From Motilibacter aurantiacus (lineage in GTDB: Bacteria; Actinomycetota; Actinomycetes; Motilibacterales; Motilibacteraceae): DNA of 64,000 nucleotides. Under the pieces are notes generated by a model. It had not been told where the DNA came from, ran no database searches, and saw only the letters and a program-made list of their open reading frames with translations. Where the stretch lies: contig NZ_JAANNO010000003.1 of assembly GCF_011250645.1 (NCBI RefSeq), positions 404,145 through 468,144 of the forward strand. The letters run 5' to 3'. The translations under genes were made by a program, and so were the position numbers. Positions 1 to 64,000 of this stretch are shown here, piece by piece (within the stretch, counting starts at the first letter, position 1; each line of letters opens with the position of its first letter).

Positions 1-396
1 GTCCCCGGTCGAGGTTGCCCGGTCGGCTCAGGCGGCGCCAAGGGCACTCAGGCCCCGTCCCGACACCGCGAAAGCGCCACCGACACCGCGAAAGCGCCAC
101 CGACACCGCGAAAGCGCCGCCGACACCGCGAAAGCGCCGCCGACACCGCGGGCCTGCGCGTGATGCCGTGCAAGTGGGCCGCCCGGGACGTGACGCCCGC
201 ACCGCGAGGGACGCACGCGTGCCCGAGGCGTCGACAGGGCAGACAGACGCGACCTTCGCCGCGGCAGGGGCACGTCGGCCGCGTCCTGACACCGCGGAAG
301 TGCCCCTGACACGGCCGACGTCAGGCCAACCCCCGCCGCGAGCTCCTGCGACGAGAACCGCCCGCCCGAGCGAGCCCACGCCGCCGCGGCGGTTCG
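1..396. other. non-coding left edge with 20-bp tandem repeats
   Basis: No convincing gene lies here; the open frames on both strands are compositional products of the repeat and the high GC. The stretch is downstream of the minus-strand GroES-like gene that ends at 397. It holds the tandem array at 61-150 and looser copies of the same motif near 286-320. Confidence 0.6.
61..150. repeat. 20-bp tandem repeat, 4.5 copies
   Basis: The unit cgacaccgcgaaagcgccac is repeated head to tail at 61-80, 81-100, 101-120 and 121-140, followed by a half copy at 141-150. Copies 1-2 end in 'ccac' and copies 3-4 in 'ccgc'. There are no spacers, so it is a minisatellite and not a CRISPR. Related sequence (tgacaccgcggaagtgcccc) recurs near 286-305. 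Confidence 0.9.
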
Positions 397-753
397 TCAG
401 AGGTAGAGGCCGGTCGCGCCTTCGCTGACCCGGGCCGCGGCGATGGCCGAGATGTCGCGCTCGCGGAGCATGACGTACGTGGAGCCGTGGAGCTCGACCT
501 CGGGCTTGTCCTCCGCGTCGAAGAGGACCGAGTCGCCGGTCTCGATGGCACGGGCGTTGGGGCCTACGGCGACGACCTCGGCCCAGACCAGGCGCCGGCC
601 CATGGTGGCGGTCGCCGGGATGAGGATGCCGCCGGTGCTGCGGCGCTCTCCCTCGCCGCTGCCCACGCGGACCAGCACGCGGTCGTGGAGCAGGCGGACG
701 GGCAGGCCGGACGAGCCGGCCGGGCCGGGGACCTCGCTGGAGGGGGCGCTCAC
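397..753 (-). CDS. GroES-family co-chaperonin-like protein
   Basis: Encodes 118 residues. After a Ser/Gly/Pro-rich 17-residue lead-in it shows the GroES beta-barrel pattern: PVRLLHDRVLVRV (18-30), the mobile-loop hydrophobic tripeptide region GGILIP (41-46), then the VxAVGPNA and G-D-x-VLF turns (58-78). GroES caps the GroEL chaperonin ring. No groL gene is next to it, so it is probably a second, stand-alone copy; family known, partner inferred. The start is GTG with AGGAGGT about 12 nt upstream. Longer than classical GroES (about 97-100 residues) because of the N-terminal extension. Confidence 0.85.
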   Translation of the reverse strand: MSAPSSEVPGPAGSSGLPVRLLHDRVLVRVGSGEGERRSTGGILIPATATMGRRLVWAEVVAVGPNARAIETGDSVLFDAEDKPEVELHGSTYVMLRERDISAIAAARVSEGATGLYL

Positions 754-826
754 GACGGGGAACCTACCTCCTGCGCGGGACGGGCTCCGGTGCCCGGCCC
801 GGCGCAGGGGAGTCGAGAAGCGGCGG

Positions 827-1111
827 TCAGTGCCGCCGGGCGCGGAGCGCGACGACGGCGACGACGGCCAGCGCGGCCCCGCCGACGACCGCGATCCGGT
901 CTGTGCGCGGGCTGCCGTCCGCGTTGATGAACTGGGCCTTGACCTTCGCCTTCGCGTCCGCGACGAGGTTGGCCGGCTTCACCCGGTCGCTGATCTCGTC
1001 GATCGTGCCCGCGAGCCGGTCGCGGGTGGCCTCGATGTCCCGCTCGATCTGCGCCGGGCTGCGCGCCACCCCGTGGGGGGACGTCGAAACGGTGCCGGGG
1101 GGTTCGCTCAC
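827..1111 (-). CDS. DUF3618 membrane protein
   Basis: Encodes 94 residues. Residues 18-60 (SPAQIERDIEATRDRLAGTI and what follows) match the DUF3618 pattern common in actinobacteria, a charged helix that begins IExDIExTR. A single membrane helix follows at about 72-90 (IAVVGGAALAVVAVVAL) and the protein ends RARRH. The start GTG at 1111 is chosen because AGGAGG lies 7 nt upstream and the family motif begins soon after. Function unknown; in other actinobacteria such genes often neighbour phage-holin-like superfamily or bcp genes, and bcp is divergent here. Confidence 0.85.
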   Translation of the reverse strand: MSEPPGTVSTSPHGVARSPAQIERDIEATRDRLAGTIDEISDRVKPANLVADAKAKVKAQFINADGSPRTDRIAVVGGAALAVVAVVALRARRH

Positions 1112-1365
1112 CAATGCCTCCTGCTCTGCGTCCCGGCTCCGGGTGCCGGTCCCGATCTCCCTGTGGCGCTGCCTATGCCCCGCCCTCGGAGCGGTCACGC
1201 GCCGGAGTCTAGGGCCGGGAGCGGCCGGAGAAGGCCCGGCGCGCGCCGGGTGGAGGCGGCCCACGGCGCGGGCCCCGACCTCTGCGTCCCAGCGCAGGTG
1301 ACGCCCTGTACCCACCGCCGACCTCCTAGTCTTGCGGCGTACATCCACGGGGCGTGACTGGAGGC

Positions 1366-1866
1366 ATGGTGAGCGGGACGGACGCGACGGGGCAGGACGC
1401 GGCACAGCGGCTCGCGCCAGGCGACGAGGCCCCGGGCTTCACGCTGCCCGACGCCGACGGCAACGCCGTCTCGCTGGCCGACCTGCGCGGGCGCCGGGCG
1501 ATCGTCTACTTCTACCCCGCAGCCGGCACCCCGGGCTGCACCAAGCAGGCGTGCGACTTCCGCGACTCGCTCGAGCCGCTCGCCGCCGCCGGGTACGCGG
1601 TGGTCGGCATCTCTCCGGACAAGCCGGCCAAGCTGGCGGCCTTCCGCGACGCGGAGGGGGTGTCGTTCCCCCTGCTGTCCGACGCCGACCGCTCCGTGAT
1701 GGAGCGGTGGGGCGCGTTCGGCACGAAGACGATGTACGGCAAGCAGGTCACCGGCGTCATCCGCTCCACCTTCGTGCTCGACGAGCAGGGCCGGGTGGAG
1801 CGGGCGATGTACAACGTGCGCGCCACGGGCCACGTCGCCAAGCTGCGCAAGGAGCTCGGCGTCTGA
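1366..1866 (+). CDS. bcp: thioredoxin-dependent thiol peroxidase (Bcp-type peroxiredoxin)
   Basis: Encodes 166 residues of the AhpC/TSA fold, reducing H2O2 and organic hydroperoxides with thioredoxin. The peroxidatic Cys is in TPGCT (C58). A second Cys five residues later (C63) gives the CxxxxC pair typical of atypical two-Cys Bcp enzymes. The strand YFYPAAGTPG and the later FVLDEQGRV segment also fit. Start: GGAGG at 1360-1364 favours ATG 1366 or GTG 1369; GTG 1354 is a longer alternative. A TAGTCT box at 1327-1332 is a plausible -10. It diverges from the DUF3618 gene. Confidence 0.93.
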   Translation: MVSGTDATGQDAAQRLAPGDEAPGFTLPDADGNAVSLADLRGRRAIVYFYPAAGTPGCTKQACDFRDSLEPLAAAGYAVVGISPDKPAKLAAFRDAEGVSFPLLSDADRSVMERWGAFGTKTMYGKQVTGVIRSTFVLDEQGRVERAMYNVRATGHVAKLRKELGV

Positions 1867-1910
1867 GCGGCCCCCGGCCACCGGGCAGCAACGGCTAGGG
1901 TGGCCTTCCC

Positions 1911-1997
1911 GCGGGAGTGGCGGAGCTGGCAGACGCGCGGGATTTAGGTTCCCGTGCCCGAAAGGGCGCAGGGGTTCGAACCCCCTCTCCCGCACCA
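1911..1997 (+). tRNA. tRNA-Leu (anticodon UAG)
   Basis: A complete class II tRNA. Acceptor GCGGGAG (1911-1917) pairs with CTCCCGC (1987-1993), followed by A and an encoded CCA (1995-1997). The anticodon stem CGGGA/TCCCG encloses loop TTTAGGT, so the anticodon is TAG (reads CUA/CUN Leu). A long variable arm (gcccgaaagggc) and the T-arm GGGGTTCGAACCCCC are visible. Confidence 0.97.
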
Positions 1998-2136
1998 TTC
2001 GCCGACGTCGCCGACGTGGTGCAGGCGCCACTGCATCCGCGGTGCGCGATTTCCGAGATCTCCCCGAATGCGGATGGTTGCGGGATCGGCACGCTCGGGA
2101 ATCACGGACCCGACCACGACGCGTTGGGGGGACTGA

Positions 2137-2526
2137 GTGTGCAGTTTCACACCGGCGGCCGAGCTCACGCTGCCGATGGACATGAGGGCGGCGGCGCAGG
2201 CCCGCGGCTTCGTGGCGGAGGCCACCTGCCCGGCCCACGGCGCGCACGTGTTCGACGAGGCGCGGCTGCTCGTCTCCGAGCTCGTCGCCAACGCCGTACG
2301 CCACGGCGCTCCGCCGATCACGCTGGAGATCTCCTGCGACGGCACCATGGGCCTGCTCGTCCGGGTCAGCGACGGCTCGCCGGCCGCACCGGTCGCCAAG
2401 GAGGCCTCGGTCGAGGACGAGAGCGGGCGCGGGGTGGCGCTGGTCGACCTCATCAGCGACGCCTGGGGGATCGAGCCGACGGGCGAGGGCAAGGCCGTCT
2501 GGTTCCGCATCGGGCTCGCCGCCTGA
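2137..2526 (+). CDS. RsbW-like ATP-binding (anti-sigma / HATPase_c_2) protein
   Basis: Encodes 129 residues, the size of stand-alone anti-sigma-factor serine kinases. The GHKL ATP-binding motifs are present: N box SELVANAVRHG (48-57), VSDGS (78-82) and the G-rich lid SGRGVALVD (96-104). Such proteins bind or phosphorylate STAS-domain antagonists or sequester alternative sigma factors. No sigma or STAS gene is adjacent, so the partner is unknown. Two SpoIIE phosphatases elsewhere in the window could act in the same kind of network (inference). The start is GTG 2137 with GGGGGGA upstream. Confidence 0.88.
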   Translation: MCSFTPAAELTLPMDMRAAAQARGFVAEATCPAHGAHVFDEARLLVSELVANAVRHGAPPITLEISCDGTMGLLVRVSDGSPAAPVAKEASVEDESGRGVALVDLISDAWGIEPTGEGKAVWFRIGLAA

Positions 2527-2572
2527 CCGGCCGCGCGGGTTCAGCCGGGGCCGCCGCGGGCACGCTGCGCCC

Positions 2573-3499
2573 ATGATCGGAGCAATCGGACGCGGCATCG
2601 CCGCAGGCGCGGCCGGCACCACGGTGCTCAACGCGGTGACCTACCTCGACATGGCCCTGCGCGCTCGTCCGGCCAGCTCGGCGCCGGAGGAGCTGGTCGA
2701 GCGGCTGGCGGCGGGCGCCGGCAGGCAGGTGCCGGGCGCCGGCGAGGAGGCGGACAACCGCCGCAGTGCGCTCGGGGCCCTCGCCGGCATCGCGACCGGG
2801 GTGGGCATCGGCGTCGCCGCCTCCCTGGCCCGGTCCGCCGGCCTGCGGCTGCCGCAGCCGTTCGGAGCCCTGCTCACCGGCGCCGCCGCGATGGCCGCGA
2901 GCGACGTTCCGCTGGCGGTCACCGGCGTCAGCGACCCGCGCAGCTGGTCCGGCACCGACTGGGCCTCGGACCTCGTCCCCCACCTCGCGTACGGCATCAC
3001 GACCTCCGCCGTGCTGTCGGCCCTCGAGCCGCCGCTGCGCACCGCGCCTCCGGTCGTCGTCCGGGCCGCGCTGCTCGGCCTGGCCAGTGGCGGGCGGAGC
3101 GTGTCGGGTCTCGCGGCCCTCGCCGCGACCACCCCCCGGCGCTCGATCGGGGGCCCGCTCGCCTACCTGGCGGGCCCCGTCGGCACCACGGCCGCGGCGC
3201 TGGGGGCCGCCGGCGAGCTGGTCGCCGACAAGCTGCCCACAACGCCGAGCCGGCTGCGCCCAGACGTGCTGTCCGTCCGCGTCCTGGCCGGTAGCGGCGC
3301 GGGCGCCGGGCTCGCCAAGCGGGAGCGCGGCAGCCGCGCGGCTGCCGCCGTCGCCGGTGCCACGGGGGCGCTCGCCGGCAGCTACGCGGGAGCGAAGTGG
3401 CGCGGGTGGGCGTCCGGCCGGCTGCCCGCCTGGCAGGCCGCCGTCGCCGAGGACGCGGTCACCTACGCGCTGGCGGCGTACGCGGCCCGCCGCCGGTAG
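2573..3499 (+). CDS. Ala/Gly-rich membrane protein with DUF4126-like C-terminal half
   Basis: Encodes 308 residues with several glycine- and alanine-rich membrane helices. The first half (1-160) is a membrane region of no recognised family. The second half (about 165-308) resembles DUF4126: GLASGGRSVSGLAALAA, then GELVADKLPTTPSRLRP, then a G-x-x-G-rich pair of helices ending ALAAYAARRR. That domain usually occurs alone, so this looks like a fusion. The weak box CACGCT six bases before ATG 2573 could serve a leaderless transcript. Function unknown. Confidence 0.75.
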   Translation: MIGAIGRGIAAGAAGTTVLNAVTYLDMALRARPASSAPEELVERLAAGAGRQVPGAGEEADNRRSALGALAGIATGVGIGVAASLARSAGLRLPQPFGALLTGAAAMAASDVPLAVTGVSDPRSWSGTDWASDLVPHLAYGITTSAVLSALEPPLRTAPPVVVRAALLGLASGGRSVSGLAALAATTPRRSIGGPLAYLAGPVGTTAAALGAAGELVADKLPTTPSRLRPDVLSVRVLAGSGAGAGLAKRERGSRAAAAVAGATGALAGSYAGAKWRGWASGRLPAWQAAVAEDAVTYALAAYAARRR

Positions 3500-3553
3500 G
3501 CGCGCGGAACCTGCGGGCCCGCTCCCGCGTTCGACCCCGAGAAGCCCCACGAC

Positions 3554-3572
3554 CGCGGACGCCGTGTCCGCG
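3554..3572. promoter_or_regulatory. 7-bp hairpin just before the upstream ORF
   Basis: CGCGGAC (3554-3560) and GTCCGCG (3566-3572) form a perfect 7-bp stem with a 5-nt loop, ending just before the GGAAGGA ribosome-binding site of the small ORF at 3586. It could tune translation of that ORF; this is inference from position only. Confidence 0.4.
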
Positions 3573-3585
3573 AACCGGAAGGACC

Positions 3586-3651
3586 ATGAGCACAGATCAC
3601 AGACCCTGGGCCGCGCATCCCGAGCTCGCTGAGGCGGTGCGTGGCCGTTGA
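3586..3651 (+). CDS. 21-codon upstream ORF overlapping the CNNM start
   Basis: ATG at 3586 follows GGAAGGA and encodes 21 residues beginning MSTDHRPWAAHPE and ending VRGR, then TGA at 3649-3651. The TGA overlaps the TTG start (3648) of the following CNNM gene in a TTGA junction. The CNNM start has only a weak, distant GAGG (3631), so its translation probably depends on ribosomes finishing this ORF. A second 21-codon ORF, also starting MST, stands at the same place before the other CNNM operon (10259-10324). It may be a regulatory leader peptide; function inferred. Confidence 0.6.
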   Translation: MSTDHRPWAAHPELAEAVRGR

Positions 3652-5126
3652 TCGAAGTGCTCTCCCTGCTGCTCGGGGTGGCGGTGGTCGTGATCATCAC
3701 GGCCGCGACCGGCTACTTCGTGGCGCAGGAGTTCGCCTACATGGCCGTCGACCGGTCCGGGCTGTCCGCCCGGGCCGAGGCCGGTGACGCCGCCTCCGCC
3801 CGTGCGCTCCAGGTCACTCGGCGCACCTCGTTCATGCTGTCGGGCGCGCAGCTCGGCATCACCGTCACCGGCCTGCTCGTCGGCTACGTCGCCGAGCCGC
3901 TGATCGGGGAGTCGCTCAGCACGCTGCTCGGCGGGGTCGCGGTCCCGTCCGGGGTGAGCGTCGCGGTCGGCGCCGTCGCCGCGCTGGTGTTCTCGACGCT
4001 GGTGCAGATGCTCTTCGGCGAGCTGCTGCCGAAGAACCTCGCGATCGCCCGCCCGGAGCCGGTGGCGCTGCGGCTGTCGGGGTCCACGGTGCTCTTCCTG
4101 CGCGTCTTCGGCTGGCTGATCTGGGTGTTCGACCAGGCCTCCATCCTGTTCCTGCGCGCCCTGCGCATCGAGCCCGTGCACGACGTCGAGCACGCCGCGA
4201 CAGCACGCGACCTCGAGCACATCGTCGAGGAGTCGCGCGAGAGCGGGGACCTGCCCGCCGAGCTGTCGATGCTGCTCGACCGCATCCTGGACTTCCCGAA
4301 CCGCCCGGTGGCGCACGCGATGATCCCGCGGCCGCAGGTCGACACGGTCGAGACGACGGCCACCGTCGGCGAGCTGCGCCGGCTCATGGCCTCGGGCCAC
4401 TCGCGCTACCCGGTCCTCGAGGCCGAGCGCGAGGAGGTGGTCGGGGTGGTGCACCTGGCCGACGTGCTCTCGACGGCGTACCCGGACCGCGCGCCGGTGA
4501 CCGACATCGTGCGGCCCTGCCTCTTCGTCTCGACGCTGACCCCGCTGCCGGAGGCGCTGCGCGAGCTGACGGAGAGCAAGAACCAGCTCGCCTGCGTCGT
4601 CGACGAGTACGGCGGGTTCGCGGGTGTGCTCACGGTCGAGGACCTGGCCGAGGAGCTGGTCGGGGAGATCACGGACGAGCACGACGAGGCCCGCCCGGAG
4701 TACGTCCCCGTCGAGGGCGACGGGATCTGGGAGATGCCCGGCGACGTGCACGTGGACGAGGTCGAGCGCGCGCTGGGGGTCGACCTGCCCCGCGGCCGCT
4801 ACGAGACCGTGGCGGGCCTGGTGCTCGCGACCACCGGCAGCCTGCCCGCCCCCGGGGACCGGGTGACGATCCCGCTGCCCGCCGATCCTGCGGACCTGCT
4901 GCTGGACGAGGAGCCGGAGCCGCGGGTGCTGGAGGTCGAGGTGCTCGACGTCGCGAGGCGCGTCCCCGCCCGCGTACGCCTCACGTTGCCCGAGCGCGAG
5001 GGCGAGCCGGTCAGCGCGGACGGCATCGGCGCGGACGGCATCGGCGCGGACGGCATCGGCGCGGACGGAACGGCCGTGGGCCGCATGTCCGCGGCGGGCA
5101 CGAACGACGTGGAGGGCGCCCGATGA
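3648..5126 (+). CDS. CNNM/CorC-type transporter (DUF21-CBS-CBS-CorC_HlyC), long form
   Basis: Encodes 492 residues. Order: DUF21 membrane domain (about 1-190; helix 1 LLLGVAVVVIITAATGYFVAQEF, motif GELLPKNLA), a CBS pair (about 215-340; MIPRPQVDTVE, VVDEYGGFAGVLTVEDL), then a CorC_HlyC domain (about 350-435). This family includes bacterial Mg2+ (and Co2+) exporters such as staphylococcal MpfA and the CorB/CorC proteins; the substrate here is inferred. The start TTG 3648 overlaps the stop of the 21-codon upstream ORF, and the stop overlaps the next gene by ATGA. The tail carries an ADGIG repeat. Confidence 0.9.
   Translation: MIEVLSLLLGVAVVVIITAATGYFVAQEFAYMAVDRSGLSARAEAGDAASARALQVTRRTSFMLSGAQLGITVTGLLVGYVAEPLIGESLSTLLGGVAVPSGVSVAVGAVAALVFSTLVQMLFGELLPKNLAIARPEPVALRLSGSTVLFLRVFGWLIWVFDQASILFLRALRIEPVHDVEHAATARDLEHIVEESRESGDLPAELSMLLDRILDFPNRPVAHAMIPRPQVDTVETTATVGELRRLMASGHSRYPVLEAEREEVVGVVHLADVLSTAYPDRAPVTDIVRPCLFVSTLTPLPEALRELTESKNQLACVVDEYGGFAGVLTVEDLAEELVGEITDEHDEARPEYVPVEGDGIWEMPGDVHVDEVERALGVDLPRGRYETVAGLVLATTGSLPAPGDRVTIPLPADPADLLLDEEPEPRVLEVEVLDVARRVPARVRLTLPEREGEPVSADGIGADGIGADGIGADGTAVGRMSAAGTNDVEGAR
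5016..5068 (+). repeat. 15-bp in-frame tandem repeat (ADGIG)
   Basis: gcggacggcatcggc occurs three times exactly (5016-5030, 5031-5045, 5046-5060), then a partial copy. It encodes an ADGIG repeat in the disordered C-terminal tail of the long CNNM protein. As a multiple of three it can change copy number without a frameshift. Confidence 0.85.
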
Positions 5127-6139
5127 GCGACAACCCGTGGGTCGTCGTGCCCGCCACCCTCGCCATCGTCGCCGCAAGCGCGTTCTTCGTCGCGGTGGAG
5201 TTCGCGGCGCTGGCGGCCAAGCGCCACCGGCTCGAGGACGCGGCGCCGGCGAGCCGGTCGGCCCGCGCGGCCCTGCGCAGCTCCTCGGAGCTGACGTTGC
5301 TGCTGGCCGGGTCGCAGCTGGGCATCACCGCCGCGACCCTCGCGCTCGGCGCGATCAGCAAGCCGGCCGTGCACCACTGGCTGACCCCGCTCTTCGAGGA
5401 CGTGGGGCTCCCCGAGGTCGCGGCGGACGTGGCCGGTTTCGTGCTCGCGCTGGTCGTCGTGACGTTCCTCCACCTCGTCGTCGGTGAGATGACGCCGAAG
5501 TCGTGGGCGATCGCGCATCCCGAGCGGTCGGCCACGCTGCTCGCGCTGCCGATGCGCGGCTTCATGTGGGTGTTCCGCCCGCTGCTGCGCGCGCTCAACG
5601 ATCTGGCGAACCGCCTCGTCCGCGCCGTCGGGGTCGAGCCGGCCGACGAGGTCGCGGTCGGGCACAGCCCCGACGCGCTGCGCCACCTCGTGGAGCACTC
5701 GGCCAACGTCGGCGCGCTCGACGCGGGCTTCTCGGCGCAGCTGGCCGAGGCGCTCAGCATGGAGCGGATGACCGTACGCGAGCTGCTCGGCTCCGGGCAG
5801 GCGCTCGCCGCCGTTCCCCCGGACGCGCTGGTGAAGGACGTGCGCGACATGACGCGGCGTACCGGCCACCTGCGCGTGCTGGTCGGCGAGCCCGGCCGGA
5901 TCACCGCGGTCGTGCACGTCCGCGACACGCTGGCCGCCGAGGACTCGGCCCCGGCCGCGCCCTTCGCCCGGCCGGTGTTCACGCTGGACGCGGGGACGAC
6001 CGTGCACGCCGCGCTACGTCAGATGCGCGAGAGCCGCAACCACCTCGCGGTGGTGACCGACGACGGCCGGGTGGCCGGCGTCGTCACGCTCGCCGACGTG
6101 CTGCGCCGGCTGCTCCCCCGGGCGGGCGTGGCGGCCTGA
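5123..6139 (+). CDS. CNNM-type transporter (DUF21-CBS), short form
   Basis: Encodes 338 residues: a DUF21 membrane domain (about 1-185; FVAVEFAALAAKRHRLE, VVGEMTPKSWAIAHPE) and a CBS pair (about 200-332), but no CorC_HlyC domain. Its ATG overlaps the stop of the long CNNM gene by 4 nt, so the two are translationally coupled and may form a heteromer, as CNNM transporters are dimers (inference). A 16-bp perfect terminator hairpin follows at 6145-6181. Confidence 0.9.
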   Translation: MSDNPWVVVPATLAIVAASAFFVAVEFAALAAKRHRLEDAAPASRSARAALRSSSELTLLLAGSQLGITAATLALGAISKPAVHHWLTPLFEDVGLPEVAADVAGFVLALVVVTFLHLVVGEMTPKSWAIAHPERSATLLALPMRGFMWVFRPLLRALNDLANRLVRAVGVEPADEVAVGHSPDALRHLVEHSANVGALDAGFSAQLAEALSMERMTVRELLGSGQALAAVPPDALVKDVRDMTRRTGHLRVLVGEPGRITAVVHVRDTLAAEDSAPAAPFARPVFTLDAGTTVHAALRQMRESRNHLAVVTDDGRVAGVVTLADVLRRLLPRAGVAA

Positions 6140-6144
6140 CCCCG

Positions 6145-6181
6145 AGCGGCTCCCGCGGCGCACCGCGCCGCGGGAGCCGCT
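6145..6181 (+). terminator. strong hairpin after the first CNNM operon
   Basis: Perfect 16-bp stem: 6145-6160 pairs with 6166-6181 around a 5-nt loop. No T run follows, as is common in high-GC actinobacteria. Confidence 0.8.
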
Positions 6182-6191
6182 GGGAATGCCC

Positions 6192-6197
6192 TACCCT
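6192..6197 (+). promoter_or_regulatory. candidate -10 box (TACCCT) for leader and symporter
   Basis: TACCCT fits the actinobacterial TANNNT -10. It lies after the terminator hairpin and 20 nt before the ribosome-binding site of the leader ORF. No -35 can be claimed because that position falls in the hairpin. Confidence 0.35.
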
Positions 6198-6231
6198 GGC
6201 GCCGAGTTGATTGCCCGGGGAGGTGATTGTC

Positions 6232-6315
6232 GTGCTGCAGATCGTCGTGCGTCCGCTGACGCAGCGCCGGCACGTCGACCTCCTGCGCACGTGCAGCGCG
6301 GCCTGTCGTCCCTGA
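6232..6315 (+). CDS. cysteine-containing leader peptide (attenuation)
   Basis: A 27-codon ORF with GGGGAGG at 6217-6223, 8 nt before GTG 6232 (GTG 6223 is the alternative). The peptide ends QRRHVDLLRTCSAACRP. The RRHxDLxRxxSAxCR signature is that of the small 'putative leader peptides' found before sulphur-assimilation genes in Streptomyces and relatives. Its two Cys codons (6292-6294, 6304-6306) sit just before the stop. A possible anti-Shine-Dalgarno starts 2 nt after the stop (6317-6326) and can pair with the symporter's ribosome-binding site. A ribosome stalled for Cys-tRNA would cover it, so low cysteine should raise symporter translation (inference). Confidence 0.75.
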   Translation: MLQIVVRPLTQRRHVDLLRTCSAACRP

Positions 6316-6316
6316 C

Positions 6317-6379
6317 GACCCCTTCGCCGGCCACCTGCCCCGCAATCCGCTCCCGGCGCCGTCGCGCGCCCGAAAGGTC
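6317..6379 (+). promoter_or_regulatory. possible anti-Shine-Dalgarno / SD sequestering pair
   Basis: gaccccttcg (6317-6326) can pair with cgaaaggtc (6371-6379), which holds the GAAAGG ribosome-binding site 7 nt before ATG 6386. The pairing has one mismatch and one bulge. With the leader peptide ending at 6315, this matches a translational-attenuation layout. Confidence 0.5.
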
Positions 6380-6385
6380 CTGCCC

Positions 6386-7762
6386 ATGCGCGCCCTGCGC
6401 CGCGTCCCCTTCTCCGCCCAAGTCCTGATCGGCCTCGTCCTCGGCGTCGTCCTCGGGCTCGTCGCCCGCTCGATGGGTGACGTCTCCGACGGCAGCCCGA
6501 ACTGGCTGGCCAGCACTCTCGACACCGTCGGCGACCTGTTCGTCAGCCTGCTGCGCGCCGCCGTCGTGCCTCTCGTCCTGACCGCGGTCATCGCGAGCAT
6601 CGCCAACCTGCGCGGCGTCGGCAACGCCGCACGGCTGGCCGCCCAGACCCTGCTCTGGTTCGCGATCACCGCGTTCGTCGCCGTCCTGATCGGCATCGGC
6701 CTCGGACTGGTCCTGCGCCCCGGCGACCACACCTCCGTGACGGAGGACAGCGCCCGCAGTGTGAGCACGATGGGCGACTGGTGGGCCTTCCTCACCGGGC
6801 TCGTGCCCGACAACGTCCTCGGCCTCGAGGCCGACACCTCGGTCACCGACGGCGTCGCCTCGACCAGCCTCTCGTTCAACGTGCTGCAGGTCGTGGTCAT
6901 CGCCGTCGCCCTCGGCATCGCCGCCCTCAAGGTCGGCGAGGCGGCCGAGCCGTTCGTCGGCTTCGTCCAGGCGGCCCTGCAGGTCGTGCAGAAGGTGCTG
7001 TGGTGGATCATCCGCCTCGCGCCGATCGGCAGCGCCGGCCTCATCGGCCACGCGGTCGCCGCGTACGGCTGGGACGCCCTCGGCTCGCTCGGCGTCTTCG
7101 CGCTGGCGGTCTACATCGGCCTGGCGCTGGTCCTCCTCGTCGTCTACCCGGTGGTCCTCAAGGCCAACGGGCTGTCGATCAAGCAGTTCTTCACCGGCGT
7201 CTGGCCCGCGACGTCGCTGGCCTTCGTGTCGCGCTCGTCGCTCGGCACCCTGCCCGTGACCCAGCAGGTGACCGAGCGCAACCTCGGCGTCCCGCGGGCA
7301 TACGCCTCGTTCGCCGTCCCGCTCGGCGCGACCACCAAGATGGACGGCTGCGCCGCGATCTACCCGGCCCTGTCGGCGATCTTCGTCGCGCAGTTCTTCG
7401 GGATCAGCCTCGGGATCACCGACTACCTGCTCGTCGTGCTGGTCTCCGTCGTGGGGTCCGCGGCGACGGCCGGCACCACCGGCGCGACCGTCATGACGAC
7501 GCTCACGCTCTCGACGCTCGGGCTGCCGCTCGAGGGCGTCGGCCTGCTGCTGGCGATCGACCCGATCCTGGACATGGGCCGCACCGCGCTGAACGTGACC
7601 GGCCAGGCTCTCGTCCCCGCGATCGTGGCCAAGCGCGAGGGCATCCTCGACAAGGCGGTCTACGACGCCCCGCGCGGCAGCGACGGCTTCGCGCTCCCCG
7701 TGGACGGCACCCCGGTCGAGGTCCCGGGCCGGCAGCGGGAGGCCGCTCCCGTCCCCGCCTGA
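6386..7762 (+). CDS. DAACS-family Na+/H+ symporter (possible cystine/dicarboxylate importer)
   Basis: Encodes 458 residues of the dicarboxylate/amino acid:cation symporter fold. Hallmarks: the Ser-rich hairpin-1 SRSSLGTLPVT (about 282-292), TM7 TKMDGC (about 317-322; the archetype is NMDGT), hairpin-2 AGTTGATVM (about 360-368) and TM8 DMGRTALNVTG (about 394-404) with its substrate-binding D, R, T and N. These show a functional transporter but do not fix the substrate. The Cys-type leader peptide upstream suggests a sulphur amino acid; TcyP cystine importers belong to this superfamily. That is inference; glutamate or C4-dicarboxylates remain possible. Confidence 0.88.
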   Translation: MRALRRVPFSAQVLIGLVLGVVLGLVARSMGDVSDGSPNWLASTLDTVGDLFVSLLRAAVVPLVLTAVIASIANLRGVGNAARLAAQTLLWFAITAFVAVLIGIGLGLVLRPGDHTSVTEDSARSVSTMGDWWAFLTGLVPDNVLGLEADTSVTDGVASTSLSFNVLQVVVIAVALGIAALKVGEAAEPFVGFVQAALQVVQKVLWWIIRLAPIGSAGLIGHAVAAYGWDALGSLGVFALAVYIGLALVLLVVYPVVLKANGLSIKQFFTGVWPATSLAFVSRSSLGTLPVTQQVTERNLGVPRAYASFAVPLGATTKMDGCAAIYPALSAIFVAQFFGISLGITDYLLVVLVSVVGSAATAGTTGATVMTTLTLSTLGLPLEGVGLLLAIDPILDMGRTALNVTGQALVPAIVAKREGILDKAVYDAPRGSDGFALPVDGTPVEVPGRQREAAPVPA

Positions 7763-7775
7763 CCCTTCGCTCGGC

Positions 7776-7819
7776 CGAACGGCCGCAGCGGCTGCTCCTG
7801 CAGCCGCTGCGGCCGTTCG
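7776..7819. terminator. bidirectional 20-bp perfect hairpin
   Basis: 7776-7795 pairs perfectly with 7800-7819 around a TCCT loop. It lies between the convergent symporter and second CNNM operon and can serve both. Confidence 0.85.
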
Positions 7820-7860
7820 CCGTACCGGGCTCGTACGTCCCGGAGCCGCCCGCGCGAGGG

Positions 7861-8907
7861 CTAGCGGCGCAGCTTCTGCGTCTCGTCGCGGATCTCGCCC
7901 ACCAGCTCCTCGATGACGTCCTCGAGGGCCACGACGCCGACCACGGTGCCGGCCCCGTCGAGCACGCGGGCCAGGTGCGAGCCCGTGCGCTGCATGACGG
8001 TGAGGACCTCGCGCAGCGGGTCGTTGTCCCGCACCGCGGGGAGCGGGCGTACGGCCTCCGGAGGCAGCGGCGCGGCCCGCCGCGCGGGGTCGACCTCGAG
8101 GACGTCCTTGACGTGCACGTAGCCGCTGAACCCACCGGCGCCGTCGCGCACCGGGAAGCGGGAGTACCCCGTGCGAGCCGACAGCTCCTCCACCTGCGCC
8201 CGGGTCAGCCCCGGCTCGATGGCCGTCAGCGAGGCCGTCGGCAGCAGGACCGAGCGGGCGCCGCGCTCCTCGAAGCTGAGCGCCCCCTTGATCAGCCGCT
8301 CCTCGTCCTCCTCCAGCAGGCCCTCCCGACGCGACTCCTCGACCAGCCCGGCCACCTCGTCCCGGGTGAACGCGCTGGTCACCTCGTTCTTCGGCTGGAT
8401 CCGGGCCACCCGGAGGCTGGCGTTGGCCAGCGCGTTGAGCGCGACGATCACCGGGTGGAGCGCGCGCACGACCACCATGAGCGCGGGGCCGAGGACGACG
8501 GCCGCCCGGTCCGGGCCGACCAGGGCGAGGTTCTTCGGCACCATCTCCCCGAGCACGATGTGCAGGAACGCCACGATCGTCAGGGCGATGACGAAGGCGA
8601 TCGGGTGCAGCAGCGCCTCGGGCACGTGCACGTGCTCGAGCGGGATCTCGATGTAGTGCGCGACGGCGGGCTCACCGAGCGAGCCGAGCCCCAGTGAGCA
8701 GACCGTGACCCCGAGCTGGGCGCCGGCCAGCAGGAGGGAGATCTCCTCCATCGCACGCAGGGTCGTGCGGGCGGCGCGCGACCCCGCCTCGGCCCGCGGC
8801 TCGATCGCCGAGCGGCGGGCGCCGACGAGCGCGAACTCCGCGCCCACGAAGAACGCGTTGCCGAGCAGCAGGCCGACCGCGATCGCGATCGCGAGCTCCC
8901 CGCTCAT
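7861..8907 (-). CDS. CNNM-type transporter (DUF21-CBS), short form, second operon
   Basis: Encodes 348 residues: DUF21 membrane domain (about 1-190; NAFFVGAEFALVGARRSAIEPRA, LGEMVPKNLALVGPD) and a CBS pair (about 205-345; VLLPTASLTAIE, VALEDVIEELVGEIRDE). No CorC_HlyC domain, like the short form at 5123. Its start overlaps the upstream long CNNM stop by ATGA. It is the mirror-image counterpart of the first CNNM operon. Metal-ion efflux role inferred from the family. Confidence 0.9.
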   Translation of the reverse strand: MSGELAIAIAVGLLLGNAFFVGAEFALVGARRSAIEPRAEAGSRAARTTLRAMEEISLLLAGAQLGVTVCSLGLGSLGEPAVAHYIEIPLEHVHVPEALLHPIAFVIALTIVAFLHIVLGEMVPKNLALVGPDRAAVVLGPALMVVVRALHPVIVALNALANASLRVARIQPKNEVTSAFTRDEVAGLVEESRREGLLEEDEERLIKGALSFEERGARSVLLPTASLTAIEPGLTRAQVEELSARTGYSRFPVRDGAGGFSGYVHVKDVLEVDPARRAAPLPPEAVRPLPAVRDNDPLREVLTVMQRTGSHLARVLDGAGTVVGVVALEDVIEELVGEIRDETQKLRR

Positions 8908-10262
8908 CGGGCCTCCCTCTCACCGGTGCTGTCGCGCGGTACGCCGACGGCGAGCTCGATGCGGTCCACCCGGTGCCCGTCCATGGCCGCGACGCGCAGG
9001 ACGACGGTCTCGGAGGCCAGGCCGCCGCTGAGCGGGGCCTCGATCTCGACCGCGTCGCCGACCTCGGGCAGCCGGCCAAGCTCGGCGCTGACCAGGCCGG
9101 CGATCGTCTCGTAGTCCTCGTCCTGGGGCAGTTCCACCCCGACGTGGCGGGACGCCTCGTCCGGGCGCAGCTGGCCGGACAGCGACCACGAGCCGTCGGC
9201 GAGGCGGCGCACCGGCGAGGCCCGCTCGTCGTGCTCGTCGATGACGTCGCCGACGAGCTCCTCGATCAGGTCCTCGAGCGTGACGATGCCTGCCACTCCC
9301 CCGAACTCGTCGATGACGATGGCGGCCTGCAGGCCCTGCTTGAGGATGTCCAGCAGAGGGTCGAGCTCGAGGGTGTCCGGCACGAGGACCGGCTCGGCCA
9401 TGACGGAGGTGACGGGCACCCGGGAGCGCCGCTCGTGCGGCACGGCGAGCGCGTGCTTGACGTGGACCACGCCGATCACGTCGTCGGCGGCCCCGCGCAC
9501 CACCGGGAAGCGCGAGCGACCGGTCTCGTTCACCCCGGCCACGACGTCCGCGAGGGTGGCGTCGTCGGCGAGCGTGTGCATCTGGACGCGGGGCGTCATG
9601 GCGTCGCGGGCGCGACGCTCGCCGAAGGCGAAGCTCTGCTGGAGCAGGACGGCGGTCTCGGCCTCGAGCGTCCCCTGCTCGGCTGACCTGCGCACGAGCG
9701 AGACCAGCTCCTGCGGCGAGCGGGCGGACGCGAGCTCCTCCTGCGGCTCGACGCCGAGCCGGCGCAGCAGCGCGTTGGCCGTGCCGTTGAGCAGCCGGAT
9801 CGCGGGGCCGGTGACCGCGGTCGAGACCCGGGAGAAGCGCTGGACGGACTTGGCCGTCTCGATCGGGCGGGCGATGGCGAGGTTCTTGGGCACGAGCTCG
9901 CCGAAGACCATGGTCAGCACGGTGGCCAGCACGAGCGCGAGCGTCACGGACACGGTGCGGACGGCTCGCTCGGAGTCGCTGACGGCCTCCACGAGCGGCT
10001 CGATCAGGCGGGCGATGGCGGGCTCGGACAGGTAGCCGATGAGCAGGTTGGTGACCGTGATGCCCACCTGCGCGCCGGACAGCTGCGTCGACAGCGAGCG
10101 CAGCCCCTCCAGCACTCCCTGTGCCCCCCGGTCGCCGGACTCGGCGGCCTTCTCGACGCTCGCCCGGTCGACGGTGAGGAGCGAGAACTCGGCGGCGACG
10201 TAGGCCCCGCAGGCGACCACCAGCACCAGTGCCAGGGCGAGCGAGACCAGGGCGACCGTCAT
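8904..10262 (-). CDS. CNNM/CorC-type transporter (DUF21-CBS-CBS-CorC_HlyC), long form, second operon
   Basis: Encodes 452 residues: DUF21 (about 1-190; LVVACGAYVAAEFSLLTVDRA, FGELVPKNLAIARP), a CBS pair (about 210-335; MTPRVQMHTL, VIDEFGGVAGIVTLEDL) and CorC_HlyC (about 345-435). ATG 10262 is chosen because the DUF21 helix starts at residue 2 and because it overlaps the stop of a 21-codon upstream ORF by ATGA. No Shine-Dalgarno precedes it, which supports coupling to that ORF. The open frame continues far upstream, but that part is antisense to the beta-helix gene and is not coding. Confidence 0.9.
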   Translation of the reverse strand: MTVALVSLALALVLVVACGAYVAAEFSLLTVDRASVEKAAESGDRGAQGVLEGLRSLSTQLSGAQVGITVTNLLIGYLSEPAIARLIEPLVEAVSDSERAVRTVSVTLALVLATVLTMVFGELVPKNLAIARPIETAKSVQRFSRVSTAVTGPAIRLLNGTANALLRRLGVEPQEELASARSPQELVSLVRRSAEQGTLEAETAVLLQQSFAFGERRARDAMTPRVQMHTLADDATLADVVAGVNETGRSRFPVVRGAADDVIGVVHVKHALAVPHERRSRVPVTSVMAEPVLVPDTLELDPLLDILKQGLQAAIVIDEFGGVAGIVTLEDLIEELVGDVIDEHDERASPVRRLADGSWSLSGQLRPDEASRHVGVELPQDEDYETIAGLVSAELGRLPEVGDAVEIEAPLSGGLASETVVLRVAAMDGHRVDRIELAVGVPRDSTGEREAR

Positions 10263-10324
10263 GTGGCGCCGGACCGGGACGGCGCCACGCGTCTGGAGGG
10301 AGGGTCGTCGGGTGGTGTGCTCAT
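10259..10324 (-). CDS. 21-codon proline-rich upstream ORF of the second CNNM operon
   Basis: ATG at 10324 lies 7 nt after AGGA. It encodes 21 residues beginning MSTPPDDPPSRR and ending SRSGAT; the stop overlaps the CNNM start in an ATGA junction. Length, MST start and position match the ORF at 3586-3651 before the other CNNM operon. The Pro/Asp-rich N-terminus recalls enterobacterial mgtL (MEPDPTPLP...), where low Mg2+ disturbs translation of a Pro/acidic leader and switches on the Mg2+ transporter. A similar role here is inference. Confidence 0.65.
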   Translation of the reverse strand: MSTPPDDPPSRRVAPSRSGAT

Positions 10325-10481
10325 TGCACCATCCTGCCAAGGGCGGGCGGGCCGCGGCGCGGCGAGGGGCGCGGTGCGGGCACGCGCACGGCCCGGGGCG
10401 CACCCGGACATTTCCCGTCCAGCGGGTGACGATGGGATGACTACCCTCCCGGCAGCGGCGGGCGTACCGGAGACTGGGGGC

Positions 10482-11498
10482 ATGCTCCGTGCTCCGCGCC
10501 CGCTCCCTCGTGCCCTGCCCCTCGCCGTGCCCGTCGCGGTGAGCGTCGCCGCGGTGGTCGGAGCGGCGCTGGCGCTCCCGGCCGCCCCGGCCTACGCCGC
10601 CCCCGCCGGCTGCCCGAGGGCGACGGTGACGGTCTCGAGCACGGACGGGCTGAAGAAGGCGCTGCGGGAGGCCGGGCCCGGGACCACGATCGGCTTGGCG
10701 AACGGGGCCTACCAGGGGCCGTTCACGATCGAGCGCTCGGGACGGGCCGGCAAGCCGCTCCGCCTCTGCGGCGGCCGCGGGGCCGTGCTCCGGGGCAAGG
10801 CCGGCCTGAAGGGCAACACCCTGCACCTCGAGGGCGTGCACCACGTCGAGGTACGCGGGCTCACCATCCGCGGCGGGCTCAAGGGGCTCATGGCCGACCG
10901 AACGACGGACTCGGTGCTCGCCGGGCTGCTCATCGAGCGGGTGGGGCACGAGGCGCTGCACCTGCGCTCGTTCAGCAAGCGCAACACGGTCACCGGCAAC
11001 ACGATCCGCCGGACCGGCTTGAAGGAAGAGCGCTTCGGTGAAGGGATCTACGTCGGATCCGCGCAGAGCAACTGGGGCAAGTACTCCGGCGGCAAGCCCG
11101 ACCGCAGCGACGGCAACGTGATCTCGCGCAACACGGTCAGCGCGACGACCGCGGAGAGCGTGGACATCAAGGAGGGCACATCGGGCGGCCGGCTCGTCGG
11201 CAACCGCTTCGACGGCAGGGCGCTCTCCACCGCCGACCAGTACGCGGACTCGTGGGTCGACGTGAAGGGCAACGGCTGGGTCGTCACCGGGAACGTCGGC
11301 AGGAACACCCGCCGGGACGGCTTCCAGGTCCACAGCATCCTGGACGGCTGGGGCAAGGGAAACGTCTTTTCCCGCAACAGGGCGGTCGTCGGGCCGGACG
11401 GCCTGGCGATCAACGTCGACACGGCCGAGCCGAACACCGTCCGCTGCGACAACACGGTGTCCGGTGGCGCTCGGCTGTCCAACGTCACCTGCGCCTGA
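10482..11498 (+). CDS. secreted right-handed parallel beta-helix protein
   Basis: Encodes 338 residues. The signal peptide covers about 1-35 (basic MLRAPRPLPR, a long hydrophobic core, APAYAAPA cleavage region). The mature part shows repeating beta-helix rungs with G-N-x-I/V patterns: VTGNTIRR, GNVISRNTVS, GGRLVGNRFDG, VVTGNVGRN, GNVFSRNRAV. This fold occurs in pectate lyases and NosD-like proteins; no catalytic set is clear, so the substrate is unknown, probably a cell-surface or environmental polysaccharide. ATG 10482 follows GGGGG and begins the signal peptide. TACCCT at 10443-10448 is a possible -10. Confidence 0.83.
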   Translation: MLRAPRPLPRALPLAVPVAVSVAAVVGAALALPAAPAYAAPAGCPRATVTVSSTDGLKKALREAGPGTTIGLANGAYQGPFTIERSGRAGKPLRLCGGRGAVLRGKAGLKGNTLHLEGVHHVEVRGLTIRGGLKGLMADRTTDSVLAGLLIERVGHEALHLRSFSKRNTVTGNTIRRTGLKEERFGEGIYVGSAQSNWGKYSGGKPDRSDGNVISRNTVSATTAESVDIKEGTSGGRLVGNRFDGRALSTADQYADSWVDVKGNGWVVTGNVGRNTRRDGFQVHSILDGWGKGNVFSRNRAVVGPDGLAINVDTAEPNTVRCDNTVSGGARLSNVTCA

Positions 11499-11532
11499 CC
11501 CGTCGCCGCCCGCCCCAGGAGGTTCCCCCGTC

Positions 11533-12375
11533 GTGCTCCGTCCGTCGGCCCCCGCCACCCGGCTCGTGCTCGCGTCCGCCGCTGCCGCCCTCGTCCTGTC
11601 CGGCTGCGGCGGCGAGCCCGACGACGCCGCCGACCGTGCCTTCGCCGCTGCCCAGGTCGGCCCCACGACCGCGGCCACGACGGCGCCGCCGTCCAGCCCG
11701 GTGGCGTCGCCGCCCCTGACCCCGACGGCGCCCGCCACGCCTCACGCGGGAGGGACGCCCCGGACGACCGGGCCCGCGACGCCGCGCCCGGCCAAGGGTC
11801 CGACCGCAGCCCAGTGGCTGTCGCGCGCGCGGGCCGCGGTGCAGGACGTCGGGTCCTACCAGATCAAGGGTGACGGCTACGTCGGGTCGGTCGGCTACTC
11901 GGTCAGCTTCAGCGCCGGCTGGGACCGTGCGCAGGGGTCGGTCACCGTCGACGGGCGCAAGTCCAAGGTCGTGCGCATCGGCCGGACCGTCTACTTCAAG
12001 CCGGAGCCGGAGTTCCTGCCGCTGCTCGGCATCGACGCGAGCAAGGCGGAGGCGCTGGAGAAGAAGTGGGTGAGCGCGCCGGTCGGGGACGAGCGCATCC
12101 CCGTCGTGCTCGACCTGCTGGACCCGGCCAGCTCGCTCACCGTCGCCTCACCGAAGGTCGTGGCCCGGCAGGCCTACCGCGGGGTCGAGACCGTGGAGAT
12201 CGCCGGTACGCCGGCATCGCCCCGGGTGCTCGTCGCGGCGGCCGGCAAGCCGCTGCCGAAGGCGATCGCACCGGCCGGGGGTGACAACCCGATCATGGTC
12301 TACAACTACGGCACCGGCGGAGTGACCGCAGAGGCGCCGAAGGGCAACAAGGTGGTCGAGCTCAGCTCGCTCTGA
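11533..12375 (+). CDS. LppX/LprG-like lipoprotein
   Basis: Encodes 280 residues. A type II signal peptide ends in the lipobox LVLSGC with lipidated C25. A Thr/Pro/Ala-rich linker (about 38-95) is followed by a domain with QDVGSYQIKGDGYVG, then KVVRIGRTVYFK and RGVETVEIAGTPASPRVLVAAAGKPLP. That order (S-Y-x-I-K-G, GxxxY, L-P at the end) is typical of actinobacterial LppX/LolA-like lipoproteins that hold hydrophobic ligands at the outer membrane face. AGGAGGT lies upstream of GTG 11533. Ligand unknown. Confidence 0.8.
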   Translation: MLRPSAPATRLVLASAAAALVLSGCGGEPDDAADRAFAAAQVGPTTAATTAPPSSPVASPPLTPTAPATPHAGGTPRTTGPATPRPAKGPTAAQWLSRARAAVQDVGSYQIKGDGYVGSVGYSVSFSAGWDRAQGSVTVDGRKSKVVRIGRTVYFKPEPEFLPLLGIDASKAEALEKKWVSAPVGDERIPVVLDLLDPASSLTVASPKVVARQAYRGVETVEIAGTPASPRVLVAAAGKPLPKAIAPAGGDNPIMVYNYGTGGVTAEAPKGNKVVELSSL

Positions 12376-12432
12376 GGGCGTACGCGCGACACGGCCGCAC
12401 GGCTCCCGGAGCCGGCCGCGGACCGGCGCGGC

Positions 12433-12438
12433 TAGCAT
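12433..12438 (+). promoter_or_regulatory. -10 box TAGCAT, leaderless
   Basis: TAGCAT ends 6 nt before GTG 12445, so transcription should begin at or next to the start codon. No Shine-Dalgarno is present. Confidence 0.6.
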
Positions 12439-12444
12439 CGACCG

Positions 12445-12774
12445 GTGATTCTCATCGTCGTGAAGTGGCATGTCCGGGACGAGTACGCCGACCGCTGGCC
12501 CGAGCTGGTCCGCGAGTTCACCGAGGCGACCCGCGCCGAGCCGGGCAACGAGTTCTTCGAGTGGTCGCGCAGCGTGGAGGACCCCTCGACGTGGATGCTC
12601 GTCGAAGGCTTCCGGGACGCGGCCGCCGGCTCCGAGCACGTCGGCTCCGAGCACTTCAGGACCGCGACGGCGGCGTTCCCCGACTACGTGAGCCGGACCC
12701 CGGAGATCATGTACGTCGACTCCCCCGACCTCAGCGGATGGGGCCCGATGGCGGAGGTGCAGCCGCGCGGCTGA
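12445..12774 (+). CDS. antibiotic-biosynthesis-monooxygenase (ABM) family protein
   Basis: Encodes 109 residues, one ABM ferredoxin-like domain: MILIVVKWHV (strand 1), WPELVREFTEATRAEPGNEFFEWSRS (helix and strand), WMLVEGFRDAAAGSEHVGSEHF (strand and helix with the conserved H-x4-H-F). Members include quinol monooxygenases (YgiN) and LsrG-type isomerases that act without cofactors; the substrate here is unknown. It is probably leaderless (TAGCAT at 12433). It converges with rdgB. Confidence 0.85.
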   Translation: MILIVVKWHVRDEYADRWPELVREFTEATRAEPGNEFFEWSRSVEDPSTWMLVEGFRDAAAGSEHVGSEHFRTATAAFPDYVSRTPEIMYVDSPDLSGWGPMAEVQPRG

Positions 12775-12793
12775 CCTCCGCTCCTGCGCCTGC

Positions 12794-13411
12794 TCAGCCC
12801 GCTGCGCGCCCCAGCTCCGCCAGCCGCGGGGCGAGGGCGCGCAGCGCCAGGCCTCGGTGCGACAGCCGGTCCTTCTCCGCTGGGCTGAGCTCGGCGGTCG
12901 ACTGCTCGTGCCCCAGCGGCACGAACACCGGGTCGTAGCCGAACCCGCCGGTGCCGCGCCGCTCGCGCAGCAGCGTCCCGGCGACCACGCCCTCCTCCGT
13001 CACGAGCGTGCCGTCGGGCAGCGCGAGCGCGACCGCGCAGACGAACGAGGCGCCACGCCGCTCGTCGGGGACGTCGGCGACCTGGGCGAGCAGCAGGTCG
13101 ACGTTGGCCGCGTCCCCGCGCCCTCCGCTCCACCGGGCGCTCAGCACCCCGGGCATGCCGTTGAGGGCGTCGACCGCGATCCCGCTGTCATCGGCGAGCG
13201 CGGGCAGCCCGGTGGCCGCGACGGCCGAGCGAGCCTTCAGCACGGCGTTCTCCACGAACGTCGCGCCGTCCTCGACGACCTCGGGGGCGTCGAACCCGTC
13301 GAGCGACAGCAGCTCGACACCGTCCACCCCGGCGGCCTCGAGGATGCGGCGGACCTCCTCGACCTTGTGCGCGTTGCGGGTCGCGAGGACGACGCGGGCG
13401 GCCATCGTCAA
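12794..13411 (-). CDS. rdgB: non-canonical purine NTP pyrophosphatase (RdgB/HAM1)
   Basis: Encodes 205 residues. It hydrolyses dITP, XTP and ITP to monophosphates, keeping deaminated purines out of nucleic acids. Motifs: nucleotide-binding [12 protein letters not shown] (9-20), [36 protein letters not shown] and [10 protein letters not shown]. Its start overlaps the rph stop by 4 nt, the same rph-rdgB order as in mycobacteria. ATG 13411 is used; the second Met two codons later is an alternative. Confidence 0.96.
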
Positions 13412-14127
13412 CGCCCCAGGGCCTCGAGCTGCAGGACGCCCAGCTGGGTGCAGCCTCCGGCCGCGAGCTCGAGCAGCGAGTCCAGCTCGGCCCGGTCGAA
13501 CGGCGCCCCCTCGGCAGTTCCCTGCACCTCGACGAACGTCCCGTCGCCGGTCATCACCACGTTCATGTCCGTGCCGGCGGCCACGTCCTCCTCATAGCAG
13601 AGGTCCAGCCGCGGCTCGCCGGCGATGATGCCGACGCTGACGGCCGAGACGCTACCCCGCAGCGGCTCGCCCTTGAGCAGCTTGCGCTCGCGCAGCCAGC
13701 TCACCGCGTCGGCGAGGGCGACGTAGGCGCCGGTGATGGCAGCGGTGCGCGTGCCCCCGTCGGCCTGCAGCACGTCGCAGTCGAGCACGATGGTGTTCTC
13801 GCCGAGCGCCTTCTCGTCGACGACCGCGCGCAGGGAGCGGCCGATCAGGCGGGAGATCTCGTGGGTGCGGCCGCCGATCTTGCCCTTGACCGACTCGCGG
13901 TCGCTGCGGGTGTTGGTGCTGCGCGGGAGCATGGCGTACTCGGCCGTCACCCAGCCCAGGCCGCTGCCCTTGCGCCAGCGCGGGACCCCCTCGGTGACGC
14001 TCGCGGAGCACAGGACGCGGGTGCGCCCGAACTCCACGAGCACGCTGCCCTCGGCGTGGTCGAGCCATCCGCGGGTGAAGGTGACGGGACGGAGCTGGTC
14101 GGCGGTGCGGCCGTCGGGGCGAGGCAT
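13408..14127 (-). CDS. rph: ribonuclease PH
   Basis: Encodes 239 residues, a phosphorolytic 3'-5' exoribonuclease that trims tRNA 3' ends. The motifs [13 protein letters not shown] (N-terminus), [47 protein letters not shown] and [18 protein letters not shown] match the family, and the length is normal. ATG 14127 is preceded by TAGGCT at 14134-14139 with a 6-nt gap, so the transcript is probably leaderless. Coupled to rdgB. Confidence 0.97.
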
Positions 14128-14133
14128 CCCGGC

Positions 14134-14139
14134 AGCCTA
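14134..14139 (-). promoter_or_regulatory. -10 box TAGGCT of rph, leaderless
   Basis: On the minus strand TAGGCT is followed by 6 nt and then ATG 14127. This suggests rph-rdgB has its own promoter as well as any read-through from the MBL gene. Confidence 0.6.
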
Positions 14140-14919
14140 GCGACGCGGCCGCACCTGGTGGACGTCACCGGCCCGCGCCAGCGCGAGCGGCCCCGGGTAG
14201 GCCGAGCGGGCCTGGGCCAGCGCCCGCACGGGGTCGCCCCAGGGCGGCACGTGGGTCAGCAGCACCCGGCGCGCCCGGGCCCGGGCCGCGTGCTCCCCCG
14301 CGTCGCGGGCGGTCAGGTGCAGCCCCTCCGGCGCCTCGTCGTCCACGCCGACGAGGAAGGACGCCTCGCACAGCAGCAGGTCCACGTCGGCGGCGAGCCG
14401 GACCAGCGCGTCGCTGCGGCCGGTGTCGCCGGAGTAGGCCAGCGAGGACCCGCCGTGCTCGACGCGAGTGGCGTAGGCCTCGACCGGATGGGCGACGCGG
14501 GCTACGGTGAAGCGCATTTCGCCAATCTGGTACGTCTCGCCGTCCTGCAGCTCCACCACGTCGAAGACGGCCGCCATCTGCTCGGGCCCGACCCCGCCGT
14601 AGGCGCCCGCGAGCCGCGCCAGCGTGCCGCTCGGCCCGTAGACCCGCAGCCGGGGGCCGGGCCGGCCGGAGCGCAGCACGTCCGGGTGGTAGCGCGCGAA
14701 GACGTACCAGCCGCAGAGGTCCATGCAGTGGTCGGGGTGCAGGTGGCTCAGGACGACCGCGTCCACGTCCGTCAGCGACGTCGCGGCCTGCAGCGGGCCG
14801 AGCGCCCCGCTGCCCACGTCGAGCACGAGCTTGGTGCCGCCGGCCTCGACGAGGTAGCAGCTGGCGGCGTTCCCGGGCGCCGGGAGCGAGCCCGAGCAGC
14901 CGACGACGGTGACCTGCAC
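14137..14919 (-). CDS. MBL-fold hydrolase (RNase Z-like / phosphodiesterase-like)
   Basis: Encodes 260 residues. The metallo-beta-lactamase motif is SHLHPDHCMD with H59, H61, D63 and H64; later come AYSGDTGRSD and LLTHVPPWGDP with further metal ligands. It sits directly upstream of rph, the position of Rv1339 in M. tuberculosis, a protein linked to cyclic-nucleotide phosphodiesterase activity. By synteny this is the likely orthologue; activity on cAMP is inferred. Start GTG 14919 with AGGGAGG upstream; TAGCCT at 14949-14954 could be the -10. Confidence 0.9.
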   Translation of the reverse strand: MQVTVVGCSGSLPAPGNAASCYLVEAGGTKLVLDVGSGALGPLQAATSLTDVDAVVLSHLHPDHCMDLCGWYVFARYHPDVLRSGRPGPRLRVYGPSGTLARLAGAYGGVGPEQMAAVFDVVELQDGETYQIGEMRFTVARVAHPVEAYATRVEHGGSSLAYSGDTGRSDALVRLAADVDLLLCEASFLVGVDDEAPEGLHLTARDAGEHAARARARRVLLTHVPPWGDPVRALAQARSAYPGPLALARAGDVHQVRPRR

Positions 14920-14949
14920 AGCCCTCGCCTCCCTGACGGTGCCGAGCGG

Positions 14950-16740
14950 TCAGGCTAGCGCGCCGTCGGGGACGAAGCGGATGCGCGTGACGGCCCCGGC
15001 GCTGGAGTCGATCGACACCGAGGCCGTCCGCCGGGCCCCGAGGCCGCCGCCGTTCGCGAAGACGAACGTGTGGACGACCGCGCCGCCCACCGACACCTCG
15101 GCGTAGCCGTTGGGACGGGAGCTCGACGGCGGGAAGGTACGCACCGCGTACGTCGGCGCGGAGCCGCCGCTCGGCAGGGCGAAGGAGTCCCTGGGCGGCC
15201 AGGGCGCGCTGCCGAAGACCCACATGTGGTTCCCACGGTGCTGCAGGGAGGACACGTCACCCGAGCCCGGCACCCCGAGCGCGACGCCGCTCGGGTTGGA
15301 GAACTCGACGGTGAGCGTCCCGTAGCCGGAGCCGGGAAGCTCGAAGTGGACGCCCTGTCCCTCGAAGTTGGCGGTCGGAGTGCACAGCCGGCCGTTCCTG
15401 ATCACCGTCGGCCGGCTCGCCTCGTTGACGACGAGCGGGGCCGGCAGCACGGCGGTGTCCGCCATGGCGGTGAAGTCGAGGTCGACCGCAGCCGGCGCCG
15501 GGGGCGGCGGGACGGGAGGGACAGCCGCCGTGCCGATGCCCGCGACCGGCTGGCAGAAGACGTCCGCCAGCAGGTCGGCGTAGAGCTGCAGGCCGGGCTC
15601 GTTGAGGTGGACCTGATCGGCGCTGAGCAGGTCCAGGGGGTCCGCGCCCGCGACGTCCACGGACGCGAACACGGGGTGCGTGTCGATGAACAGGAGCCGG
15701 GCGGGGTCCGTGGCCGCGACCTCGGCCATGGCCGTCGTGTAGTCCGTCCACCGGAGCGGGCTGGTGACGCCGCCGCGCTGGTGCATGGAGACGAGGGCGA
15801 TGCACACCGGGCCGGCCGCGGCCTTGATCTCCGCGACCTGCTGCAGGAGCTGGGCCTTGAAGGTGGCGATCGACACCCCTCCCGCGTAGTCGTTCGAGCC
15901 CTGCATGAGCAGCACGATCGCGGGCTTGAGCTGGGCCAGGCGCTGCGCGACGGGAGCCTTGCCGAGGAAGGTCGCCACGGTCGCGCCGCCGACGCCCCCG
16001 TTGTAGGCCTGGATGCCTGCCGACACGTCCCCGTCGTGGGAGTAGAGCCCGTCCACCGTCACGGCGCCGAGGGCCGTGATCGTGATCGTGTGCTGGCCGG
16101 GTGCGAGGCTTCCGGAGGTCCACGACCCGTCACTGCGGTCCACCCCCGAGGTTGCGGGAGTGACGGTGACGGGAGCGCCGCCGTCGATGCGTACGGTGAA
16201 CGCGCCGGCTCCCGGCCCCTGGCCGTGCAGCACGGTGAAGGCCGTGGCCCGCCGGGCGGTGTGGGTCATCGATGCGCCGGCGGACAGCCGGGTCGCGAGG
16301 GCGAGGCCGGCGTACACGGTCGCCGTCGAGCCGGAGAACACCCACTCGCTCTCGCGCAGGAGCCCGGCGTTCACTCCGGGGGTGAAGACGCCACCGGTGG
16401 CTACGAGGAGCCGGGCGTGAAGCTGTCGGGAGAACAAGGTCAGCCAGCGCTTCTCCGCGGTCCCGGCGTTGTTGCCGGCGGTGGTGCTGCTGCCGATGGC
16501 GACGATGCGTACGGGCGCGACCGCCCGCAGGGCGAGCGCGGCGCGCGCCGCGCGCAGGGCCGGTGGCGCGCCGGTGTCGGTGGCGCCGGCCGTGCCGCTG
16601 CCCGTCGCGGCGGTGGCCGGCTGCGCCACGAGCGGCACGGTCGCGACCGCCCCGGCGCCGAGCAGAGCCGTCCGCAGGACGGTGCGCCGGCTCGCCGTCG
16701 AGCGCGGCGTGGGGGATGCCTCGTTGTGCTCGCTGCTCAT
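14950..16740 (-). CDS. Tat-exported SGNH/GDSL hydrolase, two-domain
   Basis: Encodes 596 residues. The twin-arginine signal SRRTVLRTALLGAGA (17-31) ends near PATAATG. The SGNH esterase domain has block I IGSSTTAG (S85 as likely nucleophile), block III MQGSNDYAGG and block V SADQVHLNEPG with the catalytic D and H. A beta-sandwich insertion (about 170-250) and a C-terminal beta domain (about 420-596) follow. Likely a secreted carbohydrate or lipid esterase. It lies downstream of an acyltransferase-3 gene, so it may remove acyl groups from the same surface glycan (inference). Confidence 0.87.
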   Translation of the reverse strand: MSSEHNEASPTPRSTASRRTVLRTALLGAGAVATVPLVAQPATAATGSGTAGATDTGAPPALRAARAALALRAVAPVRIVAIGSSTTAGNNAGTAEKRWLTLFSRQLHARLLVATGGVFTPGVNAGLLRESEWVFSGSTATVYAGLALATRLSAGASMTHTARRATAFTVLHGQGPGAGAFTVRIDGGAPVTVTPATSGVDRSDGSWTSGSLAPGQHTITITALGAVTVDGLYSHDGDVSAGIQAYNGGVGGATVATFLGKAPVAQRLAQLKPAIVLLMQGSNDYAGGVSIATFKAQLLQQVAEIKAAAGPVCIALVSMHQRGGVTSPLRWTDYTTAMAEVAATDPARLLFIDTHPVFASVDVAGADPLDLLSADQVHLNEPGLQLYADLLADVFCQPVAGIGTAAVPPVPPPPAPAAVDLDFTAMADTAVLPAPLVVNEASRPTVIRNGRLCTPTANFEGQGVHFELPGSGYGTLTVEFSNPSGVALGVPGSGDVSSLQHRGNHMWVFGSAPWPPRDSFALPSGGSAPTYAVRTFPPSSSRPNGYAEVSVGGAVVHTFVFANGGGLGARRTASVSIDSSAGAVTRIRFVPDGALA

Positions 16741-16812
16741 CGCCTGCTCCGCAGTTCGGGGGTCAGGGGCACGAGGCCCGCCGCGGGGCGACCCTAGAGC
16801 AGGAAGCCGCCT

Positions 16813-18183
16813 TCAGGTGCCGCTTCTGGCACTCTGCCCGGTCCCCTGCCGGAGGCCCACCGTCCCGCCCCGTCGAGGAGCGGGGATGACCGCGGTCGCG
16901 GGGGACGCAGCGGCCGCCGGGGCCACGGCCGGGCGGAGCTCCCCCGCGCTCCCCGGTGACTCGGGCGCCGCGCTTCCGGAGCCGCTGGACGACGTGGAAG
17001 CGCTGCGCCTGCTCAGAAACGGCCGCTCGAAAGCGAGATGGAAGGGGTAGGCGACGGCGAGGACGACGGCAACTCCGACGGTCAGCTCCAGCGCGAGGGG
17101 TGACAGCCCCTGTCGCGCCAGCCCGAGCTGCCAGCCGGCCTGCCAGACGAAGAAGAGCGTGACGTGGTGCACGAGGTAGACGCTGTAGGAGATGAGCCCG
17201 AGGCGGGTCAGCGGCCGGATCGAGAGCAGCCGGGCGGTGCGGGTGGCGGGGGTGGCGGCCAGCGACACGAGGCCCCAGAAGCCGGCGGCGAGCAGGACCG
17301 ACCGCAACGGCAGGCCGAGCGGCGCACGGTCGGCCCAGCTGACGGCACTGCCCACGGTGGCGAGGACGCCCGCCAGCAGCGCGCCCTCCCGCCGCCGCGA
17401 CATCCCGGGCCGCAGGCGGGGAAGCGAGACCGCCGCCCAGATGCCGACCGCGAACATGATCCCGCCCCCGAGCGCGGACATGCGGAAGGCCCGCTCCGAC
17501 GCGTCGGGCACCAACGCGGAGACGGCCACGGAGTAGGCCAGGGCCAGGCCGAGCACGGCCGCCAGGGTGCGGTCGCCGTAGCGCCGGTAGGCCAGGACGA
17601 CGAGGGGGAAGACGACGTAGAACTGCGCCTCGAGGCCCATGAACCAGAGGTTGCCGCTGATGCCGTCCCAGTAGCTGTCGAAGAAGGTGTGGACGAAGAA
17701 CAGGTGGGCGAGCAGGTCCGGCGCGCTCGGGAACGAGTAGCGGAACTGGGTGAGCAGGTCCACCTGCGCGGGGAACGAGACCCACCCCGGGCCGGCTCCC
17801 GTGGCCCGGAGCAGCCCGAGCGCCACGAAGGGTAGGACCAGAGAGAGGGCGATGGCGGCATAATAGGCCGGCGCGATTCGCCGGAACCGCGCCATCAGGA
17901 ATTCCCGTGCGGAAAAGGCGGCTAGACGCTCGGGACGGGTGGCCAACGGCAAGAAGAGGCAGAACCCACTGATGGCCATGAACAACTCGTTGCGCACGTC
18001 GAGCGCGCCGATCAGCCCGAGCCCGTACGCCCTCGGCCGACCGGCGAAGTCCCAGCTGTGAAAGAGGATGATGGCCAGGCAGCAGACGGCCCGGAGGCCG
18101 TCGATACCGTGCCGCCGCCCAGTGAGCGCCGCCGATGCCCTGATTGCAGCACTTTCGCGCGGCACGAAAAGCCCCCGCATCAC
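16813..18183 (-). CDS. acyltransferase-3 family membrane protein (OafA/YrhL-like)
   Basis: Encodes 456 residues with about ten membrane helices. The family signature is RRHGIDGLRAVCCLAIILFHSWDF (about 23-46, R/D-GLRA and catalytic H), followed by FMAISGFCLFLPL, FLMARFRRIAPAYY and SYSVYLVHHVTLFF. These enzymes move acetyl or other acyl groups to surface sugars. The C-terminal 65 residues (from about 390) are Ser/Ala/Pro-rich and disordered. The start is GTG 18183 or ATG 18180. The 5' part has lower GC than its neighbours. It diverges from the glycosyltransferase genes and is probably part of the same glycan cassette. Confidence 0.88.
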   Translation of the reverse strand: MMRGLFVPRESAAIRASAALTGRRHGIDGLRAVCCLAIILFHSWDFAGRPRAYGLGLIGALDVRNELFMAISGFCLFLPLATRPERLAAFSAREFLMARFRRIAPAYYAAIALSLVLPFVALGLLRATGAGPGWVSFPAQVDLLTQFRYSFPSAPDLLAHLFFVHTFFDSYWDGISGNLWFMGLEAQFYVVFPLVVLAYRRYGDRTLAAVLGLALAYSVAVSALVPDASERAFRMSALGGGIMFAVGIWAAVSLPRLRPGMSRRREGALLAGVLATVGSAVSWADRAPLGLPLRSVLLAAGFWGLVSLAATPATRTARLLSIRPLTRLGLISYSVYLVHHVTLFFVWQAGWQLGLARQGLSPLALELTVGVAVVLAVAYPFHLAFERPFLSRRSASTSSSGSGSAAPESPGSAGELRPAVAPAAAASPATAVIPAPRRGGTVGLRQGTGQSARSGT

Positions 18184-18543
18184 ACGAGTCCCCGTTCCAC
18201 TTCCCGTAGTTGCCGGGGCAATCTACGGTCCGCCGGACGAGTGACCGCGGCTCGATGTCGCCCGAGTGGCCCAGGTCACGTGGAGAAATCCGGGCAACAG
18301 TGAGGTTCGCCTCGGGATGCCTCACCCGTCCGAGGTACGCCCTCCACGCGGGCACAGGGGTCGACACCTGCATCTGCACGACCTTCGTGGCACATCTGCG
18401 GCGCAGGACGCGCAGCCGATGTTCGTCACGGTGAGCGACTGACCACCCCGTGCAGCGTGACGATCTCGGTGGCTCGCGCGGGAGGCTCCACTCGAGACTC
18501 AGGAATCTCTCAGGGAATCTCGACCGGAGTCCGCTGCCGCCAC
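18184..18543. other. divergent intergenic region of the glycan cassette
   Basis: About 360 bp between the divergent acyltransferase and glycosyltransferase genes. I see no coding region. Its GC is visibly lower than the surroundings. It must hold both promoters; only the plus-strand TAGCAT at 18544-18549 is clear. Confidence 0.5.
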
Positions 18544-18549
18544 TAGCAT
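18544..18549 (+). promoter_or_regulatory. -10 box TAGCAT before the glycosyltransferase operon
   Basis: TAGCAT is followed by 6 nt and then ATG 18556, the start of a 7-codon mini-ORF, the same spacing as the leaderless genes in this window. Confidence 0.55.
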
Positions 18550-18555
18550 CCGGCC

Positions 18556-18579
18556 ATGCGGGCCGGCGCGGGCACTTGA
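18556..18579 (+). CDS. 7-codon leaderless mini-ORF (MRAGAGT)
   Basis: ATG 18556 is 6 nt after the TAGCAT -10 box. The ORF reads MRAGAGT and its TGA (18577-18579) directly abuts ATG 18580 of the glycosyltransferase. No Shine-Dalgarno precedes ATG 18580, so ribosomes may load on this leaderless start and re-initiate. Alternatively it is an accident of a short 5' UTR. Confidence 0.35.
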   Translation: MRAGAGT

Positions 18580-20811
18580 ATGAGCCCATCTCCAGGGCCC
18601 GGCATCACCGTGGTGATCGCCTGCCACAACGCGGCGGGCACGATCGCGCGAGCAGTGCGCTCGGCCCTGCTCCAGGACCCGGCACCGGCGGAGGTCGTCG
18701 TCTGCGACGACGCGTCCGACGACGACAGCGTCGAGGTCCTCGCCGGCTTCGGGCCCCGTGTCCGCGTCCTTCGCCACGCGCAGAACCGTGGGGAGGCGGG
18801 AGCCAAGAACACCGCCGTGCGCGCCGCGCGTACCGAATGGGTGGCCGTCCTCGACGCCGACGACGAGTTCCTGCCCGGCCGACTCGCCGCGGTCGCCGGC
18901 CTGCTCGCCGACCGGCCGGGCCTGGACCTGGTGACGACCGACGCCTACCTCTCCCACGACGGGCGCCGGCTCGGCCGGTGGTACGGGCCGCACTACCCCT
19001 TCGCCTTCGAGGACCAGCGGCGCGCGATCCTCGAGCGCAACTTCGTCTTCGGGCACGTCGTCCTGCGGCGGTCGGCGTTCCTCGCCGTCGGCGGCTTCGA
19101 CGAGCGCATCGCGCACGCCACCGACTGGGACTGCTGGATCCGCATGGTCCACACGGGCTCCCGCATCGGCCTGGTCCCCGAGCCGCTCGCGGTCTACCAC
19201 CTGCAGGAGACCAGTCTCAGCTCCGACCGGCCGGCGATGGCCCGCAGCATCGCAGCCCTGCTCACCGAAGCGTGTGACCGGCTCGAGCTGACCGTGCGGG
19301 AGCGCCGCACCGCGCTGGCGGCGGCTGCGCAGCACACGCGGACGGCGGCCCGGCACGAGCTGAAGCGCGCCCTGCTCGACCCGGCCGGGGACCCGCGGGC
19401 GGCTGCCCGGGCCGTGCTCGCCGACCGGGAGCAGGCGCCGCGCTCGCGCGCGCTCGCCGCCGCCGCGTACGCGCTGCCCAGCGTGGTGCGCCGGCGGTTG
19501 CAGGCGCGGGAGCGCACGACCTGGCTGGGGCCGGGGGACGTCCGGCTCCCCCGCCGGCTACCGGCGGCGGGGCAGGACCGCGACCGCCGCCTGTCGGTGC
19601 TCCTGACCGTGCCCGACCGGCCGTGGCCGGCCAACGGCGGCAAGCGGATGCGGGCGTCCGCCACGCTGCGGGCCCTCGCCGCCCTGCCGGAGGTGGACCT
19701 GGACGTCGTGGTGCTGTTCGCCGGGCCACCCGTCGCGCAGCCGCTGCCTCCGGGCGTCCGCGCCCGGCGCTGCGTCCAGCACGACGGGCCGCTGCGCCCG
19801 AAGCCCGTGGCCGCCGTCGTCGCGCTCACCCGTGCCGTTCCCTGGCAGGTGGCGGTGCCGCGCTGGGGCAGCGCGCGCAGGGCGATGGCCCCGCTCCGGT
19901 CCACGACGTACGACCTGGTGTGGTTCGGGGCCACCGACCATGCGCTGAGCCTGCAGCGCGCGGTGCGCGCCCGGCACCGCGTGATCGACATGGACGACGT
20001 GGAGACCTCGAAGGCGCGCACGTTCCTCTGCCTGCCGGCCGACACCCCGGTCACCCGCGGGCTGGTGCGGCTGCAGCGCCGGATCGAGCTGCCGCTCTGG
20101 TGGCACGTCCAGCAGCGCGCCAGCCAGCAGGCCGACGCGCTGGTCGTGTGCAGCGAGCTGGACCGCCGCCGGCTGCGCACCCCGCGGGCGGCCGTCGTGC
20201 CGAACGTCTACCCCTACCCGGCGCCGGGCTACGTGCGGCGGCCCGACGGCCGGCCCACCCTGCTGATGATCGGGACGTACTCGTACCTGCCGAACGTGGA
20301 CGCGGCCGCCTTCGCGGCACGACAGGTGCTGCCGCTGCTGCGCGAGAAGGTCCCGGACGCGCGGCTGCGCCTGGTCGGCCGCTTCGCTGAGGAGCTGCTG
20401 GCCGACCTCGGCGGGCTTCCCGGCGTCGACGTCGTGGGCGAGGTGCCCGACGTCGGGCCCGAGCTCTCGCGCGCCGCCCTGGCCCTCGCGACGATCCGCT
20501 ACGGCGGCGGCACCCGGATCAAGATCCTCGAGGCGTTCGCCCACGAGGTGCCCGTCGTCAGCACGCCGCTCGCGCGCGAGGGGCTGTCCGTGGTCGACGG
20601 CCGGCACCTGCTCGTGGGCGACGACCCCGCGGAGCTGGCCGACGCCTGCGTCCGGGTGCTGGACGACCCGACGCTGGCCCGGGAGCTGGGGCGGGCGGGG
20701 CGGGACCTGCACGCCGAGCGGTACGCCCCCGAGGCCTCGGCCGCGGCGGTCCGCGAGGTGCTGGCCCGGTTCCTGCCCGTCGGCCCGCACGATGCGCCCG
20801 GGCCCCGCTGA
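18580..20811 (+). CDS. fused glycosyltransferase: GT2 (GT-A) plus GT4 (GT-B)
   Basis: Encodes 743 residues. The N-terminal GT2 domain (1-about 230) shows ITVVIACHNAAGTI, DDASDDDS (43-50) and the DXD region VLDADDEF (90-97). A linker with predicted helices (about 235-330) leads to a GT4-type domain (about 335-743) that starts LSVLLTVPDRPWPANGGKRMR and has the C-terminal donor-site RYGGGTRIKILEAFAHEVPVV (about 647-667). Two different transferases on one chain suggest sequential sugar additions in a surface glycan. ATG 18580 abuts a mini-ORF. The next glycosyltransferase starts 2 nt after its stop. Confidence 0.88.
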   Translation: MSPSPGPGITVVIACHNAAGTIARAVRSALLQDPAPAEVVVCDDASDDDSVEVLAGFGPRVRVLRHAQNRGEAGAKNTAVRAARTEWVAVLDADDEFLPGRLAAVAGLLADRPGLDLVTTDAYLSHDGRRLGRWYGPHYPFAFEDQRRAILERNFVFGHVVLRRSAFLAVGGFDERIAHATDWDCWIRMVHTGSRIGLVPEPLAVYHLQETSLSSDRPAMARSIAALLTEACDRLELTVRERRTALAAAAQHTRTAARHELKRALLDPAGDPRAAARAVLADREQAPRSRALAAAAYALPSVVRRRLQARERTTWLGPGDVRLPRRLPAAGQDRDRRLSVLLTVPDRPWPANGGKRMRASATLRALAALPEVDLDVVVLFAGPPVAQPLPPGVRARRCVQHDGPLRPKPVAAVVALTRAVPWQVAVPRWGSARRAMAPLRSTTYDLVWFGATDHALSLQRAVRARHRVIDMDDVETSKARTFLCLPADTPVTRGLVRLQRRIELPLWWHVQQRASQQADALVVCSELDRRRLRTPRAAVVPNVYPYPAPGYVRRPDGRPTLLMIGTYSYLPNVDAAAFAARQVLPLLREKVPDARLRLVGRFAEELLADLGGLPGVDVVGEVPDVGPELSRAALALATIRYGGGTRIKILEAFAHEVPVVSTPLAREGLSVVDGRHLLVGDDPAELADACVRVLDDPTLARELGRAGRDLHAERYAPEASAAAVREVLARFLPVGPHDAPGPR

Positions 20812-20812
20812 C

Positions 20813-21871
20813 ATGCGCTCCGGGGCGTACCGGCTCTGCGTCGTGGCCCACTCCACGCAGCTGGGCGGCGCGGAGCGCTTCCTGCAGTTCCTGCTGGGAG
20901 CGCTTCCGCCCACGGTGCACGTCACCGTGCTGGGCGCCGACCCGCGGGTGCTCGCCGACGTCGTCGCGCGGCGGCCGGGCGCGGCGGCGGTGGCCGTCCC
21001 GATGCGGGTGCGCCCGCTGCGTGCCGCCCTGCGCCGGGCGCGTCCCGACGTCGTGCACGTCAACCTGCCCGACGCGGTGGACTGCCGCCCGGCGATCCTG
21101 GCCGCGGCCACCCTCCGGCTGCCGTTCGTGCTGGTGGACCACCTGCCGGCCCCCGGGCTCACCTGGCGCGGGCGGGCGGTGCAGCGGCTGACGACCCGCG
21201 CCAGCGCCCGCCGGGTGGCGGTCGGCACCGCCGCCGCGCGGGCCGTCGAGCGCTTCTGCGGACTGCGGCCGGGCAGCGTGCGGACGATCCCGAACGGCGT
21301 CCCGCCACATCCCGGGCCCGCGCACGAGCAGCGGGACCCGCCCCTGCTCGGCGTGCTGGCCCGGCTGGAGCGGCAGAAGGGCGTCGACGTGCTGCTGCAC
21401 GCGCTCGTCCAGGCCCCCGGGCTCGGGCTCACGGTCGCCGGGGACGGCAGCGAGCGGGCCGCGCTGGAGAAGCTCGCGGCCCGGCTGGGGGTGGGCGACC
21501 GGGTGCGTTTCTCGGGCTGGGCCCCCGCGCCGGAGAGCTTCCTCGCCACCGTCGACGTGCTCGTGGCTCCCTCCCGCAACGAGGCGATGCCGCTCGTCGT
21601 GCTCGAGGCGATGCACGCCGGCCTGCCGGTGCTCGCGACGCGGGTGGGCGCGGTCGGCGAGGTGGTCCAGCACGGGCGGACCGGGCTGCTCGTCGAGCCC
21701 GAGGACGTCGGCGGCCTGGCGTCCGCGCTGCGCGAGCTGGCGGCGGACCGAGAGCTGCGCGCACGGCTCGGCGCCGCCGGCCGCGAGCGCGCCCGTACGG
21801 CGTTCTCGGACACCGCCATGGCGGCGGCGTACGACCGCGCCTACCGGGAGGTCATCGCCGGGCGCCGCTGA
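20813..21871 (+). CDS. GT4-family glycosyltransferase
   Basis: Encodes 352 residues of GT-B fold. N-terminal YRLCVVAHSTQLGGAERFL (acceptor loop GGAE), inter-domain hinge TIPNGVP, donor domain LGVLARLERQKGVDVLLHA, FSGWAPAPESFLATVDVLVAPSRNEAMPLVVLEAMHAGLPVLAT (E-x7-E) and VEPEDVGGLASAL. ATG 20813 is 1 nt after the TGA of the fused glycosyltransferase; an earlier ATG at 20792 would overlap it. Retaining transfer from a nucleotide sugar, acceptor unknown. Converges with cysM, with only 6 nt between the stops. Confidence 0.92.
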   Translation: MRSGAYRLCVVAHSTQLGGAERFLQFLLGALPPTVHVTVLGADPRVLADVVARRPGAAAVAVPMRVRPLRAALRRARPDVVHVNLPDAVDCRPAILAAATLRLPFVLVDHLPAPGLTWRGRAVQRLTTRASARRVAVGTAAARAVERFCGLRPGSVRTIPNGVPPHPGPAHEQRDPPLLGVLARLERQKGVDVLLHALVQAPGLGLTVAGDGSERAALEKLAARLGVGDRVRFSGWAPAPESFLATVDVLVAPSRNEAMPLVVLEAMHAGLPVLATRVGAVGEVVQHGRTGLLVEPEDVGGLASALRELAADRELRARLGAAGRERARTAFSDTAMAAAYDRAYREVIAGRR

Positions 21872-21877
21872 GCCGGC

Positions 21878-23111
<1,234 letters not shown>

Positions 23112-23203
23112 CTTCGCCCTCTCCACCTTCTCGGTTGCAGCACTTCGCGCGCGCCCGCCCCGCCGCGGCCGCACCAGCGTCGCAACGGCCGGCCGGCCCG
23201 CCC

Positions 23204-23638
23204 CTATTCCGTGAGCGCGGTGGTGTCCCCACCGTCGGTGACCTCGACCGGCTCCTCGGTCACCTCGCCGTCCACGATGCGGTAGGACCGGAACTCCACC
23301 GTGTCGGGCTCGCGCGTCGAGACCAGCACGTAGTGCGCGCCGGGCTCCTGAGCCAGAGTGACGTCGGTGCGCGACGGATACGCCTCGGTGGCGGTGTGCG
23401 AGTGGTAGATCACGACCGGCTCCTCGTCGCGGTCGTCCATCTCGCGCCAGACCCGCAGCTGCTCCATCGAGTCGAACTCGTAGAACGTCGGCGAGCGGGC
23501 GGCGTTGAGCATCTCGATCACCCGCGCGGGCCGGTCGCTCCCGGCCGCGCCGGCGACCACGCCGCACGCCTCGTCCGGATGGTCGCGCCGGGCGTGGGCA
23601 ACAATCGCGTCGTACGCGGCGCGGTCGATACGCAACAC
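23204..23638 (-). CDS. mec: CysO-cysteine hydrolase (JAMM metallopeptidase)
   Basis: Encodes 144 residues of the Mov34/MPN/PAD-1 family. The zinc site is complete: E23 in DEACG, then HSHTATEAYPSRTD with H79, H81 and D92 and the catalytic-site Ser 89. Mec releases cysteine from the CysO-cysteine adduct made by CysM. GTG 23638 is preceded by TAGGCT at 23646-23651 with a 7-nt gap, so the mRNA is probably leaderless and the operon mec-cysO-cysM begins here. Confidence 0.95.
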   Translation of the reverse strand: MLRIDRAAYDAIVAHARRDHPDEACGVVAGAAGSDRPARVIEMLNAARSPTFYEFDSMEQLRVWREMDDRDEEPVVIYHSHTATEAYPSRTDVTLAQEPGAHYVLVSTREPDTVEFRSYRIVDGEVTEEPVEVTDGGDTTALTE

Positions 23639-23645
23639 GCGGGCC

Positions 23646-23651
23646 AGCCTA
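23646..23651 (-). promoter_or_regulatory. -10 box TAGGCT of the mec-cysO-cysM operon
   Basis: On the minus strand TAGGCT is followed by 7 nt and GTG 23638. It overlaps the stop region of the DUF2017 gene just upstream. Confidence 0.55.
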
Positions 23652-24230
23652 GTTGCGCACCGCGCCCGGCCCCCCGCTCGGCTCCCCGATCGCCTGGACG
23701 AGCAGCTCCTGCAGCCACGTCAGGTGGTCGTAGACCGCGAACGCGTAGCCCAGCGGGTCGTCGTCGGCCAGGCCGGCCGCGCGCTCGTCCCAGTCCTCGC
23801 TGACCCCGATCCGGGTGCCGAGCGCGAGGCGTACGTCGTTGAGCGCGCCGAGCCAGGCCAGCGCCTGCTCCTCGTCGAGCTCGCGGACCCCGTTCCCCGT
23901 GTCGAGGGACGCGAGCGCGACCCGGGCCGCGGTGCGCTTGCGCTCGCGCAGCCCGCGCTCGGTGTAGCGGCGGAACTCCCCCGCGGCCGCCTCGTCGTCG
24001 GCGTACGCGTCGGGCAGCAGCCGCCGCAGCGCCGGGTCGTCCGGAGGCGTGGTGGCGACGCCGATGCCGAGGGCCGCCGCCAGCGGGTCCTCATGGGTGG
24101 GGGCCTCGCCGTCGTCCAGCAGCTCGAGCACGTCGGACAGGACCGCGCGCAGGAGCTGCTCGTCGACCTCGTCGAAGCGCGCCTCGATCGTGCCGTCGCG
24201 CCGCCGGCGGAACTTGTCCCGCAGGCTCAT
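23649..24230 (-). CDS. DUF2017 family protein
   Basis: Encodes 193 residues, soluble and helical, matching the actinobacterial DUF2017 family that is almost always encoded between clpS and mec. Recognisable segments: FDEVDEQLLRAVLSDVLELLDD, LRRLLPDAYADDEAAAGEFRRYTERGLRERK, AWLGALNDVRLALGTRIGV and DHLTWLQELLVQAI. Function unknown; the fixed link with clpS suggests a role in ClpAP/ClpCP proteolysis (inference). It follows clpS by 31 nt. Confidence 0.9.
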   Translation of the reverse strand: MSLRDKFRRRRDGTIEARFDEVDEQLLRAVLSDVLELLDDGEAPTHEDPLAAALGIGVATTPPDDPALRRLLPDAYADDEAAAGEFRRYTERGLRERKRTAARVALASLDTGNGVRELDEEQALAWLGALNDVRLALGTRIGVSEDWDERAAGLADDDPLGYAFAVYDHLTWLQELLVQAIGEPSGGPGAVRN

Positions 24231-24261
24231 CGCCGCACGCCGCTTCCCACCGCGCCACTCC

Positions 24262-24564
24262 TCATTCGTCGTGCTGGAGCGTGGCCCACAGCCCGTAGCC
24301 GTGCATGGCCTCCACGTCGCGCTCCATCTCCTCCCGGGACCCGTTGGAGACGACGGCCCGGCCCTTGTGGTGCACGTCCATCATCAGCTCGGCGGCCTTC
24401 TCCTTGGAGTAGCCGAAGTACTGCTGGAACACCCAGGTGACGTAGGACATGAGGTTGACCGGGTCGTTCCACACGATCGTCACCCACGGCTTGTCCAGCC
24501 GGGCGACGAGGTCCTCGTCCAGGCCGGCCTCGGGGCGCGCGGTCTCGACAGGGGCGGTGGACAC
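24262..24564 (-). CDS. clpS: ATP-dependent Clp protease adaptor ClpS
   Basis: Encodes 100 residues. ClpS hands N-degron proteins to the Clp AAA+ unfoldase. The core begins [29 protein letters not shown] (substrate-binding NDPVN) and continues [32 protein letters not shown], a normal ClpS pattern. GTG 24564 is preceded by TAGGCT (24571-24576) with a 6-nt gap, so it is leaderless. It diverges from pncB, as in mycobacteria. Confidence 0.96.
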
Positions 24565-24570
24565 GGGCCC

Positions 24571-24576
24571 AGCCTA
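24571..24576 (-). promoter_or_regulatory. -10 box TAGGCT of clpS, leaderless
   Basis: TAGGCT on the minus strand, 6 nt before GTG 24564. The divergent pncB promoter lies 52 bp away, so both regulatory regions share 75 bp. Confidence 0.6.
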
Positions 24577-24627
24577 GACAGCGCCGCCCTCGGGGCGGGC
24601 ACGTCGGGCGCCGCACCTGCCCGCGCG

Positions 24628-24633
24628 TACGCT
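24628..24633 (+). promoter_or_regulatory. -10 box TACGCT of pncB, leaderless
   Basis: TACGCT is followed by CCGGCC and then GTG 24640, a 6-nt gap. Confidence 0.6.
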
Positions 24634-24639
24634 CCGGCC

Positions 24640-25947
24640 GTGGGAAACGCGACCAACTCCTCGACCGCGCTCCTGACCGACCACTACGAGCTGACCATGC
24701 TCCAAGCGGCCCTGCAGTCGGGCACCGCCCAGCGGCGATGCGTGTTCGAGGTCTTCGCCCGCCGCCTGCCCGAGGGACGCCGCTACGGCGTGGTCGCCGG
24801 CACGGGGCGGCTGCTCGACGCGCTCGAGGGCTTCCGCTTCGGCCCGGCCGAGCTCGAGCTGCTGGAGCGGGCGGGGCTGGACCGCGCCACGCGGGACGCC
24901 GTGGCGGACTACCGCTTCAGCGGCGACATCTGGGGCTACGGCGAGGGCGAGACCTACGTCCCGGGCTCCCCGCTGCTCGTCGTCGAGGGCACCTTCGCCG
25001 AGGCGGTCCTGCTCGAGACGCTCATCCTGTCGATCCTCAACTTCGACAGCGCGGTGGCCGCGGCCGCGAGCCGGATGACCTGCGCGTCCTCCGGCCGGCC
25101 CTGCATCGAGATGGGCTCGCGGCGGGCGCACGAGCAGGCCGCGGTGGCGGCGGCGCGGGCGGCGTACATCTCCGGCTTCGCGACGACGTCCAACCTGGAG
25201 GCGTCGCGCCGCTACGGCGTGCCGTCCGCGGGCACGAGCGCGCACGCCTTCACCCTGCTGCACGACGACGAGGAGGCGGCGTTCCGCGCCCAGGTGGCCG
25301 CGCTCGGCCCGGGCACGACGCTGCTCGTCGACACCTACGACGTGATGCGCGGGGTCCGGCGGGCCGTCGCCGCCGCCGGCCCCTCGCTCGGGGCGGTCCG
25401 GCTGGACTCCGGGGACCTCATCACCCAGGCCAAGGAGGTCCGCGAGCTGCTGGACTCGCTCGGGGCCGCGCAGACCCGGATCCTCGTCACCAGCGACCTC
25501 GACGAGTACGCCCTGGCCGCGATGGCCGCCGCGCCCGTCGACGGGTACGGCGTCGGCACCTCGCTCGTCACGGGCAGCGGCGCGCCCACCGCCGGGCTGG
25601 TCTACAAGCTGACGGCCCGTGCCCGCTCGCTGGACGACGGCGCGCCGCTCGAGCCGGTCGCCAAGGCATCGGCGGGCAAGCCCAGCCGCGGCGGGCGCAA
25701 GTGGGCGGCGCGCCGGTACGACGAGAGCGGCGTCGCCCGGCAGGAGGCCATCGGGCTCGGGTCGGACGTGCCGGCGGGCGAGCCGGGCCGGCCCCTGCTG
25801 CGGCACCTGGTGCGCAAGGGGGAGGTCATCGGGCGCGAGCCGCTCGAGGCGGCGCGCAGCCGCCACGGCGAGTCGCTCGGGGAGCTGCCGCCCCACGCGC
25901 GGCAGCTGTCAAAGGGCGAGGCGGCGTTGGAGACGGTCTACGTCTGA
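24640..25947 (+). CDS. pncB: nicotinate phosphoribosyltransferase
   Basis: Encodes 435 residues. It joins nicotinate and PRPP to nicotinate mononucleotide, the NAD salvage step. Motifs: ALLTDHYELTMLQAAL (18-residue N-terminal signature), EVFARRLPEGRRYGVVAGTGRLL, EMGSRRAHEQAA, TSAHAFTLLHDDEEAAF (substrate-binding region with H) and VRLDSGDLITQAKEVR, GVGTSLVTG. GTG 24640 is leaderless by the TACGCT box. Length fits the family. Divergent from clpS. Confidence 0.95.
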   Translation: MGNATNSSTALLTDHYELTMLQAALQSGTAQRRCVFEVFARRLPEGRRYGVVAGTGRLLDALEGFRFGPAELELLERAGLDRATRDAVADYRFSGDIWGYGEGETYVPGSPLLVVEGTFAEAVLLETLILSILNFDSAVAAAASRMTCASSGRPCIEMGSRRAHEQAAVAAARAAYISGFATTSNLEASRRYGVPSAGTSAHAFTLLHDDEEAAFRAQVAALGPGTTLLVDTYDVMRGVRRAVAAAGPSLGAVRLDSGDLITQAKEVRELLDSLGAAQTRILVTSDLDEYALAAMAAAPVDGYGVGTSLVTGSGAPTAGLVYKLTARARSLDDGAPLEPVAKASAGKPSRGGRKWAARRYDESGVARQEAIGLGSDVPAGEPGRPLLRHLVRKGEVIGREPLEAARSRHGESLGELPPHARQLSKGEAALETVYV

Positions 25948-26023
25948 GGTGGGCGCTGCTGGGCGTGCGCTCGCGCGGAGGGGTGCTGACGCGGCTGCAG
26001 CGCGGGCGCCGGCCCGCCGGCCA

Positions 26024-26029
26024 TAGCCT
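26024..26029 (+). promoter_or_regulatory. -10 box TAGCCT of the peptidase E gene, leaderless
   Basis: TAGCCT is followed by 6 nt and GTG 26036. Confidence 0.55.
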
Positions 26030-26035
26030 CCCCTC

Positions 26036-26719
26036 GTGAGACTGCTCCTGACGTCCGCCGGCCTCACCAACGAGACGTTGTGCGAGAGCCTGGCCGCCCT
26101 TTCCGGCCGCCCGCTCCCGTCGCTGGCCCTGGCGGTCATCCCGACGGCGGCCAACGTCATCCCCGGTGACAAGGGCTGGCTCATCGCGGACTACGTGCGC
26201 TTCCAGCGCGCCGGTTTCTCACAGGTCGACATCGTCGACATCTCCGCACTCCGGCCCGAGATCTGGCGCCCCCGGTTGGAGGAGGCCGACGTGCTGGCCG
26301 TCAGCGGGGGCGACACCACGCACCTGCTGCGCAGCATGAGGGGCACCGGGCTGAGTGACGTCCTGGCGGAGCTGCTGGACGAGCGGGTCTACCTCGGGGT
26401 CTCCGCCGGCAGCATGGTGACCGGACCGCATCTGGGCCTCAGCCGCTCGGCGCAGGAGACGATCGAGGACCGCGCCGGCCTCGCGTTGGTGGGCTTCCTC
26501 GTCCAGCCCCACCTGGACTCGCCCCACTTCCCCCTCGCAGCAGAGGCGGTGGTGCGCGAAGCGGCGGCCGGGCTCGTGGAGACGACCTACGCGCTCTCGG
26601 ACGGACGCGCTGTGCTGGTGGACGACGGTGCGGTGCGGGTCGTCGGCGACGGTCCCTTCACCGTCATCCCCGGGATGCCGCGGCCCACCCCGCAGGCCGA
26701 CGCCGGAGGCGGCCGCTGA
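26036..26719 (+). CDS. peptidase E-like (S51) protein
   Basis: Encodes 227 residues of the class I glutamine-amidotransferase-like fold. The nucleophile elbow GVSAGSM holds S123, the usual serine of S51 dipeptidases; VSGGDTTHLLR (89-99) and FLVQPHLDSPHF supply the oxyanion and histidine region. S51 enzymes cleave Asp-X dipeptides, and relatives include cyanophycinase; the exact substrate is inferred. Leaderless start GTG 26036. It is transcribed on the same strand as pncB but has its own -10. Confidence 0.85.
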   Translation: MRLLLTSAGLTNETLCESLAALSGRPLPSLALAVIPTAANVIPGDKGWLIADYVRFQRAGFSQVDIVDISALRPEIWRPRLEEADVLAVSGGDTTHLLRSMRGTGLSDVLAELLDERVYLGVSAGSMVTGPHLGLSRSAQETIEDRAGLALVGFLVQPHLDSPHFPLAAEAVVREAAAGLVETTYALSDGRAVLVDDGAVRVVGDGPFTVIPGMPRPTPQADAGGGR

Positions 26720-26944
26720 CGCCGATGTCCACCAGGCGGCCGGTAGGGGGAAGGCTCAGGCGTACCGGCCCTGCGGCGGAGAACCTGGCAGACGGGAGCA
26801 GGCGTTGAGGATGGCTCGTGACCGCCACTCCCGACAAGTCACTGGCACCGCTCGTCGCGAGCGGATCCTGATCGTCATGCCAGCGCGGCGCCCGCGCGGG
26901 ACGGGAGCCGACGCGGCCCGGGCGCGTGGAGAGGCGGACAGGAC

Positions 26945-27502
26945 GTGAGGACACCGTGGGCGGAGGAGCCTCCCGAGGACTGGATCGGCCGGCAGGTCAA
27001 GGCCGCTGAGGAGCGGGGCGCTTTCGACGACCTGCCGGGCAAGGGCAAGCCGCTGCAGGGCCTGGACAAGCCGTGGAGCGTGGACCGCTGGCTCACCGAG
27101 TGGGCCGAGCGTGAGGGCCTGGGCCTGCTGCCGGCGCTGCCGGAGAGCCTGCAACTGCGCAAAGAGCGGGAAGGCCTCTCCGCCCTGATCGTCAGCCGCA
27201 GCTCCGAACAGGCAGTGCGAGCTGTGGTCGACGACTTCAACGCGCGCCTGCGTGAGGCCTACCGACGACCGCAGCAGGGCCCCCCGCTGACCGTTCGGGG
27301 GGTGGACGTCGAGGAAGCGGTCGCACAGTGGCACGCTGCGCGAGCCGCCTCACCAGCCGACGGCCCCGGTGCAGCGGGAGGGACGGCCGGAGCGGACCGC
27401 ACGCACCCGCCGCACGGACGGTCGAGGGGGCGGTCCTGGAAGCAGTGGCTCATCGGGCGCTTCACGAGGGCCGAGCCCGTCGACGGTGGCCGACGTCCCT
27501 GA
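26945..27502 (+). CDS. DUF1992 (DnaJ-homologue subfamily C28-like) protein
   Basis: Encodes 185 residues. Residues 8-75 (PPEDWIGRQVKAAEERGAFDDLPGKGKPLQGL and after) are the DUF1992 signature E-x-I-x-x-A-x-x-x-G-x-F-D-x-L-P-G-x-G-K-P-L. A helical middle (about 75-140) is followed by a charged, disordered tail. In eukaryotes the domain is found in DNAJC28; the bacterial function is unknown. Start GTG 26945. The 225 bp before it show no gene. Confidence 0.85.
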   Translation: MRTPWAEEPPEDWIGRQVKAAEERGAFDDLPGKGKPLQGLDKPWSVDRWLTEWAEREGLGLLPALPESLQLRKEREGLSALIVSRSSEQAVRAVVDDFNARLREAYRRPQQGPPLTVRGVDVEEAVAQWHAARAASPADGPGAAGGTAGADRTHPPHGRSRGRSWKQWLIGRFTRAEPVDGGRRP

Positions 27503-27609
27503 CGTCCGCCGGTCGCCGGTCTGCTCAACCCGACGGGGTCGAGGACATGGTCCGCGCCCTCGCCCGCCCACAGGCCCAGAGCCGGGCGATCCGGGGGTAG
27601 ACACCCGTC

Positions 27610-27909
27610 ATGGCCACCGGACGGCGCGTCGAGCACACCCCCGACGGGCGCTACGTCGTCATCGACGGCCGGCGCTGGCGGGCGACCGACCCGCTGCTGC
27701 CGGAGGACGTCGCCGTGCAGCTGCGCTCGGAGCTGATGAGCGCGCGCCGCGCGGTCGGGCAGGCCCTCCGTGCCGGGGACGCCGGGGCGGAGCGGGCCGC
27801 CCGGGGCCGGGTGCAGGCCGCGAAGTCGGCCCTCGGCGAGCGCGGTACGCCGTGGTGGGAGCAGAGCGAGGACGAGCGCCGCGCGCGGTGGGAGGCCGGG
27901 CTGCGCTGA
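27610..27909 (+). CDS. small conserved actinobacterial protein
   Basis: Encodes 99 residues, basic, soluble and mostly helical. It starts VEHTPDGRYVVIDGRRWRATDPLLPEDVAVQL and ends with GERGTPWWEQSEDERRARWEAGLR. Similar small proteins are widespread in high-GC actinobacteria, where databases often label them 'biopolymer transporter Tol', a name with no support in this sequence. No membrane segment or catalytic motif is visible. Function unknown. ATG 27610 follows TAGACA with 6 nt, a weak leaderless arrangement. Confidence 0.75.
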   Translation: MATGRRVEHTPDGRYVVIDGRRWRATDPLLPEDVAVQLRSELMSARRAVGQALRAGDAGAERAARGRVQAAKSALGERGTPWWEQSEDERRARWEAGLR

Positions 27910-27921
27910 CGGCGCCGCGCC

Positions 27922-28465
27922 TCACACGACCAGCGACACTCCCGCGTACGTCAGAGCGGCGGCCAAGGCGGCCATCGGGAGGGTGAGCACCCACGCCGTC
28001 GCGATCGAGCCGGCGACGCCCCAGCGCACGGCCGACAGCCGGCTGGTGGCCCGACGCCCGTGATCGAGCCGGTGGTGACGTGGGTCGTGGACACCGGCAG
28101 CCCGTGGTGCGAGGTCGTGAAGATGACGGCCGACGCGACGGTCCGGGCCGCGAGCCCGACGTGTTGTCGGGCTTGATGACCCGCCGCGCGAGGGTGCGCA
28201 TGATCCGTCAGCCGCCGGAGTACGTCCCGAGGCTGATCGCGGGCGCGCAGGCGATGACGCCCAGAGCGGCACGATGAACTCCTCGACGTGCCCGTCACGA
28301 CGAGGGCCAGCGTGATGACGCCCTCGTCTTCTGCGCGTCCTGCAGCCCGTGCCCGAGCGACATCGCGGCCGCGCCGAGGACCTGGCCCCGCTTGAGCAGC
28401 GCGTTCGCATGCTCATCCGACGGAACACCTACAGCAGCAGGAGCATGAAGGCGAAGCCCGCTAGC
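27922..28465 (-). pseudogene. decayed PiT-family inorganic phosphate transporter (C-terminal half)
   Basis: Read on the minus strand and switching frames, the sequence gives PiT pieces in order: GFAFMLLLL, ANALLKRGQVLGAAAMSLGHG, QDAQK, GVITLALVV, VEEFIVPLW, ISLGTYSGG, RIMRTLARRVIKPDN, VASAVIFTTSHHGLPVSTTHVTTGS, then RLSAVRWGVAGSIATAWVLTLP. The HGLPVSTTHV signature is PiT-specific. At least four single-base indels and one Trp-to-stop change (GG-stop-RIM) break it. The N-terminal half is absent; the AI-2E gene begins right there. Either a true pseudogene or a badly sequenced patch, though flanking genes are intact. Confidence 0.8.
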
Positions 28466-29729
28466 GGACGGGGTCCTCGTCAGAGGCGTGGTGGTCGCCC
28501 CGGTGCCCCGGCGTCGGAGCGTGCGTGACCGGGTGCCGGGGGCGGCCGTCGCCGAGCTCCGGCGGGGCCTCCCCGTCCGCCGCGGCCCCCGGCACCTGCT
28601 CCCCGGTGTCCGGCGCCTGCGCTCCCACGACCCGGCCGCCCGCCTCGTCGGCCTCGAGCTGGGCCGCGCCCTCCTCCTCGACGCCGATCTCCGCGAGCTG
28701 GCGGCGGAGCGTGTAGCGCATGATGACCTTGAGGGCGGCCGCGACCGGCAGGGCGGTCAGCGCACCGACGAAGCCGGCCAGGCTGACCCCGCAGAGCACG
28801 GCGATGAACGCCGCCACCGGGCTGAGGTTGACCGAGCGGGAGAAGACGCGCGGCGCGATGACGTAGTTCTCCAGCTGCTGGTAGGCGAGCAGCAGGACGA
28901 AGACGACGAGCCCCGTGGTCAGCGACTCGGTCAGCGCGACGAGGGTGACGATGATCGCGCCGATCGTCGCGCCGATCTGCGGCACGGCGTCGAACAGCGC
29001 CACGGAGATGCCGAGCACCGCCGCGTACGGCACCCCCATCACCTCGAGGACGACGAACGCGAAGGTGCCCGCGCAGAGGCAGACCGTCAGCTGACCGGTC
29101 ACGTAGCCGCCGACCTTGGCCAGCGCCTCCTCCATGACGTCGACGCGCTCCTCGTTGCCGAGCGCACGGTGCGCGAACGCCCGCATGCGCGGCAGCGCCA
29201 TCATGAAGTAGACCATCAGCGCGAGCACGGTGAGCAGGCTGAACAGGCCGCCGATGAACGACGTCAGCACGTCGACGGCCGTCTGCAGGCTGGACGCGAC
29301 GTAGCCCGGCAGCGAGCTCAGCGAGTCCTGCAGCCGCTGCTGGATGTCGGACTCGTTGACCCACTCCCCGACCGTCTCGTTGCGCTCGGCGAGGCGCTGG
29401 ACCAGGTCGGGCAGGTCCTGGACCAGCCCGCTCAGCTCGTTGACGGCCGGCGTGACCGCGTACGCGACGAAGAGCGCGAGCAGGCCGATGATCCCCAGCA
29501 GGAAAACCAGCACGGCCAGGCCGCGGCGCAGGCCGGCCCGCTCGAGCCGGCGGATCACCGGGTCGAAGCCGACCGCGAGGAAGAGCCCCAGGAACACGGA
29601 GATGACGACGGAGCGCAACTGGTAGACGAAGTACGCCAGCAGCAGGGTCCCGAGGACGACGATCGTCGCCTTCGCGACCCAGGCCAGGGACCGGGTGGGC
29701 CGTGCCGGGCCGGGGACTGCGGTGCTCAT
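28461..29729 (-). CDS. AI-2E family transporter
   Basis: Encodes 422 residues with about eight membrane helices. Family features: paired N-terminal helices, the amphipathic region LSGLVQDLPDLVQRLAERNETV, and C-terminal GVPYAAVLGISVALFDAVPQIGATIGAII and YQQLENYVIAPRVFSRSVNLSP. The family holds the TqsA AI-2 exporter and Na+/H+ antiporters; the substrate is unknown. The last 80 residues are a charged, disordered tail, and the gene's 3' end touches the PiT remnant, so the tail may partly derive from that junction (inference). Confidence 0.88.
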   Translation of the reverse strand: MSTAVPGPARPTRSLAWVAKATIVVLGTLLLAYFVYQLRSVVISVFLGLFLAVGFDPVIRRLERAGLRRGLAVLVFLLGIIGLLALFVAYAVTPAVNELSGLVQDLPDLVQRLAERNETVGEWVNESDIQQRLQDSLSSLPGYVASSLQTAVDVLTSFIGGLFSLLTVLALMVYFMMALPRMRAFAHRALGNEERVDVMEEALAKVGGYVTGQLTVCLCAGTFAFVVLEVMGVPYAAVLGISVALFDAVPQIGATIGAIIVTLVALTESLTTGLVVFVLLLAYQQLENYVIAPRVFSRSVNLSPVAAFIAVLCGVSLAGFVGALTALPVAAALKVIMRYTLRRQLAEIGVEEEGAAQLEADEAGGRVVGAQAPDTGEQVPGAAADGEAPPELGDGRPRHPVTHAPTPGHRGDHHASDEDPVR

Positions 29730-29794
29730 GGCTGCGATCCTGCCAGTGCCGGGGCGGTTGCCCGCGCGTACGTCCCCGTTCGGCGGGGCGGCGA

Positions 29795-30142
29795 TCAGCG
29801 CCAGCGCCTGCTGTGGACGAGCTCCCGCTCGGCGCCGGGGTCCCCGGCGAAGTCATGGCCCACCTCGCCGGTGGACGCGTTGACGACGAGGCTCGCCAGC
29901 GACGGCTCCCCCCGGCGCCGGCAGTCCTCCGACAGGAGGTCGAGCAGCCGGCCCATCCCCTGCACCAGGTAGGGCAGGCCCAGCTCCTCGCGCAACTCGC
30001 CGTACGTGATCGTGGCGCGCGCCTCGGCGACCTCGATCAGGTGGTCGCGCACGCGGGGCAGCCACTCGTAGGCGGTCTCGGTGACGGTCACGGCCCGCCC
30101 CTTGAGGACCACCTTCTCGCCACGGCGGAGCGTCAGGGCCAT
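29795..30142 (-). CDS. uncharacterised small protein
   Basis: Encodes 115 residues. It begins MALTLRRGEKVVLKGRAVTVTETAYEWLPRVRDHLIEVAE and contains ATITYGELREELGLPYLVQGMGRLLDLLSEDCRRRGEPSLASLVVNASTGEVG. The ITYGELxxxLGL-x(n)-G-x-x-L segment is reminiscent of small helix-turn-helix proteins that resemble MGMT-like DNA-binding domains, and the tail resembles proteins associated with mobile or defence loci, but I cannot assign it. No membrane segments. Followed 65 nt later by the AI-2E gene. Confidence 0.65.
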   Translation of the reverse strand: MALTLRRGEKVVLKGRAVTVTETAYEWLPRVRDHLIEVAEARATITYGELREELGLPYLVQGMGRLLDLLSEDCRRRGEPSLASLVVNASTGEVGHDFAGDPGAERELVHSRRWR

Positions 30143-30164
30143 GCGGTCAGGGTGGCAGAGTCAG

Positions 30165-30193
30165 GGGCCGGGCTCCGCGCGGGAGCCCGGCCC
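30165..30193 (-). terminator. 12-bp hairpin after the YeaQ-like gene
   Basis: GGGCCGGGCTCC (30165-30176) pairs perfectly with 30182-30193 around a 5-nt loop, 42 nt past the stop of the YeaQ-like gene on the minus strand. Confidence 0.6.
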
Positions 30194-30234
30194 GACGAGC
30201 CCGGCCCCGGCGGCGTGCCGAGGCCGGGCCAGGG

Positions 30235-30501
30235 TCAGCGCGTCGTGCGCCCGCCGCGCAACGCGACGGTCGCGGCAACGCCGACGGCGGCGAGCGCGAC
30301 CTGGACGATCAGCTCGATCCAGTCCAGGCCGTCGGTGTCGCGCAGCGGCCCGACGATCGCGCTGCCGATGAGGGCGGCGACGATCCCGATGACGATCGTG
30401 AGCCAGATCGGGATGTTCTGCTTGCCGGGCACGACGAGCCGGCCGAGCGCTCCGATGATCAGGCCGATGACGACGGCGCCGAGAATGCCTTCGATGGTCA
30501 T
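30235..30501 (-). CDS. GlsB/YeaQ/YmgE family stress membrane protein
   Basis: Encodes 88 residues with three short membrane helices. Helix 1 ILGAVVIGLIIGALGRLVVPG carries the family GxLA/GR-x-V-P-G turn; GKQNIPIWLTIVIGIVAALIGSAI and a third helix VALAAVGVAATVAL follow. Members respond to general or envelope stress. ATG 30501 has GGAGGAG 6 nt upstream, so this gene uses a classical ribosome-binding site. A TATCCC-like -10 lies at about 30514-30519. Confidence 0.88.
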   Translation of the reverse strand: MTIEGILGAVVIGLIIGALGRLVVPGKQNIPIWLTIVIGIVAALIGSAIVGPLRDTDGLDWIELIVQVALAAVGVAATVALRGGRTTR

Positions 30502-30783
30502 GAGAACTCCTCCGGGATAGGACCGGCAGCTCTCCTGCCCGCACGCGTGCCCGGGGAAGATGACAACGGCTTGACGATTGACGAGGCGGACGGCCATCCC
30601 CGGCGGCGAAGCAGTCCGTCCGGCCGCCGCAGCGTCACCTCCCCGGGACGCAGTGTTCATCACAGAAGGTGGGGCTGGTCACTTCACGTCCCTAACGTCC
30701 CTTTCGCCGAGCACGCCACGCGTGCAGGCGCTCACAGCTCGTGGCCACGGCGTACGGCCGCGGGCACTGATGAAAGGGAAGAC

Positions 30784-31206
30784 GTGAAGACTCTCAAGTC
30801 CGTCAGGGCGCGCGTCGGGGCTCTCGTGCTGGCCACCGCGGCGATGGGCGGGGCGTTCCCCGTCGCCACCGCCGCGCCGGCCTCGGCCGGGACGTGCACC
30901 CCCGTCATCGGCTGCGGCCACATCCACAACACCTGGTCCTCGCCCGGCATCCTCACCGTGACGTGCGACCTCGGGAACTACTGGGACGAGGCGAGGTCCA
31001 CCCCCACGCCGCGCGGCGCCGAGGCGGTGTGCACCGACGACGACGCGTACCTGCTGACCGCCGGCTGGTGTGCCTACGAGTCCGGCTACCCGTCGATGTC
31101 GAACTCGGTCTACCGGGTCGGCCGAGGCGCCAACGGCGACAGCTCCAGCGCCTGGGTGAAGGTGCTCAACGGCCAGCACCGCTGGGTCCACTACTTCCGT
31201 TGCTGA
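30784..31206 (+). CDS. small secreted Cys-containing protein
   Basis: Encodes 140 residues. Signal peptide about 1-35 (MKTLKSVRARVGALVLATAAM..., cleavage near ASAGTC). The mature protein has six Cys, in TCTPVIGCGH, TCDLG, VCTDDD, GWCAYE and the C-terminal FRC, so three disulphides are likely. I do not recognise the family. Start GTG 30784 with GAAAGGGAAG upstream. Followed by a strong terminator. Possibly an extracellular structural or interference protein; function unknown. Confidence 0.75.
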   Translation: MKTLKSVRARVGALVLATAAMGGAFPVATAAPASAGTCTPVIGCGHIHNTWSSPGILTVTCDLGNYWDEARSTPTPRGAEAVCTDDDAYLLTAGWCAYESGYPSMSNSVYRVGRGANGDSSSAWVKVLNGQHRWVHYFRC

Positions 31207-31242
31207 CCCGGGCAGCCGTCCCGTCCGGCGGCTGACGTCCTC

Positions 31243-31278
31243 GAAGCGGCGCCCTCCCCGCAGGGAGGGCGCCGCTTC
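31243..31278. terminator. bidirectional 16-bp perfect hairpin
   Basis: 31243-31258 pairs perfectly with 31263-31278 around a CGCA loop, between the small secreted protein and the convergent helicase gene. Confidence 0.85.
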
Positions 31279-31305
31279 AACGTGCTGCCCGACGGGCCCG
31301 GCCCG

Positions 31306-33093
31306 CTACGCCAGCCGACGGCCCTTGGCGTGCCAGTCGCGGATCGTGTCGATCCGCGCCTGCACCTGCTCGGCCGAGGCCTTCACGGTGGGCGGCCCGC
31401 CGCACGTACGCCGCAGCTCGCCGTGGATCACGCCGTGCGGCTGCCCGGTGCGGTGGTGCCAGGCGGCGACGAGCGCGTTGAGCTCCTTGCGCAGCCCCGC
31501 GAGCTTGTCCGCGTCGAGCAGCGGCGTGGCCGGCGCCGGCGCCGGCGCGGGCTCGGGGACGGTCGCCTTGCGCCCCTTGGCCAGTTGCTCGGCCTGGCGC
31601 TGCTTGAGCAGCTGGGACACCTGCTCGGGCTCGAGCAGGCCGGGCAGCCCGAGGTAGTCCTGCTCCTCCTCCGAGCCGACCTCGGCCTGCAGGCCGAACT
31701 CGCCGCCGTCGAAGAGCACGCCGTGGAAGGTCGCCTCCGACTCCAGCGACTCGAAGCTCAGCGCCTCCTGGCCCCCGTCGGGGCTGTCGCGCCGCCGGTT
31801 GGCCTCCTGCAGCAGGGCGGCCTCGGGGTCGTAGTCGCCCTCCTTGACCGGCTTGTCGAGCGCGTGGTCGCGCTCGCGCTCCATCGAGTTGGCGTGCTCG
31901 AGCAGGATCGGCACCGTCGGCAGGAAGACCGACGCGGTCTCGCCGCGCTTGCGGGCACGGACGAAGCGCCCGATCGCCTGGGCGAAGAACAGCGGTGTCG
32001 AGTAGCTCGTCGCGTAGACCCCGACCGCCAGCCGCGGCACGTCGACGCCCTCGGACACCATGCGCACCGCGACCATCCAGCGCGAGGTCGACGCGCTGAA
32101 CTCCGCGATCCGCTTGGAGGCCGTGGGGTCGTCGGACAGCACGACGGTGGGGGCCTCGCCGCAGATCGCCCGCAGCCGGGCGGCGTAGGCGCGCGCCGTC
32201 GCGTGGTCGCTGGCGATGACCAGCCCACCGGCGTCGGGGACGTGGCGGCGAACCTCGGTCAAGCGCTTGTCCGCCGCGCTGAGCACCTGCGGCACCCAGT
32301 TGCCGTACGGGTCGAGCGCGGTGCGCCAGGCCTGGGCCGTCAGGTCCTTGGTCAGCTGGTCCCCGCCGAGCGAGGCCGCGATCTCGTCCCCGGCCGACGT
32401 GCGCCAGCGCATGTTGCCGCCGTACGCCAGGAAGATCACCGGGCGGACGACCCCGTCGCGCAGCGCGTTGCCGTAGCCGTAGGAGTAGTCGCTGACCGAC
32501 GTGCGCACGCCGTCGTGGTCCGGCGCGTAGGTCACGAACGGGATCGGGGAGGTGTCCGACCGGAAGGGCGTGCCGGTCAGTGACAGCCGGCGCTTGGCCG
32601 GGTCGAACGCCTCGCGCACGGCGTCGCCCCACGAGAGCGCGTCGCCGGCGTGGTGCACCTCGTCGAGGATCACCAGCGTCGGCCGGGCCTCGGTGCGCGC
32701 GCGGTGCAGCATCGGGGCCATCGCCACCTGGGCGTACGTCACCGCGACGCCGGTCAGCCCGGCCGCGTGCGCGCCCTGCGCGTTCTTGAACTCGGGGTCC
32801 AGCGCGATGCCGACGCGCTGGGCGGCCTCGGCCCACTGCCGCTTGAGGTGCTCGGTGGGCGCGACGACGGTGACCGCGCGGACGACCCCCTGGCCCAGCA
32901 GCTCGGTGGCGATCCGCAGCGCGAACGTCGTCTTGCCGGCGCCGGGGGTCGCGACCGCGAGGAAGTCGCGCGGGCTGCTCTGCAGGTACGCGTCGAGCGC
33001 CTCCTGCTGCCACGCGCGCAGCCGGGGGGCTGTGCCCCAGGGGGCGCGCGAGGGATAGGCGGGAGGGAGCGAGGAGGCGGCTGTCGTACTCAT
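31306..33093 (-). CDS. DEAD/DEAH-box helicase (SF2)
   Basis: Encodes 595 residues. Walker A TPGAGKTTFA (G51-T56), Walker B/DEVHH (ILDEVHHAGD), motif III SLTGTPFRSD, helicase-C region with RMVSEGVDVPRLAVGVYA and motif VI QAIGRFVRARKRGE. The Q-like element WQQEALDAYL precedes Walker A. A C-terminal coiled region (about 430-595; QVSQLLKQRQAEQLAKG) is specific to actinobacterial relatives, where this gene is conserved near DUF3039. Substrate (RNA or DNA) unknown. The start has no clear Shine-Dalgarno; TAGCCT lies 10 nt before ATG. Confidence 0.9.
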   Translation of the reverse strand: MSTTAASSLPPAYPSRAPWGTAPRLRAWQQEALDAYLQSSPRDFLAVATPGAGKTTFALRIATELLGQGVVRAVTVVAPTEHLKRQWAEAAQRVGIALDPEFKNAQGAHAAGLTGVAVTYAQVAMAPMLHRARTEARPTLVILDEVHHAGDALSWGDAVREAFDPAKRRLSLTGTPFRSDTSPIPFVTYAPDHDGVRTSVSDYSYGYGNALRDGVVRPVIFLAYGGNMRWRTSAGDEIAASLGGDQLTKDLTAQAWRTALDPYGNWVPQVLSAADKRLTEVRRHVPDAGGLVIASDHATARAYAARLRAICGEAPTVVLSDDPTASKRIAEFSASTSRWMVAVRMVSEGVDVPRLAVGVYATSYSTPLFFAQAIGRFVRARKRGETASVFLPTVPILLEHANSMERERDHALDKPVKEGDYDPEAALLQEANRRRDSPDGGQEALSFESLESEATFHGVLFDGGEFGLQAEVGSEEEQDYLGLPGLLEPEQVSQLLKQRQAEQLAKGRKATVPEPAPAPAPATPLLDADKLAGLRKELNALVAAWHHRTGQPHGVIHGELRRTCGGPPTVKASAEQVQARIDTIRDWHAKGRRLA

Positions 33094-33193
33094 AAGCCCG
33101 GGCAGGCTAACCCGGCACCCGTGATCGACATGCCGAGCCGCCGGCTCTGCCCGGCGAGTCCCCCCGTCCGTGGTATCGCGTGCCGCGTCGTCC

Positions 33194-34585
33194 TCACGCC
33201 ATCGCCGCAGGAGCCCGGGAGGGCCCGAGCCGGGTGGCGAGGAAGGTGCCCACGAGCGTGACCGTGCCCATGAGGCCGAAGATCGCGAGGAACGACCCCG
33301 CCCCCCATCCCGCCTCGACCCCGAGCGCGCTGTGCAGCACCCCCGCGCCGGCGATGAGCAGGGTTCCGCCGAGCGCGTCGGACAGCTGCAGGGCTGCGAT
33401 GTCGCCGCCCCGCTCGGACTCCTCGGATCGCTCGAGCAGCAGCACGCTGACGCCGGAGACCGACAGGCCCATGCCCAGCCCCGCGAAGGCCCAGCCGACG
33501 GCGGCGAGCGCCGGCGGCAGCGACTCCGCGAGCGCGGCGGCGACGAGCCCGATCCCCGCGAGGACGGCGACCGTCCCGACCCCGATGAGCAAGGGGCGGT
33601 GCGCGGCCGCGGCCGGCCGGCCCTGCCAGAGCGAGCCGCCGGCCCAGCCGACCGCGGCGGTCGTGAGGGCCAGCCCCGCCACGCCCGGGCTGAGCCCGCG
33701 CTGCTCGACCAGCATGAGCGGGATGAAGGCGTCCGCCCCGAAGAACGCGCCGGCCATGACCCCGCGCAGCAGGACGATGGAGGGCACGCCGCGAGCGGCG
33801 CGCAGCGTGCCGGCGGGCAGCAGGTGGCGCAGCGTCGGGGCCATGAGGGCCAGCCCGGCGACGGCGAGCGGCACGGCGGCCAGGTCGAGGCGCTGCCCGG
33901 CGTACTGCAGGAGGACCACGCCGAGCGCGAGGACGCCGGCCCGCCACACCCGCCGCCGGCTCTTCGCCGCCGACATCTCCGCCTCGCCGGCGCCGACCGC
34001 CATCGCCGGCACGGCGGCCAGGAGCGCCGCCGCCGCCAGCGGCACGACCCCGAGGAAGACCCACCGCCACGACACCGACTCGGCGAGCCACCCGGCGACG
34101 CTCGGCCCGAGCACGCTCGGCAGCACCCAGCAGGCGGACAGCAGGCTGAGCGCCCGCGGGCGCAGGTGCTCCGGGTACGCCGCGGCCACCGCCACGTAGA
34201 TGGCCACGATCGTGCCGCCGGACATGCCCTGGACCGCGCGGCCGGCGATGAAGACCGGCATCGAGCTGGCCGTGCCGGCGACGACGAGGCCCACCATGAA
34301 CGCCCCGACCGCGCCCGCGACCACCGCCCGCGGGCTCAGCCGCACGGCGAGGTCGCCGGCCACCACCATGGAGACCAGGGAGACGGCGAGGAACGCGCTG
34401 AAGCCCCACGCGTAGAGCGCCTCGCCGTCGAGCTCGCGCGCGACGACGGGCATGGCGGTCGCCACCGCGATCGACTCGAACGCGATGGCGAGGACGAGCG
34501 CGACGATGCCCGCGGTCAGCCGGCGGTGAGGGCGTGCGAAAACGCCCCCCGACCGGGCGGCCGCGGGCTCAGCAAGGGGTGCCAG
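33194..34585 (-). CDS. MFS transporter with uncertain (CTG?) start
   Basis: A multidrug-type major facilitator with 12 or more helices. The first ATG (34465) would remove helix 1. The in-frame sequence upstream reads LTAGIVALVLAIAFESIAVATAMPVVARELDG, clearly helix 1 of the fold. Between the in-frame stop at 34604-34606 and this helix there is no ATG or TTG, and the only GTG (34477) lies inside the helix. CTG 34585 would give 463 residues starting MAPLAEPAAARSGG. An alternative is translational coupling or a sequence error. Substrate unknown; the motif LSPRAVVAGAVGAFMVGL and GRAVQGMSGG fit drug exporters. Confidence 0.8.
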   Translation of the reverse strand: MAPLAEPAAARSGGVFARPHRRLTAGIVALVLAIAFESIAVATAMPVVARELDGEALYAWGFSAFLAVSLVSMVVAGDLAVRLSPRAVVAGAVGAFMVGLVVAGTASSMPVFIAGRAVQGMSGGTIVAIYVAVAAAYPEHLRPRALSLLSACWVLPSVLGPSVAGWLAESVSWRWVFLGVVPLAAAALLAAVPAMAVGAGEAEMSAAKSRRRVWRAGVLALGVVLLQYAGQRLDLAAVPLAVAGLALMAPTLRHLLPAGTLRAARGVPSIVLLRGVMAGAFFGADAFIPLMLVEQRGLSPGVAGLALTTAAVGWAGGSLWQGRPAAAAHRPLLIGVGTVAVLAGIGLVAAALAESLPPALAAVGWAFAGLGMGLSVSGVSVLLLERSEESERGGDIAALQLSDALGGTLLIAGAGVLHSALGVEAGWGAGSFLAIFGLMGTVTLVGTFLATRLGPSRAPAAMA

Positions 34586-34603
34586 GGGAGGTGCCGCGCC
34601 CGC

Positions 34604-34891
34604 TCAGTCGTCCGAGCCGTCGTCGCCCGGGGGCAGCGACTCGTAGATCTCCTTGCAGGTCGGGCAGACCGGGTAGCGCTGCGGGTCGCGGCTCGGCACC
34701 CAGACCTTGCCGCAGAGGGCGCGGATCGGCGTGCCGGTCACCATCGCCTCGACAATCTTGTCCTTCGGCGCGTAGTGCGCGAAGCGCTCGTGGTCGCCGT
34801 CGTCGTTGCTCGTCTGCGGGGTCCGCTCGACCTCCTGCTCCAGCAGGGTGCCGCCGCCGAAGCCGGGCTCGTCGAAACCGGGGCTGCTCAT
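34604..34891 (-). CDS. DUF3039 protein
   Basis: Encodes 95 residues, the usual size for actinobacterial DUF3039. Core: ERFAHYAPKDKIVEAMVTGTPIRALCGKVWVPSRDPQRYPVCPTCKEIYESLPP. The C61-x(n)-CPTC pattern could bind zinc. Function unknown. ATG 34891 is preceded by TAGCAT (34898-34903) with a 6-nt gap, so it is leaderless. The MFS gene follows on the same strand in an open frame directly after its stop. Confidence 0.9.
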   Translation of the reverse strand: MSSPGFDEPGFGGGTLLEQEVERTPQTSNDDGDHERFAHYAPKDKIVEAMVTGTPIRALCGKVWVPSRDPQRYPVCPTCKEIYESLPPGDDGSDD

Positions 34892-34897
34892 GCGGGC

Positions 34898-34903
34898 ATG
34901 CTA
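34898..34903 (-). promoter_or_regulatory. -10 box TAGCAT of the DUF3039 gene, leaderless
   Basis: TAGCAT on the minus strand, then GCCCGC and ATG 34891. Confidence 0.6.
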
Positions 34904-34965
34904 CGGCGCGCGCGGGGCTTCCCGGGCCGCGCCCGCACGAGCCCGCCCACCCGGAGGCGCCCGGG

Positions 34966-35574
34966 TCAGTTGCGGCTCGGGTCCTCGGGCATCGTCGACA
35001 GCAGTGCCCGGCGGTCGGTCTGGCGCCGCAGCACTGCCCGCCACAGCCCTTCGGGGCTCGTGCTGAACGCGTCGCCGGGCAGCGAGTCCACGACGAGCCA
35101 CGCGTCGGCCGCCAGCTCGCCCTCCAGCTGGCCGGAGCCCCAGCCCGCGTACCCGGCGAAGACCCGCATCGCGGCGGTGCGGCTGGCGAGGATCTCCGGC
35201 GGGGCGTCGAGGTCGACCAGGCCCAGGGCGCCGACGACCTGGCGCCAGCCGAGCGGCTCGGGGTCCTCGGCCGCGGGGACCGTCGCCAGCAGGGCCAGCG
35301 CCAGCGCGCTGTCCAGCGCGACCGGGCCGCCACGGAAGACCACGGAGGGGTCGGACATGTGCCCGGCCCAGGACGGCAGCGCGTCGGCGACGGGCACGTC
35401 GGTCGGCCGGTTGAGCACCACGCCGAGGGCGCCGCCGCCGTCGTGGTCGAGCACGAGCACCACGGACCCGGCGAAGCTGGGGTCGACCAGCGCAGGTGCC
35501 GCGACCAGCAGCCGGCCGGCCAGCTGGCCGGCTCCCGCGCCGGCCCCCTCCGACATGCTCCGCCCCTCGGTCAT
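34966..35574 (-). CDS. YqgE/AlgH family protein
   Basis: Encodes 202 residues from ATG 35574 (ATG 35556 is a second choice). The DUF179 pattern is clear: LAGRLLVAAPALVDPSFAGSVVLVLDHDGGGALGVVLNRPTDVPV, then VVFRGGPVALDSALAL and VFAGYAGWGSGQLEGELAADAWLVVDSLPGDAF. YqgE proteins are conserved and soluble; in proteobacteria AlgH is linked to regulation, but the molecular activity is unknown. The last gene of a minus-strand run that includes the VanZ-like and malic enzyme genes. Confidence 0.93.
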   Translation of the reverse strand: MTEGRSMSEGAGAGAGQLAGRLLVAAPALVDPSFAGSVVLVLDHDGGGALGVVLNRPTDVPVADALPSWAGHMSDPSVVFRGGPVALDSALALALLATVPAAEDPEPLGWRQVVGALGLVDLDAPPEILASRTAAMRVFAGYAGWGSGQLEGELAADAWLVVDSLPGDAFSTSPEGLWRAVLRRQTDRRALLSTMPEDPSRN

Positions 35575-35584
35575 GGCCTCCCCG

Positions 35585-36028
35585 TCACTGCTCCGCCCGC
35601 CCCGCGTCCGGGGGCGTGCCCTTCCGCTGCCGGCGGGCCCGCTCGACGCGGTCGAAGTGGTGCCCGGCCACGAGCGCCCCAAGCGCGATCCCCACCACGT
35701 CCGCGACCGCGTCGAGGACGTCGCCGCTGCGCCGCGGCAGCAACGTCCCCTGCAGCACCTCGCTGATCACGGCGTGCGCGCCGAGGACGCCGAGCAGGGC
35801 GGCGGCGGGCAGCCGGAGCCGCAGCCCGGACCACGCGACCAGCCCGAAGATCGCGGCGTGCACGGCCTTGTCGAGGTACGGCACCCCTCCGCCGGGGCCG
35901 GAGGACGGCGTGTACACGACGACGAGCTGGAGCACGATCGCCGCGACGAAAACCGCCCACCGGGCCGGCGTGCGCAGCGAGCCGCCCCGCTCGACGGGCT
36001 CGGACGCCTGCTCGCTCGTCGACGTCAC
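35585..36028 (-). CDS. VanZ-like membrane protein
   Basis: Encodes 147 residues with four membrane helices. VanZ-like order: WAVFVAAIVLQLVVVYTPSSGPGGGVPYLDKAVHAAIFGLVAWSGLRL, then the H-x-x-x-E region AHAVISEVLQGTLLPRRSGDVLDAVADVVGIALG with conserved E and R-x-x-D. Members are uncharacterised apart from teicoplanin-resistance VanZ. GTG 36028 has GGAGGAG upstream and overlaps the malic enzyme stop by 4 nt (GTGA), so the two are coupled. Confidence 0.85.
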   Translation of the reverse strand: MTSTSEQASEPVERGGSLRTPARWAVFVAAIVLQLVVVYTPSSGPGGGVPYLDKAVHAAIFGLVAWSGLRLRLPAAALLGVLGAHAVISEVLQGTLLPRRSGDVLDAVADVVGIALGALVAGHHFDRVERARRQRKGTPPDAGRAEQ

Positions 36029-37479
36029 GCGCGCTCCTCCACGTCCTGCTCCCCGGGCAGCTCGTCCAACGGCTGCGCGGCCACCGACGTGCCACCGCGG
36101 GCCGCCGCCGTGCGGACGGCCGAGGCGACGGCGTCGGCCACCCCCGGGTGGAACACGCTGGGGACGATGTACGCCGCGTTGAGCTCGTCGTCGGCGACCA
36201 CCGCCGCGAGGGCACGCGCCGCGGCGAGCAGCAGCTCGTTCGTCACGCCGCGGCTCTGGGCGTCCAGCAGGCCGCGGAACACGCCGGGGAAGGCGAGCAC
36301 GTTGTTGATCTGGTTCGGCGCGTCGCTGCGACCGGTCGCGACGACCTCGGCGTGCTCGGCCGCGTCGACCGGGTCCACCTCCGGGTCCGGGTTGGCCAGC
36401 GCGAACACCACCGAGCGCGGCGCCATGGTGGCGATGTCGTCGCCGGTGAGGATGCCGGGGGCGGAGACCCCGACGAAGACGTCCGCGCCGGCGAGCGCGC
36501 CCTTCAGCGGCCCCTGGTAGCCGCGCGGGTTGGTCCGCCGCGCGATGTCGCAGAGCCGCTCGTCGGTGGCGGGCCGGTCCGGGTGGAGCGCGCCGTGCTC
36601 GTCGCAGACGACCACGTCGCGTGCCCCGGCGGCGAGCAGGAGGTCGAGGATCGCGGTGCCCGCCGCTCCGGCGCCCGCCATGACGATGCGCACGTCGGGC
36701 AGCGCCTTGTCCACCACGCGCAAGGCGTTGGTGAGCGCCGCCAGCACGACGATGGCGGTCCCGTGCTGGTCGTCGTGGAAGACCGGGATGTCGAGCAGAT
36801 CGCGCAGCCGGCGCTCGACCTCGAAGCAGCGGGGGGCGGAGATGTCCTCGAGGTTGATGCCGGCGAACACCGGCGCGATCCGCACCACGGTCTCGACGAT
36901 CTCGTCGACGTCCTGGGTGTCCAGGCAGATCGGGAAGGCGTCGATGCCCGCGAAGCGCTTGAACAGCGCCGCCTTGCCCTCCATCACCGGCAGCGCGGGC
37001 TTCGGCCCGAGGTTGCCGAGCCCCAGCACAGCCGACCCGTCGGTCACGACGGCGACCGTGTTGCGCTTGATGGTCAGCCGCCGGGCGTCCTCGGGGTTCT
37101 CCGCGATCGCCAGGCAGACCCGCGCGACGCCTGGCGTGTAGACCATCGACAGGTCGTCGCGGTTGCGGATGGGGACCTTCGAGGTGACCTCGATCTTGCC
37201 CCCGAGGTGCAGGAGGAACGTCCGGTCGGAGACCTTGCCGATGGTGACGCCGTCGAGCCGGCGCAGCGCGTCGACCAGCTCCCCGGCGTGGTCGCTGGAG
37301 CGGGCCGCCATCGTGACGTCGATCCGGACGACCTTCGGGCCGCTGGCGGTGACGTCGAGCGCCGACACGACGCCCCCGGCCTGCTCCACCGCCGCGGTCA
37401 GCCGGCTGACGGCCCCGCCCGCGGCCGGCAGCTCCAGCCGCACGGTGATCGAGTACGACACGCTGGGCGCCAGGGTCAT
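36025..37479 (-). CDS. NAD(P)-dependent malic enzyme with N-terminal ACT domain
   Basis: Encodes 484 residues. An ACT-like regulatory domain (about 1-90; SYSITVRLELPAAGGAVSRLTAAVEQAGG) precedes the malic enzyme: DDLSMVYTPGVARVCLAIAE (catalytic Tyr), KPALPVMEGKAALFK (catalytic Lys), NLEDISAPRCFEVE (metal E/D), VFHDDQHGTAIV and the NAD fold GAGAAGTAILDLLL, with SAPNQINN-like end motif SDAPNQINNVLAFPGVF. Converts malate to pyruvate and CO2. Start ATG 37479; a CACCAT box 7 nt upstream is a weak leaderless -10. Confidence 0.94.
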   Translation of the reverse strand: MTLAPSVSYSITVRLELPAAGGAVSRLTAAVEQAGGVVSALDVTASGPKVVRIDVTMAARSSDHAGELVDALRRLDGVTIGKVSDRTFLLHLGGKIEVTSKVPIRNRDDLSMVYTPGVARVCLAIAENPEDARRLTIKRNTVAVVTDGSAVLGLGNLGPKPALPVMEGKAALFKRFAGIDAFPICLDTQDVDEIVETVVRIAPVFAGINLEDISAPRCFEVERRLRDLLDIPVFHDDQHGTAIVVLAALTNALRVVDKALPDVRIVMAGAGAAGTAILDLLLAAGARDVVVCDEHGALHPDRPATDERLCDIARRTNPRGYQGPLKGALAGADVFVGVSAPGILTGDDIATMAPRSVVFALANPDPEVDPVDAAEHAEVVATGRSDAPNQINNVLAFPGVFRGLLDAQSRGVTNELLLAAARALAAVVADDELNAAYIVPSVFHPGVADAVASAVRTAAARGGTSVAAQPLDELPGEQDVEERA

Positions 37480-37519
37480 GTCGGAGATGGTGCCACCCGC
37501 AGGTGGGTACGACGCGCAG

Positions 37520-38491
37520 GTGCAGACTTTCTTGCCGTACCCGGACTTCGTGGCGAGCGCCCAGGCCCTCGACGACAAGCGCCTGGGCAAGCAGCGGGTC
37601 GAGACGTTCCAGATCCTGCGCGCCCTCGTCTGGCCCCAGTACGGCTGGAAGAACCATCCCGCCACCCGGATGTGGCGCGGCTTCACCCCCGCGCTCGTGG
37701 CCTACGGGCTGGCGACCTGCGACGTCTGGGAGCGCCGCGGGCGGGCGGAGGCCACCCGCGCGTCCCTGCTGGCGTTCACCGGCGGCCGGGAGCCGCAGTG
37801 GGAGCAGCTGCTGGAGCAGGGCCAGCTGCCGCCGTGGCTGGGCGAGGAGGCGTTCCACCTGAGCCACCGGTCGGCCCTGCTGCGCAAGGAGCCGGAGTAC
37901 TACCGGGACAGGTTCCCCGGGACGCCCGACGACCTGGACTACCTGTGGCCCGCCCCCGCCTTCCCCCGGTGGCCGATCCGGCGCGGCCGGGAGAAGGAGC
38001 TCCCGGTGTACGCCGCGCTGGAGCTGCTCGGGCGCGCCGAGGCGACCGAGGAGCAGGAGAAGGCGGTGTGGGCGCTGCAGGACGGCGAGGACGCCGAGCT
38101 CACGCTCACGCAGGAGAGCGAGGTGACGGCGTCCGGGCTGCTGGCCGGGCTCTGCACCCCCGGCGCCACGCTCTGGGTACGCCGCGGCCCCGCCCTGCCG
38201 CACTCCCCCGGCGCGCACGAGCCGCACCGGCCGCCCGCGCCGGGGGCGAAGACCTCGGCCTCCATCGCCAAGCCCCCGACCCCGGACGCGGTCGCCGCGA
38301 TGGAGGCCGAGGCCACCGCCGAGCCGGAGTTCCGGTTCCTGCGTCCGGCGTCGGTGACGCGGGCGTCGGCGAAGGGCGCCGGCCTCGTCGTGGTGGACGT
38401 CGACGACGACGAGCCACCGGTCGAGCTGCCCGCGCTCGGCCTGCCCGTGCTCACCCTGCGGGGGGCTCGACCGGAGGAACGTCCAGCGTGA
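37520..38491 (+). CDS. Pyr_excise-family (MSMEG_6728-like) protein
   Basis: Encodes 323 residues. The N-terminal 150 residues match the pyrimidine-dimer DNA glycosylase/Pyr_excise domain: MQTFLPYPDFVASAQALDDKRLGKQRVETFQILRAL, then WKNHPATRMWRGFTPALVAYGLA and HLSHRSALLRKEPEYYR. The C-terminal half is disordered and proline- and alanine-rich. A T4 endonuclease V-like role in DNA repair is suggested by family but not shown. GTG 37520 is chosen because the domain begins there. Its last 41 bp overlap the convergent SpoIIE gene. Confidence 0.85.
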   Translation: MQTFLPYPDFVASAQALDDKRLGKQRVETFQILRALVWPQYGWKNHPATRMWRGFTPALVAYGLATCDVWERRGRAEATRASLLAFTGGREPQWEQLLEQGQLPPWLGEEAFHLSHRSALLRKEPEYYRDRFPGTPDDLDYLWPAPAFPRWPIRRGREKELPVYAALELLGRAEATEEQEKAVWALQDGEDAELTLTQESEVTASGLLAGLCTPGATLWVRRGPALPHSPGAHEPHRPPAPGAKTSASIAKPPTPDAVAAMEAEATAEPEFRFLRPASVTRASAKGAGLVVVDVDDDEPPVELPALGLPVLTLRGARPEERPA

Positions 38492-40970
38492 ACCAGACGA
38501 CCTTGCCGTCGGGCAGCGCCCGCGCACCCCAGTTGCGGGACAGGGCCTGGACGAGCGCGAGCCCGCGTCCGCCCTCGTCCTCGAAGCTTGCGTGGCGCAG
38601 CCGCGGCAGCCGGGTGTCGGAGTCGCGCACCTCGATGTGCAGGCTGCGCTCGGCGCGGCGCACGAGCAGCTGGCAGCTGCCCCGCGGGGCGTAGCGGATC
38701 GCGTTGGTCACGACCTCGCTGACCAGCAGCTCACCGGCGATCGCGGCCGGGTCGTCGCCGAGGCCCCAGCGCTCGAGGGCCGCGGAGAACATGGCGCGGG
38801 CCGGGGAGACCGCCGCGGGGTCGGGCGGCAGCGTCGCGGACACCACCAGCTCGTCCTGGCCGAAGCTCGCGCGCACCAGCAGCACCGCGACGTCGTCCGG
38901 GCGCCCGGGCGCGTGCTGAGCGCCGGCCTTGATCGCCGCGTCGCAGAGGCCGTCGAGGTCGTCCCAGCCGTCGCGCAGCGCCTCCGCGAGCCGGGCGATG
39001 CCGTCGTCGACGTCCTGGCCGGGCGCCTCCACGAGCCCGTCGGTGTAGAGCGCGAGGCCGGTGCCGTGCGGCATCGGCACCTCGAAGTCCTCGTAGCCCA
39101 GGTCGGCCCGGACCCCGAGCGGCACGCCGACGGGGCCGCGCAGCACCTCCGGCTCGCCGCCCGGCGGCACCAGGATGGGCGGGACGTGGCCGGCGCTGGC
39201 GAGCGTCAGCGTGCCCCGGCCCGGGTCGAAGACGGCGTAGACGCAGGTGACGATCTGCCCCTCGGCCAGCCCGGCGACAGCGAGGTCGAGCGCGCGGAGC
39301 ACCTCCGACGGGGGCGGGTCCTGGTACGCGAGCACCCGCACCGCCGTCCGCACCTGGCCCATGACGGCAGCAGCGTGCAGCCCGCGGCCCATGACGTCGC
39401 CGACCACGATCGCGACCCGGCCGCTCGGGAGCGGGATCACGTCGGCCCAGTCGCCGCCCACCTGGGTGCCGGTCGCGCCCGGCAGGTAGCGCCAGGCGGC
39501 GTCCAGCCCCTCCGTCCCGGTCAGGACCTCGGGCAGCAGGCTGCGCTGCAGGGCGACCGCCGCGGAGCGCTGCTGCTCGTAGGAGAGCGCGTTGGCCACG
39601 GCGACCGACGCCCGGTTGACCAGGTCACGCGCGAGCTCGGCCTCCGCCGGGCCGTACCTGCGCCCGCTGCGCGAGAGGACCATCGTGGTCACGCCGATGA
39701 CCTGGCCGGCCACCATCATCGGCAGCACGAGCACGCTGCGCCCGCCGACGGCCTTGACGAAGCCCGCGTCCTTGCCCTGCGGAACCTGCTGAGGCACGGC
39801 GTCGACGTCCGGGACCAGGTGCTCCTCCCCCAGCTCGGCGGCGCGTCGCAGCGGGTGGCCGTGGGGGTAGTCGTAGACCTGCCCCACGTGGCGGACGGCC
39901 GCCGGGGGGACGTCGACGCCCTCGGCGTGCCGGATCGCCGTGCGGCGCAGCCCGCCGTCCTCCTCGCGCAGGTCGACGAAGGCGTGGTCGGCCAGCGCGG
40001 GGACGATGAGGTCGCAGAGGTTCGACATGGTCAGCCGGGGGTCGAGCGACCCGGCGAGCAGCTCACCGGCGCGCACGATGAAGGCGAGCCGCTCGGCCGC
40101 CTCCGCCCGCTCCTGCTGCGCCCGCCGCTGCGACGTCACGTCGCGGATGATCGAGCCGACGCCGACCGGCTGCCCGGCGTGCTCGAGCCGGAAGAACGAG
40201 CCGAGCCAGGTCCGCGCGCCGCCGGGGTCGGCCCCGCTGCCCCCGCTGTCGCCGGAGGTGACGATCTCGACGTCCGGCGCCGGGGCGCCGGTGCGCAGCA
40301 CGCGGTCGACGACCTCGTCGACGTCGGCCGCGACGGTGGGCAGCGCTTGTGTGAAGCGTTGGCCGCGGTGCTCGTCGTCGGGAACGCCGTCGAGCAGCTC
40401 CAGGGCCCGGTTGACCCGGGTGAACCGGCCGCGGGTGTCGAAGACCGCCAGCCCGACCGGCGCCTCCCGGAAGAGCGCGTCCACGAGCGCGAGGTCGCGC
40501 CGCGTCGCCTGCCGGCGGCGGGTGTCCTCCAGGACGGCGACCGCGCCCGCCGGCGCACCGTCCGCGTCGCGCAGCGGGGTGCCCTTCCAGGACAGCGCCC
40601 GGACGTCGCCGTTGCCGAGCCGGACGGGGGTCTCGCGCGCCATCGGCTCACCGGCGAGGAGCCGTCGGACGGCGTCGACGAGGCTGTCGTCCTGGCCGAG
40701 CAGGACGCTGCGACCGGCCCACCGCCCCGCGGGCAGCTGGAGGAGCTCCGCGGCGGCGCTGTTGCACACGGCGATGCGGCCTCGGGCGTCGAGCACGATC
40801 GTCGCCACCGCCAGCGCGTCGAGCACGTCGGCCAGAGCCGGGCCTGCGCTCCCCGCCGGGACGCCCGGCTCGCCTGCGGGCAGGGGCGCCTCGGACGCCG
40901 GCACAGGCGGGGACCCGGCCGGTGGCGCGGCCTCCTCGTCGCGCTGCATCGGCGAAGTCACGTTCGTCAC
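38451..40970 (-). CDS. multidomain SpoIIE phosphatase: PAS-PAS-GAF-PP2C-HATPase
   Basis: Encodes about 839 residues. Order: Pro/Ala-rich lead; PAS 1 (about 40-150; ALAVATIVLDARGRIAVCNSAA); PAS 2 (about 155-285; LFREAPVGLAVFDTRGRFTRVN); GAF (about 310-475); PP2C/SpoIIE (about 490-700; GGDWADVIPLPSGRVAIVVGDVMGRGLHAA and ASAGHVPPIL); RsbW-type ATPase (about 715-830; ELLVSEVVTNAIRYAPRG, DEGGRGLALVQALS). Phosphatase plus kinase on one chain suggests it sets an anti-anti-sigma factor's phosphorylation in response to PAS/GAF signals. Start GTG 40970 or 40961; TACCGT at 40969-40974 fits a leaderless -10. Confidence 0.9.
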   Translation of the reverse strand: MTNVTSPMQRDEEAAPPAGSPPVPASEAPLPAGEPGVPAGSAGPALADVLDALAVATIVLDARGRIAVCNSAAAELLQLPAGRWAGRSVLLGQDDSLVDAVRRLLAGEPMARETPVRLGNGDVRALSWKGTPLRDADGAPAGAVAVLEDTRRRQATRRDLALVDALFREAPVGLAVFDTRGRFTRVNRALELLDGVPDDEHRGQRFTQALPTVAADVDEVVDRVLRTGAPAPDVEIVTSGDSGGSGADPGGARTWLGSFFRLEHAGQPVGVGSIIRDVTSQRRAQQERAEAAERLAFIVRAGELLAGSLDPRLTMSNLCDLIVPALADHAFVDLREEDGGLRRTAIRHAEGVDVPPAAVRHVGQVYDYPHGHPLRRAAELGEEHLVPDVDAVPQQVPQGKDAGFVKAVGGRSVLVLPMMVAGQVIGVTTMVLSRSGRRYGPAEAELARDLVNRASVAVANALSYEQQRSAAVALQRSLLPEVLTGTEGLDAAWRYLPGATGTQVGGDWADVIPLPSGRVAIVVGDVMGRGLHAAAVMGQVRTAVRVLAYQDPPPSEVLRALDLAVAGLAEGQIVTCVYAVFDPGRGTLTLASAGHVPPILVPPGGEPEVLRGPVGVPLGVRADLGYEDFEVPMPHGTGLALYTDGLVEAPGQDVDDGIARLAEALRDGWDDLDGLCDAAIKAGAQHAPGRPDDVAVLLVRASFGQDELVVSATLPPDPAAVSPARAMFSAALERWGLGDDPAAIAGELLVSEVVTNAIRYAPRGSCQLLVRRAERSLHIEVRDSDTRLPRLRHASFEDEGGRGLALVQALSRNWGARALPDGKVVWFTLDVPPVEPPAG

Positions 40971-41102
40971 GGTAGTGCCCCGTTGGTCGGTCAGGGGGGA
41001 CAAGCCTGCTGCTCGCCCCGGTCAGCGCAGCCGGAGACCGGTCGAGAACCGGTCGAGAACCGCATCGAGGCGCGCTCGCGAGCGGTCCGGCACCTCTCGG
41101 GC

Positions 41103-41303
41103 TCAGCCTGGCGGCAGCCCCGGCGGCGCGGGCGGGGGCGGGGGCGGCAGCGCCCCTGGGTCGGGCGAGGGCTCCGGCACCGGCGGCGGCAGCTCGGTCG
41201 GGTCGTCCGGCAGCAGCGGCCCCGGGTCGTCCGGGATCGGCTCTGCGGGGTCGAGCGGCGGCAGGTCGGGCACCGGCTCCGGCTCGGTCTGCGGCAAGGT
41301 CAT
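41103..41303 (-). CDS. proline-rich short protein
   Basis: Encodes 66 residues starting MTLPQTEPEPVPDLPPLDPAEPIPDD; about 40% proline, acidic, ending PGLPPG, with no membrane or catalytic features. It sits upstream of the SpoIIE gene and downstream of the PAP2 gene on the same strand. Possibly a real disordered protein, or a fortuitous frame in Pro-codon-rich DNA. ATG 41303 follows GGGGGTC. Confidence 0.4.
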   Translation of the reverse strand: MTLPQTEPEPVPDLPPLDPAEPIPDDPGPLLPDDPTELPPPVPEPSPDPGALPPPPPPAPPGLPPG

Positions 41304-41380
41304 GACCCCCAGGCTCCCCCCGGCGCGCCTGCCCTGAAACGGCCTCGACGGCTCGTCGCCCCCCGCGGCGACGGCAGCGC

Positions 41381-42127
41381 CTACGCCGCGACCGCGTACT
41401 CCTGCCGGCTGCGCAGCAGCACTCCCCGCGGCCCCACCAGCGCGAAGCTCACGACGAAGAGGGCGCCGGCGACCAGCGCGTCGAGCCAGTAGTGGTTCGC
41501 CGTCACGACCACGACGATCAGCGTGATCGCCGGATGGGCCAGGATCAGGTAGCGCCAGCGCGAGCGGATCGTCGCCATGACGGCCGCCGCCACGATGATG
41601 GCCCAGCCCACGTGGAGCGAGGGCATCGCGGCGTACTGGTTGGCCAGGGCCGTCGCGGTCGGGGAGGAGTAGACGGACTCGTTGTAGTAGAGCCCGGTGT
41701 CGACGAAGCCCGGCAGCATCCGCGGCGGGGCGAGTGGCAGGACCACGTGGAGCACGAGCGCGACCATCGTCATCGTGGCCATGACCCGCCGGACCCAGAA
41801 GTAGTGGCCGTGGGCGAAGAACCAGAGGCCGAGCAGCATGGCGGCGGCCGCCGGGAAGTGCACCCAGGCGTAGTACTTGTTGGCCAGTTGCACGAGGTCG
41901 GGTGACCCGAGGGCCAGGCTCTGCGCCCACGCTTCCTGCGGCAGCCGGAGCACGCGCTCCAGGTGCAGGATCGCGTAGGCGTTCTGCTTGGCCGTCGCGA
42001 CCGACTCAGCGCTGAGCAGCCGGCCGAACTTGTAGACCACGAGGAGCACGGCGACCAGCAGGAGCTCCCTCGCCCCCTGTGGCACCCGTCGCCCGGCGCC
42101 GCGTACGACTCCCACGACCGCAGTCAC
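41381..42127 (-). CDS. PAP2-family membrane phosphatase / phosphotransferase
   Basis: Encodes 248 residues with about six helices. PAP2 catalytic pieces: YAAMPSLHVGWAI (motif 2, S-x-x-H) and ANHYWLDALVAGA (motif 3, H-x-x-x-D); the first motif region is around KFGRLLSAESVATAKQN. The layout matches the actinobacterial inositol-phosphotransferase-like PAP2 subgroup rather than soluble acid phosphatases. Likely acts on a lipid phosphate or phosphoinositol headgroup (inference). GTG 42127 with GGGGAGG upstream. Confidence 0.87.
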   Translation of the reverse strand: MTAVVGVVRGAGRRVPQGARELLLVAVLLVVYKFGRLLSAESVATAKQNAYAILHLERVLRLPQEAWAQSLALGSPDLVQLANKYYAWVHFPAAAAMLLGLWFFAHGHYFWVRRVMATMTMVALVLHVVLPLAPPRMLPGFVDTGLYYNESVYSSPTATALANQYAAMPSLHVGWAIIVAAAVMATIRSRWRYLILAHPAITLIVVVVTANHYWLDALVAGALFVVSFALVGPRGVLLRSRQEYAVAA

Positions 42128-42374
42128 CTGACCTCCCCTCGCCGTTCATCAGCCTCTCATCTGATCGTGCCGCCCGCGGGAATCGGCACGCATCGTCCGG
42201 CGGGATGACCGGGCCCGTACACCTCTCGGCCGATCCCCTAGGGGCTGAGCGCCGAGGGTTGCAGCCTGATACCGCCGCCGCCGGGACGCAAGGGAATACG
42301 CACGGATGGACGTACCAGGGCGAAGCGGCCCGGCAGCACCGGGTCCCCGGGGAAGAGATGTCCTAAGCTCACTG
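42128..42374. other. divergent intergenic region with nested inverted repeat
   Basis: No gene seen. CTCGGC (42225-42230) and GCCGAG (42251-42256) flank an inner palindrome CCCCTAGGGG (42235-42244). It may be an operator or a small hairpin; unassigned. Confidence 0.4.
42364..42369 (+). promoter_or_regulatory. candidate -10 box TAAGCT of the nitroreductase gene
   Basis: TAAGCT fits TANNNT and places the transcription start inside the 12-bp palindrome at 42375-42386. Confidence 0.45.
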
Positions 42375-42386
42375 TTGAACGTTCAA
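42375..42386. promoter_or_regulatory. perfect 12-bp palindromic operator TTGAACGTTCAA
   Basis: TTGAACGTTCAA is a perfect palindrome in AT-richer sequence than its surroundings. It lies 6 nt after the TAAGCT box and 30 bp before the nitroreductase ATG, where a repressor would block initiation. MarR- or TetR-type regulators use such sites, but no regulator gene is next to it. It is strong as a pattern and uncertain as to protein. Confidence 0.6.
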
Positions 42387-42415
42387 TGACGCGCGCCGAC
42401 CCACGGAGCATCTCC

Positions 42416-43012
42416 ATGACCGACGTCACCTCCGCCACGCCCCCGACGCTGCACCCGCTGCTGGCCGACCGCTGGAGCCCGCGCGCCTACGACATCGCGC
42501 ACGAGCTCGACGAGGCCGCCCTGCACTCCGTGCTCGAGGCGGCCCGCTGGGCGCCGAGCGCGGTGAACCGCCAGCCGTGGCGGTTCCTCGTCGGCCGCCG
42601 GGGCGACGCGACGTTCAAGGGGGTCTACGACGCGCTCATGCCGGGCAACCAGCTCTGGGCGGGGTCCGCGTCCGCTCTCGTCGTGGGGCTGGCCGCGACG
42701 GTGGACGCCGAGGGCGCGCCCTTGCGCCACGCGCCGTACGAGCTCGGCCTCTCGGTCGCGCAGCTCACCCTGCAGGCTCACGCGCTCGGCCTGCACGTCC
42801 ACCAGATGGCCGGCTTCTCGGACGAGGCGCTGCTCGCCCAGTTCGACGTCCCGGCCGGCTACGAGGCCTTCATCGTGCTCGCGATCGGGCGCATGGGCGA
42901 CCCGGAGGGCCTGCCGGAGGCCCTCCGGGCGCGCGAGCTTGCCCCGCGCGAGCGCATGCCGCTGCCGCAGATCGCGTTCAGCGGCAGCTGGGGCACGCCC
43001 GCCGTCGGCTGA
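42416..43012 (+). CDS. nitroreductase family protein
   Basis: Encodes 198 residues, a flavin (FMN) reductase of the nitroreductase fold. Pieces: LADRWSPRAYDIAHELDEAALHSVLEAARWAPSAVNRQPWRFLVG (FMN phosphate R-S-P-R and SxxNxQPW), then LGLSVAQLTLQAHALGLHVHQMAGFSDEALLAQFDVPAGYE and VLAIGRMGDPEGLP. The likely role is two-electron reduction of nitro, quinone or semialdehyde substrates. ATG 42416 is chosen because GGAG lies 8 nt upstream; ATG 42386 lies inside the operator. Confidence 0.9.
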   Translation: MTDVTSATPPTLHPLLADRWSPRAYDIAHELDEAALHSVLEAARWAPSAVNRQPWRFLVGRRGDATFKGVYDALMPGNQLWAGSASALVVGLAATVDAEGAPLRHAPYELGLSVAQLTLQAHALGLHVHQMAGFSDEALLAQFDVPAGYEAFIVLAIGRMGDPEGLPEALRARELAPRERMPLPQIAFSGSWGTPAVG

Positions 43013-43018
43013 GCGCCG

Positions 43019-43954
43019 CTACGACCAGGCCGCGGTGAGGCGCTCGAGCTCGTCCGAGGACAGCTCGAGCGTCGCCGCGGGGAGCACGTCCGCCAGCTGC
43101 TCCGGCGTGCGTGCGCTCGCGATGGGGGCGACGACACCGGGCTGCACGCGCAGCCAGGCCAGCGCCACGGCGGCCACGCTCGTGCCGTGGGCCTGCGCGG
43201 TCTCGTCGAGCGCGGCGAGCAGGCCGGCGCTGCGCGGGTCCTGCAGGTACGCCGCCGCTCCCCCGCTGCGCACGCTGTCCACGCTGGCGCCGGGACGGTA
43301 CTTCCCGGTGAGGAAGCCCGAGGCGAGCCCGTAGTAGGGCAGGAAGGCGAGCCGCTCCCGCGTCACCAGCTGCTGCAGGCCCGCGCCGTACTCGTCGCGG
43401 TTGACGAGGTTGTACGCGTTCTGCAGGGCGACGAAGCGCGGCAGCCCCTCGCGCTGGGACACCGCGAGGAACTCGGCCAGCCGGCCGGCGGAGAAGTTGG
43501 ACGCGGCGACTTGACGGACCTTGCCGGCCCGGACCAGCTCGGCGAAGGCGCCCAGGACGTCCTCGACCGGGACGCTCGGGTCGTCCTCGTGGGCGTAGTA
43601 CAGGTCGATGTAGTCGGTGCCGAGCCTGCTCAGCGACTCGTCGGCCGCCTTCGCGATCGTGGCCGGCGCGAGCCCGCGCAGCGCCGAGTGCTTGGCGACC
43701 TTGGTCGCGACCACGACCTGCTCGCGGTTGCCGCGGCTGCGCATCCAGGCCCCGAGGACCCGCTCGGACTCGCCCCCCGAGTTGCCGGGAGCCCACTCGG
43801 AGTAGACGTCGGCCGTGTCGACGAAGTTGCCGCCGGCTGCTGCGTACGCGTCCAGCACCGCGAAGGAGGCCTGCTCGTCCGCGGTCCAGCCGAAGACGTT
43901 GCCGCCGAGGCAGAGGCCGAAGACGTCGAGGCCGGTGGTGGGGATCGTTGCCAT
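43019..43954 (-). CDS. aldo/keto reductase
   Basis: Encodes 311 residues of the NADPH-dependent TIM-barrel family. VDTADVYSEWAPGNSGGESERVLGAWMRSRG contains the catalytic D and Y; VVVATKVAKHS carries the catalytic Lys, and YIDLYYAHEDDPSVPVEDVLGAFAELVRAGKVR the His. Cofactor region ALAWLRVQPGVVAPIASARTPEQLADVLPA. Similar to the GSP69/YhdN-type reductases. It converges with the nitroreductase gene (6 nt between stops). Substrate unknown. Confidence 0.93.
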   Translation of the reverse strand: MATIPTTGLDVFGLCLGGNVFGWTADEQASFAVLDAYAAAGGNFVDTADVYSEWAPGNSGGESERVLGAWMRSRGNREQVVVATKVAKHSALRGLAPATIAKAADESLSRLGTDYIDLYYAHEDDPSVPVEDVLGAFAELVRAGKVRQVAASNFSAGRLAEFLAVSQREGLPRFVALQNAYNLVNRDEYGAGLQQLVTRERLAFLPYYGLASGFLTGKYRPGASVDSVRSGGAAAYLQDPRSAGLLAALDETAQAHGTSVAAVALAWLRVQPGVVAPIASARTPEQLADVLPAATLELSSDELERLTAAWS

Positions 43955-44011
43955 GGGACGCTTCCTACCCTCCGGGCGCCGCCCGAGGCCGTGAGGTCGG
44001 CCTCACCCGGG

Positions 44012-44338
44012 TCAGTGCTTGGCGCGCAGCGCCGCCTCGCGCATGACCTCCTGGTCGTCCCCGCCCGGGGGCTCTGCCGGGCGCAGCCACAGCCAGGCCA
44101 GGAAGACGACGCCCAGCGCGAGCATGCCCAGCCCCGCCCACAGGTTGATGTCGATCCCCTGCGCCTTCTCGGCCGCCTCCTCGCCGTCGACCAGGCCGGC
44201 GATCGTCACGATCACGCCGTACACGACGAACAGCCCGCCGATCATCCGCCGCACGTCGAACAGGCGGGCGGCACCGGTCGAGGCCTGCGGCTCCCCCGAG
44301 CTGTCGCCGGGGGCCGTGCTGCGCGGTTCCTGGGCCAT
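44012..44338 (-). CDS. small two-helix membrane protein downstream of the SSS symporter
   Basis: Encodes 108 residues. Disordered N-terminus, then helices MIGGLFVVYGVIVTIAGLVDG and NLWAGLGMLALGVVFLAWLWLR, then charged EPPGGDDQEVMREAALRAKH. It starts 11 nt after the symporter stop, so it is in the same operon. Proteins of this shape commonly follow SSS transporters in actinobacteria; perhaps a small subunit (inference). Confidence 0.75.
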   Translation of the reverse strand: MAQEPRSTAPGDSSGEPQASTGAARLFDVRRMIGGLFVVYGVIVTIAGLVDGEEAAEKAQGIDINLWAGLGMLALGVVFLAWLWLRPAEPPGGDDQEVMREAALRAKH

Positions 44339-44349
44339 GCCGGGCCTCC

Positions 44350-46050
44350 TCAGTAGAACGGGATGTAGAGCACGACGGAGAGCACCAGCGCCCCGGCGCC
44401 CAGCAGGACCGGCGAGCGGTACCACGCCTCGTCGCCCTTGAGCAGGTCCGCCGGCTTGCTGGCCGCGGTGCCCTTGCCGCCGTAGGTCAGCGGGGCGATC
44501 TCCTCGACCGGCTTCGGCGTCGTGCGCAGGCTCACCGCGACCGAGACGGCGATGTCGACGACGAACGCGAGCCCGGCGCCCCACATGCTCTCCTCCAGGT
44601 CGGACCGGAAGTCCACGACCCCCGTCTTGTAGAGGACGTAGAGCGTGAGGGACGCGAGCGTCCCGCTGAGCAGGCCCCAGAAGCCGGCCTTCGGCGTCAT
44701 GCGCTTCCAGAACATCCCGAGGATGAAGGTCGCGAACAGCGGAGCGTTGAACAGCGAGAACAGCGTCTGCAGGTAGTTCATGATGTTGCTGAAGCCGGCC
44801 GCGATGAACGCCGTGCCGATGCCGATGCCCACGCCGGCCACGGTGACCCACCGGCTCACCCTGAGGTAGTACTCGTCCGGCCGGTCCTTGCGGACGTACT
44901 GCTGCCAGATGTCGTAGGTGAACACGGTGTTGAAGCTGGACACGTTCGCCGCCATGCCGGCCATGAACGCGGCCAGCAGGCCTGTGACGGCCACGCCGAG
45001 CACGCCGGAGGGCAGGTACCTCTCCATGAGCAGCGGGATCGCGTTGTTGTACTCGAAGTCCGCGCCGGCCTTCTCGTCGCCCAGCTGCGGGATGAGCACG
45101 AGCGCGATGAGGCCCGGGATCACCGTGACCAGCGGGATGAAGATCTTCGGGTACGCGGCGATGAGCGGCGTGCGCCGTGCCGCGCTCATGTTGCGGGCGG
45201 AGAGGGCGCGCTGGACCTCGGCGAAGTTGGTCGTCCAGTAGCCGAAGCCGAGGACGAACCCGAGGCCGAAGACGATGCCGAGCCAGTTGGCCCCGATCGG
45301 GTTGGTGCCGGTGCCGAACCCGGTGCCCTCCCACGCATGGAGGTACGCCTCCCCGCCGCCCTGCGTGGCGCGCACCTTCTCCTCCAGGCCGCTCCAGCCT
45401 CCGACCTCCTTGAGGCCGATCACGACGACCGGGATGAGCCCGGCGAGGATGACGAAGAACTGCAGGACCTCGTTGTAGATCGCGGACGACAGCCCGCCCA
45501 GCCCGATGTACACGAGGACGAACGCGGCCGCGACGCAGATCGAGACCCACAGCGGCCAGCCGAGCATCGCGCGCATGACGATGGCGAGGGCGTACAGGTT
45601 CACCCCGGCGATCAGCACGGCCGACAGCGCGAAAGTGACCGCGTTGAGCAGATGGGTCGAGTCGTTGAAGCGCAGCCGGAGGAACTCCGGCACGCTGCGG
45701 ACCTTCGACCCGTAGTAGAAGGGCATCATCACGATGCCGAGGAAGACCATGGCCGGGATGGCGCCGACCCAGTAGTAGTGGACGGTCGCCACGCCGTACT
45801 GCGCGCCGTTCGCCGCCATGCCCAGGATCTCGATGGCGCCGAGGTTGGCCGCGACGAAGGCCAGCCCGGTCACCCAGGCCGGGAGCGCACGGCCCGAGAG
45901 CAGGAAGTCCAGGCTGGTTCTGATGGCCCGTCTGGCGGCGAAGCCGATGCCCAGGACCGTCGCGAAATACAGCGCGAGGATCAGGTAGTCAAGGGGCGAC
46001 ATGTCCAGCCGCAGCGCGCTCACGGACGGCGCTCTTCTCCCCAGCCCCAT
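44350..46050 (-). CDS. sodium:solute symporter (SSS/SLC5 family)
   Basis: Encodes 566 residues with about 13-14 helices. Family core: FLLSGRALPAWVTGLAFVAANLGAIEILGMAANGAQYG, then FGYWTTNFAEVQRALSARNMSAARRTPLIAAYPKIF (SSS signature region), MAGMAANVSSFNTVFTYDIWQQYV (Na+-site Ser/Thr helix). Closest in style to the SGLT-like sugar or solute transporters; substrate not determinable. Two starts: ATG 46050 or ATG 46002 (MSPLDYLIL...), which begins right at helix 1. A small membrane protein gene follows. Confidence 0.9.
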   Translation of the reverse strand: MGLGRRAPSVSALRLDMSPLDYLILALYFATVLGIGFAARRAIRTSLDFLLSGRALPAWVTGLAFVAANLGAIEILGMAANGAQYGVATVHYYWVGAIPAMVFLGIVMMPFYYGSKVRSVPEFLRLRFNDSTHLLNAVTFALSAVLIAGVNLYALAIVMRAMLGWPLWVSICVAAAFVLVYIGLGGLSSAIYNEVLQFFVILAGLIPVVVIGLKEVGGWSGLEEKVRATQGGGEAYLHAWEGTGFGTGTNPIGANWLGIVFGLGFVLGFGYWTTNFAEVQRALSARNMSAARRTPLIAAYPKIFIPLVTVIPGLIALVLIPQLGDEKAGADFEYNNAIPLLMERYLPSGVLGVAVTGLLAAFMAGMAANVSSFNTVFTYDIWQQYVRKDRPDEYYLRVSRWVTVAGVGIGIGTAFIAAGFSNIMNYLQTLFSLFNAPLFATFILGMFWKRMTPKAGFWGLLSGTLASLTLYVLYKTGVVDFRSDLEESMWGAGLAFVVDIAVSVAVSLRTTPKPVEEIAPLTYGGKGTAASKPADLLKGDEAWYRSPVLLGAGALVLSVVLYIPFY

Positions 46051-46147
46051 GATCCAAACCCCCCGTGACGTTGCGTCGCCGCGGGCGCACCGTTCGAGTT
46101 CCCACCCGTGATGAGCAGGTCTGCGCCCCGCCGCCGGGGCGCGGCCC

Positions 46148-46153
46148 TACCAT
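46148..46153 (+). promoter_or_regulatory. -10 box TACCAT, leaderless
   Basis: TACCAT is followed by 6 nt and GTG 46160 of the second SpoIIE gene. Confidence 0.6.
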
Positions 46154-46159
46154 TCGGGG

Positions 46160-48382
46160 GTGACGAACGCTGGGGCCGAGCGGGCGGGCGGCTGCTGTGC
46201 CGGTACGCCCGGCGCGCGCAGCGAGTGCCTCGAGATCGAGGCGGAGGGCGGGGCGCTCGTCGTCCGCACCGGGCGTCACTTCGTGCAGCGCGAGGTCGTG
46301 TCCCGGGGGGCGACCGCCTTCGCCGACGACGCGGCGCTGGTCGCGGCCGAGCTGCTGGCCAACGCGGTGCAGCACGGCGCGCCGCCCGTCACGGTCTGCG
46401 TGGCCGGCAACGCCGAGCGGATCCGCATCGAGGTCCACGACGCCAGCGCCCGGACGCCGGTCCGCCCCGCGCCGAGCACGACCAACATGACCGGGCGCGG
46501 GCTCGCCCTCGTCGAGGCGGTGTCCGCCGGCTGGGGCGTCGACCGCGACGGGCGGGGCGGCAAGCTCGTGTGGGCCGAGCTCGAGGCCGGCCCGGGCCTC
46601 ACGAACGACCTGTCCGTCGACGTCGACGGGCTGCTGGCCGCCTGGCACGACGAGGAGCCCTCCGCCGAGCAGCGTTACACCGTCGTGCTCGGCGACGTCC
46701 CCACCGACCTGCTGATCGCGGCCAAGGCGCACATCGACAACCTGGTCCGGGAGCTCAGCCTCGCCCGCGACGCGTCCGAGGGTGGGGACGTCCCCGAGCA
46801 CCTGGCCACGCTGATCGAGACGGTGGTCGACGGCTTCGGCGACGCCCGGGACGCGATCAAGCGGCAGGCGCTCGCCGCCGCGCAGCGGGCCGAGCCGCGC
46901 ACCCTGCTCACCCTGCACCTGCCGACGTCCGCGGCGGAGGCCGGCGAGGCCTACCTCGCGGCGCTCGACGAGGCCGACGCGTACTCCCGCGCCGCACGCC
47001 TGCTGACGCTGGAGACGCCACCGGCGCACCGCCTCTTCCGCCAGTGGTACGTCGAGGCCGTCGTCCGGCAGCTGCGCGAGCTGGCGGCCGGGCGCCGCCC
47101 GGAGCCCGTCGTGCCGTTCGAGACCCGACTGCTGGAGGAGATGCAGCGGCTGGCCGCCCTGCAGCGCACCACCGAGCGCGCCGCCCGGCTTCAGCGGGTG
47201 ACCGCGGCGCTCGCCCGGGCACGCACCCCGGAGGACGTCGCCGACGTGGTCGTGTCCGAGGGCGTCGCCGCCCTGGGCGCCTCCGGCGGCGGGCTCGTGC
47301 TGCCTGCGCCCGACGAGGAGCACCTGACCGTCCCCGGCGTCGTCGGCTACGGCGAGCAGCTGGTCGACGCGCTGCGCGAGGAGCGCCTCGACGCCCCGCT
47401 GCCGGCCGCCACCGCGCTGCGGACCGGGGAGGCCGTGTGGCTGGAGTCGCGCGACGAGCGCGACCGGCGCTTCCCCGCCCTGCGTGGCCTGGAGGCCGCG
47501 ACCGTCTCCATGTGCGCGGTCCCGCTGACCGTCGGCGAGCGCACGCTCGGCGCGCTGCGCTTCAGCTTCCAGAGCCGGCGGCTGTTCGACGACGACGAGC
47601 GCAGCTTCGTGCTCGCGCTGGCCGCGCAGACGGCCCAGACGCTCCAGCGCACCGAGCTCTACGCGGCCGAGCGCGAGGCCGCGCTCGAGCTGCAGCGCGC
47701 GCTGCTGCCGGCCGGCGTCGACACCGTTCCCGGGTGGGACATCAGCGCCCACTACAGCCCGGCGGGCGGGCAGGCGGCCGGTGGCGACTTCTACGACGTG
47801 CTCCCCCTCCCCGACGGCCGGGTCGTCGCCGTCGTGGGCGACGTCATGGGCCGCGGGGTGCAGGCCGCGGCGGCGATGGCCCAGACCCGCACGGTGGTCC
47901 GGGCGTACGCGATCGCCGACCCGGACCCCGCGGCCGTCCTCACGCGAGTCGACAGCTTCTTCGACAGCCTCGACGTCGCGCAGCTGGTCACCCTGCTCTA
48001 CCTGCTGCTCGACCCGGCGCAGGGCACCGTGCAGATCGCGAGCGCCGGGCACCTCTGCCCGCTCCTCGTGCAGGAGACCGGCACGCAGGAGCTCGACGTG
48101 GACGGGGGCACGCCCTTCGGCGTCGTGGACGGCGACCGCCGCTCGGTCACCGTCGCCCTCGCCCCCGGCGAGTCGCTCGTCATGCTCACCGACGGCCTCG
48201 TCGAGCGCCGGGACGAGGACATCGACGTCGGCATGGCCCGCGTCGTCGGCGCGCTCGACGGGTCCGCCGGGTGCACGGCGTCGGCGCTGCTGCGGCGCGC
48301 CCTCGCGTCCGCGCACACCGGCGGGGCGCACGAGGACGACGTCACCGTGCTGGTGCTGCGCCGGTGCGGCGCGGAGGGCTGA
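46160..48382 (+). CDS. SpoIIE phosphatase with N-terminal HATPase and GAF
   Basis: Encodes 740 residues. N-terminal RsbW-like ATPase (about 20-155; DAALVAAELLANAVQHGAPP, TGRGLALVEAVS), a helical region (about 160-340), GAF (about 350-500; FSFQSRRLFDDDERSFVLALAAQTAQT) and PP2C/SpoIIE (about 510-735; AAGGDFYDVLPLPDGRVVAVVGDVMGRGVQAAA, ASAGHLCPLLVQ). The domain order is the reverse of the 38451-40970 protein, which has the ATPase last. Leaderless GTG 46160. It probably resets an anti-anti-sigma factor; partner not in the window. Confidence 0.9.
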   Translation: MTNAGAERAGGCCAGTPGARSECLEIEAEGGALVVRTGRHFVQREVVSRGATAFADDAALVAAELLANAVQHGAPPVTVCVAGNAERIRIEVHDASARTPVRPAPSTTNMTGRGLALVEAVSAGWGVDRDGRGGKLVWAELEAGPGLTNDLSVDVDGLLAAWHDEEPSAEQRYTVVLGDVPTDLLIAAKAHIDNLVRELSLARDASEGGDVPEHLATLIETVVDGFGDARDAIKRQALAAAQRAEPRTLLTLHLPTSAAEAGEAYLAALDEADAYSRAARLLTLETPPAHRLFRQWYVEAVVRQLRELAAGRRPEPVVPFETRLLEEMQRLAALQRTTERAARLQRVTAALARARTPEDVADVVVSEGVAALGASGGGLVLPAPDEEHLTVPGVVGYGEQLVDALREERLDAPLPAATALRTGEAVWLESRDERDRRFPALRGLEAATVSMCAVPLTVGERTLGALRFSFQSRRLFDDDERSFVLALAAQTAQTLQRTELYAAEREAALELQRALLPAGVDTVPGWDISAHYSPAGGQAAGGDFYDVLPLPDGRVVAVVGDVMGRGVQAAAAMAQTRTVVRAYAIADPDPAAVLTRVDSFFDSLDVAQLVTLLYLLLDPAQGTVQIASAGHLCPLLVQETGTQELDVDGGTPFGVVDGDRRSVTVALAPGESLVMLTDGLVERRDEDIDVGMARVVGALDGSAGCTASALLRRALASAHTGGAHEDDVTVLVLRRCGAEG

Positions 48383-48869
48383 CGGGGACTGGCAGCCCGG
48401 AAGCGGGTCCTGGCGGGGCGTGCCTAGCTGCTGGGCACGGTCGCGCCGCTCGCAGGCTGCGGCAGCGGCGCGCCGCTCGTGGAGCTCGCGGCAACCCCGC
48501 CCTTTGCCGCTGACCAGGCACGTCCGGTGACTCATCCCATCCTGGGCCGGGCTGTTGTAGCCGTCGGGTCGGGGCCGTCCGGAGGCACGGCAGGGCTGGG
48601 GTTGGAGTTCGAGGACCGCTGCGGGTTGCTGGACAGGGCGACCGCACGCACCCGGACTCCGAGGTCACGGCCTGCTACCAGAGTCTCCTGCGACCACTGG
48701 CATGCGACCTGTTCCAGGATCAGCTCGATGCCGCCACCACTCATCGTCACTGCCGCCGGGAGCCGTCCCTGTGGACAACTGACCACCGTGCACGATCAGC
48801 GCAGTCGGCGAGGCGTGTCGTGCCCGCGAGGCGGACGTGCCCGCGAGGCAGGCGTCCGCCCACCCGCCG
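48383..48869. other. 487-bp intergenic region
   Basis: No gene I can support. An open frame of 84 codons on the minus strand (48532-48786) has no ribosome-binding site or family resemblance. GTGCCCGCGAGGC occurs twice (about 48820 and 48838). Both flanking genes converge, so at least one terminator should lie here; see 48830-48860. Confidence 0.5.
48830..48860 (-). terminator. hairpin after actP-type gene
   Basis: GGCGGACG (48830-48837) pairs with CGTCCGCC (48853-48860), 8 bp with a 15-nt loop, just beyond the stop of the acetate permease gene on the minus strand. Confidence 0.45.
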
Positions 48870-50540
48870 TCAGTGCGACGCCGCGCCCTCCGCCCCGTGC
48901 CCGGTCAGCGAGCGCACCTCGAGCTCGGCGTACTTCACGTCGTCGCGCTCCTTGGAGAGCACGGTGCCGAGCCACCCGCACAGGAACCCGATCGGGATCG
49001 ACACGATCCCGGGGTTGTCGAGCGGGAACCAGGAGAAGTCCGTGTCCTTGAAGAGCGAGGTCTCCTTGCCGGACACGACCGGGCTGAAGATCACCAGGGT
49101 CACGGCCGAGACGAGCCCGCCGTAGATCGACCAGACGGCGCCGGAGGTGTTGAAGCGGCTCCAGAACAGGCTGTAGAGGATCGCCGGCAGGTTGCCCGAC
49201 GCCGCGACGGCGAACGCCAGCGCGACGAGGAAGGCCACGTTGAGGTTCTGCGCGAAGATGCTGAGCACGATCGCGACGGCGCCGATGACGAACGCCGACA
49301 CCCGGGCGACGCGCACCTCCTGGCCCTCGCCGGCCTGGCCGTCCTTGAGGACGCTGGCGTAGATGTCGTGGGCGAAGGACGACGACGAGGCGAGGGTGAG
49401 CCCCGCGACGACCGCCAGGATCGTGGCGAACGCGACCGCGGCGATGACGGCCAGCAGCACCGTGCCGCCGGTGTCGCCGAAGAAGTGGTCCCCCACCGAG
49501 CGCGCGAGCTGTGGGGCGGCGGTGTTGCCGCCCGGGTTCTGCTCGGCGATCGCGGAGCTCCCGACGAAGGCGGCGGCGCCGAAGCCCAGGGCGATGGTCA
49601 TCAGGTAGAAGACCCCGATGATGCCGATGGCCCAGTTGACCGAGCGGCGGGCGTCGCGGGCGGTCGGGACGGTGTAGAAGCGGATCAGGATGTGCGGCAG
49701 GCCCGCGGTGCCGAGCACGAGGGCGAGCCCCAGGCTCAGCAGGTCGAGCTTGCCGGTGAGGCCGCTCGCCTCGGTGGCGTAGCGCAGCCCCGGCTCCAGG
49801 AAGGCCTCGCCCTTGCCGCTGCGCTCGGCGGCCCGGTCCAGCAGCTCGTTGACGCTGAACCCGACCCACGCGAGGACGAGGATGGTGATGAGCGTGGTGC
49901 CGGTCATCAGCAGGACGGCCTTGACGATCTGCACCCACGTCGTGCCCTTCATGCCGCCGACCGTGACGTAGAAGATCATCAGCAGGCCGACGACCACGAT
50001 GGTGAGTGCCTTGGCGGCGTCGTTGTCGGCGGAGATGCCGAGCAGCAGCGCGACGAGCGCACCGGCGCCGACCATCTGCGCGAGCAGGTAGAAGATCGAG
50101 ACCACGATGGTCGACACGCTCGCTGCGACGCGCACCGGCCGCTGCCGCATCCGGAACGCGACGACGTCGGCCATGGTGTATCTGCCGGAGTTGCGCAACA
50201 GCTCGGCCACGAGCAGCAGCGCGACCAGCCAGGCGACAAGGAAGCCGATGGAGTAGAGGAAGCCGTCGTAGCCGAAGAGCGCGATGATCCCGGCGATGCC
50301 GAGGAACGACGCGGCCGACATGTAGTCCCCGCCGATGGCCAGCCCGTTCTGCACCGGGGAGAACGAACGGCCGCCGGCGTAGAAGTCCGCTGCCGTCTTG
50401 GTCTGCCTGCTCGCTCGCAGCGTGATGTAGAGCGTGAGCGCCACGAACGCGAGGAAGAGCGCGACCGTGAGCCCGCGCTGCCCGCCGGTCACGTCGCTCG
50501 CGGCCGCGGCCAGGGGCTGCGCCTGCACGTCGCTCATCAT
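48870..50540 (-). CDS. actP: cation/acetate symporter ActP-like
   Basis: Encodes 556 residues of the SSS family. Typical ActP elements: TKTAADFYAGGRSFSPVQNGLAIGGDYMSAASFLGIAG, VGGMKGTTWVQIVKA, GLPHILIRFYTVPTARDARRSV and SSSSFAHDIYASVL. ActP takes up acetate and other short monocarboxylates with Na+. It overlaps the DUF485 gene by 4 nt (ATGA with ATG 50540; the adjacent ATG 50537 is the alternative), the same pairing as yjcH-actP in E. coli. Substrate assigned by family and context. Confidence 0.9.
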   Translation of the reverse strand: MMSDVQAQPLAAAASDVTGGQRGLTVALFLAFVALTLYITLRASRQTKTAADFYAGGRSFSPVQNGLAIGGDYMSAASFLGIAGIIALFGYDGFLYSIGFLVAWLVALLLVAELLRNSGRYTMADVVAFRMRQRPVRVAASVSTIVVSIFYLLAQMVGAGALVALLLGISADNDAAKALTIVVVGLLMIFYVTVGGMKGTTWVQIVKAVLLMTGTTLITILVLAWVGFSVNELLDRAAERSGKGEAFLEPGLRYATEASGLTGKLDLLSLGLALVLGTAGLPHILIRFYTVPTARDARRSVNWAIGIIGVFYLMTIALGFGAAAFVGSSAIAEQNPGGNTAAPQLARSVGDHFFGDTGGTVLLAVIAAVAFATILAVVAGLTLASSSSFAHDIYASVLKDGQAGEGQEVRVARVSAFVIGAVAIVLSIFAQNLNVAFLVALAFAVAASGNLPAILYSLFWSRFNTSGAVWSIYGGLVSAVTLVIFSPVVSGKETSLFKDTDFSWFPLDNPGIVSIPIGFLCGWLGTVLSKERDDVKYAELEVRSLTGHGAEGAASH

Positions 50541-50920
50541 GCCTCCCCCCGTCCGGTACGCCGCGCGTCCGCGTCGCGCGCGACCCGGTCCGCGAGCGGG
50601 TCGAGCGTGCTGCGTGCGTGCCTGGCGTACAGCCAGGCGATGAGGAAGGTGGAGACGAACTGCAGCAGGCCGAAGACGAACGCCACGTTGACGACGCCGA
50701 CCAGCTTGCTCCCCATGAAGTCGCGGGCCCACGCCGAGCAGACGACGTAGAGCAGGTACCACGCCAGGAAGGCCGCGGTCATGGGGAACACGAAGCGGCG
50801 GAAGCGCGCGCGCAGCTCGCGGAAGTCCGGGCTGTCGCGCAGCGCCGCGTAGTGCTCGGCGGAGCCCGGCGGCCGGCCCTGCGGCCCGAATGCCTGCCCG
50901 CGCGTCGTCGACCTGGCCAT
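50537..50920 (-). CDS. DUF485 (YjcH-like) membrane protein
   Basis: Encodes 127 residues with two membrane helices: FVFPMTAAFLAWYLLYVVCSAWA and VVNVAFVFGLLQFVSTFLIAWLYARHA, preceded by DSPDFRELRARFRRF, the DUF485 signature. The family is nearly always paired with ActP. ATG 50920 follows GAGGAAGAAGG; a TATCCT -10 box lies at 50970-50975. It starts the DUF485-actP operon. Confidence 0.93.
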   Translation of the reverse strand: MARSTTRGQAFGPQGRPPGSAEHYAALRDSPDFRELRARFRRFVFPMTAAFLAWYLLYVVCSAWARDFMGSKLVGVVNVAFVFGLLQFVSTFLIAWLYARHARSTLDPLADRVARDADARRTGRGEA

Positions 50921-50969
50921 GCGCTGCCTTCTTCCTCGAGGGAGAACGCTGCCTCTGCCGAGGCCAAGC

Positions 50970-50975
50970 AGGATA
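50970..50975 (-). promoter_or_regulatory. candidate -10 box TATCCT of the DUF485-actP operon
   Basis: TATCCT on the minus strand, about 50 nt before ATG 50920; the gene has a normal ribosome-binding site, so this operon is leadered. Confidence 0.45.
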
Positions 50976-51048
50976 GGACGATCAGCGCGGGGGCGGTAGC
51001 CCGTGCCGCTACGACCGGGAGGACAACCCCCGAAGTGCGCCGCCCGGG

Positions 51049-51216
51049 TCAGGCGAGGGTGTTGTCGGCCACCTCGGGCGCCCCGGGCACGACCGGCTGT
51101 ACGCCGGGGGTGCCCGCATGGCCCTGCCCGGCGTCCGCGACGGCCTCCTCGGGCCGCGGCGGCACCGACGAGTCCTCCTCCAGCTCCTCGAGCTCGTGGT
51201 CAGGCTGCTCGCTCAT
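51049..51216 (-). CDS. small acidic hypothetical protein
   Basis: Encodes 55 residues beginning MSEQPDHELEELEEDSSVPPRPEE. Very acidic, no membrane segment or known domain. ATG 51216 has GAGGGG 4 nt upstream. It lies between the pxp and DUF485-actP operons on the same strand. Unknown function; modest confidence that it is translated. Confidence 0.5.
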   Translation of the reverse strand: MSEQPDHELEELEEDSSVPPRPEEAVADAGQGHAGTPGVQPVVPGAPEVADNTLA

Positions 51217-51309
51217 GGCCCCTCCCTCGTTCTCCGGTCGCCCGGGTGACGCCGGGCGTGCCAACCCCTCCTCGGTGCCCGCTGCAGGATCCCGCGGAAC
51301 CGAAGCGGC

Positions 51310-52188
51310 TCACCGGAATCGTGCGTCGGCTCTTCCGGCTGGCAGGCGGAAGCGCGTCCTGTCCCCGGGCCGGCACTGCGCGAGCCGGTCGACGTCCGGT
51401 GGGGCGAGGACCCCGATGACCGGGTAGCCACCGGTGACGGGGTGGTCGGCCAGGAAGACCAGCGGCTCACCGCTCGCGGGGACCTGGACGGCGCCGCGGA
51501 CCAGCCCCTCGGGCGGCAGCTCGTCCAGGACGCGCCGGGCGAGCACCGGGCCGCGCAGGCGGGCCCCCACCCGGTTGCTGTCAGGCGACACCTCGTACTC
51601 GGCCGTGGTGAGGACGCGCAGGGCGTCCGGCTCGAACCAGTCGGCGCGCGGGCCGGGGGTGAGGGCCAGCGCACCCGCCGGCCCGAGGTGAGGCTGGACG
51701 GCGAGGTCCACGTCCCACGCCGGCGTGCCACCGCCCGGCCCGACCGGCAGCAGGTCGCCGGGCCCGGGGCGGGCGGGCCCGATCCCGGACAGGGTGTCGG
51801 TCGAGCGCGAGCCCAGGACGGCGGGGACGTCGAAGCCGCCGGCGACCGAGACGTACGTCCGCAGCCCGGCGGTGGGCCGCCCCACCCGGAGCGACTGCCC
51901 CGGCTCGAGCAGCAGTGGGCGCAGCATCGGCACCGGGGCGTCGTCGGCCAGCACCGGGGCGGGTGCGCCGGTGACGGCGACGACGTGGCGCCGGTCGGCG
52001 CGCAGGGTCAACGCGCCCAGGGTCAGCTCGAGCGCCGCCGTGTGACCGGCGTTCCCGACCAGCCGCGCGCCGAGCAGGTGGCTCGCCCGATCGGCGGCGC
52101 CGGACGGGGACACCCCCCACCGCCCGTACCCCACGCGCCCGCGGTCCTGCAGGGTGACGAGCCCGTCGGCCCGCACGACCTCGATCAC
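51310..52188 (-). CDS. pxpC: 5-oxoprolinase subunit C (biotin-dependent carboxyltransferase fold)
   Basis: Encodes 292 residues. Pieces: VQDRGRVGYGRWGVSPSGAADRASHLLGARLVGN (family signature), YVSVAGGFDVPAVLGSRSTDTLSGIG, and later EYEVSPDSNRVGARLRGP. With PxpA and PxpB it hydrolyses 5-oxoproline to glutamate using ATP; this subunit is homologous to KipA. Third gene of pxpA-B-C. Start ATG/GTG 52188; spacing to pxpB is 13 nt. Confidence 0.93.
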   Translation of the reverse strand: MIEVVRADGLVTLQDRGRVGYGRWGVSPSGAADRASHLLGARLVGNAGHTAALELTLGALTLRADRRHVVAVTGAPAPVLADDAPVPMLRPLLLEPGQSLRVGRPTAGLRTYVSVAGGFDVPAVLGSRSTDTLSGIGPARPGPGDLLPVGPGGGTPAWDVDLAVQPHLGPAGALALTPGPRADWFEPDALRVLTTAEYEVSPDSNRVGARLRGPVLARRVLDELPPEGLVRGAVQVPASGEPLVFLADHPVTGGYPVIGVLAPPDVDRLAQCRPGDRTRFRLPAGRADARFR

Positions 52189-52201
52189 CGGGAGGCCCCG
52201 G

Positions 52202-52816
52202 TCACCCGGTGGCCATGAAGCGCACGGCGTCGCCGGGCTGCACGAGCCCCGGCGGGCGGCGCGTCAGGTCCCACATGAGGGTGGGCGACGTGCCGAGCAG
52301 GTGCCAGCCGCCGGGCGACGGGCCGGGGTAGACGGCGGAGTACTCCCCCGCGATCGCGACCGCCCCCCCAGGCACGCGGGTCCGCGGGGTGGGGCGGCGC
52401 GGCAGGTGCAGTTGCTCGGGAAGGCCGCGCAGGTAGGCGAAGCCCGGGGCGAAGCCGCAGAACGCGGCGCGGAACTCCGTGGCGGAGTGGAGCCGTACGA
52501 CGTCCTCGACCGTCAGCCCCGCGGCGGCCGCCACCTCGGCGAGGTCCTCCCCGTCGTACGCCACCGGGATCTCGACCGTGCGACCGGGCGCGGCGCCCGC
52601 GGCCCGCGGCGGGGTCGACCAGGCCCAGGCCGCCACCGCCTCGGCGGTGGTCAGCGTGGGGTCGAAGGTGACGAGGACCGTGCGCTGCGCCGGGACGAGG
52701 TCCGTGACGCCGGGCGGCACCGAGCTCGCGAGGGCAAAGTACGCCCCCAGCACGTCGTCGTCGTGGGCCAGCTCCACGAGCAGGCCCGTCTCGCCGCAAG
52801 GACGGAGGCCGGGCAC
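52202..52816 (-). CDS. pxpB: 5-oxoprolinase subunit B (KipI-like)
   Basis: Encodes 204 residues. Signature: CGETGLLVELAHDDDVL at the start, and EFRAAFCGFAPGFAYLRGLPEQLHLPRRPTPRTRVPGGAVAIAGEYSAVYPGPSPGGWHLLGTSP. GTG 52816 is the only plausible start near the family's N-terminus and lies 5 nt past the pxpA stop. Acts as the middle subunit of 5-oxoprolinase. Confidence 0.94.
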   Translation of the reverse strand: MPGLRPCGETGLLVELAHDDDVLGAYFALASSVPPGVTDLVPAQRTVLVTFDPTLTTAEAVAAWAWSTPPRAAGAAPGRTVEIPVAYDGEDLAEVAAAAGLTVEDVVRLHSATEFRAAFCGFAPGFAYLRGLPEQLHLPRRPTPRTRVPGGAVAIAGEYSAVYPGPSPGGWHLLGTSPTLMWDLTRRPPGLVQPGDAVRFMATG

Positions 52817-52821
52817 CTGCG

Positions 52822-53577
52822 TCAGCCTGCCCGCGGCAGGAACGGGCGAACCTCGACTCCTGCATCGGCGAGCGCTTGTCGGGCCTCGCGCGCGACGCCG
52901 GCCGCGCCGGGCGTGTCGCTGTGCACGCACAGGGTCGCGACCCTCGTCATCCCGTCGGGGCCCCGGTGACCGGCGGTCGCCAGACCCACCGTCTGCCGCC
53001 GGATCTCCGCGGCGTCGGTCAGGACCGCGCCCGGCTCGGACCGCGGCGCCAGCCCGCCGTCGGCGGTGTAGCGCCGGTCGACGAAGCCCTCGACCGCGAC
53101 GGCGAGCCCGGCGTCGGCGGCGGCCGCGCCGAGCAGCGAGCCGGGCGGGGCGACGACGGCCAGCTCCGACGAGAACCCGAGGACGCCCTGCAGCACGCCG
53201 GCCGCGTAGTCCTGACGCCGCGCCGCCGCGTGGTAGAGCGCCCCGTGCGGCTTGACGTACTCGACGCGGGACCCGGCGGCGCGGGCGAACGCGTCCAGCG
53301 CGCCGATCTGGAAGAGCACCGCGTCGGCGAGCTCGATCTCGGTCATCTCCAGGTGCCGCCGCCCGAAGCCCTGCAGATCGGGGAACCCGACCTGGGCGCC
53401 GATGACGACGCGGCGCTCGGCCGCGCGCTCGCAGGTCCTGCGCATCCACGAGGGGTCGCCGGCGTGGAAGCCGCAGGCCACGTTGGCGCTGGTGACCACC
53501 TCGAGCAGCTCGTCGTCGGCGCCGAGCTCCCACGCCCCGAAGCCCTCACCGACGTCGCAGTTCAGGTCGACCTGCAC
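52822..53577 (-). CDS. pxpA: 5-oxoprolinase subunit A (LamB/YcsF)
   Basis: Encodes 251 residues. Signature QVDLNCDVGEGFG at the N-terminus, VTSANVACGFHAGDPSWM, GAQVGFPDLQGFGRR, YVKPHGALYHAA and CVHSDTPGA. GTG 53577 is preferred over GTG 53583 because GAGGAG then lies 6 nt upstream. First gene of pxpABC, which turns 5-oxoproline, a spontaneous product of glutamine and glutathione-like compounds, back into glutamate. Confidence 0.95.
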   Translation of the reverse strand: MQVDLNCDVGEGFGAWELGADDELLEVVTSANVACGFHAGDPSWMRRTCERAAERRVVIGAQVGFPDLQGFGRRHLEMTEIELADAVLFQIGALDAFARAAGSRVEYVKPHGALYHAAARRQDYAAGVLQGVLGFSSELAVVAPPGSLLGAAAADAGLAVAVEGFVDRRYTADGGLAPRSEPGAVLTDAAEIRRQTVGLATAGHRGPDGMTRVATLCVHSDTPGAAGVAREARQALADAGVEVRPFLPRAG

Positions 53578-53644
53578 GCGCACCTCCTCGCCGCTCCCGG
53601 CGCACCGTTGCAGATGGCCGGGACGTCCTGCAAGCAGGGCCCGG

Positions 53645-54703
53645 TCAGAACGCGTAGCGCACCCGGCAGTAGGGCAGCTTCTCGGCGATCAGCCCGGTGA
53701 GCGCGGCGACGTGGCGGCCCTTCTGGCCGGTGCGGTAGCGCACGTTCCACCCGCCGCTCTCCGAGCGCTTGGGCTCCTGCAGGTCCGGCCGCCACAGCAC
53801 CTGCTCGGCCTTCGGGTGCCAGCCCAGGTTGACCTCGTGCAGCGCCTGGTTGTGCGTGAGCAGGATGACCTCGCAGGCGAGCTGCGCCTTGGCCTTGGCG
53901 CCGATGCCCGCGTCCACCTGCTCCAGCAGCTCCGCCCAGTCCTCCAGCCAGCCGTCGTGGACGATGACGGGGCTGAAGTTCAGGTGCACCTCGTAGCCCG
54001 CCTCGACGAAGTCGTCGATCGCCGCGATGCGCTGGGCCACCCGGGTCGTGCGGATGTCGACCAGTCGGGAGACCCTGTCGGGCATCAGCGAGAAGCGAAC
54101 CCGCGTTCTGCCCTGCGGGTCCCAGTCGAGCAGGTCGCGGTTGACGTGCTTGGTGGCGAACGACGCCTTCGCGGTGGGCAGGAGGCGGAACAGCTCGACC
54201 AGGTCGCGCACGTTGTCGCTGACCGTGGCGTCGACGGAGCAGTCGCTGTTCTCGCCTATGTCGTAGACCCAGGCGGCGGGGTCGCACTGGTTCGGCTCGG
54301 GCTTGGCGCCCTGCCGCTTCACGTGCCGCGCGAGGTAGCCCGAGATCTTGTCGATGTTGGCGAAGACGGTGATCGGGTTGCTGTAGCCCTTGCGCCGGGG
54401 CACGTAGCAGTAGGCGCAGGCCATCGCGCAGCCGTTGGCCGTCGAGGGGGCGATGAAGTCCGCGGACCGTCCGTTCGGCCGGGCCGCCAGGGATTTCTTG
54501 ACCCCCAGCACGAGCGCCTCGGTCTTGATGCGCACCCAGCGCTCGACGTTCGACTCGTCGCCGTGCAGCTCGGGGATGTTCCAGTGCGAGTCGACCTCGA
54601 CCCGGGTCGCGTCGGGCCAGCGGGCGAGGATCTCCTGCCCGCGGGGCAGCTCGGCGGCGGCGGGCTCGAGGTAGATCCGGCGTACGTCCAGCAGCGCAGT
54701 CAT
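53645..54703 (-). CDS. spore-photoproduct-lyase-like radical SAM protein (second of pair)
   Basis: Encodes about 352 residues. The [4Fe-4S]/SAM motif is CAMACAYCYV (C-x3-C-x2-C). A second conserved Cys is in DIGENSDCSVDA, where SPL has its hydrogen-donor Cys (alignment from memory, inferred). Other conserved parts: TKHVNRDLLDWDPQGRTRVRFSLMP and SPVIVHDGWLEDW. SPL repairs spore photoproduct in endospores; this organism type makes none, so the lesion or substrate is unknown. GTG 54709 overlaps the upstream stop by 4 nt; ATG 54703 is the alternative used here. Confidence 0.85.
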   Translation of the reverse strand: MTALLDVRRIYLEPAAAELPRGQEILARWPDATRVEVDSHWNIPELHGDESNVERWVRIKTEALVLGVKKSLAARPNGRSADFIAPSTANGCAMACAYCYVPRRKGYSNPITVFANIDKISGYLARHVKRQGAKPEPNQCDPAAWVYDIGENSDCSVDATVSDNVRDLVELFRLLPTAKASFATKHVNRDLLDWDPQGRTRVRFSLMPDRVSRLVDIRTTRVAQRIAAIDDFVEAGYEVHLNFSPVIVHDGWLEDWAELLEQVDAGIGAKAKAQLACEVILLTHNQALHEVNLGWHPKAEQVLWRPDLQEPKRSESGGWNVRYRTGQKGRHVAALTGLIAEKLPYCRVRYAF

Positions 54704-54705
54704 GG

Positions 54706-55773
54706 TCACGTCCAGTACAGGAATCGGGCGTCGGGCAGCCGGCTGTCCAGCGCCTCCTCGAACCACGTGCGCAGCTCGTTCATCACCGGTGCCGGGTAGA
54801 CGTGCTTCACCGCTCCGAACTTGCCGCGCTTCTGCCGGCGAAGGTCCTCGTCCATCTCGAGCTTGGTCCGCGGGTACCACCCGAGCAGCACGTCCTTGCT
54901 CTTCGGGGTGAACCGGTGGGTGATGAGCTCGGCGGTCAGGTCGAGGCCGGGCACTCCGGCGGTGGCGGCCGCGACCGCGTCGAGCAGCGCGGCGTACTCC
55001 TCGCGCCAGCCCTCCACCGGCATGATCGGCGCGATGGTGAGCCCCACCGGGTAGCCGGCGAGCGCCATCCGCCGCAGGGCGTCCAGCCGCTCGCCCATGC
55101 GCGCCGTCCCGCCCTCGAACCGCTCGACCGACGCCGCGTTGACGGAGAAGCGGACGCGCGTGCGCCCGTTGTGCGGCAGGCCGAGCAGGGGCTCGACGTC
55201 GGCGAACTTCGTGGTGAAGCGCAACTGCACCGGGCCGCCGAGGTCCGCGGTGCCGAAGCGGGTGATCGCGCTCGACAGGGAGCCCGTCAGGTGCTCGATC
55301 CCGAGCGGGTCGGTGTAGCAGGAGGCCTCGAAGGTCGTGCCCTCGTGGCCGCGCGCGTCGGTGCCGCTGGTGACGCCACCCGCGCCGACGTGCTGCGGGA
55401 CGGCCCCGAGGATCTCGTCGAGGTTGGCGTAGGCCCGGGTGATCGGGGGGCCGCCGAGCGAGCCGGCGAGGTAGCAGTACTGGCAGTGGGCGGGGCACCC
55501 CTCGGCCAGGTCCACCCGCCAGTCGGCGCTCGGGGGGATCGGCTGCAGCTTGCGCTTCGACGGCGGCGCCACGACGACGGCCAGGGTCGACTTGGCCAGC
55601 GCGTAGGTCGCCCGCTCGTCCGCGCCGCTGAGGCTGGGCAGCCGGTCGCTGCGCAGCAGCTGGACGTCCTCGACCCCGGCCGCCGTGCATCGCTCGACGA
55701 TCTGCCGTCCGTGCGGCAGCTCGGCCGCCGACTTGGTCACCAGCACGCGCTTGGGCTGCCAGGAACGGGTCAC
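54706..55773 (-). CDS. spore-photoproduct-lyase-like radical SAM protein (first of pair)
   Basis: Encodes 355 residues. SAM motif AEGCPAHCQYCYL (C-x3-C-x2-C) and TTFEASCYTDPLGIEHLTGSL, which looks like the SPL active-site Cys region (inferred). Also FTTKFADVEPLL and FSVNAASVERFEGGTARMGERLDAL. The two genes are coupled and only distantly related to each other, so they may act in sequence or as a heterodimer (inference). GTG 55773 chosen because the conserved N-terminus SWQPKRVLVTKSAAELPHG begins there. Confidence 0.87.
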   Translation of the reverse strand: MTRSWQPKRVLVTKSAAELPHGRQIVERCTAAGVEDVQLLRSDRLPSLSGADERATYALAKSTLAVVVAPPSKRKLQPIPPSADWRVDLAEGCPAHCQYCYLAGSLGGPPITRAYANLDEILGAVPQHVGAGGVTSGTDARGHEGTTFEASCYTDPLGIEHLTGSLSSAITRFGTADLGGPVQLRFTTKFADVEPLLGLPHNGRTRVRFSVNAASVERFEGGTARMGERLDALRRMALAGYPVGLTIAPIMPVEGWREEYAALLDAVAAATAGVPGLDLTAELITHRFTPKSKDVLLGWYPRTKLEMDEDLRRQKRGKFGAVKHVYPAPVMNELRTWFEEALDSRLPDARFLYWT

Positions 55774-55886
55774 GCATGATTCAACAAGGGGGTGCGCCGG
55801 ATACGTCCCGGCTGCCGGCGGAGGCCGGGTGACCGTAGCCACAGTCCGTGCGGGCTTGCTGTCGCCGAGCGGACTGGTGCGGCGGG

Positions 55887-56750
55887 TCAGAAGTACCAGC
55901 CGTTGGGGATCCAGGGGCCGGGCGGGCGCTCGATGCCGGAGACGAAGAGCGGCCCGGTCGGGGCGACCGTTAGCCGAGCCGCGAGCGCGACCCGGACGGC
56001 CCAGCCCTGCTGCGCGGTGAGGCAGGAGACGTGCGCCTTGCCCTCGATCCCGGCCAGCGCGCGCCACAGCAGGACGGAGGCGGTGCGCTCGTCCGTCGCG
56101 CCGAGCAGGTTGATCCTGCCGCTGCGCGAGACGACGTAGCCGGAGCCGTCCGTCCCGTCGACGACCTCCAGCCGGGCCCCCGTGCGGAGCAGGAACTCGA
56201 CGTCCTCGGCCCGCGACCCGCGCAGCCCGGCGTCCACCCGCTCGACGAGCGCCAGGTCGCCCTGGTCCCCCGGCCGCCCCGGCAGGCCCACCGGGATCGC
56301 GGCGCGGTCGACGGCCCCGCTCGCGGTGACGGCGGGGTGGATCTCGTGGCCGGCCAGGTAGTACCTGCGCAGCGCCCGCGGGTCCGTGGAGGCCATGATC
56401 ATGCGCAGCTCGGCACCCTCGGCGTACGCCAGCGCCTGCTCCAGCAGCCGGCGGCCGATCCCCTGGCCCTGGGCGCTCGGGTGCAGGAAGAGCATCGACA
56501 GGCCCCAGAACGGCCCGCGGCGGACGGCCTCGGCGATGCCCACGACCTGCCCGTCGCGCTCGGCGACCCATGCCCCGTCCGGGTCCCGCTCCACGAATCG
56601 CGCGCTGCCCTGCAGCATGAGGGACCGGATGTCGTCCGACGGCGGCTGGTAGTCGTCGCCCGGCAGCCGTGGCGCCGCCTGGTCGGCCGCGTCCACGACC
56701 GCGAACGCGGCCTCGGCGTCGTCGAGGGTCATCGGGCGCAGCTCGGCCAT
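55887..56750 (-). CDS. GNAT-family N-acetyltransferase with C-terminal extension
   Basis: Encodes 287 residues. Residues 1-150 are a GNAT domain: LRPMTLDDAEAAFAVVDAADQAA, GAWVAERDGQVVGIAEAVRR and the acetyl-CoA loop LFLHPSAQGQGIGRRLLEQALAYA. Residues 150-287 continue the fold with RRYYLAGHEIHPAVTASG and a second domain of GNAT size (VVDGTDGSGYVVSRSGRINLLGATDE), perhaps a degenerate GNAT repeat. Acceptor unknown. ATG 56750 chosen since MAELRPM is a common start. Confidence 0.83.
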   Translation of the reverse strand: MAELRPMTLDDAEAAFAVVDAADQAAPRLPGDDYQPPSDDIRSLMLQGSARFVERDPDGAWVAERDGQVVGIAEAVRRGPFWGLSMLFLHPSAQGQGIGRRLLEQALAYAEGAELRMIMASTDPRALRRYYLAGHEIHPAVTASGAVDRAAIPVGLPGRPGDQGDLALVERVDAGLRGSRAEDVEFLLRTGARLEVVDGTDGSGYVVSRSGRINLLGATDERTASVLLWRALAGIEGKAHVSCLTAQQGWAVRVALAARLTVAPTGPLFVSGIERPPGPWIPNGWYF

Positions 56751-56877
56751 GTCGACATCCGTTCTCGCGTGCAGGAATCGCGAGCACCTTAGGCAGAGCG
56801 CGCCCGCACGCGCACCGGCGTTTCCGCCCGGCTGCCTGCTGCCCGGCAACGGACGCAGCACGGACGCGCCACGGACG

Positions 56878-56926
56878 CGAGAAACCGCCCCGGGAACCCG
56901 GCGAAGCCGGCCCGAGGCGGTTCTCG
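56878..56926 (-). terminator. terminator hairpin of ssrA
   Basis: On the minus strand CGAGAACCGCCTCGGG pairs with CCCGGGGCGGTTTCTCG (one G-U pair, one bulge), with a nested CCGGC-TTC-GCCGG, about 30 nt past the mature tmRNA 3' end. Confidence 0.7.
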
Positions 56927-56955
56927 TAGCGGCCGGCGCATGGGTCGGCCGGCAG

Positions 56956-57324
56956 GGTGGAGGTGGCGGGAATCGAACCCGCGTCCTTCGTCGTGGAACC
57001 AGGGCTTCTCCGGGTGCATCTCATGAGGCGAGTTTCTCGGCCCCGACCGCTCCATGAGCAGACCTGTCGACGGGCCCAGTCACTGTTTGATGTCCCGCCG
57101 CACCCCGTGACCGAGTGCGACGGTGAAGCCCCCTAGCTGATGCAAGCGACCGGAGCGGGAGCACCCCCGGGCTTGCAGTCGCTCTACGCTACGTCAGGCA
57201 GCGAGAGCAACGGTGCGCTGAGAATTGGCACCTATTGGTTCCTGGGCATGGTTAACGAGATCATCCCAGGATCCTCGACCCGCTTCCCCTGGCTCGACAT
57301 CCGAAGTCGAGACCAATCACCCCC
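56956..57324 (-). ncRNA. ssrA: transfer-messenger RNA (tmRNA)
   Basis: Minus strand. The 5' end GGGGGTGATTGGTCTCGACT pairs its first seven bases with CACCTCC at the 3' end (56959-56965), with one G-U pair; the T-arm is GCGGGTTCGATTCCCGC. The discriminator A (56958) is followed by CC then C, so the final A of CCA is not encoded. The tag frame (57194-57229) is GCC AAT TCT CAG CGC ACC GTT GCT CTC GCT GCC TGA, encoding ANSQRTVALAA. The length of about 369 nt is normal. It rescues stalled ribosomes and tags products for ClpXP and related proteases. Confidence 0.97.
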
Positions 57325-57438
57325 TGTGCAATTTTCAAGGCACCGCCCGGGGCGAGCCCCGGGCATGTGGTGCAACACCCAGTCTAGCCGTCTGCTTCCC
57401 GCTGTCGCCAACGAGTACGCGCGCCCGCGGTCGTCGGC

Positions 57439-58581
57439 TCAGGCCGGGCGCGCCGCCGCCGGCGGCACCGACACCCGTGCGACCCGGGTGGCCGCCCCCG
57501 CCTGCGACGTCGCCCGGACCACGCAGCGCAGCGTGGCCCCCGCGTCCTGCGGCACCACCTGGTGGGAGGCTCCGGCCTCGAGCCGGGCCTGCCCGCGGAA
57601 CCAGGTGGCGGTGACGCGCGTGGCGTTGGCCGTCCAGACCCCCGGGTCGCACGTGACCGTGCCGCCCACGACCGCGTCGCCGCGCACGGTGGGCTTCGTG
57701 GTGGGGACGGGAAGGGCGCGGTTCGCGGTCCGCGCCTGCCGAGGCAGCGCGCTCGACGCCGTCGAGAGCCAGTGGGCGTAGTCGCCGACGCTGGTGAAGA
57801 CGGTCGGCAGGTCCTGGTCGCAGCCCTCCGCCCCGAAGGACGTGACGCCGACGAGGTAGCGCGTGCCCCCCTGCCCCACCACGAGGGGGCCGCCGCTGTC
57901 GCCGTTGCAGCCCCCGGCGTACCTGCCGGACGGCAGCGGGCGACCGGCGGCGATCATCGAGCGCTCGTCGAAGGCCCGGCCGAAGGCGTCGACGACCGTG
58001 TCGGGGGCGGTGCGCAGGGTCGCCGACCGTAGCCGACCGAGGCGCTCGCGCTCGTCCAGCCCCCAGCCGTACAGCCCGAGCGAGGGCTGGCGCCCCGCCT
58101 TGACGCTGCGGGCGAGGGAGGCCGTGCCGGCGGTGGCGTACGACGGAAGGGCCAGCGGCAGCAGCGGGCGCAGCACGGCGATGTCGTAGCGGAAGCGCTC
58201 GGAACGGTAGCGGGGGTGGTCGGTGACCGCCTCGACCGGCACGCGCTTGCCCGCGCCGAGCCGCCCCGCCCCGACCTCCACGTAGAAGAAGCCCTTCTGC
58301 TGCACGCAGTGGGCCGCGGTCACGACGACCTGCGGGGCGACCGCCGTCGCGGTGCAGAGGAACCGGACCGGGCCGGTCGAGCGGGCGCCGCGCCACAGGC
58401 TGAGCGCCCACGGCGCCGTCTTGACCGGGGAGCGGACCGTTGTGCCGTAGGTCACCGCGGAGGCGGGTGCGGCCGGCCCCACCGCCGGCAGCGCCACCGC
58501 GGGCAGCGCGGCCAGCGGCGCCAGCAGGAGCGCCAGCGTCCGGCGCCCGGCGCGCCGAGGACGAGAACTACGCGAAAGCAC
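57439..58581 (-). CDS. secreted trypsin-like serine protease
   Basis: Encodes 380 residues. Signal peptide about 1-42 (RRAGRRTLALLLAPLAALPAV... PASAVTYG). Peptidase S1 domain (about 45-275): TAAHC (His), YDIAVLRPL (Asp), GGCNGDSGGPLVVG (Ser), and Cys pairs. A C-terminal Ig-like domain (about 300-375; TVRGDAVVGGTVTCDPGVWTANATRVTATWFRG) is common in actinobacterial exoproteins. GTG 58581 has GGGAGG 5 nt upstream. Target unknown. Confidence 0.92.
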   Translation of the reverse strand: MLSRSSRPRRAGRRTLALLLAPLAALPAVALPAVGPAAPASAVTYGTTVRSPVKTAPWALSLWRGARSTGPVRFLCTATAVAPQVVVTAAHCVQQKGFFYVEVGAGRLGAGKRVPVEAVTDHPRYRSERFRYDIAVLRPLLPLALPSYATAGTASLARSVKAGRQPSLGLYGWGLDERERLGRLRSATLRTAPDTVVDAFGRAFDERSMIAAGRPLPSGRYAGGCNGDSGGPLVVGQGGTRYLVGVTSFGAEGCDQDLPTVFTSVGDYAHWLSTASSALPRQARTANRALPVPTTKPTVRGDAVVGGTVTCDPGVWTANATRVTATWFRGQARLEAGASHQVVPQDAGATLRCVVRATSQAGAATRVARVSVPPAAARPA

Positions 58582-58810
58582 TCCGACCTCCCATCGGGCC
58601 CACACCGGGACTGAACGCCCGGCCGTCGCGGGCCGTGCCCGCCGGCCCCCGTCCCACTGATGCCCAGCCGCCGGGTTGCTAGGCCGCCCGGGTGATTGCC
58701 CAGGTGCACATCACCGGGACGGCGGATACACGCGCGCCGAGCGACCCCCGATGCCCTCATCACGACGGTGCCTCTCCCCCGCACCTCCGCCGACCGTGAA
58801 AGGGCTTCCC

Positions 58811-60652
58811 GTGACTGCCACCCGCCGCGCCGCCTCCGCCGCCGTCACCGCGGCCGCCGGAGTCCTGGCCCTGGCGGCCGGGGTCACGGGGCTGACCTCC
58901 AGCTTCGGCTCCACGGCCTCCGCCGACTCCTCCCTCGCGGCGCTCAAGGCGCGCACGGAGGCGGCGGTCAGCGTGAACGCCCACGGCCTGAACGCCGAGG
59001 GCTACGAGGGCGACGAGGCCCCCGAGGGCATCGACGTCGATGACGAGGTCCCGACCGAGACGCTGGTCCAGCGGGCGGCCGCCGTGGCCGCGAACGACAG
59101 CGTGAGCTCGGGCCGCGCCGGCATCGGCTGCTCCGACGACGGCCGGTCCGGCAACCGCGTGCAGGTCATGTACGTCGTCGCCGCCGACCGCCCGGACCGG
59201 TTCTCCCAGGTCTCCGGCCTGCTCCGCTCGTACTCCTCCGAGGTCGACTCGGTCATGCTGGCGAGCGCCATGGAGAACGGCGGCCGCCGGCAGGTCCGCT
59301 GGGTGCACGACACCTCGTGCGAGCTCGTGCTCGAGCACGTCGTCGTCGGCGCCAAGGACGACGACAGCTTCCCGGCCCTGACGAGCGCGCTCAAGGCGAT
59401 GGGCCACAACCGCCCGGACCGCAAGTACCTGCTCTACACCGACGCCGCCGTCCTCTGCGGTGTGGCGAACGTCTACGCCGACAACACCCCGCTGTCGAGC
59501 AACGCCAACAACGGCCGCTTCCCGCAGTACGCCCGGGTCGACGCCCCCTGCTGGGCTGCCAGCGACCACAGCGTCGAGGCGCACGAGCTGACCCACACGC
59601 TCGGCGCCGTGCTCTCCTTCGCCCCGCACAAGTCCGCGGCCGGGCACTGCACCGACGAGTCGGACGTCATGTGCTACCCGGACGGCGACGGCGTGCGGAT
59701 GACGCAGTCGTGCCCGACGACGCACGAGAAGCTGCTCGACTGCAACGGCGACGACTACTTCAACGTGAACCCGAAGCCGGGTTCAGCTCTCGCGCAGAAC
59801 TGGAACGCCGCCAACAGCTCGTTCCTCTACGACCCGCCGGCGCCGGCGCTGGTCAGCGGCACGTACGACGGCACGACCGTCAGCGTGAAGCCGCAGGTCC
59901 TGTCCGGCCAGGGCTGGTCGATCTCGTGGGCCGGCAGCGGCTGCCAGGTGTCCTCCGCCCGGACGGTCTCCACGTCCCCGAAGGCCGCCAGCGTCGGCGC
60001 CGCCTGCAGGCAGGGCGGCACCGTGCGGGCCACGCTGCGCCAGGAGGACGGCCGTACCGCGCAGCTCGTCGTGACCGCCGGGGCGACGTCGGCGGCGCCG
60101 GCCACGCCCGCGCCGGGCACCGCCCCTGCGCCGGCCACCACGGCCACGCTGTCGGCCAACGCCCGGGAGGCCAGCATCGTGGCCGGTAAGCAGGCCGTGG
60201 TCCAGGGCACGCTCGCGTCCGGCCAGGCCGGCGTCCCGGGCCTGCGCGTCGACCTGCAGCGCCGCACCGGCTCCGCGTGGGGCCGGGTGGCCACCGCGTA
60301 CACCAGCAGTCTCGGCACGGTGTCCTTCTCCCAGCTGCCCAGGGCGACCACGACCTACCGGCTCGTCTTCGCCGGCGGCAGCGGGCTCGACGCCCTGTCC
60401 AGCTCGGCCGTGACGGTCCGGGTCGCGCCCAAGGTCACGGTCCAGGCGAAGGGGCTGCGGGTCAGCGGCACGGTCAGCCCGGCCAAGCGCGGCACGGTCG
60501 TCTCGCTGGTCAAGGCGAGCAAGAGGGTCGCGACCAGCCGCACCGACGCGAAGGGGCGCTTCCTGCTCAAGGCCCCGAAGGCCGGCACCGGCTACACCGT
60601 CGTCGTCCCCGGCAGCACGGTCGTCCTGCGCAACGCCCTCTCCGCCCGCTGA
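58811..60652 (+). CDS. secreted HELTH-motif metallopeptidase-like protein
   Basis: Encodes 613 residues. Signal peptide about 1-38. The central domain (about 95-345) holds EAHELTHTLGAVL, an HExxH zinc site, and several Cys (GIGCSDD, VLCGVAN, APCWAAS, HCTDESDVMCYPDG, DCNGDDYF) that suggest disulphides. The HELTHTLGA-x(n)-HCTDESDVMCY pattern is seen in secreted reprolysin- or snapalysin-like zincins. A linker (about 435-455) of Ala/Pro precedes an Ig-like/transthyretin-like tail (about 455-613). GTG 58811 with AAAGGG upstream. Substrate unknown. Confidence 0.85.
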   Translation: MTATRRAASAAVTAAAGVLALAAGVTGLTSSFGSTASADSSLAALKARTEAAVSVNAHGLNAEGYEGDEAPEGIDVDDEVPTETLVQRAAAVAANDSVSSGRAGIGCSDDGRSGNRVQVMYVVAADRPDRFSQVSGLLRSYSSEVDSVMLASAMENGGRRQVRWVHDTSCELVLEHVVVGAKDDDSFPALTSALKAMGHNRPDRKYLLYTDAAVLCGVANVYADNTPLSSNANNGRFPQYARVDAPCWAASDHSVEAHELTHTLGAVLSFAPHKSAAGHCTDESDVMCYPDGDGVRMTQSCPTTHEKLLDCNGDDYFNVNPKPGSALAQNWNAANSSFLYDPPAPALVSGTYDGTTVSVKPQVLSGQGWSISWAGSGCQVSSARTVSTSPKAASVGAACRQGGTVRATLRQEDGRTAQLVVTAGATSAAPATPAPGTAPAPATTATLSANAREASIVAGKQAVVQGTLASGQAGVPGLRVDLQRRTGSAWGRVATAYTSSLGTVSFSQLPRATTTYRLVFAGGSGLDALSSSAVTVRVAPKVTVQAKGLRVSGTVSPAKRGTVVSLVKASKRVATSRTDAKGRFLLKAPKAGTGYTVVVPGSTVVLRNALSAR

Positions 60653-60682
60653 GCGCGGACGGAGCGGGCGCGCGCTGGGGCG

Positions 60683-62962
60683 TCAGCCGCCCGGCTGCAG
60701 CACCCCGTTGACCCGCAGCTCGTACGGCGCATAAGCCGTCACCTGCTCGGTCGGCTCGTCGTAGGTCACGATCGCGGCGATGGTGTCGACCGACGGGCCG
60801 AACAGGGAGCGGGCCTTCCCGCCCCGCAGCGTGCCGTCGAGCTCGTCGTCGAGCCCGACCTCCACCAGGTCGACCTTGCTCCCGTCCGAGGCGTAGCCGA
60901 TCACCTGAACCGTGAATCCTGAGACCGCAACGGGCACGAGCTCGGTCTGCGAGGACCAGCCCGCAGTGGTCGACCCGTCGCTGACGAGCGTCCCGCCCAC
61001 GGAGACGTCGTCGACCCACCAGCCCTCGCCGTTGGTGTTGGCGTCGGAGATGTAGCGGAACGACAGCAGCACGGTCTGCCCGGCGTACGCCGACAGGTCG
61101 AACGTCTCGGTCGTCCAGCCGCCCTCGCCGTTGAAGCCCGGGAGGCTCTCACGCAGCCTGCTGTCCGCCGCGGGGTCCAGCTCGTCCACCGTGTCGGCGT
61201 TGCCGAGGCTGGCCCAGGTCCGCGCGCCGTCCGTCGAGACCTGCACGAAGCCGGAGTCGTAGCCGGGCTCGGTGCTCCACGTGGTCGAGAAGCTCAACGT
61301 CGGGCTGCCGGCCGGGACCGCCACCGACCGGATGATCGCCGCGTCCAGGTTGTTGCCGTTGCCGCTCCACAGCGCCGGGTCGCCCGGTCGCTCCGGCGGG
61401 TCGGCGTCCACCGTCCACCGCACGGGCACCGGGTCGAGCGTGGTGCCGCCGTCGAAGTCGATCGACTGCACGTCCGATGCACGCAGGTGGGCACCCGTCG
61501 CGTCCCGCAGCCGCACGTAGTCGGCGCCGTTGGGCGGCGCCCCTGGGGTGTCGTAGGCGTCGTTCTCGTCCCAGTTGACGGTGGAGTCCAGCGACGGGGC
61601 CGAATAGCGGCGCTTCAGCGAGGCGTACGCCGTGGGCGAGCGGTCGAGCACGCCGTCCAGCGCGTTGAGGGCTGCCCACTCGTGCACGAGGTCGGCGGGG
61701 GTGGCAGCCCGACCCTCGGCCGCCAGCATGCTCTGCAGGCTCGCGAAGCCGTTGTCCTCGTCATTGTGCAACCGGCTGATCGCGTCCACGCCGTAGCGGT
61801 CGTGCACCATCTGGAAGAAGGAGAACGCGGCGCCGTAGTCGGCGAGCGTCTCGTCCTCGCCCTGGTCGCCCCAGAGCGTCAAGCTGTTCTCCGGGCCGCA
61901 CTCGGCTCTGGGGTTGGGGTTGGCCGGGGTCGCCGTGCCGAGCCGGCCGAGGAAGCACTGGGTGTGGTTCTCCAGGGCGATGTCGGTGACCGGGACCTCC
62001 GGCCGGAAGTAGCCGGTCAGCCAGCCGGCGACGTCCGAGAGCCCCTCGTTGACCCAGCTGGCCTCGTCGGGGTCGGTGTAGCCCATGAGCAGGTGCTGGT
62101 ACTCATGGGCGAAGACGCCTTCGTACAGGTTCGGCCGGGCCGGTGCGCTCGCGCAGTTGTCTCCCGGCACCGGCTCGTTGGGCGGGTTGGGCCCGGTGCG
62201 GTGCGCCCAGTCGAAGGCGTCGATCGTCATGACGTTGCGGTCGGTGAGCGCGTTGATCGCCGGGGAGAAGAAGCCGGCGATCTGCGTGAGCGCGCGGCTG
62301 TTGTCGACGTCGTAGAAGTGCTCGTCACGCACGTTGTCGATGAGCGTGACGATGTTGTCGCCGCCGCCGCTGGTGTCGCCGATCGCGCTGGCGGAGCCGT
62401 CGCGCTCCTGCGGGACGCTGAAGACCTCGGACTCGAGCGGGTAGATCGTGTTGTCGAACTGGTCGATGAGGTAGTCGACCTGCTCCTGCCCGATCTCGGT
62501 GCGGTTGTTGCGGCAGTCGCCCGGCAGGAACTGCGTGCCCGTGGAGGGGTCGGTGGCCGGCTGCGTCCCCATGGCGACCCACACCTCGATGTGCTCGCCG
62601 ACCCCGCGCAGCTCGAACTGCTTGAGGTAGTAGCTCCCCTTGTAGTCGTCGAGGGCGACCCAGCTGCGGACCGTGCCGAGCGGGGTGTCGTCCGCGGCGG
62701 CCGCGCGGCGCTGGGCCCGCAGCCCTGCGCCGGCTGCCGCCAGGCCGGACGCGCTGTCGGCGATCCTGCGCCCCGCCGCGTCGTAGACCGGCAGCTTGGC
62801 GCTGGGCGACACCTCCCGGACGTCGGTCCCGGCCGGTACGTCGACGGCGGCGGCGGGAGCGGCTGCCGACGGCGACGCCGCCGGCAGCCCGAGGACGGCG
62901 GCCGCCGCCACGCCCCCGAGGCAGACGGTGGCCCGGGACGTCCGGGCTCTGGACACGCGCAT
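60683..62962 (-). CDS. secreted immune-inhibitor-A-like metallopeptidase
   Basis: Encodes 759 residues. Signal peptide about 1-35. The peptidase core contains FAHEYQHLLMGYTDPDEASWVNEGLSDVAGWL: HEYQH with Glu (NEGLSD) about 20 residues later as third zinc ligand, as in M6/immune inhibitor A-type gluzincins. C-terminal MAM/jelly-roll-like domain: SPTLSFSTTWSTEPGYDSGFVQVSTDG and FRYISDANTNGEGWWVDDVSV. Converges with the HELTH gene, with 30 nt between stops. Likely degrades extracellular proteins. Confidence 0.9.
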   Translation of the reverse strand: MRVSRARTSRATVCLGGVAAAAVLGLPAASPSAAAPAAAVDVPAGTDVREVSPSAKLPVYDAAGRRIADSASGLAAAGAGLRAQRRAAAADDTPLGTVRSWVALDDYKGSYYLKQFELRGVGEHIEVWVAMGTQPATDPSTGTQFLPGDCRNNRTEIGQEQVDYLIDQFDNTIYPLESEVFSVPQERDGSASAIGDTSGGGDNIVTLIDNVRDEHFYDVDNSRALTQIAGFFSPAINALTDRNVMTIDAFDWAHRTGPNPPNEPVPGDNCASAPARPNLYEGVFAHEYQHLLMGYTDPDEASWVNEGLSDVAGWLTGYFRPEVPVTDIALENHTQCFLGRLGTATPANPNPRAECGPENSLTLWGDQGEDETLADYGAAFSFFQMVHDRYGVDAISRLHNDEDNGFASLQSMLAAEGRAATPADLVHEWAALNALDGVLDRSPTAYASLKRRYSAPSLDSTVNWDENDAYDTPGAPPNGADYVRLRDATGAHLRASDVQSIDFDGGTTLDPVPVRWTVDADPPERPGDPALWSGNGNNLDAAIIRSVAVPAGSPTLSFSTTWSTEPGYDSGFVQVSTDGARTWASLGNADTVDELDPAADSRLRESLPGFNGEGGWTTETFDLSAYAGQTVLLSFRYISDANTNGEGWWVDDVSVGGTLVSDGSTTAGWSSQTELVPVAVSGFTVQVIGYASDGSKVDLVEVGLDDELDGTLRGGKARSLFGPSVDTIAAIVTYDEPTEQVTAYAPYELRVNGVLQPGG

Positions 62963-63090
62963 GCGACCCCCGCGAGGGACCCGTGCGCCGCGGAAGGGGC
63001 CGGCGGCCCGGCGGACACGATGCGCAAGTGCCTACCGTGTGGGGCGAATTCTGACAAGACGGGCCGTCACGGAGAGAGCCTCGGTCGTTG

Positions 63091-64000
63091 TCAGATCGTC
63101 ACGAGAAGCTTGCCGTGGACGTGCCCCTCCTCGCTGCGCCGGTGCGCGTCCGCTGCCCGCTCCAGCGGGAACGTCCCGTCCACCACCACGCGCAGCGTCC
63201 CGGCCTCGAGATGGCCGACCAGCTCGGTCAGGTCGGACGCCGACGGGCGGACGAAGACGTACCGGCCGCCCTGCTCCTTCACCGTCGGGTCGATCACGCT
63301 GACCACCCGGCCCGGGTCCTTCACCAGCTGCGGCGAGACCACCAGCGCGTCGCCGCCGACGAAGTCGAGGGCGACGTCGACCGGGCCGCCGGCGAGGTCG
63401 CGCACCCGGTCGGCCAGCCCCTCCCCGTACGCCAGCGGCTCGCCGCCCAGGTCGCGGACCAGCTGCGCGCTGGACTCCCCCGCGGTGCCGAGCACGCGGG
63501 CGCCCAGGACGTGCGCGAGCTGCACCGCGAACGTGCCGACACCACCGGCGGCCGCGTGGACCAGCACGGTGTCGCCCTCGCCGACGCCGGCCGCGCGCAG
63601 CGCCTGCAGCGCGGTGAGCCCCGCCAGGGGCAGCCCGGCGGCCTCGACGAGGCCCGTGCCGCCGGTCGGGGCCTTCGCCAGCGTGCGGACCGGGGCCGGG
63701 ACGAGCTCGGCGAACGTGCCCCACTGCACGTCGTCGCGGCGGACGTAGCCGACGACCTCGTCGCCCGGCGCGAACTCCGTCACCGCGGGGCCGACCTGCT
63801 CGACGACGCCGGAGACGTCCCAGCCGGGCACGATCGGGAAGTTGTGCGGGAAGAACGCCTGCAGATAGCCCTGCCGCACCTTCCAGTCGACCGGGTTGAC
63901 GCTCGACGCTCGCGCCCGCACGAGCACGGCGTCGGGGCCGACCGGCGGCGTGGGCAGGTCGACGAGCTGCAGGACCTCGGGGCCGCCGAAGCGGTCGTAC
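63091..64000 (-). CDS. quinone oxidoreductase / zinc-type alcohol dehydrogenase family, 5' end cut by window
   Basis: A partial gene of at least 303 residues; its N-terminus lies beyond the right edge. The visible start YDRFGGPEVLQLVDLP is typical residue 6 onward of the medium-chain dehydrogenase/reductase family. Cofactor motif HAAAGGVGTFAVQLAHVLGARVLGTAG binds NADPH; GWDVSGVVEQVGPAV is the substrate-domain turn. No catalytic zinc ligands are seen, so it belongs to the zinc-free quinone-oxidoreductase branch. ATG/GTG near 63927 is an internal codon, not the start. Confidence 0.92.
   Translation of the reverse strand, partial: YDRFGGPEVLQLVDLPTPPVGPDAVLVRARASSVNPVDWKVRQGYLQAFFPHNFPIVPGWDVSGVVEQVGPAVTEFAPGDEVVGYVRRDDVQWGTFAELVPAPVRTLAKAPTGGTGLVEAAGLPLAGLTALQALRAAGVGEGDTVLVHAAAGGVGTFAVQLAHVLGARVLGTAGESSAQLVRDLGGEPLAYGEGLADRVRDLAGGPVDVALDFVGGDALVVSPQLVKDPGRVVSVIDPTVKEQGGRYVFVRPSASDLTELVGHLEAGTLRVVVDGTFPLERAADAHRRSEEGHVHGKLLVTI

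Follow-up and report, generated by a model that had tools for sequence, protein, structure and literature searches.

Short open reading frames overlapping CNNM genes are conserved in actinobacteria and may gate their operons by translational coupling

Coupled small open reading frames (ORFs) are already known in mycobacteria. The main text of Shell et al. 2015 (PMC4633059) describes small ORFs of the RTGA type that are overrepresented in these bacteria and often leaderless, and the ORFs studied here resemble them in being short, unannotated and 5′ of a gene whose start is overlapped by their TGA. However, the RTGA ORFs are presented in that text as a genome-wide feature without a conserved target, whereas those described here are tied to CNNM genes across families, have conserved starts and often carry a hairpin close to the CNNM start; CNNM genes were sought in the same main text and not found. 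In the literature searched, we found no account of CNNM/CorC gene regulation in actinobacteria and no mention of Rv1842c, and the CNNM-linked family appears to be undescribed.

Leader ORFs on Mg2+-related genes offer a second comparison. In the enterobacterial MgtL-mgtA system, a short leader ORF with Pro and acidic codons lies on a Mg2+ transport gene, as here. MgtL, however, works by Rho-dependent termination of transcription and its target is an importer gene, whereas the upstream ORFs (uORFs) at CNNM genes overlap the start of an inferred exporter gene, where ribosome drop-off would lower expression; the proposed sensing principle is the same and its sign is opposite. With the direct 4-nt overlap, uORF and CNNM gene are not separated by any leader, unlike at mgtA. 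MgtQ-mgtB of Salmonella (PMC8092293) likewise combines an Asp/Glu uORF with a stem to control a Mg2+ transporter, but the MgtQ stem sequesters the ribosome-binding site and drop-off frees it, whereas completion of the CNNM uORFs is proposed to free the start. In YoaL-mgpA (yoaE) of E. coli and Salmonella (PMC12421838), a leader ORF overlaps the region just upstream of a gene with a CorC domain; mgpA is implicated in Mg2+ efflux and induced by high Mg2+, and a YoaL start mutation lowers translation. MgpA is a TerC-CorC protein of a different lineage and not a CNNM protein. The pe20 leader of M. tuberculosis (PMC12810186) is likewise actinobacterial and Mg2+-related and has a conserved uORF (rv1805A), but it is controlled by an Mbox riboswitch, and a search of the CNNM loci gave no Mbox. 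The NCBI leader-peptide HMMs (NF042934 and kin) matched none of six CNNM uORFs scanned.

The window, a stretch of 64,000 nucleotides of Motilibacter aurantiacus DNA, contains two CNNM operons, each headed by a uORF of 21 codons. On the forward strand, uORF1 (MSTDHRPWAAHPELAEAVRGR; 3586–3651, ATG at 3586, TGA at 3651) shares the 4 nt TTGA with the TTG-initiated first CNNM gene of operon 1 (3648–5126), which is followed by a second (5123–6139). On the reverse strand, uORF2 (MSTPPDDPPSRRVAPSRSGAT; 10259–10324, ATG at 10324, TGA at 10259) shares ATGA with the first CNNM gene of operon 2 (8904–10262), followed by the second (7861–8907). The coordinates and overlaps claimed for these ORFs in a preliminary description proved exact, and both show the overlap of coupled small ORFs, the TTGA of operon 1 not being strictly RTGA. 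Pfam places all four downstream ORFs in the CNNM family, with CNNM, a CBS pair and CorC_HlyC in the first gene of operon 1, CNNM, CBS and CorC_HlyC in the first gene of operon 2, and CNNM and CBS in both second genes. The first genes are paralogs with 39% identity, in agreement with the two paralogous operons described earlier, and the products of both operons are putative Mg2+ exporters. Near its 3′ end, the first gene of operon 1 carries a perfect 15-bp tandem repeat of 3.7 copies (GCGCGGACGGCATCG, 5014–5068), which encodes ADGIG repeats in the C-terminal tail of the protein. The genome to which the window belongs has further single CNNM genes at C3:192632-193165 and C1:322928-323473.

A Shine-Dalgarno (SD) sequence had been claimed for both uORFs. 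That of uORF1 is clear (GGAAGG, 3577–3582, forward strand, 3 nt upstream of the ATG); for uORF2, an AGGA lies 7 nt upstream of the ATG, and it may alternatively belong to the overlapping -10-like element CAGGAT (10331–10336, reverse strand), which ends 6 nt before the uORF start. TTGGCA[CG][CG]AT ends at this same distance from the operon 2 uORF in four of five family genomes, which suggests that the mRNA may be leaderless. The CNNM starts themselves lack good ribosome-binding sites, as had been noted: a GAGG 13 nt upstream is the sole SD candidate in operon 1 and is not a good one, and a search upstream of the operon 2 start gave none.

To follow the uORFs across actinobacteria, CNNM homologs were searched in 60 relatives, in 80 named loci and in three genera. 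A coupled uORF precedes 37 of 41 Streptomyces, 37 of 38 Microbacterium and 36 of 38 Mycobacterium loci (about 95%). Their length varies from 14 to 52 codons in these genera, while 36/37, 36/37 and 34/36 of them, respectively, stay in the same frame relative to CNNM. Counted by distinct length class, the frame is kept in 14/15 classes in Streptomyces (p = 2e-6) and 16/17 in Mycobacterium (p = 3e-7), and the same test gives p = 0.045 in Microbacterium. The retention of frame despite length change provides the strongest evidence for selection on the ORF itself and supports its translation indirectly. The uORF starts are clade-specific, following MGEPPS..RHRA...DHGTEV[TN]R in Streptomyces, MDDPPSCR.SPHRP...GGDA in Microbacterium (with TAGAAT 10 nt upstream) and VPQAPVEA...DAEPSSSRPG.RPG in Mycobacterium, with further variants outside these genera; none of the exact motif patterns is found more than once in a genome or anywhere but at CNNM. 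Stop and start codons overlap at 93 of 114 CNNM loci versus 5 of 27 recA loci, and an SD-preceded uORF overlaps the start at 65 of 114, where shuffling of the upstream DNA gives an expectation of 17.9, and at 0 of 27 recA loci; since the 114 loci are related, the counts are not independent, and recA is a limited yardstick as the sole control family, MgtE (too few matches) and SDF (too few homologs) having been dropped. Judged by this conservation, the uORFs at CNNM operons are real, conserved, CNNM-linked coupled leaders.

Closer to the window, the same-genus comparison covers a single genome (G001), which retains both uORFs with 21 codons each (MSSDHRPRAVHPDPVEGVHGR and VSCAPDEPPSRPLAPPRSGAI), the frame of uORF1 and its SD sequence. 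Between the two genomes, the uORFs and their initiation signals can be aligned at 82–83%, and the DNA just 5′ of these signals aligns poorly. Substitutions at codon positions 1/2/3 number 1/6/4 and 5/3/4 in the two uORFs, compared with 43/31/124 and 30/22/117 in the CNNM genes. The uORFs, unlike CNNM, thus show no third-position bias in this pair, and the whole peptides are therefore not visibly under purifying selection. Across three genera, pN/pS is 0.62–0.80 in the uORFs against 0.29–0.38 in CNNM. The comparison of synonymous with non-synonymous change, which had been put forward as a check on the uORFs, therefore gives no sign of constraint within the genus and a weak one across the three genera; overall peptide constraint appears weak, and uniform purifying selection on the peptide was discarded. 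In the family, a coupled uORF precedes operon 2 in all five genomes, with lengths of 21, 21, 32, 30 and 21 codons, and the operon 1 relatives have uORFs of 20–45 codons with other peptide starts. Since the relatives of each operon differ in length and start, the 21-codon length and the MST start common to uORF1 and uORF2 are probably a coincidence, and the preliminary argument from them against chance and for homology falls away.

The composition of the peptides was assessed in 32 representatives chosen by eye. Positions 2–13 hold 56 acidic residues, compared with 21 ± 4.4 in nucleotide shuffles, and an IRD-like motif occurs in 14 of the 32 versus 1.4 ± 1.1. Against amino-acid shuffles the motif is found in 16 peptides where 8.6 are expected (p = 0.002), and after thinning to 23 peptides in 10 where 6.5 are expected (p = 0.065). 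The acidic content of the uORF N-termini is near that of ordinary proteins; given this and the by-eye sample, what holds robustly is the D/E-P arrangement seen in certain clades. [DE]PP is present in 14/14 Microbacteriaceae-type loci, of which 13 belong to named members and one to an unassigned Actinomycetales MAG (L125); in these loci the Pro codons vary among CCT, CCC and CCG and the serine of [DE]PP(S) switches between AGY and TCN across genera. In the Mycobacterium DAEPS, the Pro column is 100% Pro with three codons in use. As the amino acids stay constant through these codon switches, the sequences support selection on residues in both motifs. The Pro/acidic leaders likened to MgtL in the preliminary description are found often across the CNNM-linked uORFs and in uORF2, which carries PPDDPP early (PDDPPSRR, including [DE]PP), but uORF1 has scattered D, P and E and no tight IRD-like motif. 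A 58-codon candidate uORF in Georgenia (L126), with repeated DAEPPSP blocks, is the most acidic and Pro-rich example among the uORFs examined.

Fold prediction places a hairpin in the 3′ half of each uORF. That of uORF1 (3609–3646, forward strand) stops 1 nt short of the CNNM start codon and has z = -1.75 against shuffles in the window and -3.5 in G001; between the two genomes, a C-G pair changes to U-A by compensation and a G.U pair to G-C, through non-synonymous codon changes (GCG to GTG, CGT to CAC). The 9-bp hairpin of uORF2 (10263–10288, reverse strand) adjoins the CNNM ATG, and 8 of its 9 pairs are kept in G001. Opening the CNNM start region would cost 25.4 kcal/mol in operon 1 versus 15.8 in shuffles, with a smaller rise in operon 2 (16.1 versus 11.7) and none in operon 2 of G001 (9.3 versus 12.1). 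Over 121 nt, the window hairpins are not exceptional against shuffles (z about 0). In 34 representatives, the last 55 nt show more structure than shuffled sequence does (mean z -0.91, s.e. 0.23). The opening cost is raised in Streptomyces (z +1.0) and slightly in Microbacterium, and Mycobacterium shows no excess occlusion (z -0.48), so universal start occlusion was rejected. An SD-containing stem in Microbacterium has 97% pairing and 12 double-change cells versus 4.1, figures inflated by the choice of ten sequences for a visible hairpin. A long-range pairing between uORF start and CNNM SD in Streptomyces was also rejected, as its 3′ side varies uncompensated and alifold gives weak support. In Mycobacterium uORFs such as that of L177, a perfect 5-bp hairpin is formed by GTGCCGCAGGCAC, with which the uORF starts, and a GC-rich one (GCCGGGC...GCCCGGC) encodes RPGxRPG.

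Together, these comparisons suggest, with a probability of about 0.75, that the uORFs are translated and act in cis as leaders, each gating its CNNM operon by obligatory translational coupling. Conservation extends to the ORF, its frame, the overlap and the link to CNNM, and partly to the hairpin. In the window, the overlapping CNNM starts lack a good SD. The coupled RTGA small ORFs of mycobacteria, YoaL ahead of mgpA and mgtQ are known parallels. A ribosome would enter at the uORF, either through its SD or, on a leaderless mRNA, at the 5′ end, and would have to read to the uORF end to open the hairpin just before the CNNM start. It would then presumably re-initiate at the overlapping start.

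The uORF could also be purely a loading platform that brings ribosomes to an SD-less gene, with peptide and Mg2+ irrelevant, for which we see somewhat less than an even chance. Such a role agrees with the weak peptide constraint, with the leaderless-like -10 elements at some uORFs and with the main text of Shell et al. (PMC4633059), where selection is greater on the coupled linkage than on the peptide. It accounts less well for the absence of such uORFs at recA of the same genomes and for the D/E-P residues that persist through codon switches in the Microbacteriaceae type and Mycobacterium. In Streptomyces, moreover, CNNM has its own SD inside the uORF, which would make the uORF unneeded for loading alone.

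For the coupling gate, the favoured input is an MgtL-like, Mg2+-sensitive ribosome drop-off, which we hold only tentatively. At low Mg2+, ribosomes would drop off at the acidic and Pro codons near the uORF start, the hairpin would stay shut and synthesis of the exporter would fall, so that it is made mainly at ample Mg2+; if drop-off occurs, this makes physiological sense. The link to Mg2+ is drawn from the CNNM family role, the acidic/Pro uORF starts and the parallels with the RTGA small ORFs, YoaL and mgtQ. Enriched N-terminal acidic residues and D/E-P motifs are consistent with it, as are the precedents of MgtL EPDP and the Asp/Glu codons of MgtQ (PMC11282234, PMC8092293) and the IRD sequence of Salmonella CorC, corC and mgpA both rising with Mg2+ (PMC12421838). 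These precedents, however, lie outside actinobacteria, the motif is missing in certain clades, among them a second Streptomyces type (L130) and the family member G002 (L051), and the thinned motif test falls short of significance. That the uORFs form an actinobacteria-wide family of Mg2+-sensing leaders, controlling Mg2+ exporters through drop-off and hairpin-gated coupling as a mirror of MgtL and its importer, is slightly more doubtful still.

[DE]PP is a strong ribosome-stalling context. Stalling at D/E-P-P codons, dependent on EF-P, prolyl-tRNA or a drug, might instead hold the hairpin open and induce CNNM, and a ribosome at codon 9 of uORF2 would reach the 5′ arm of the hairpin at codon 13. 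Such translation attenuation is improbable, since an opened CNNM start in the window would still load poorly for lack of an SD and the 4-nt overlap favours re-initiation.

Even less probable is an RNA element, a riboswitch or a protein site, as the conserved unit with the ORF incidental. Besides the hairpins, many uORF positions in Streptomyces, Microbacterium and Mycobacterium are near-invariant nucleotides written in rare codons, which indicates RNA-level constraint alongside that on the peptide; much of the constraint seems to sit on the frame, overlap and RNA hairpin rather than on the whole peptide. But the frame is kept through many length changes, alifold found no strong common fold, and a riboswitch was rejected because Rfam has no match upstream of the CNNM loci searched, including Mbox (ykoK) and other Mg2+ riboswitches. 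Chance ORFs, which open frames and start/stop overlaps make common in GC-rich DNA (the expected 17.9 of 114), can be dismissed given the uORFs in three genera, their retained frame and the excess over shuffles and recA.

A different small ORF lies between the two operons. It has 27 codons (VLQIVVRPLTQRRHVDLLRTCSAACRP; 6232–6315, forward strand), lies 70 nt ahead of a dicarboxylate/cystine-type symporter gene (6386–7762), and matches NF042934 at its 27-bit cut-off and the Cys-rich NF042936 below cut-off. Its sequence is suggestive of a cysteine-sensing leader, and the symporter may therefore carry cystine.

The conserved coupled leader in Streptomyces, Mycobacterium and Microbacterium gives a simple starting point for direct tests of how these bacteria set their Mg2+ export. 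If the Mg2+ reading is true, sensing through ribosome stability would reach beyond enterobacteria and would include exporters.
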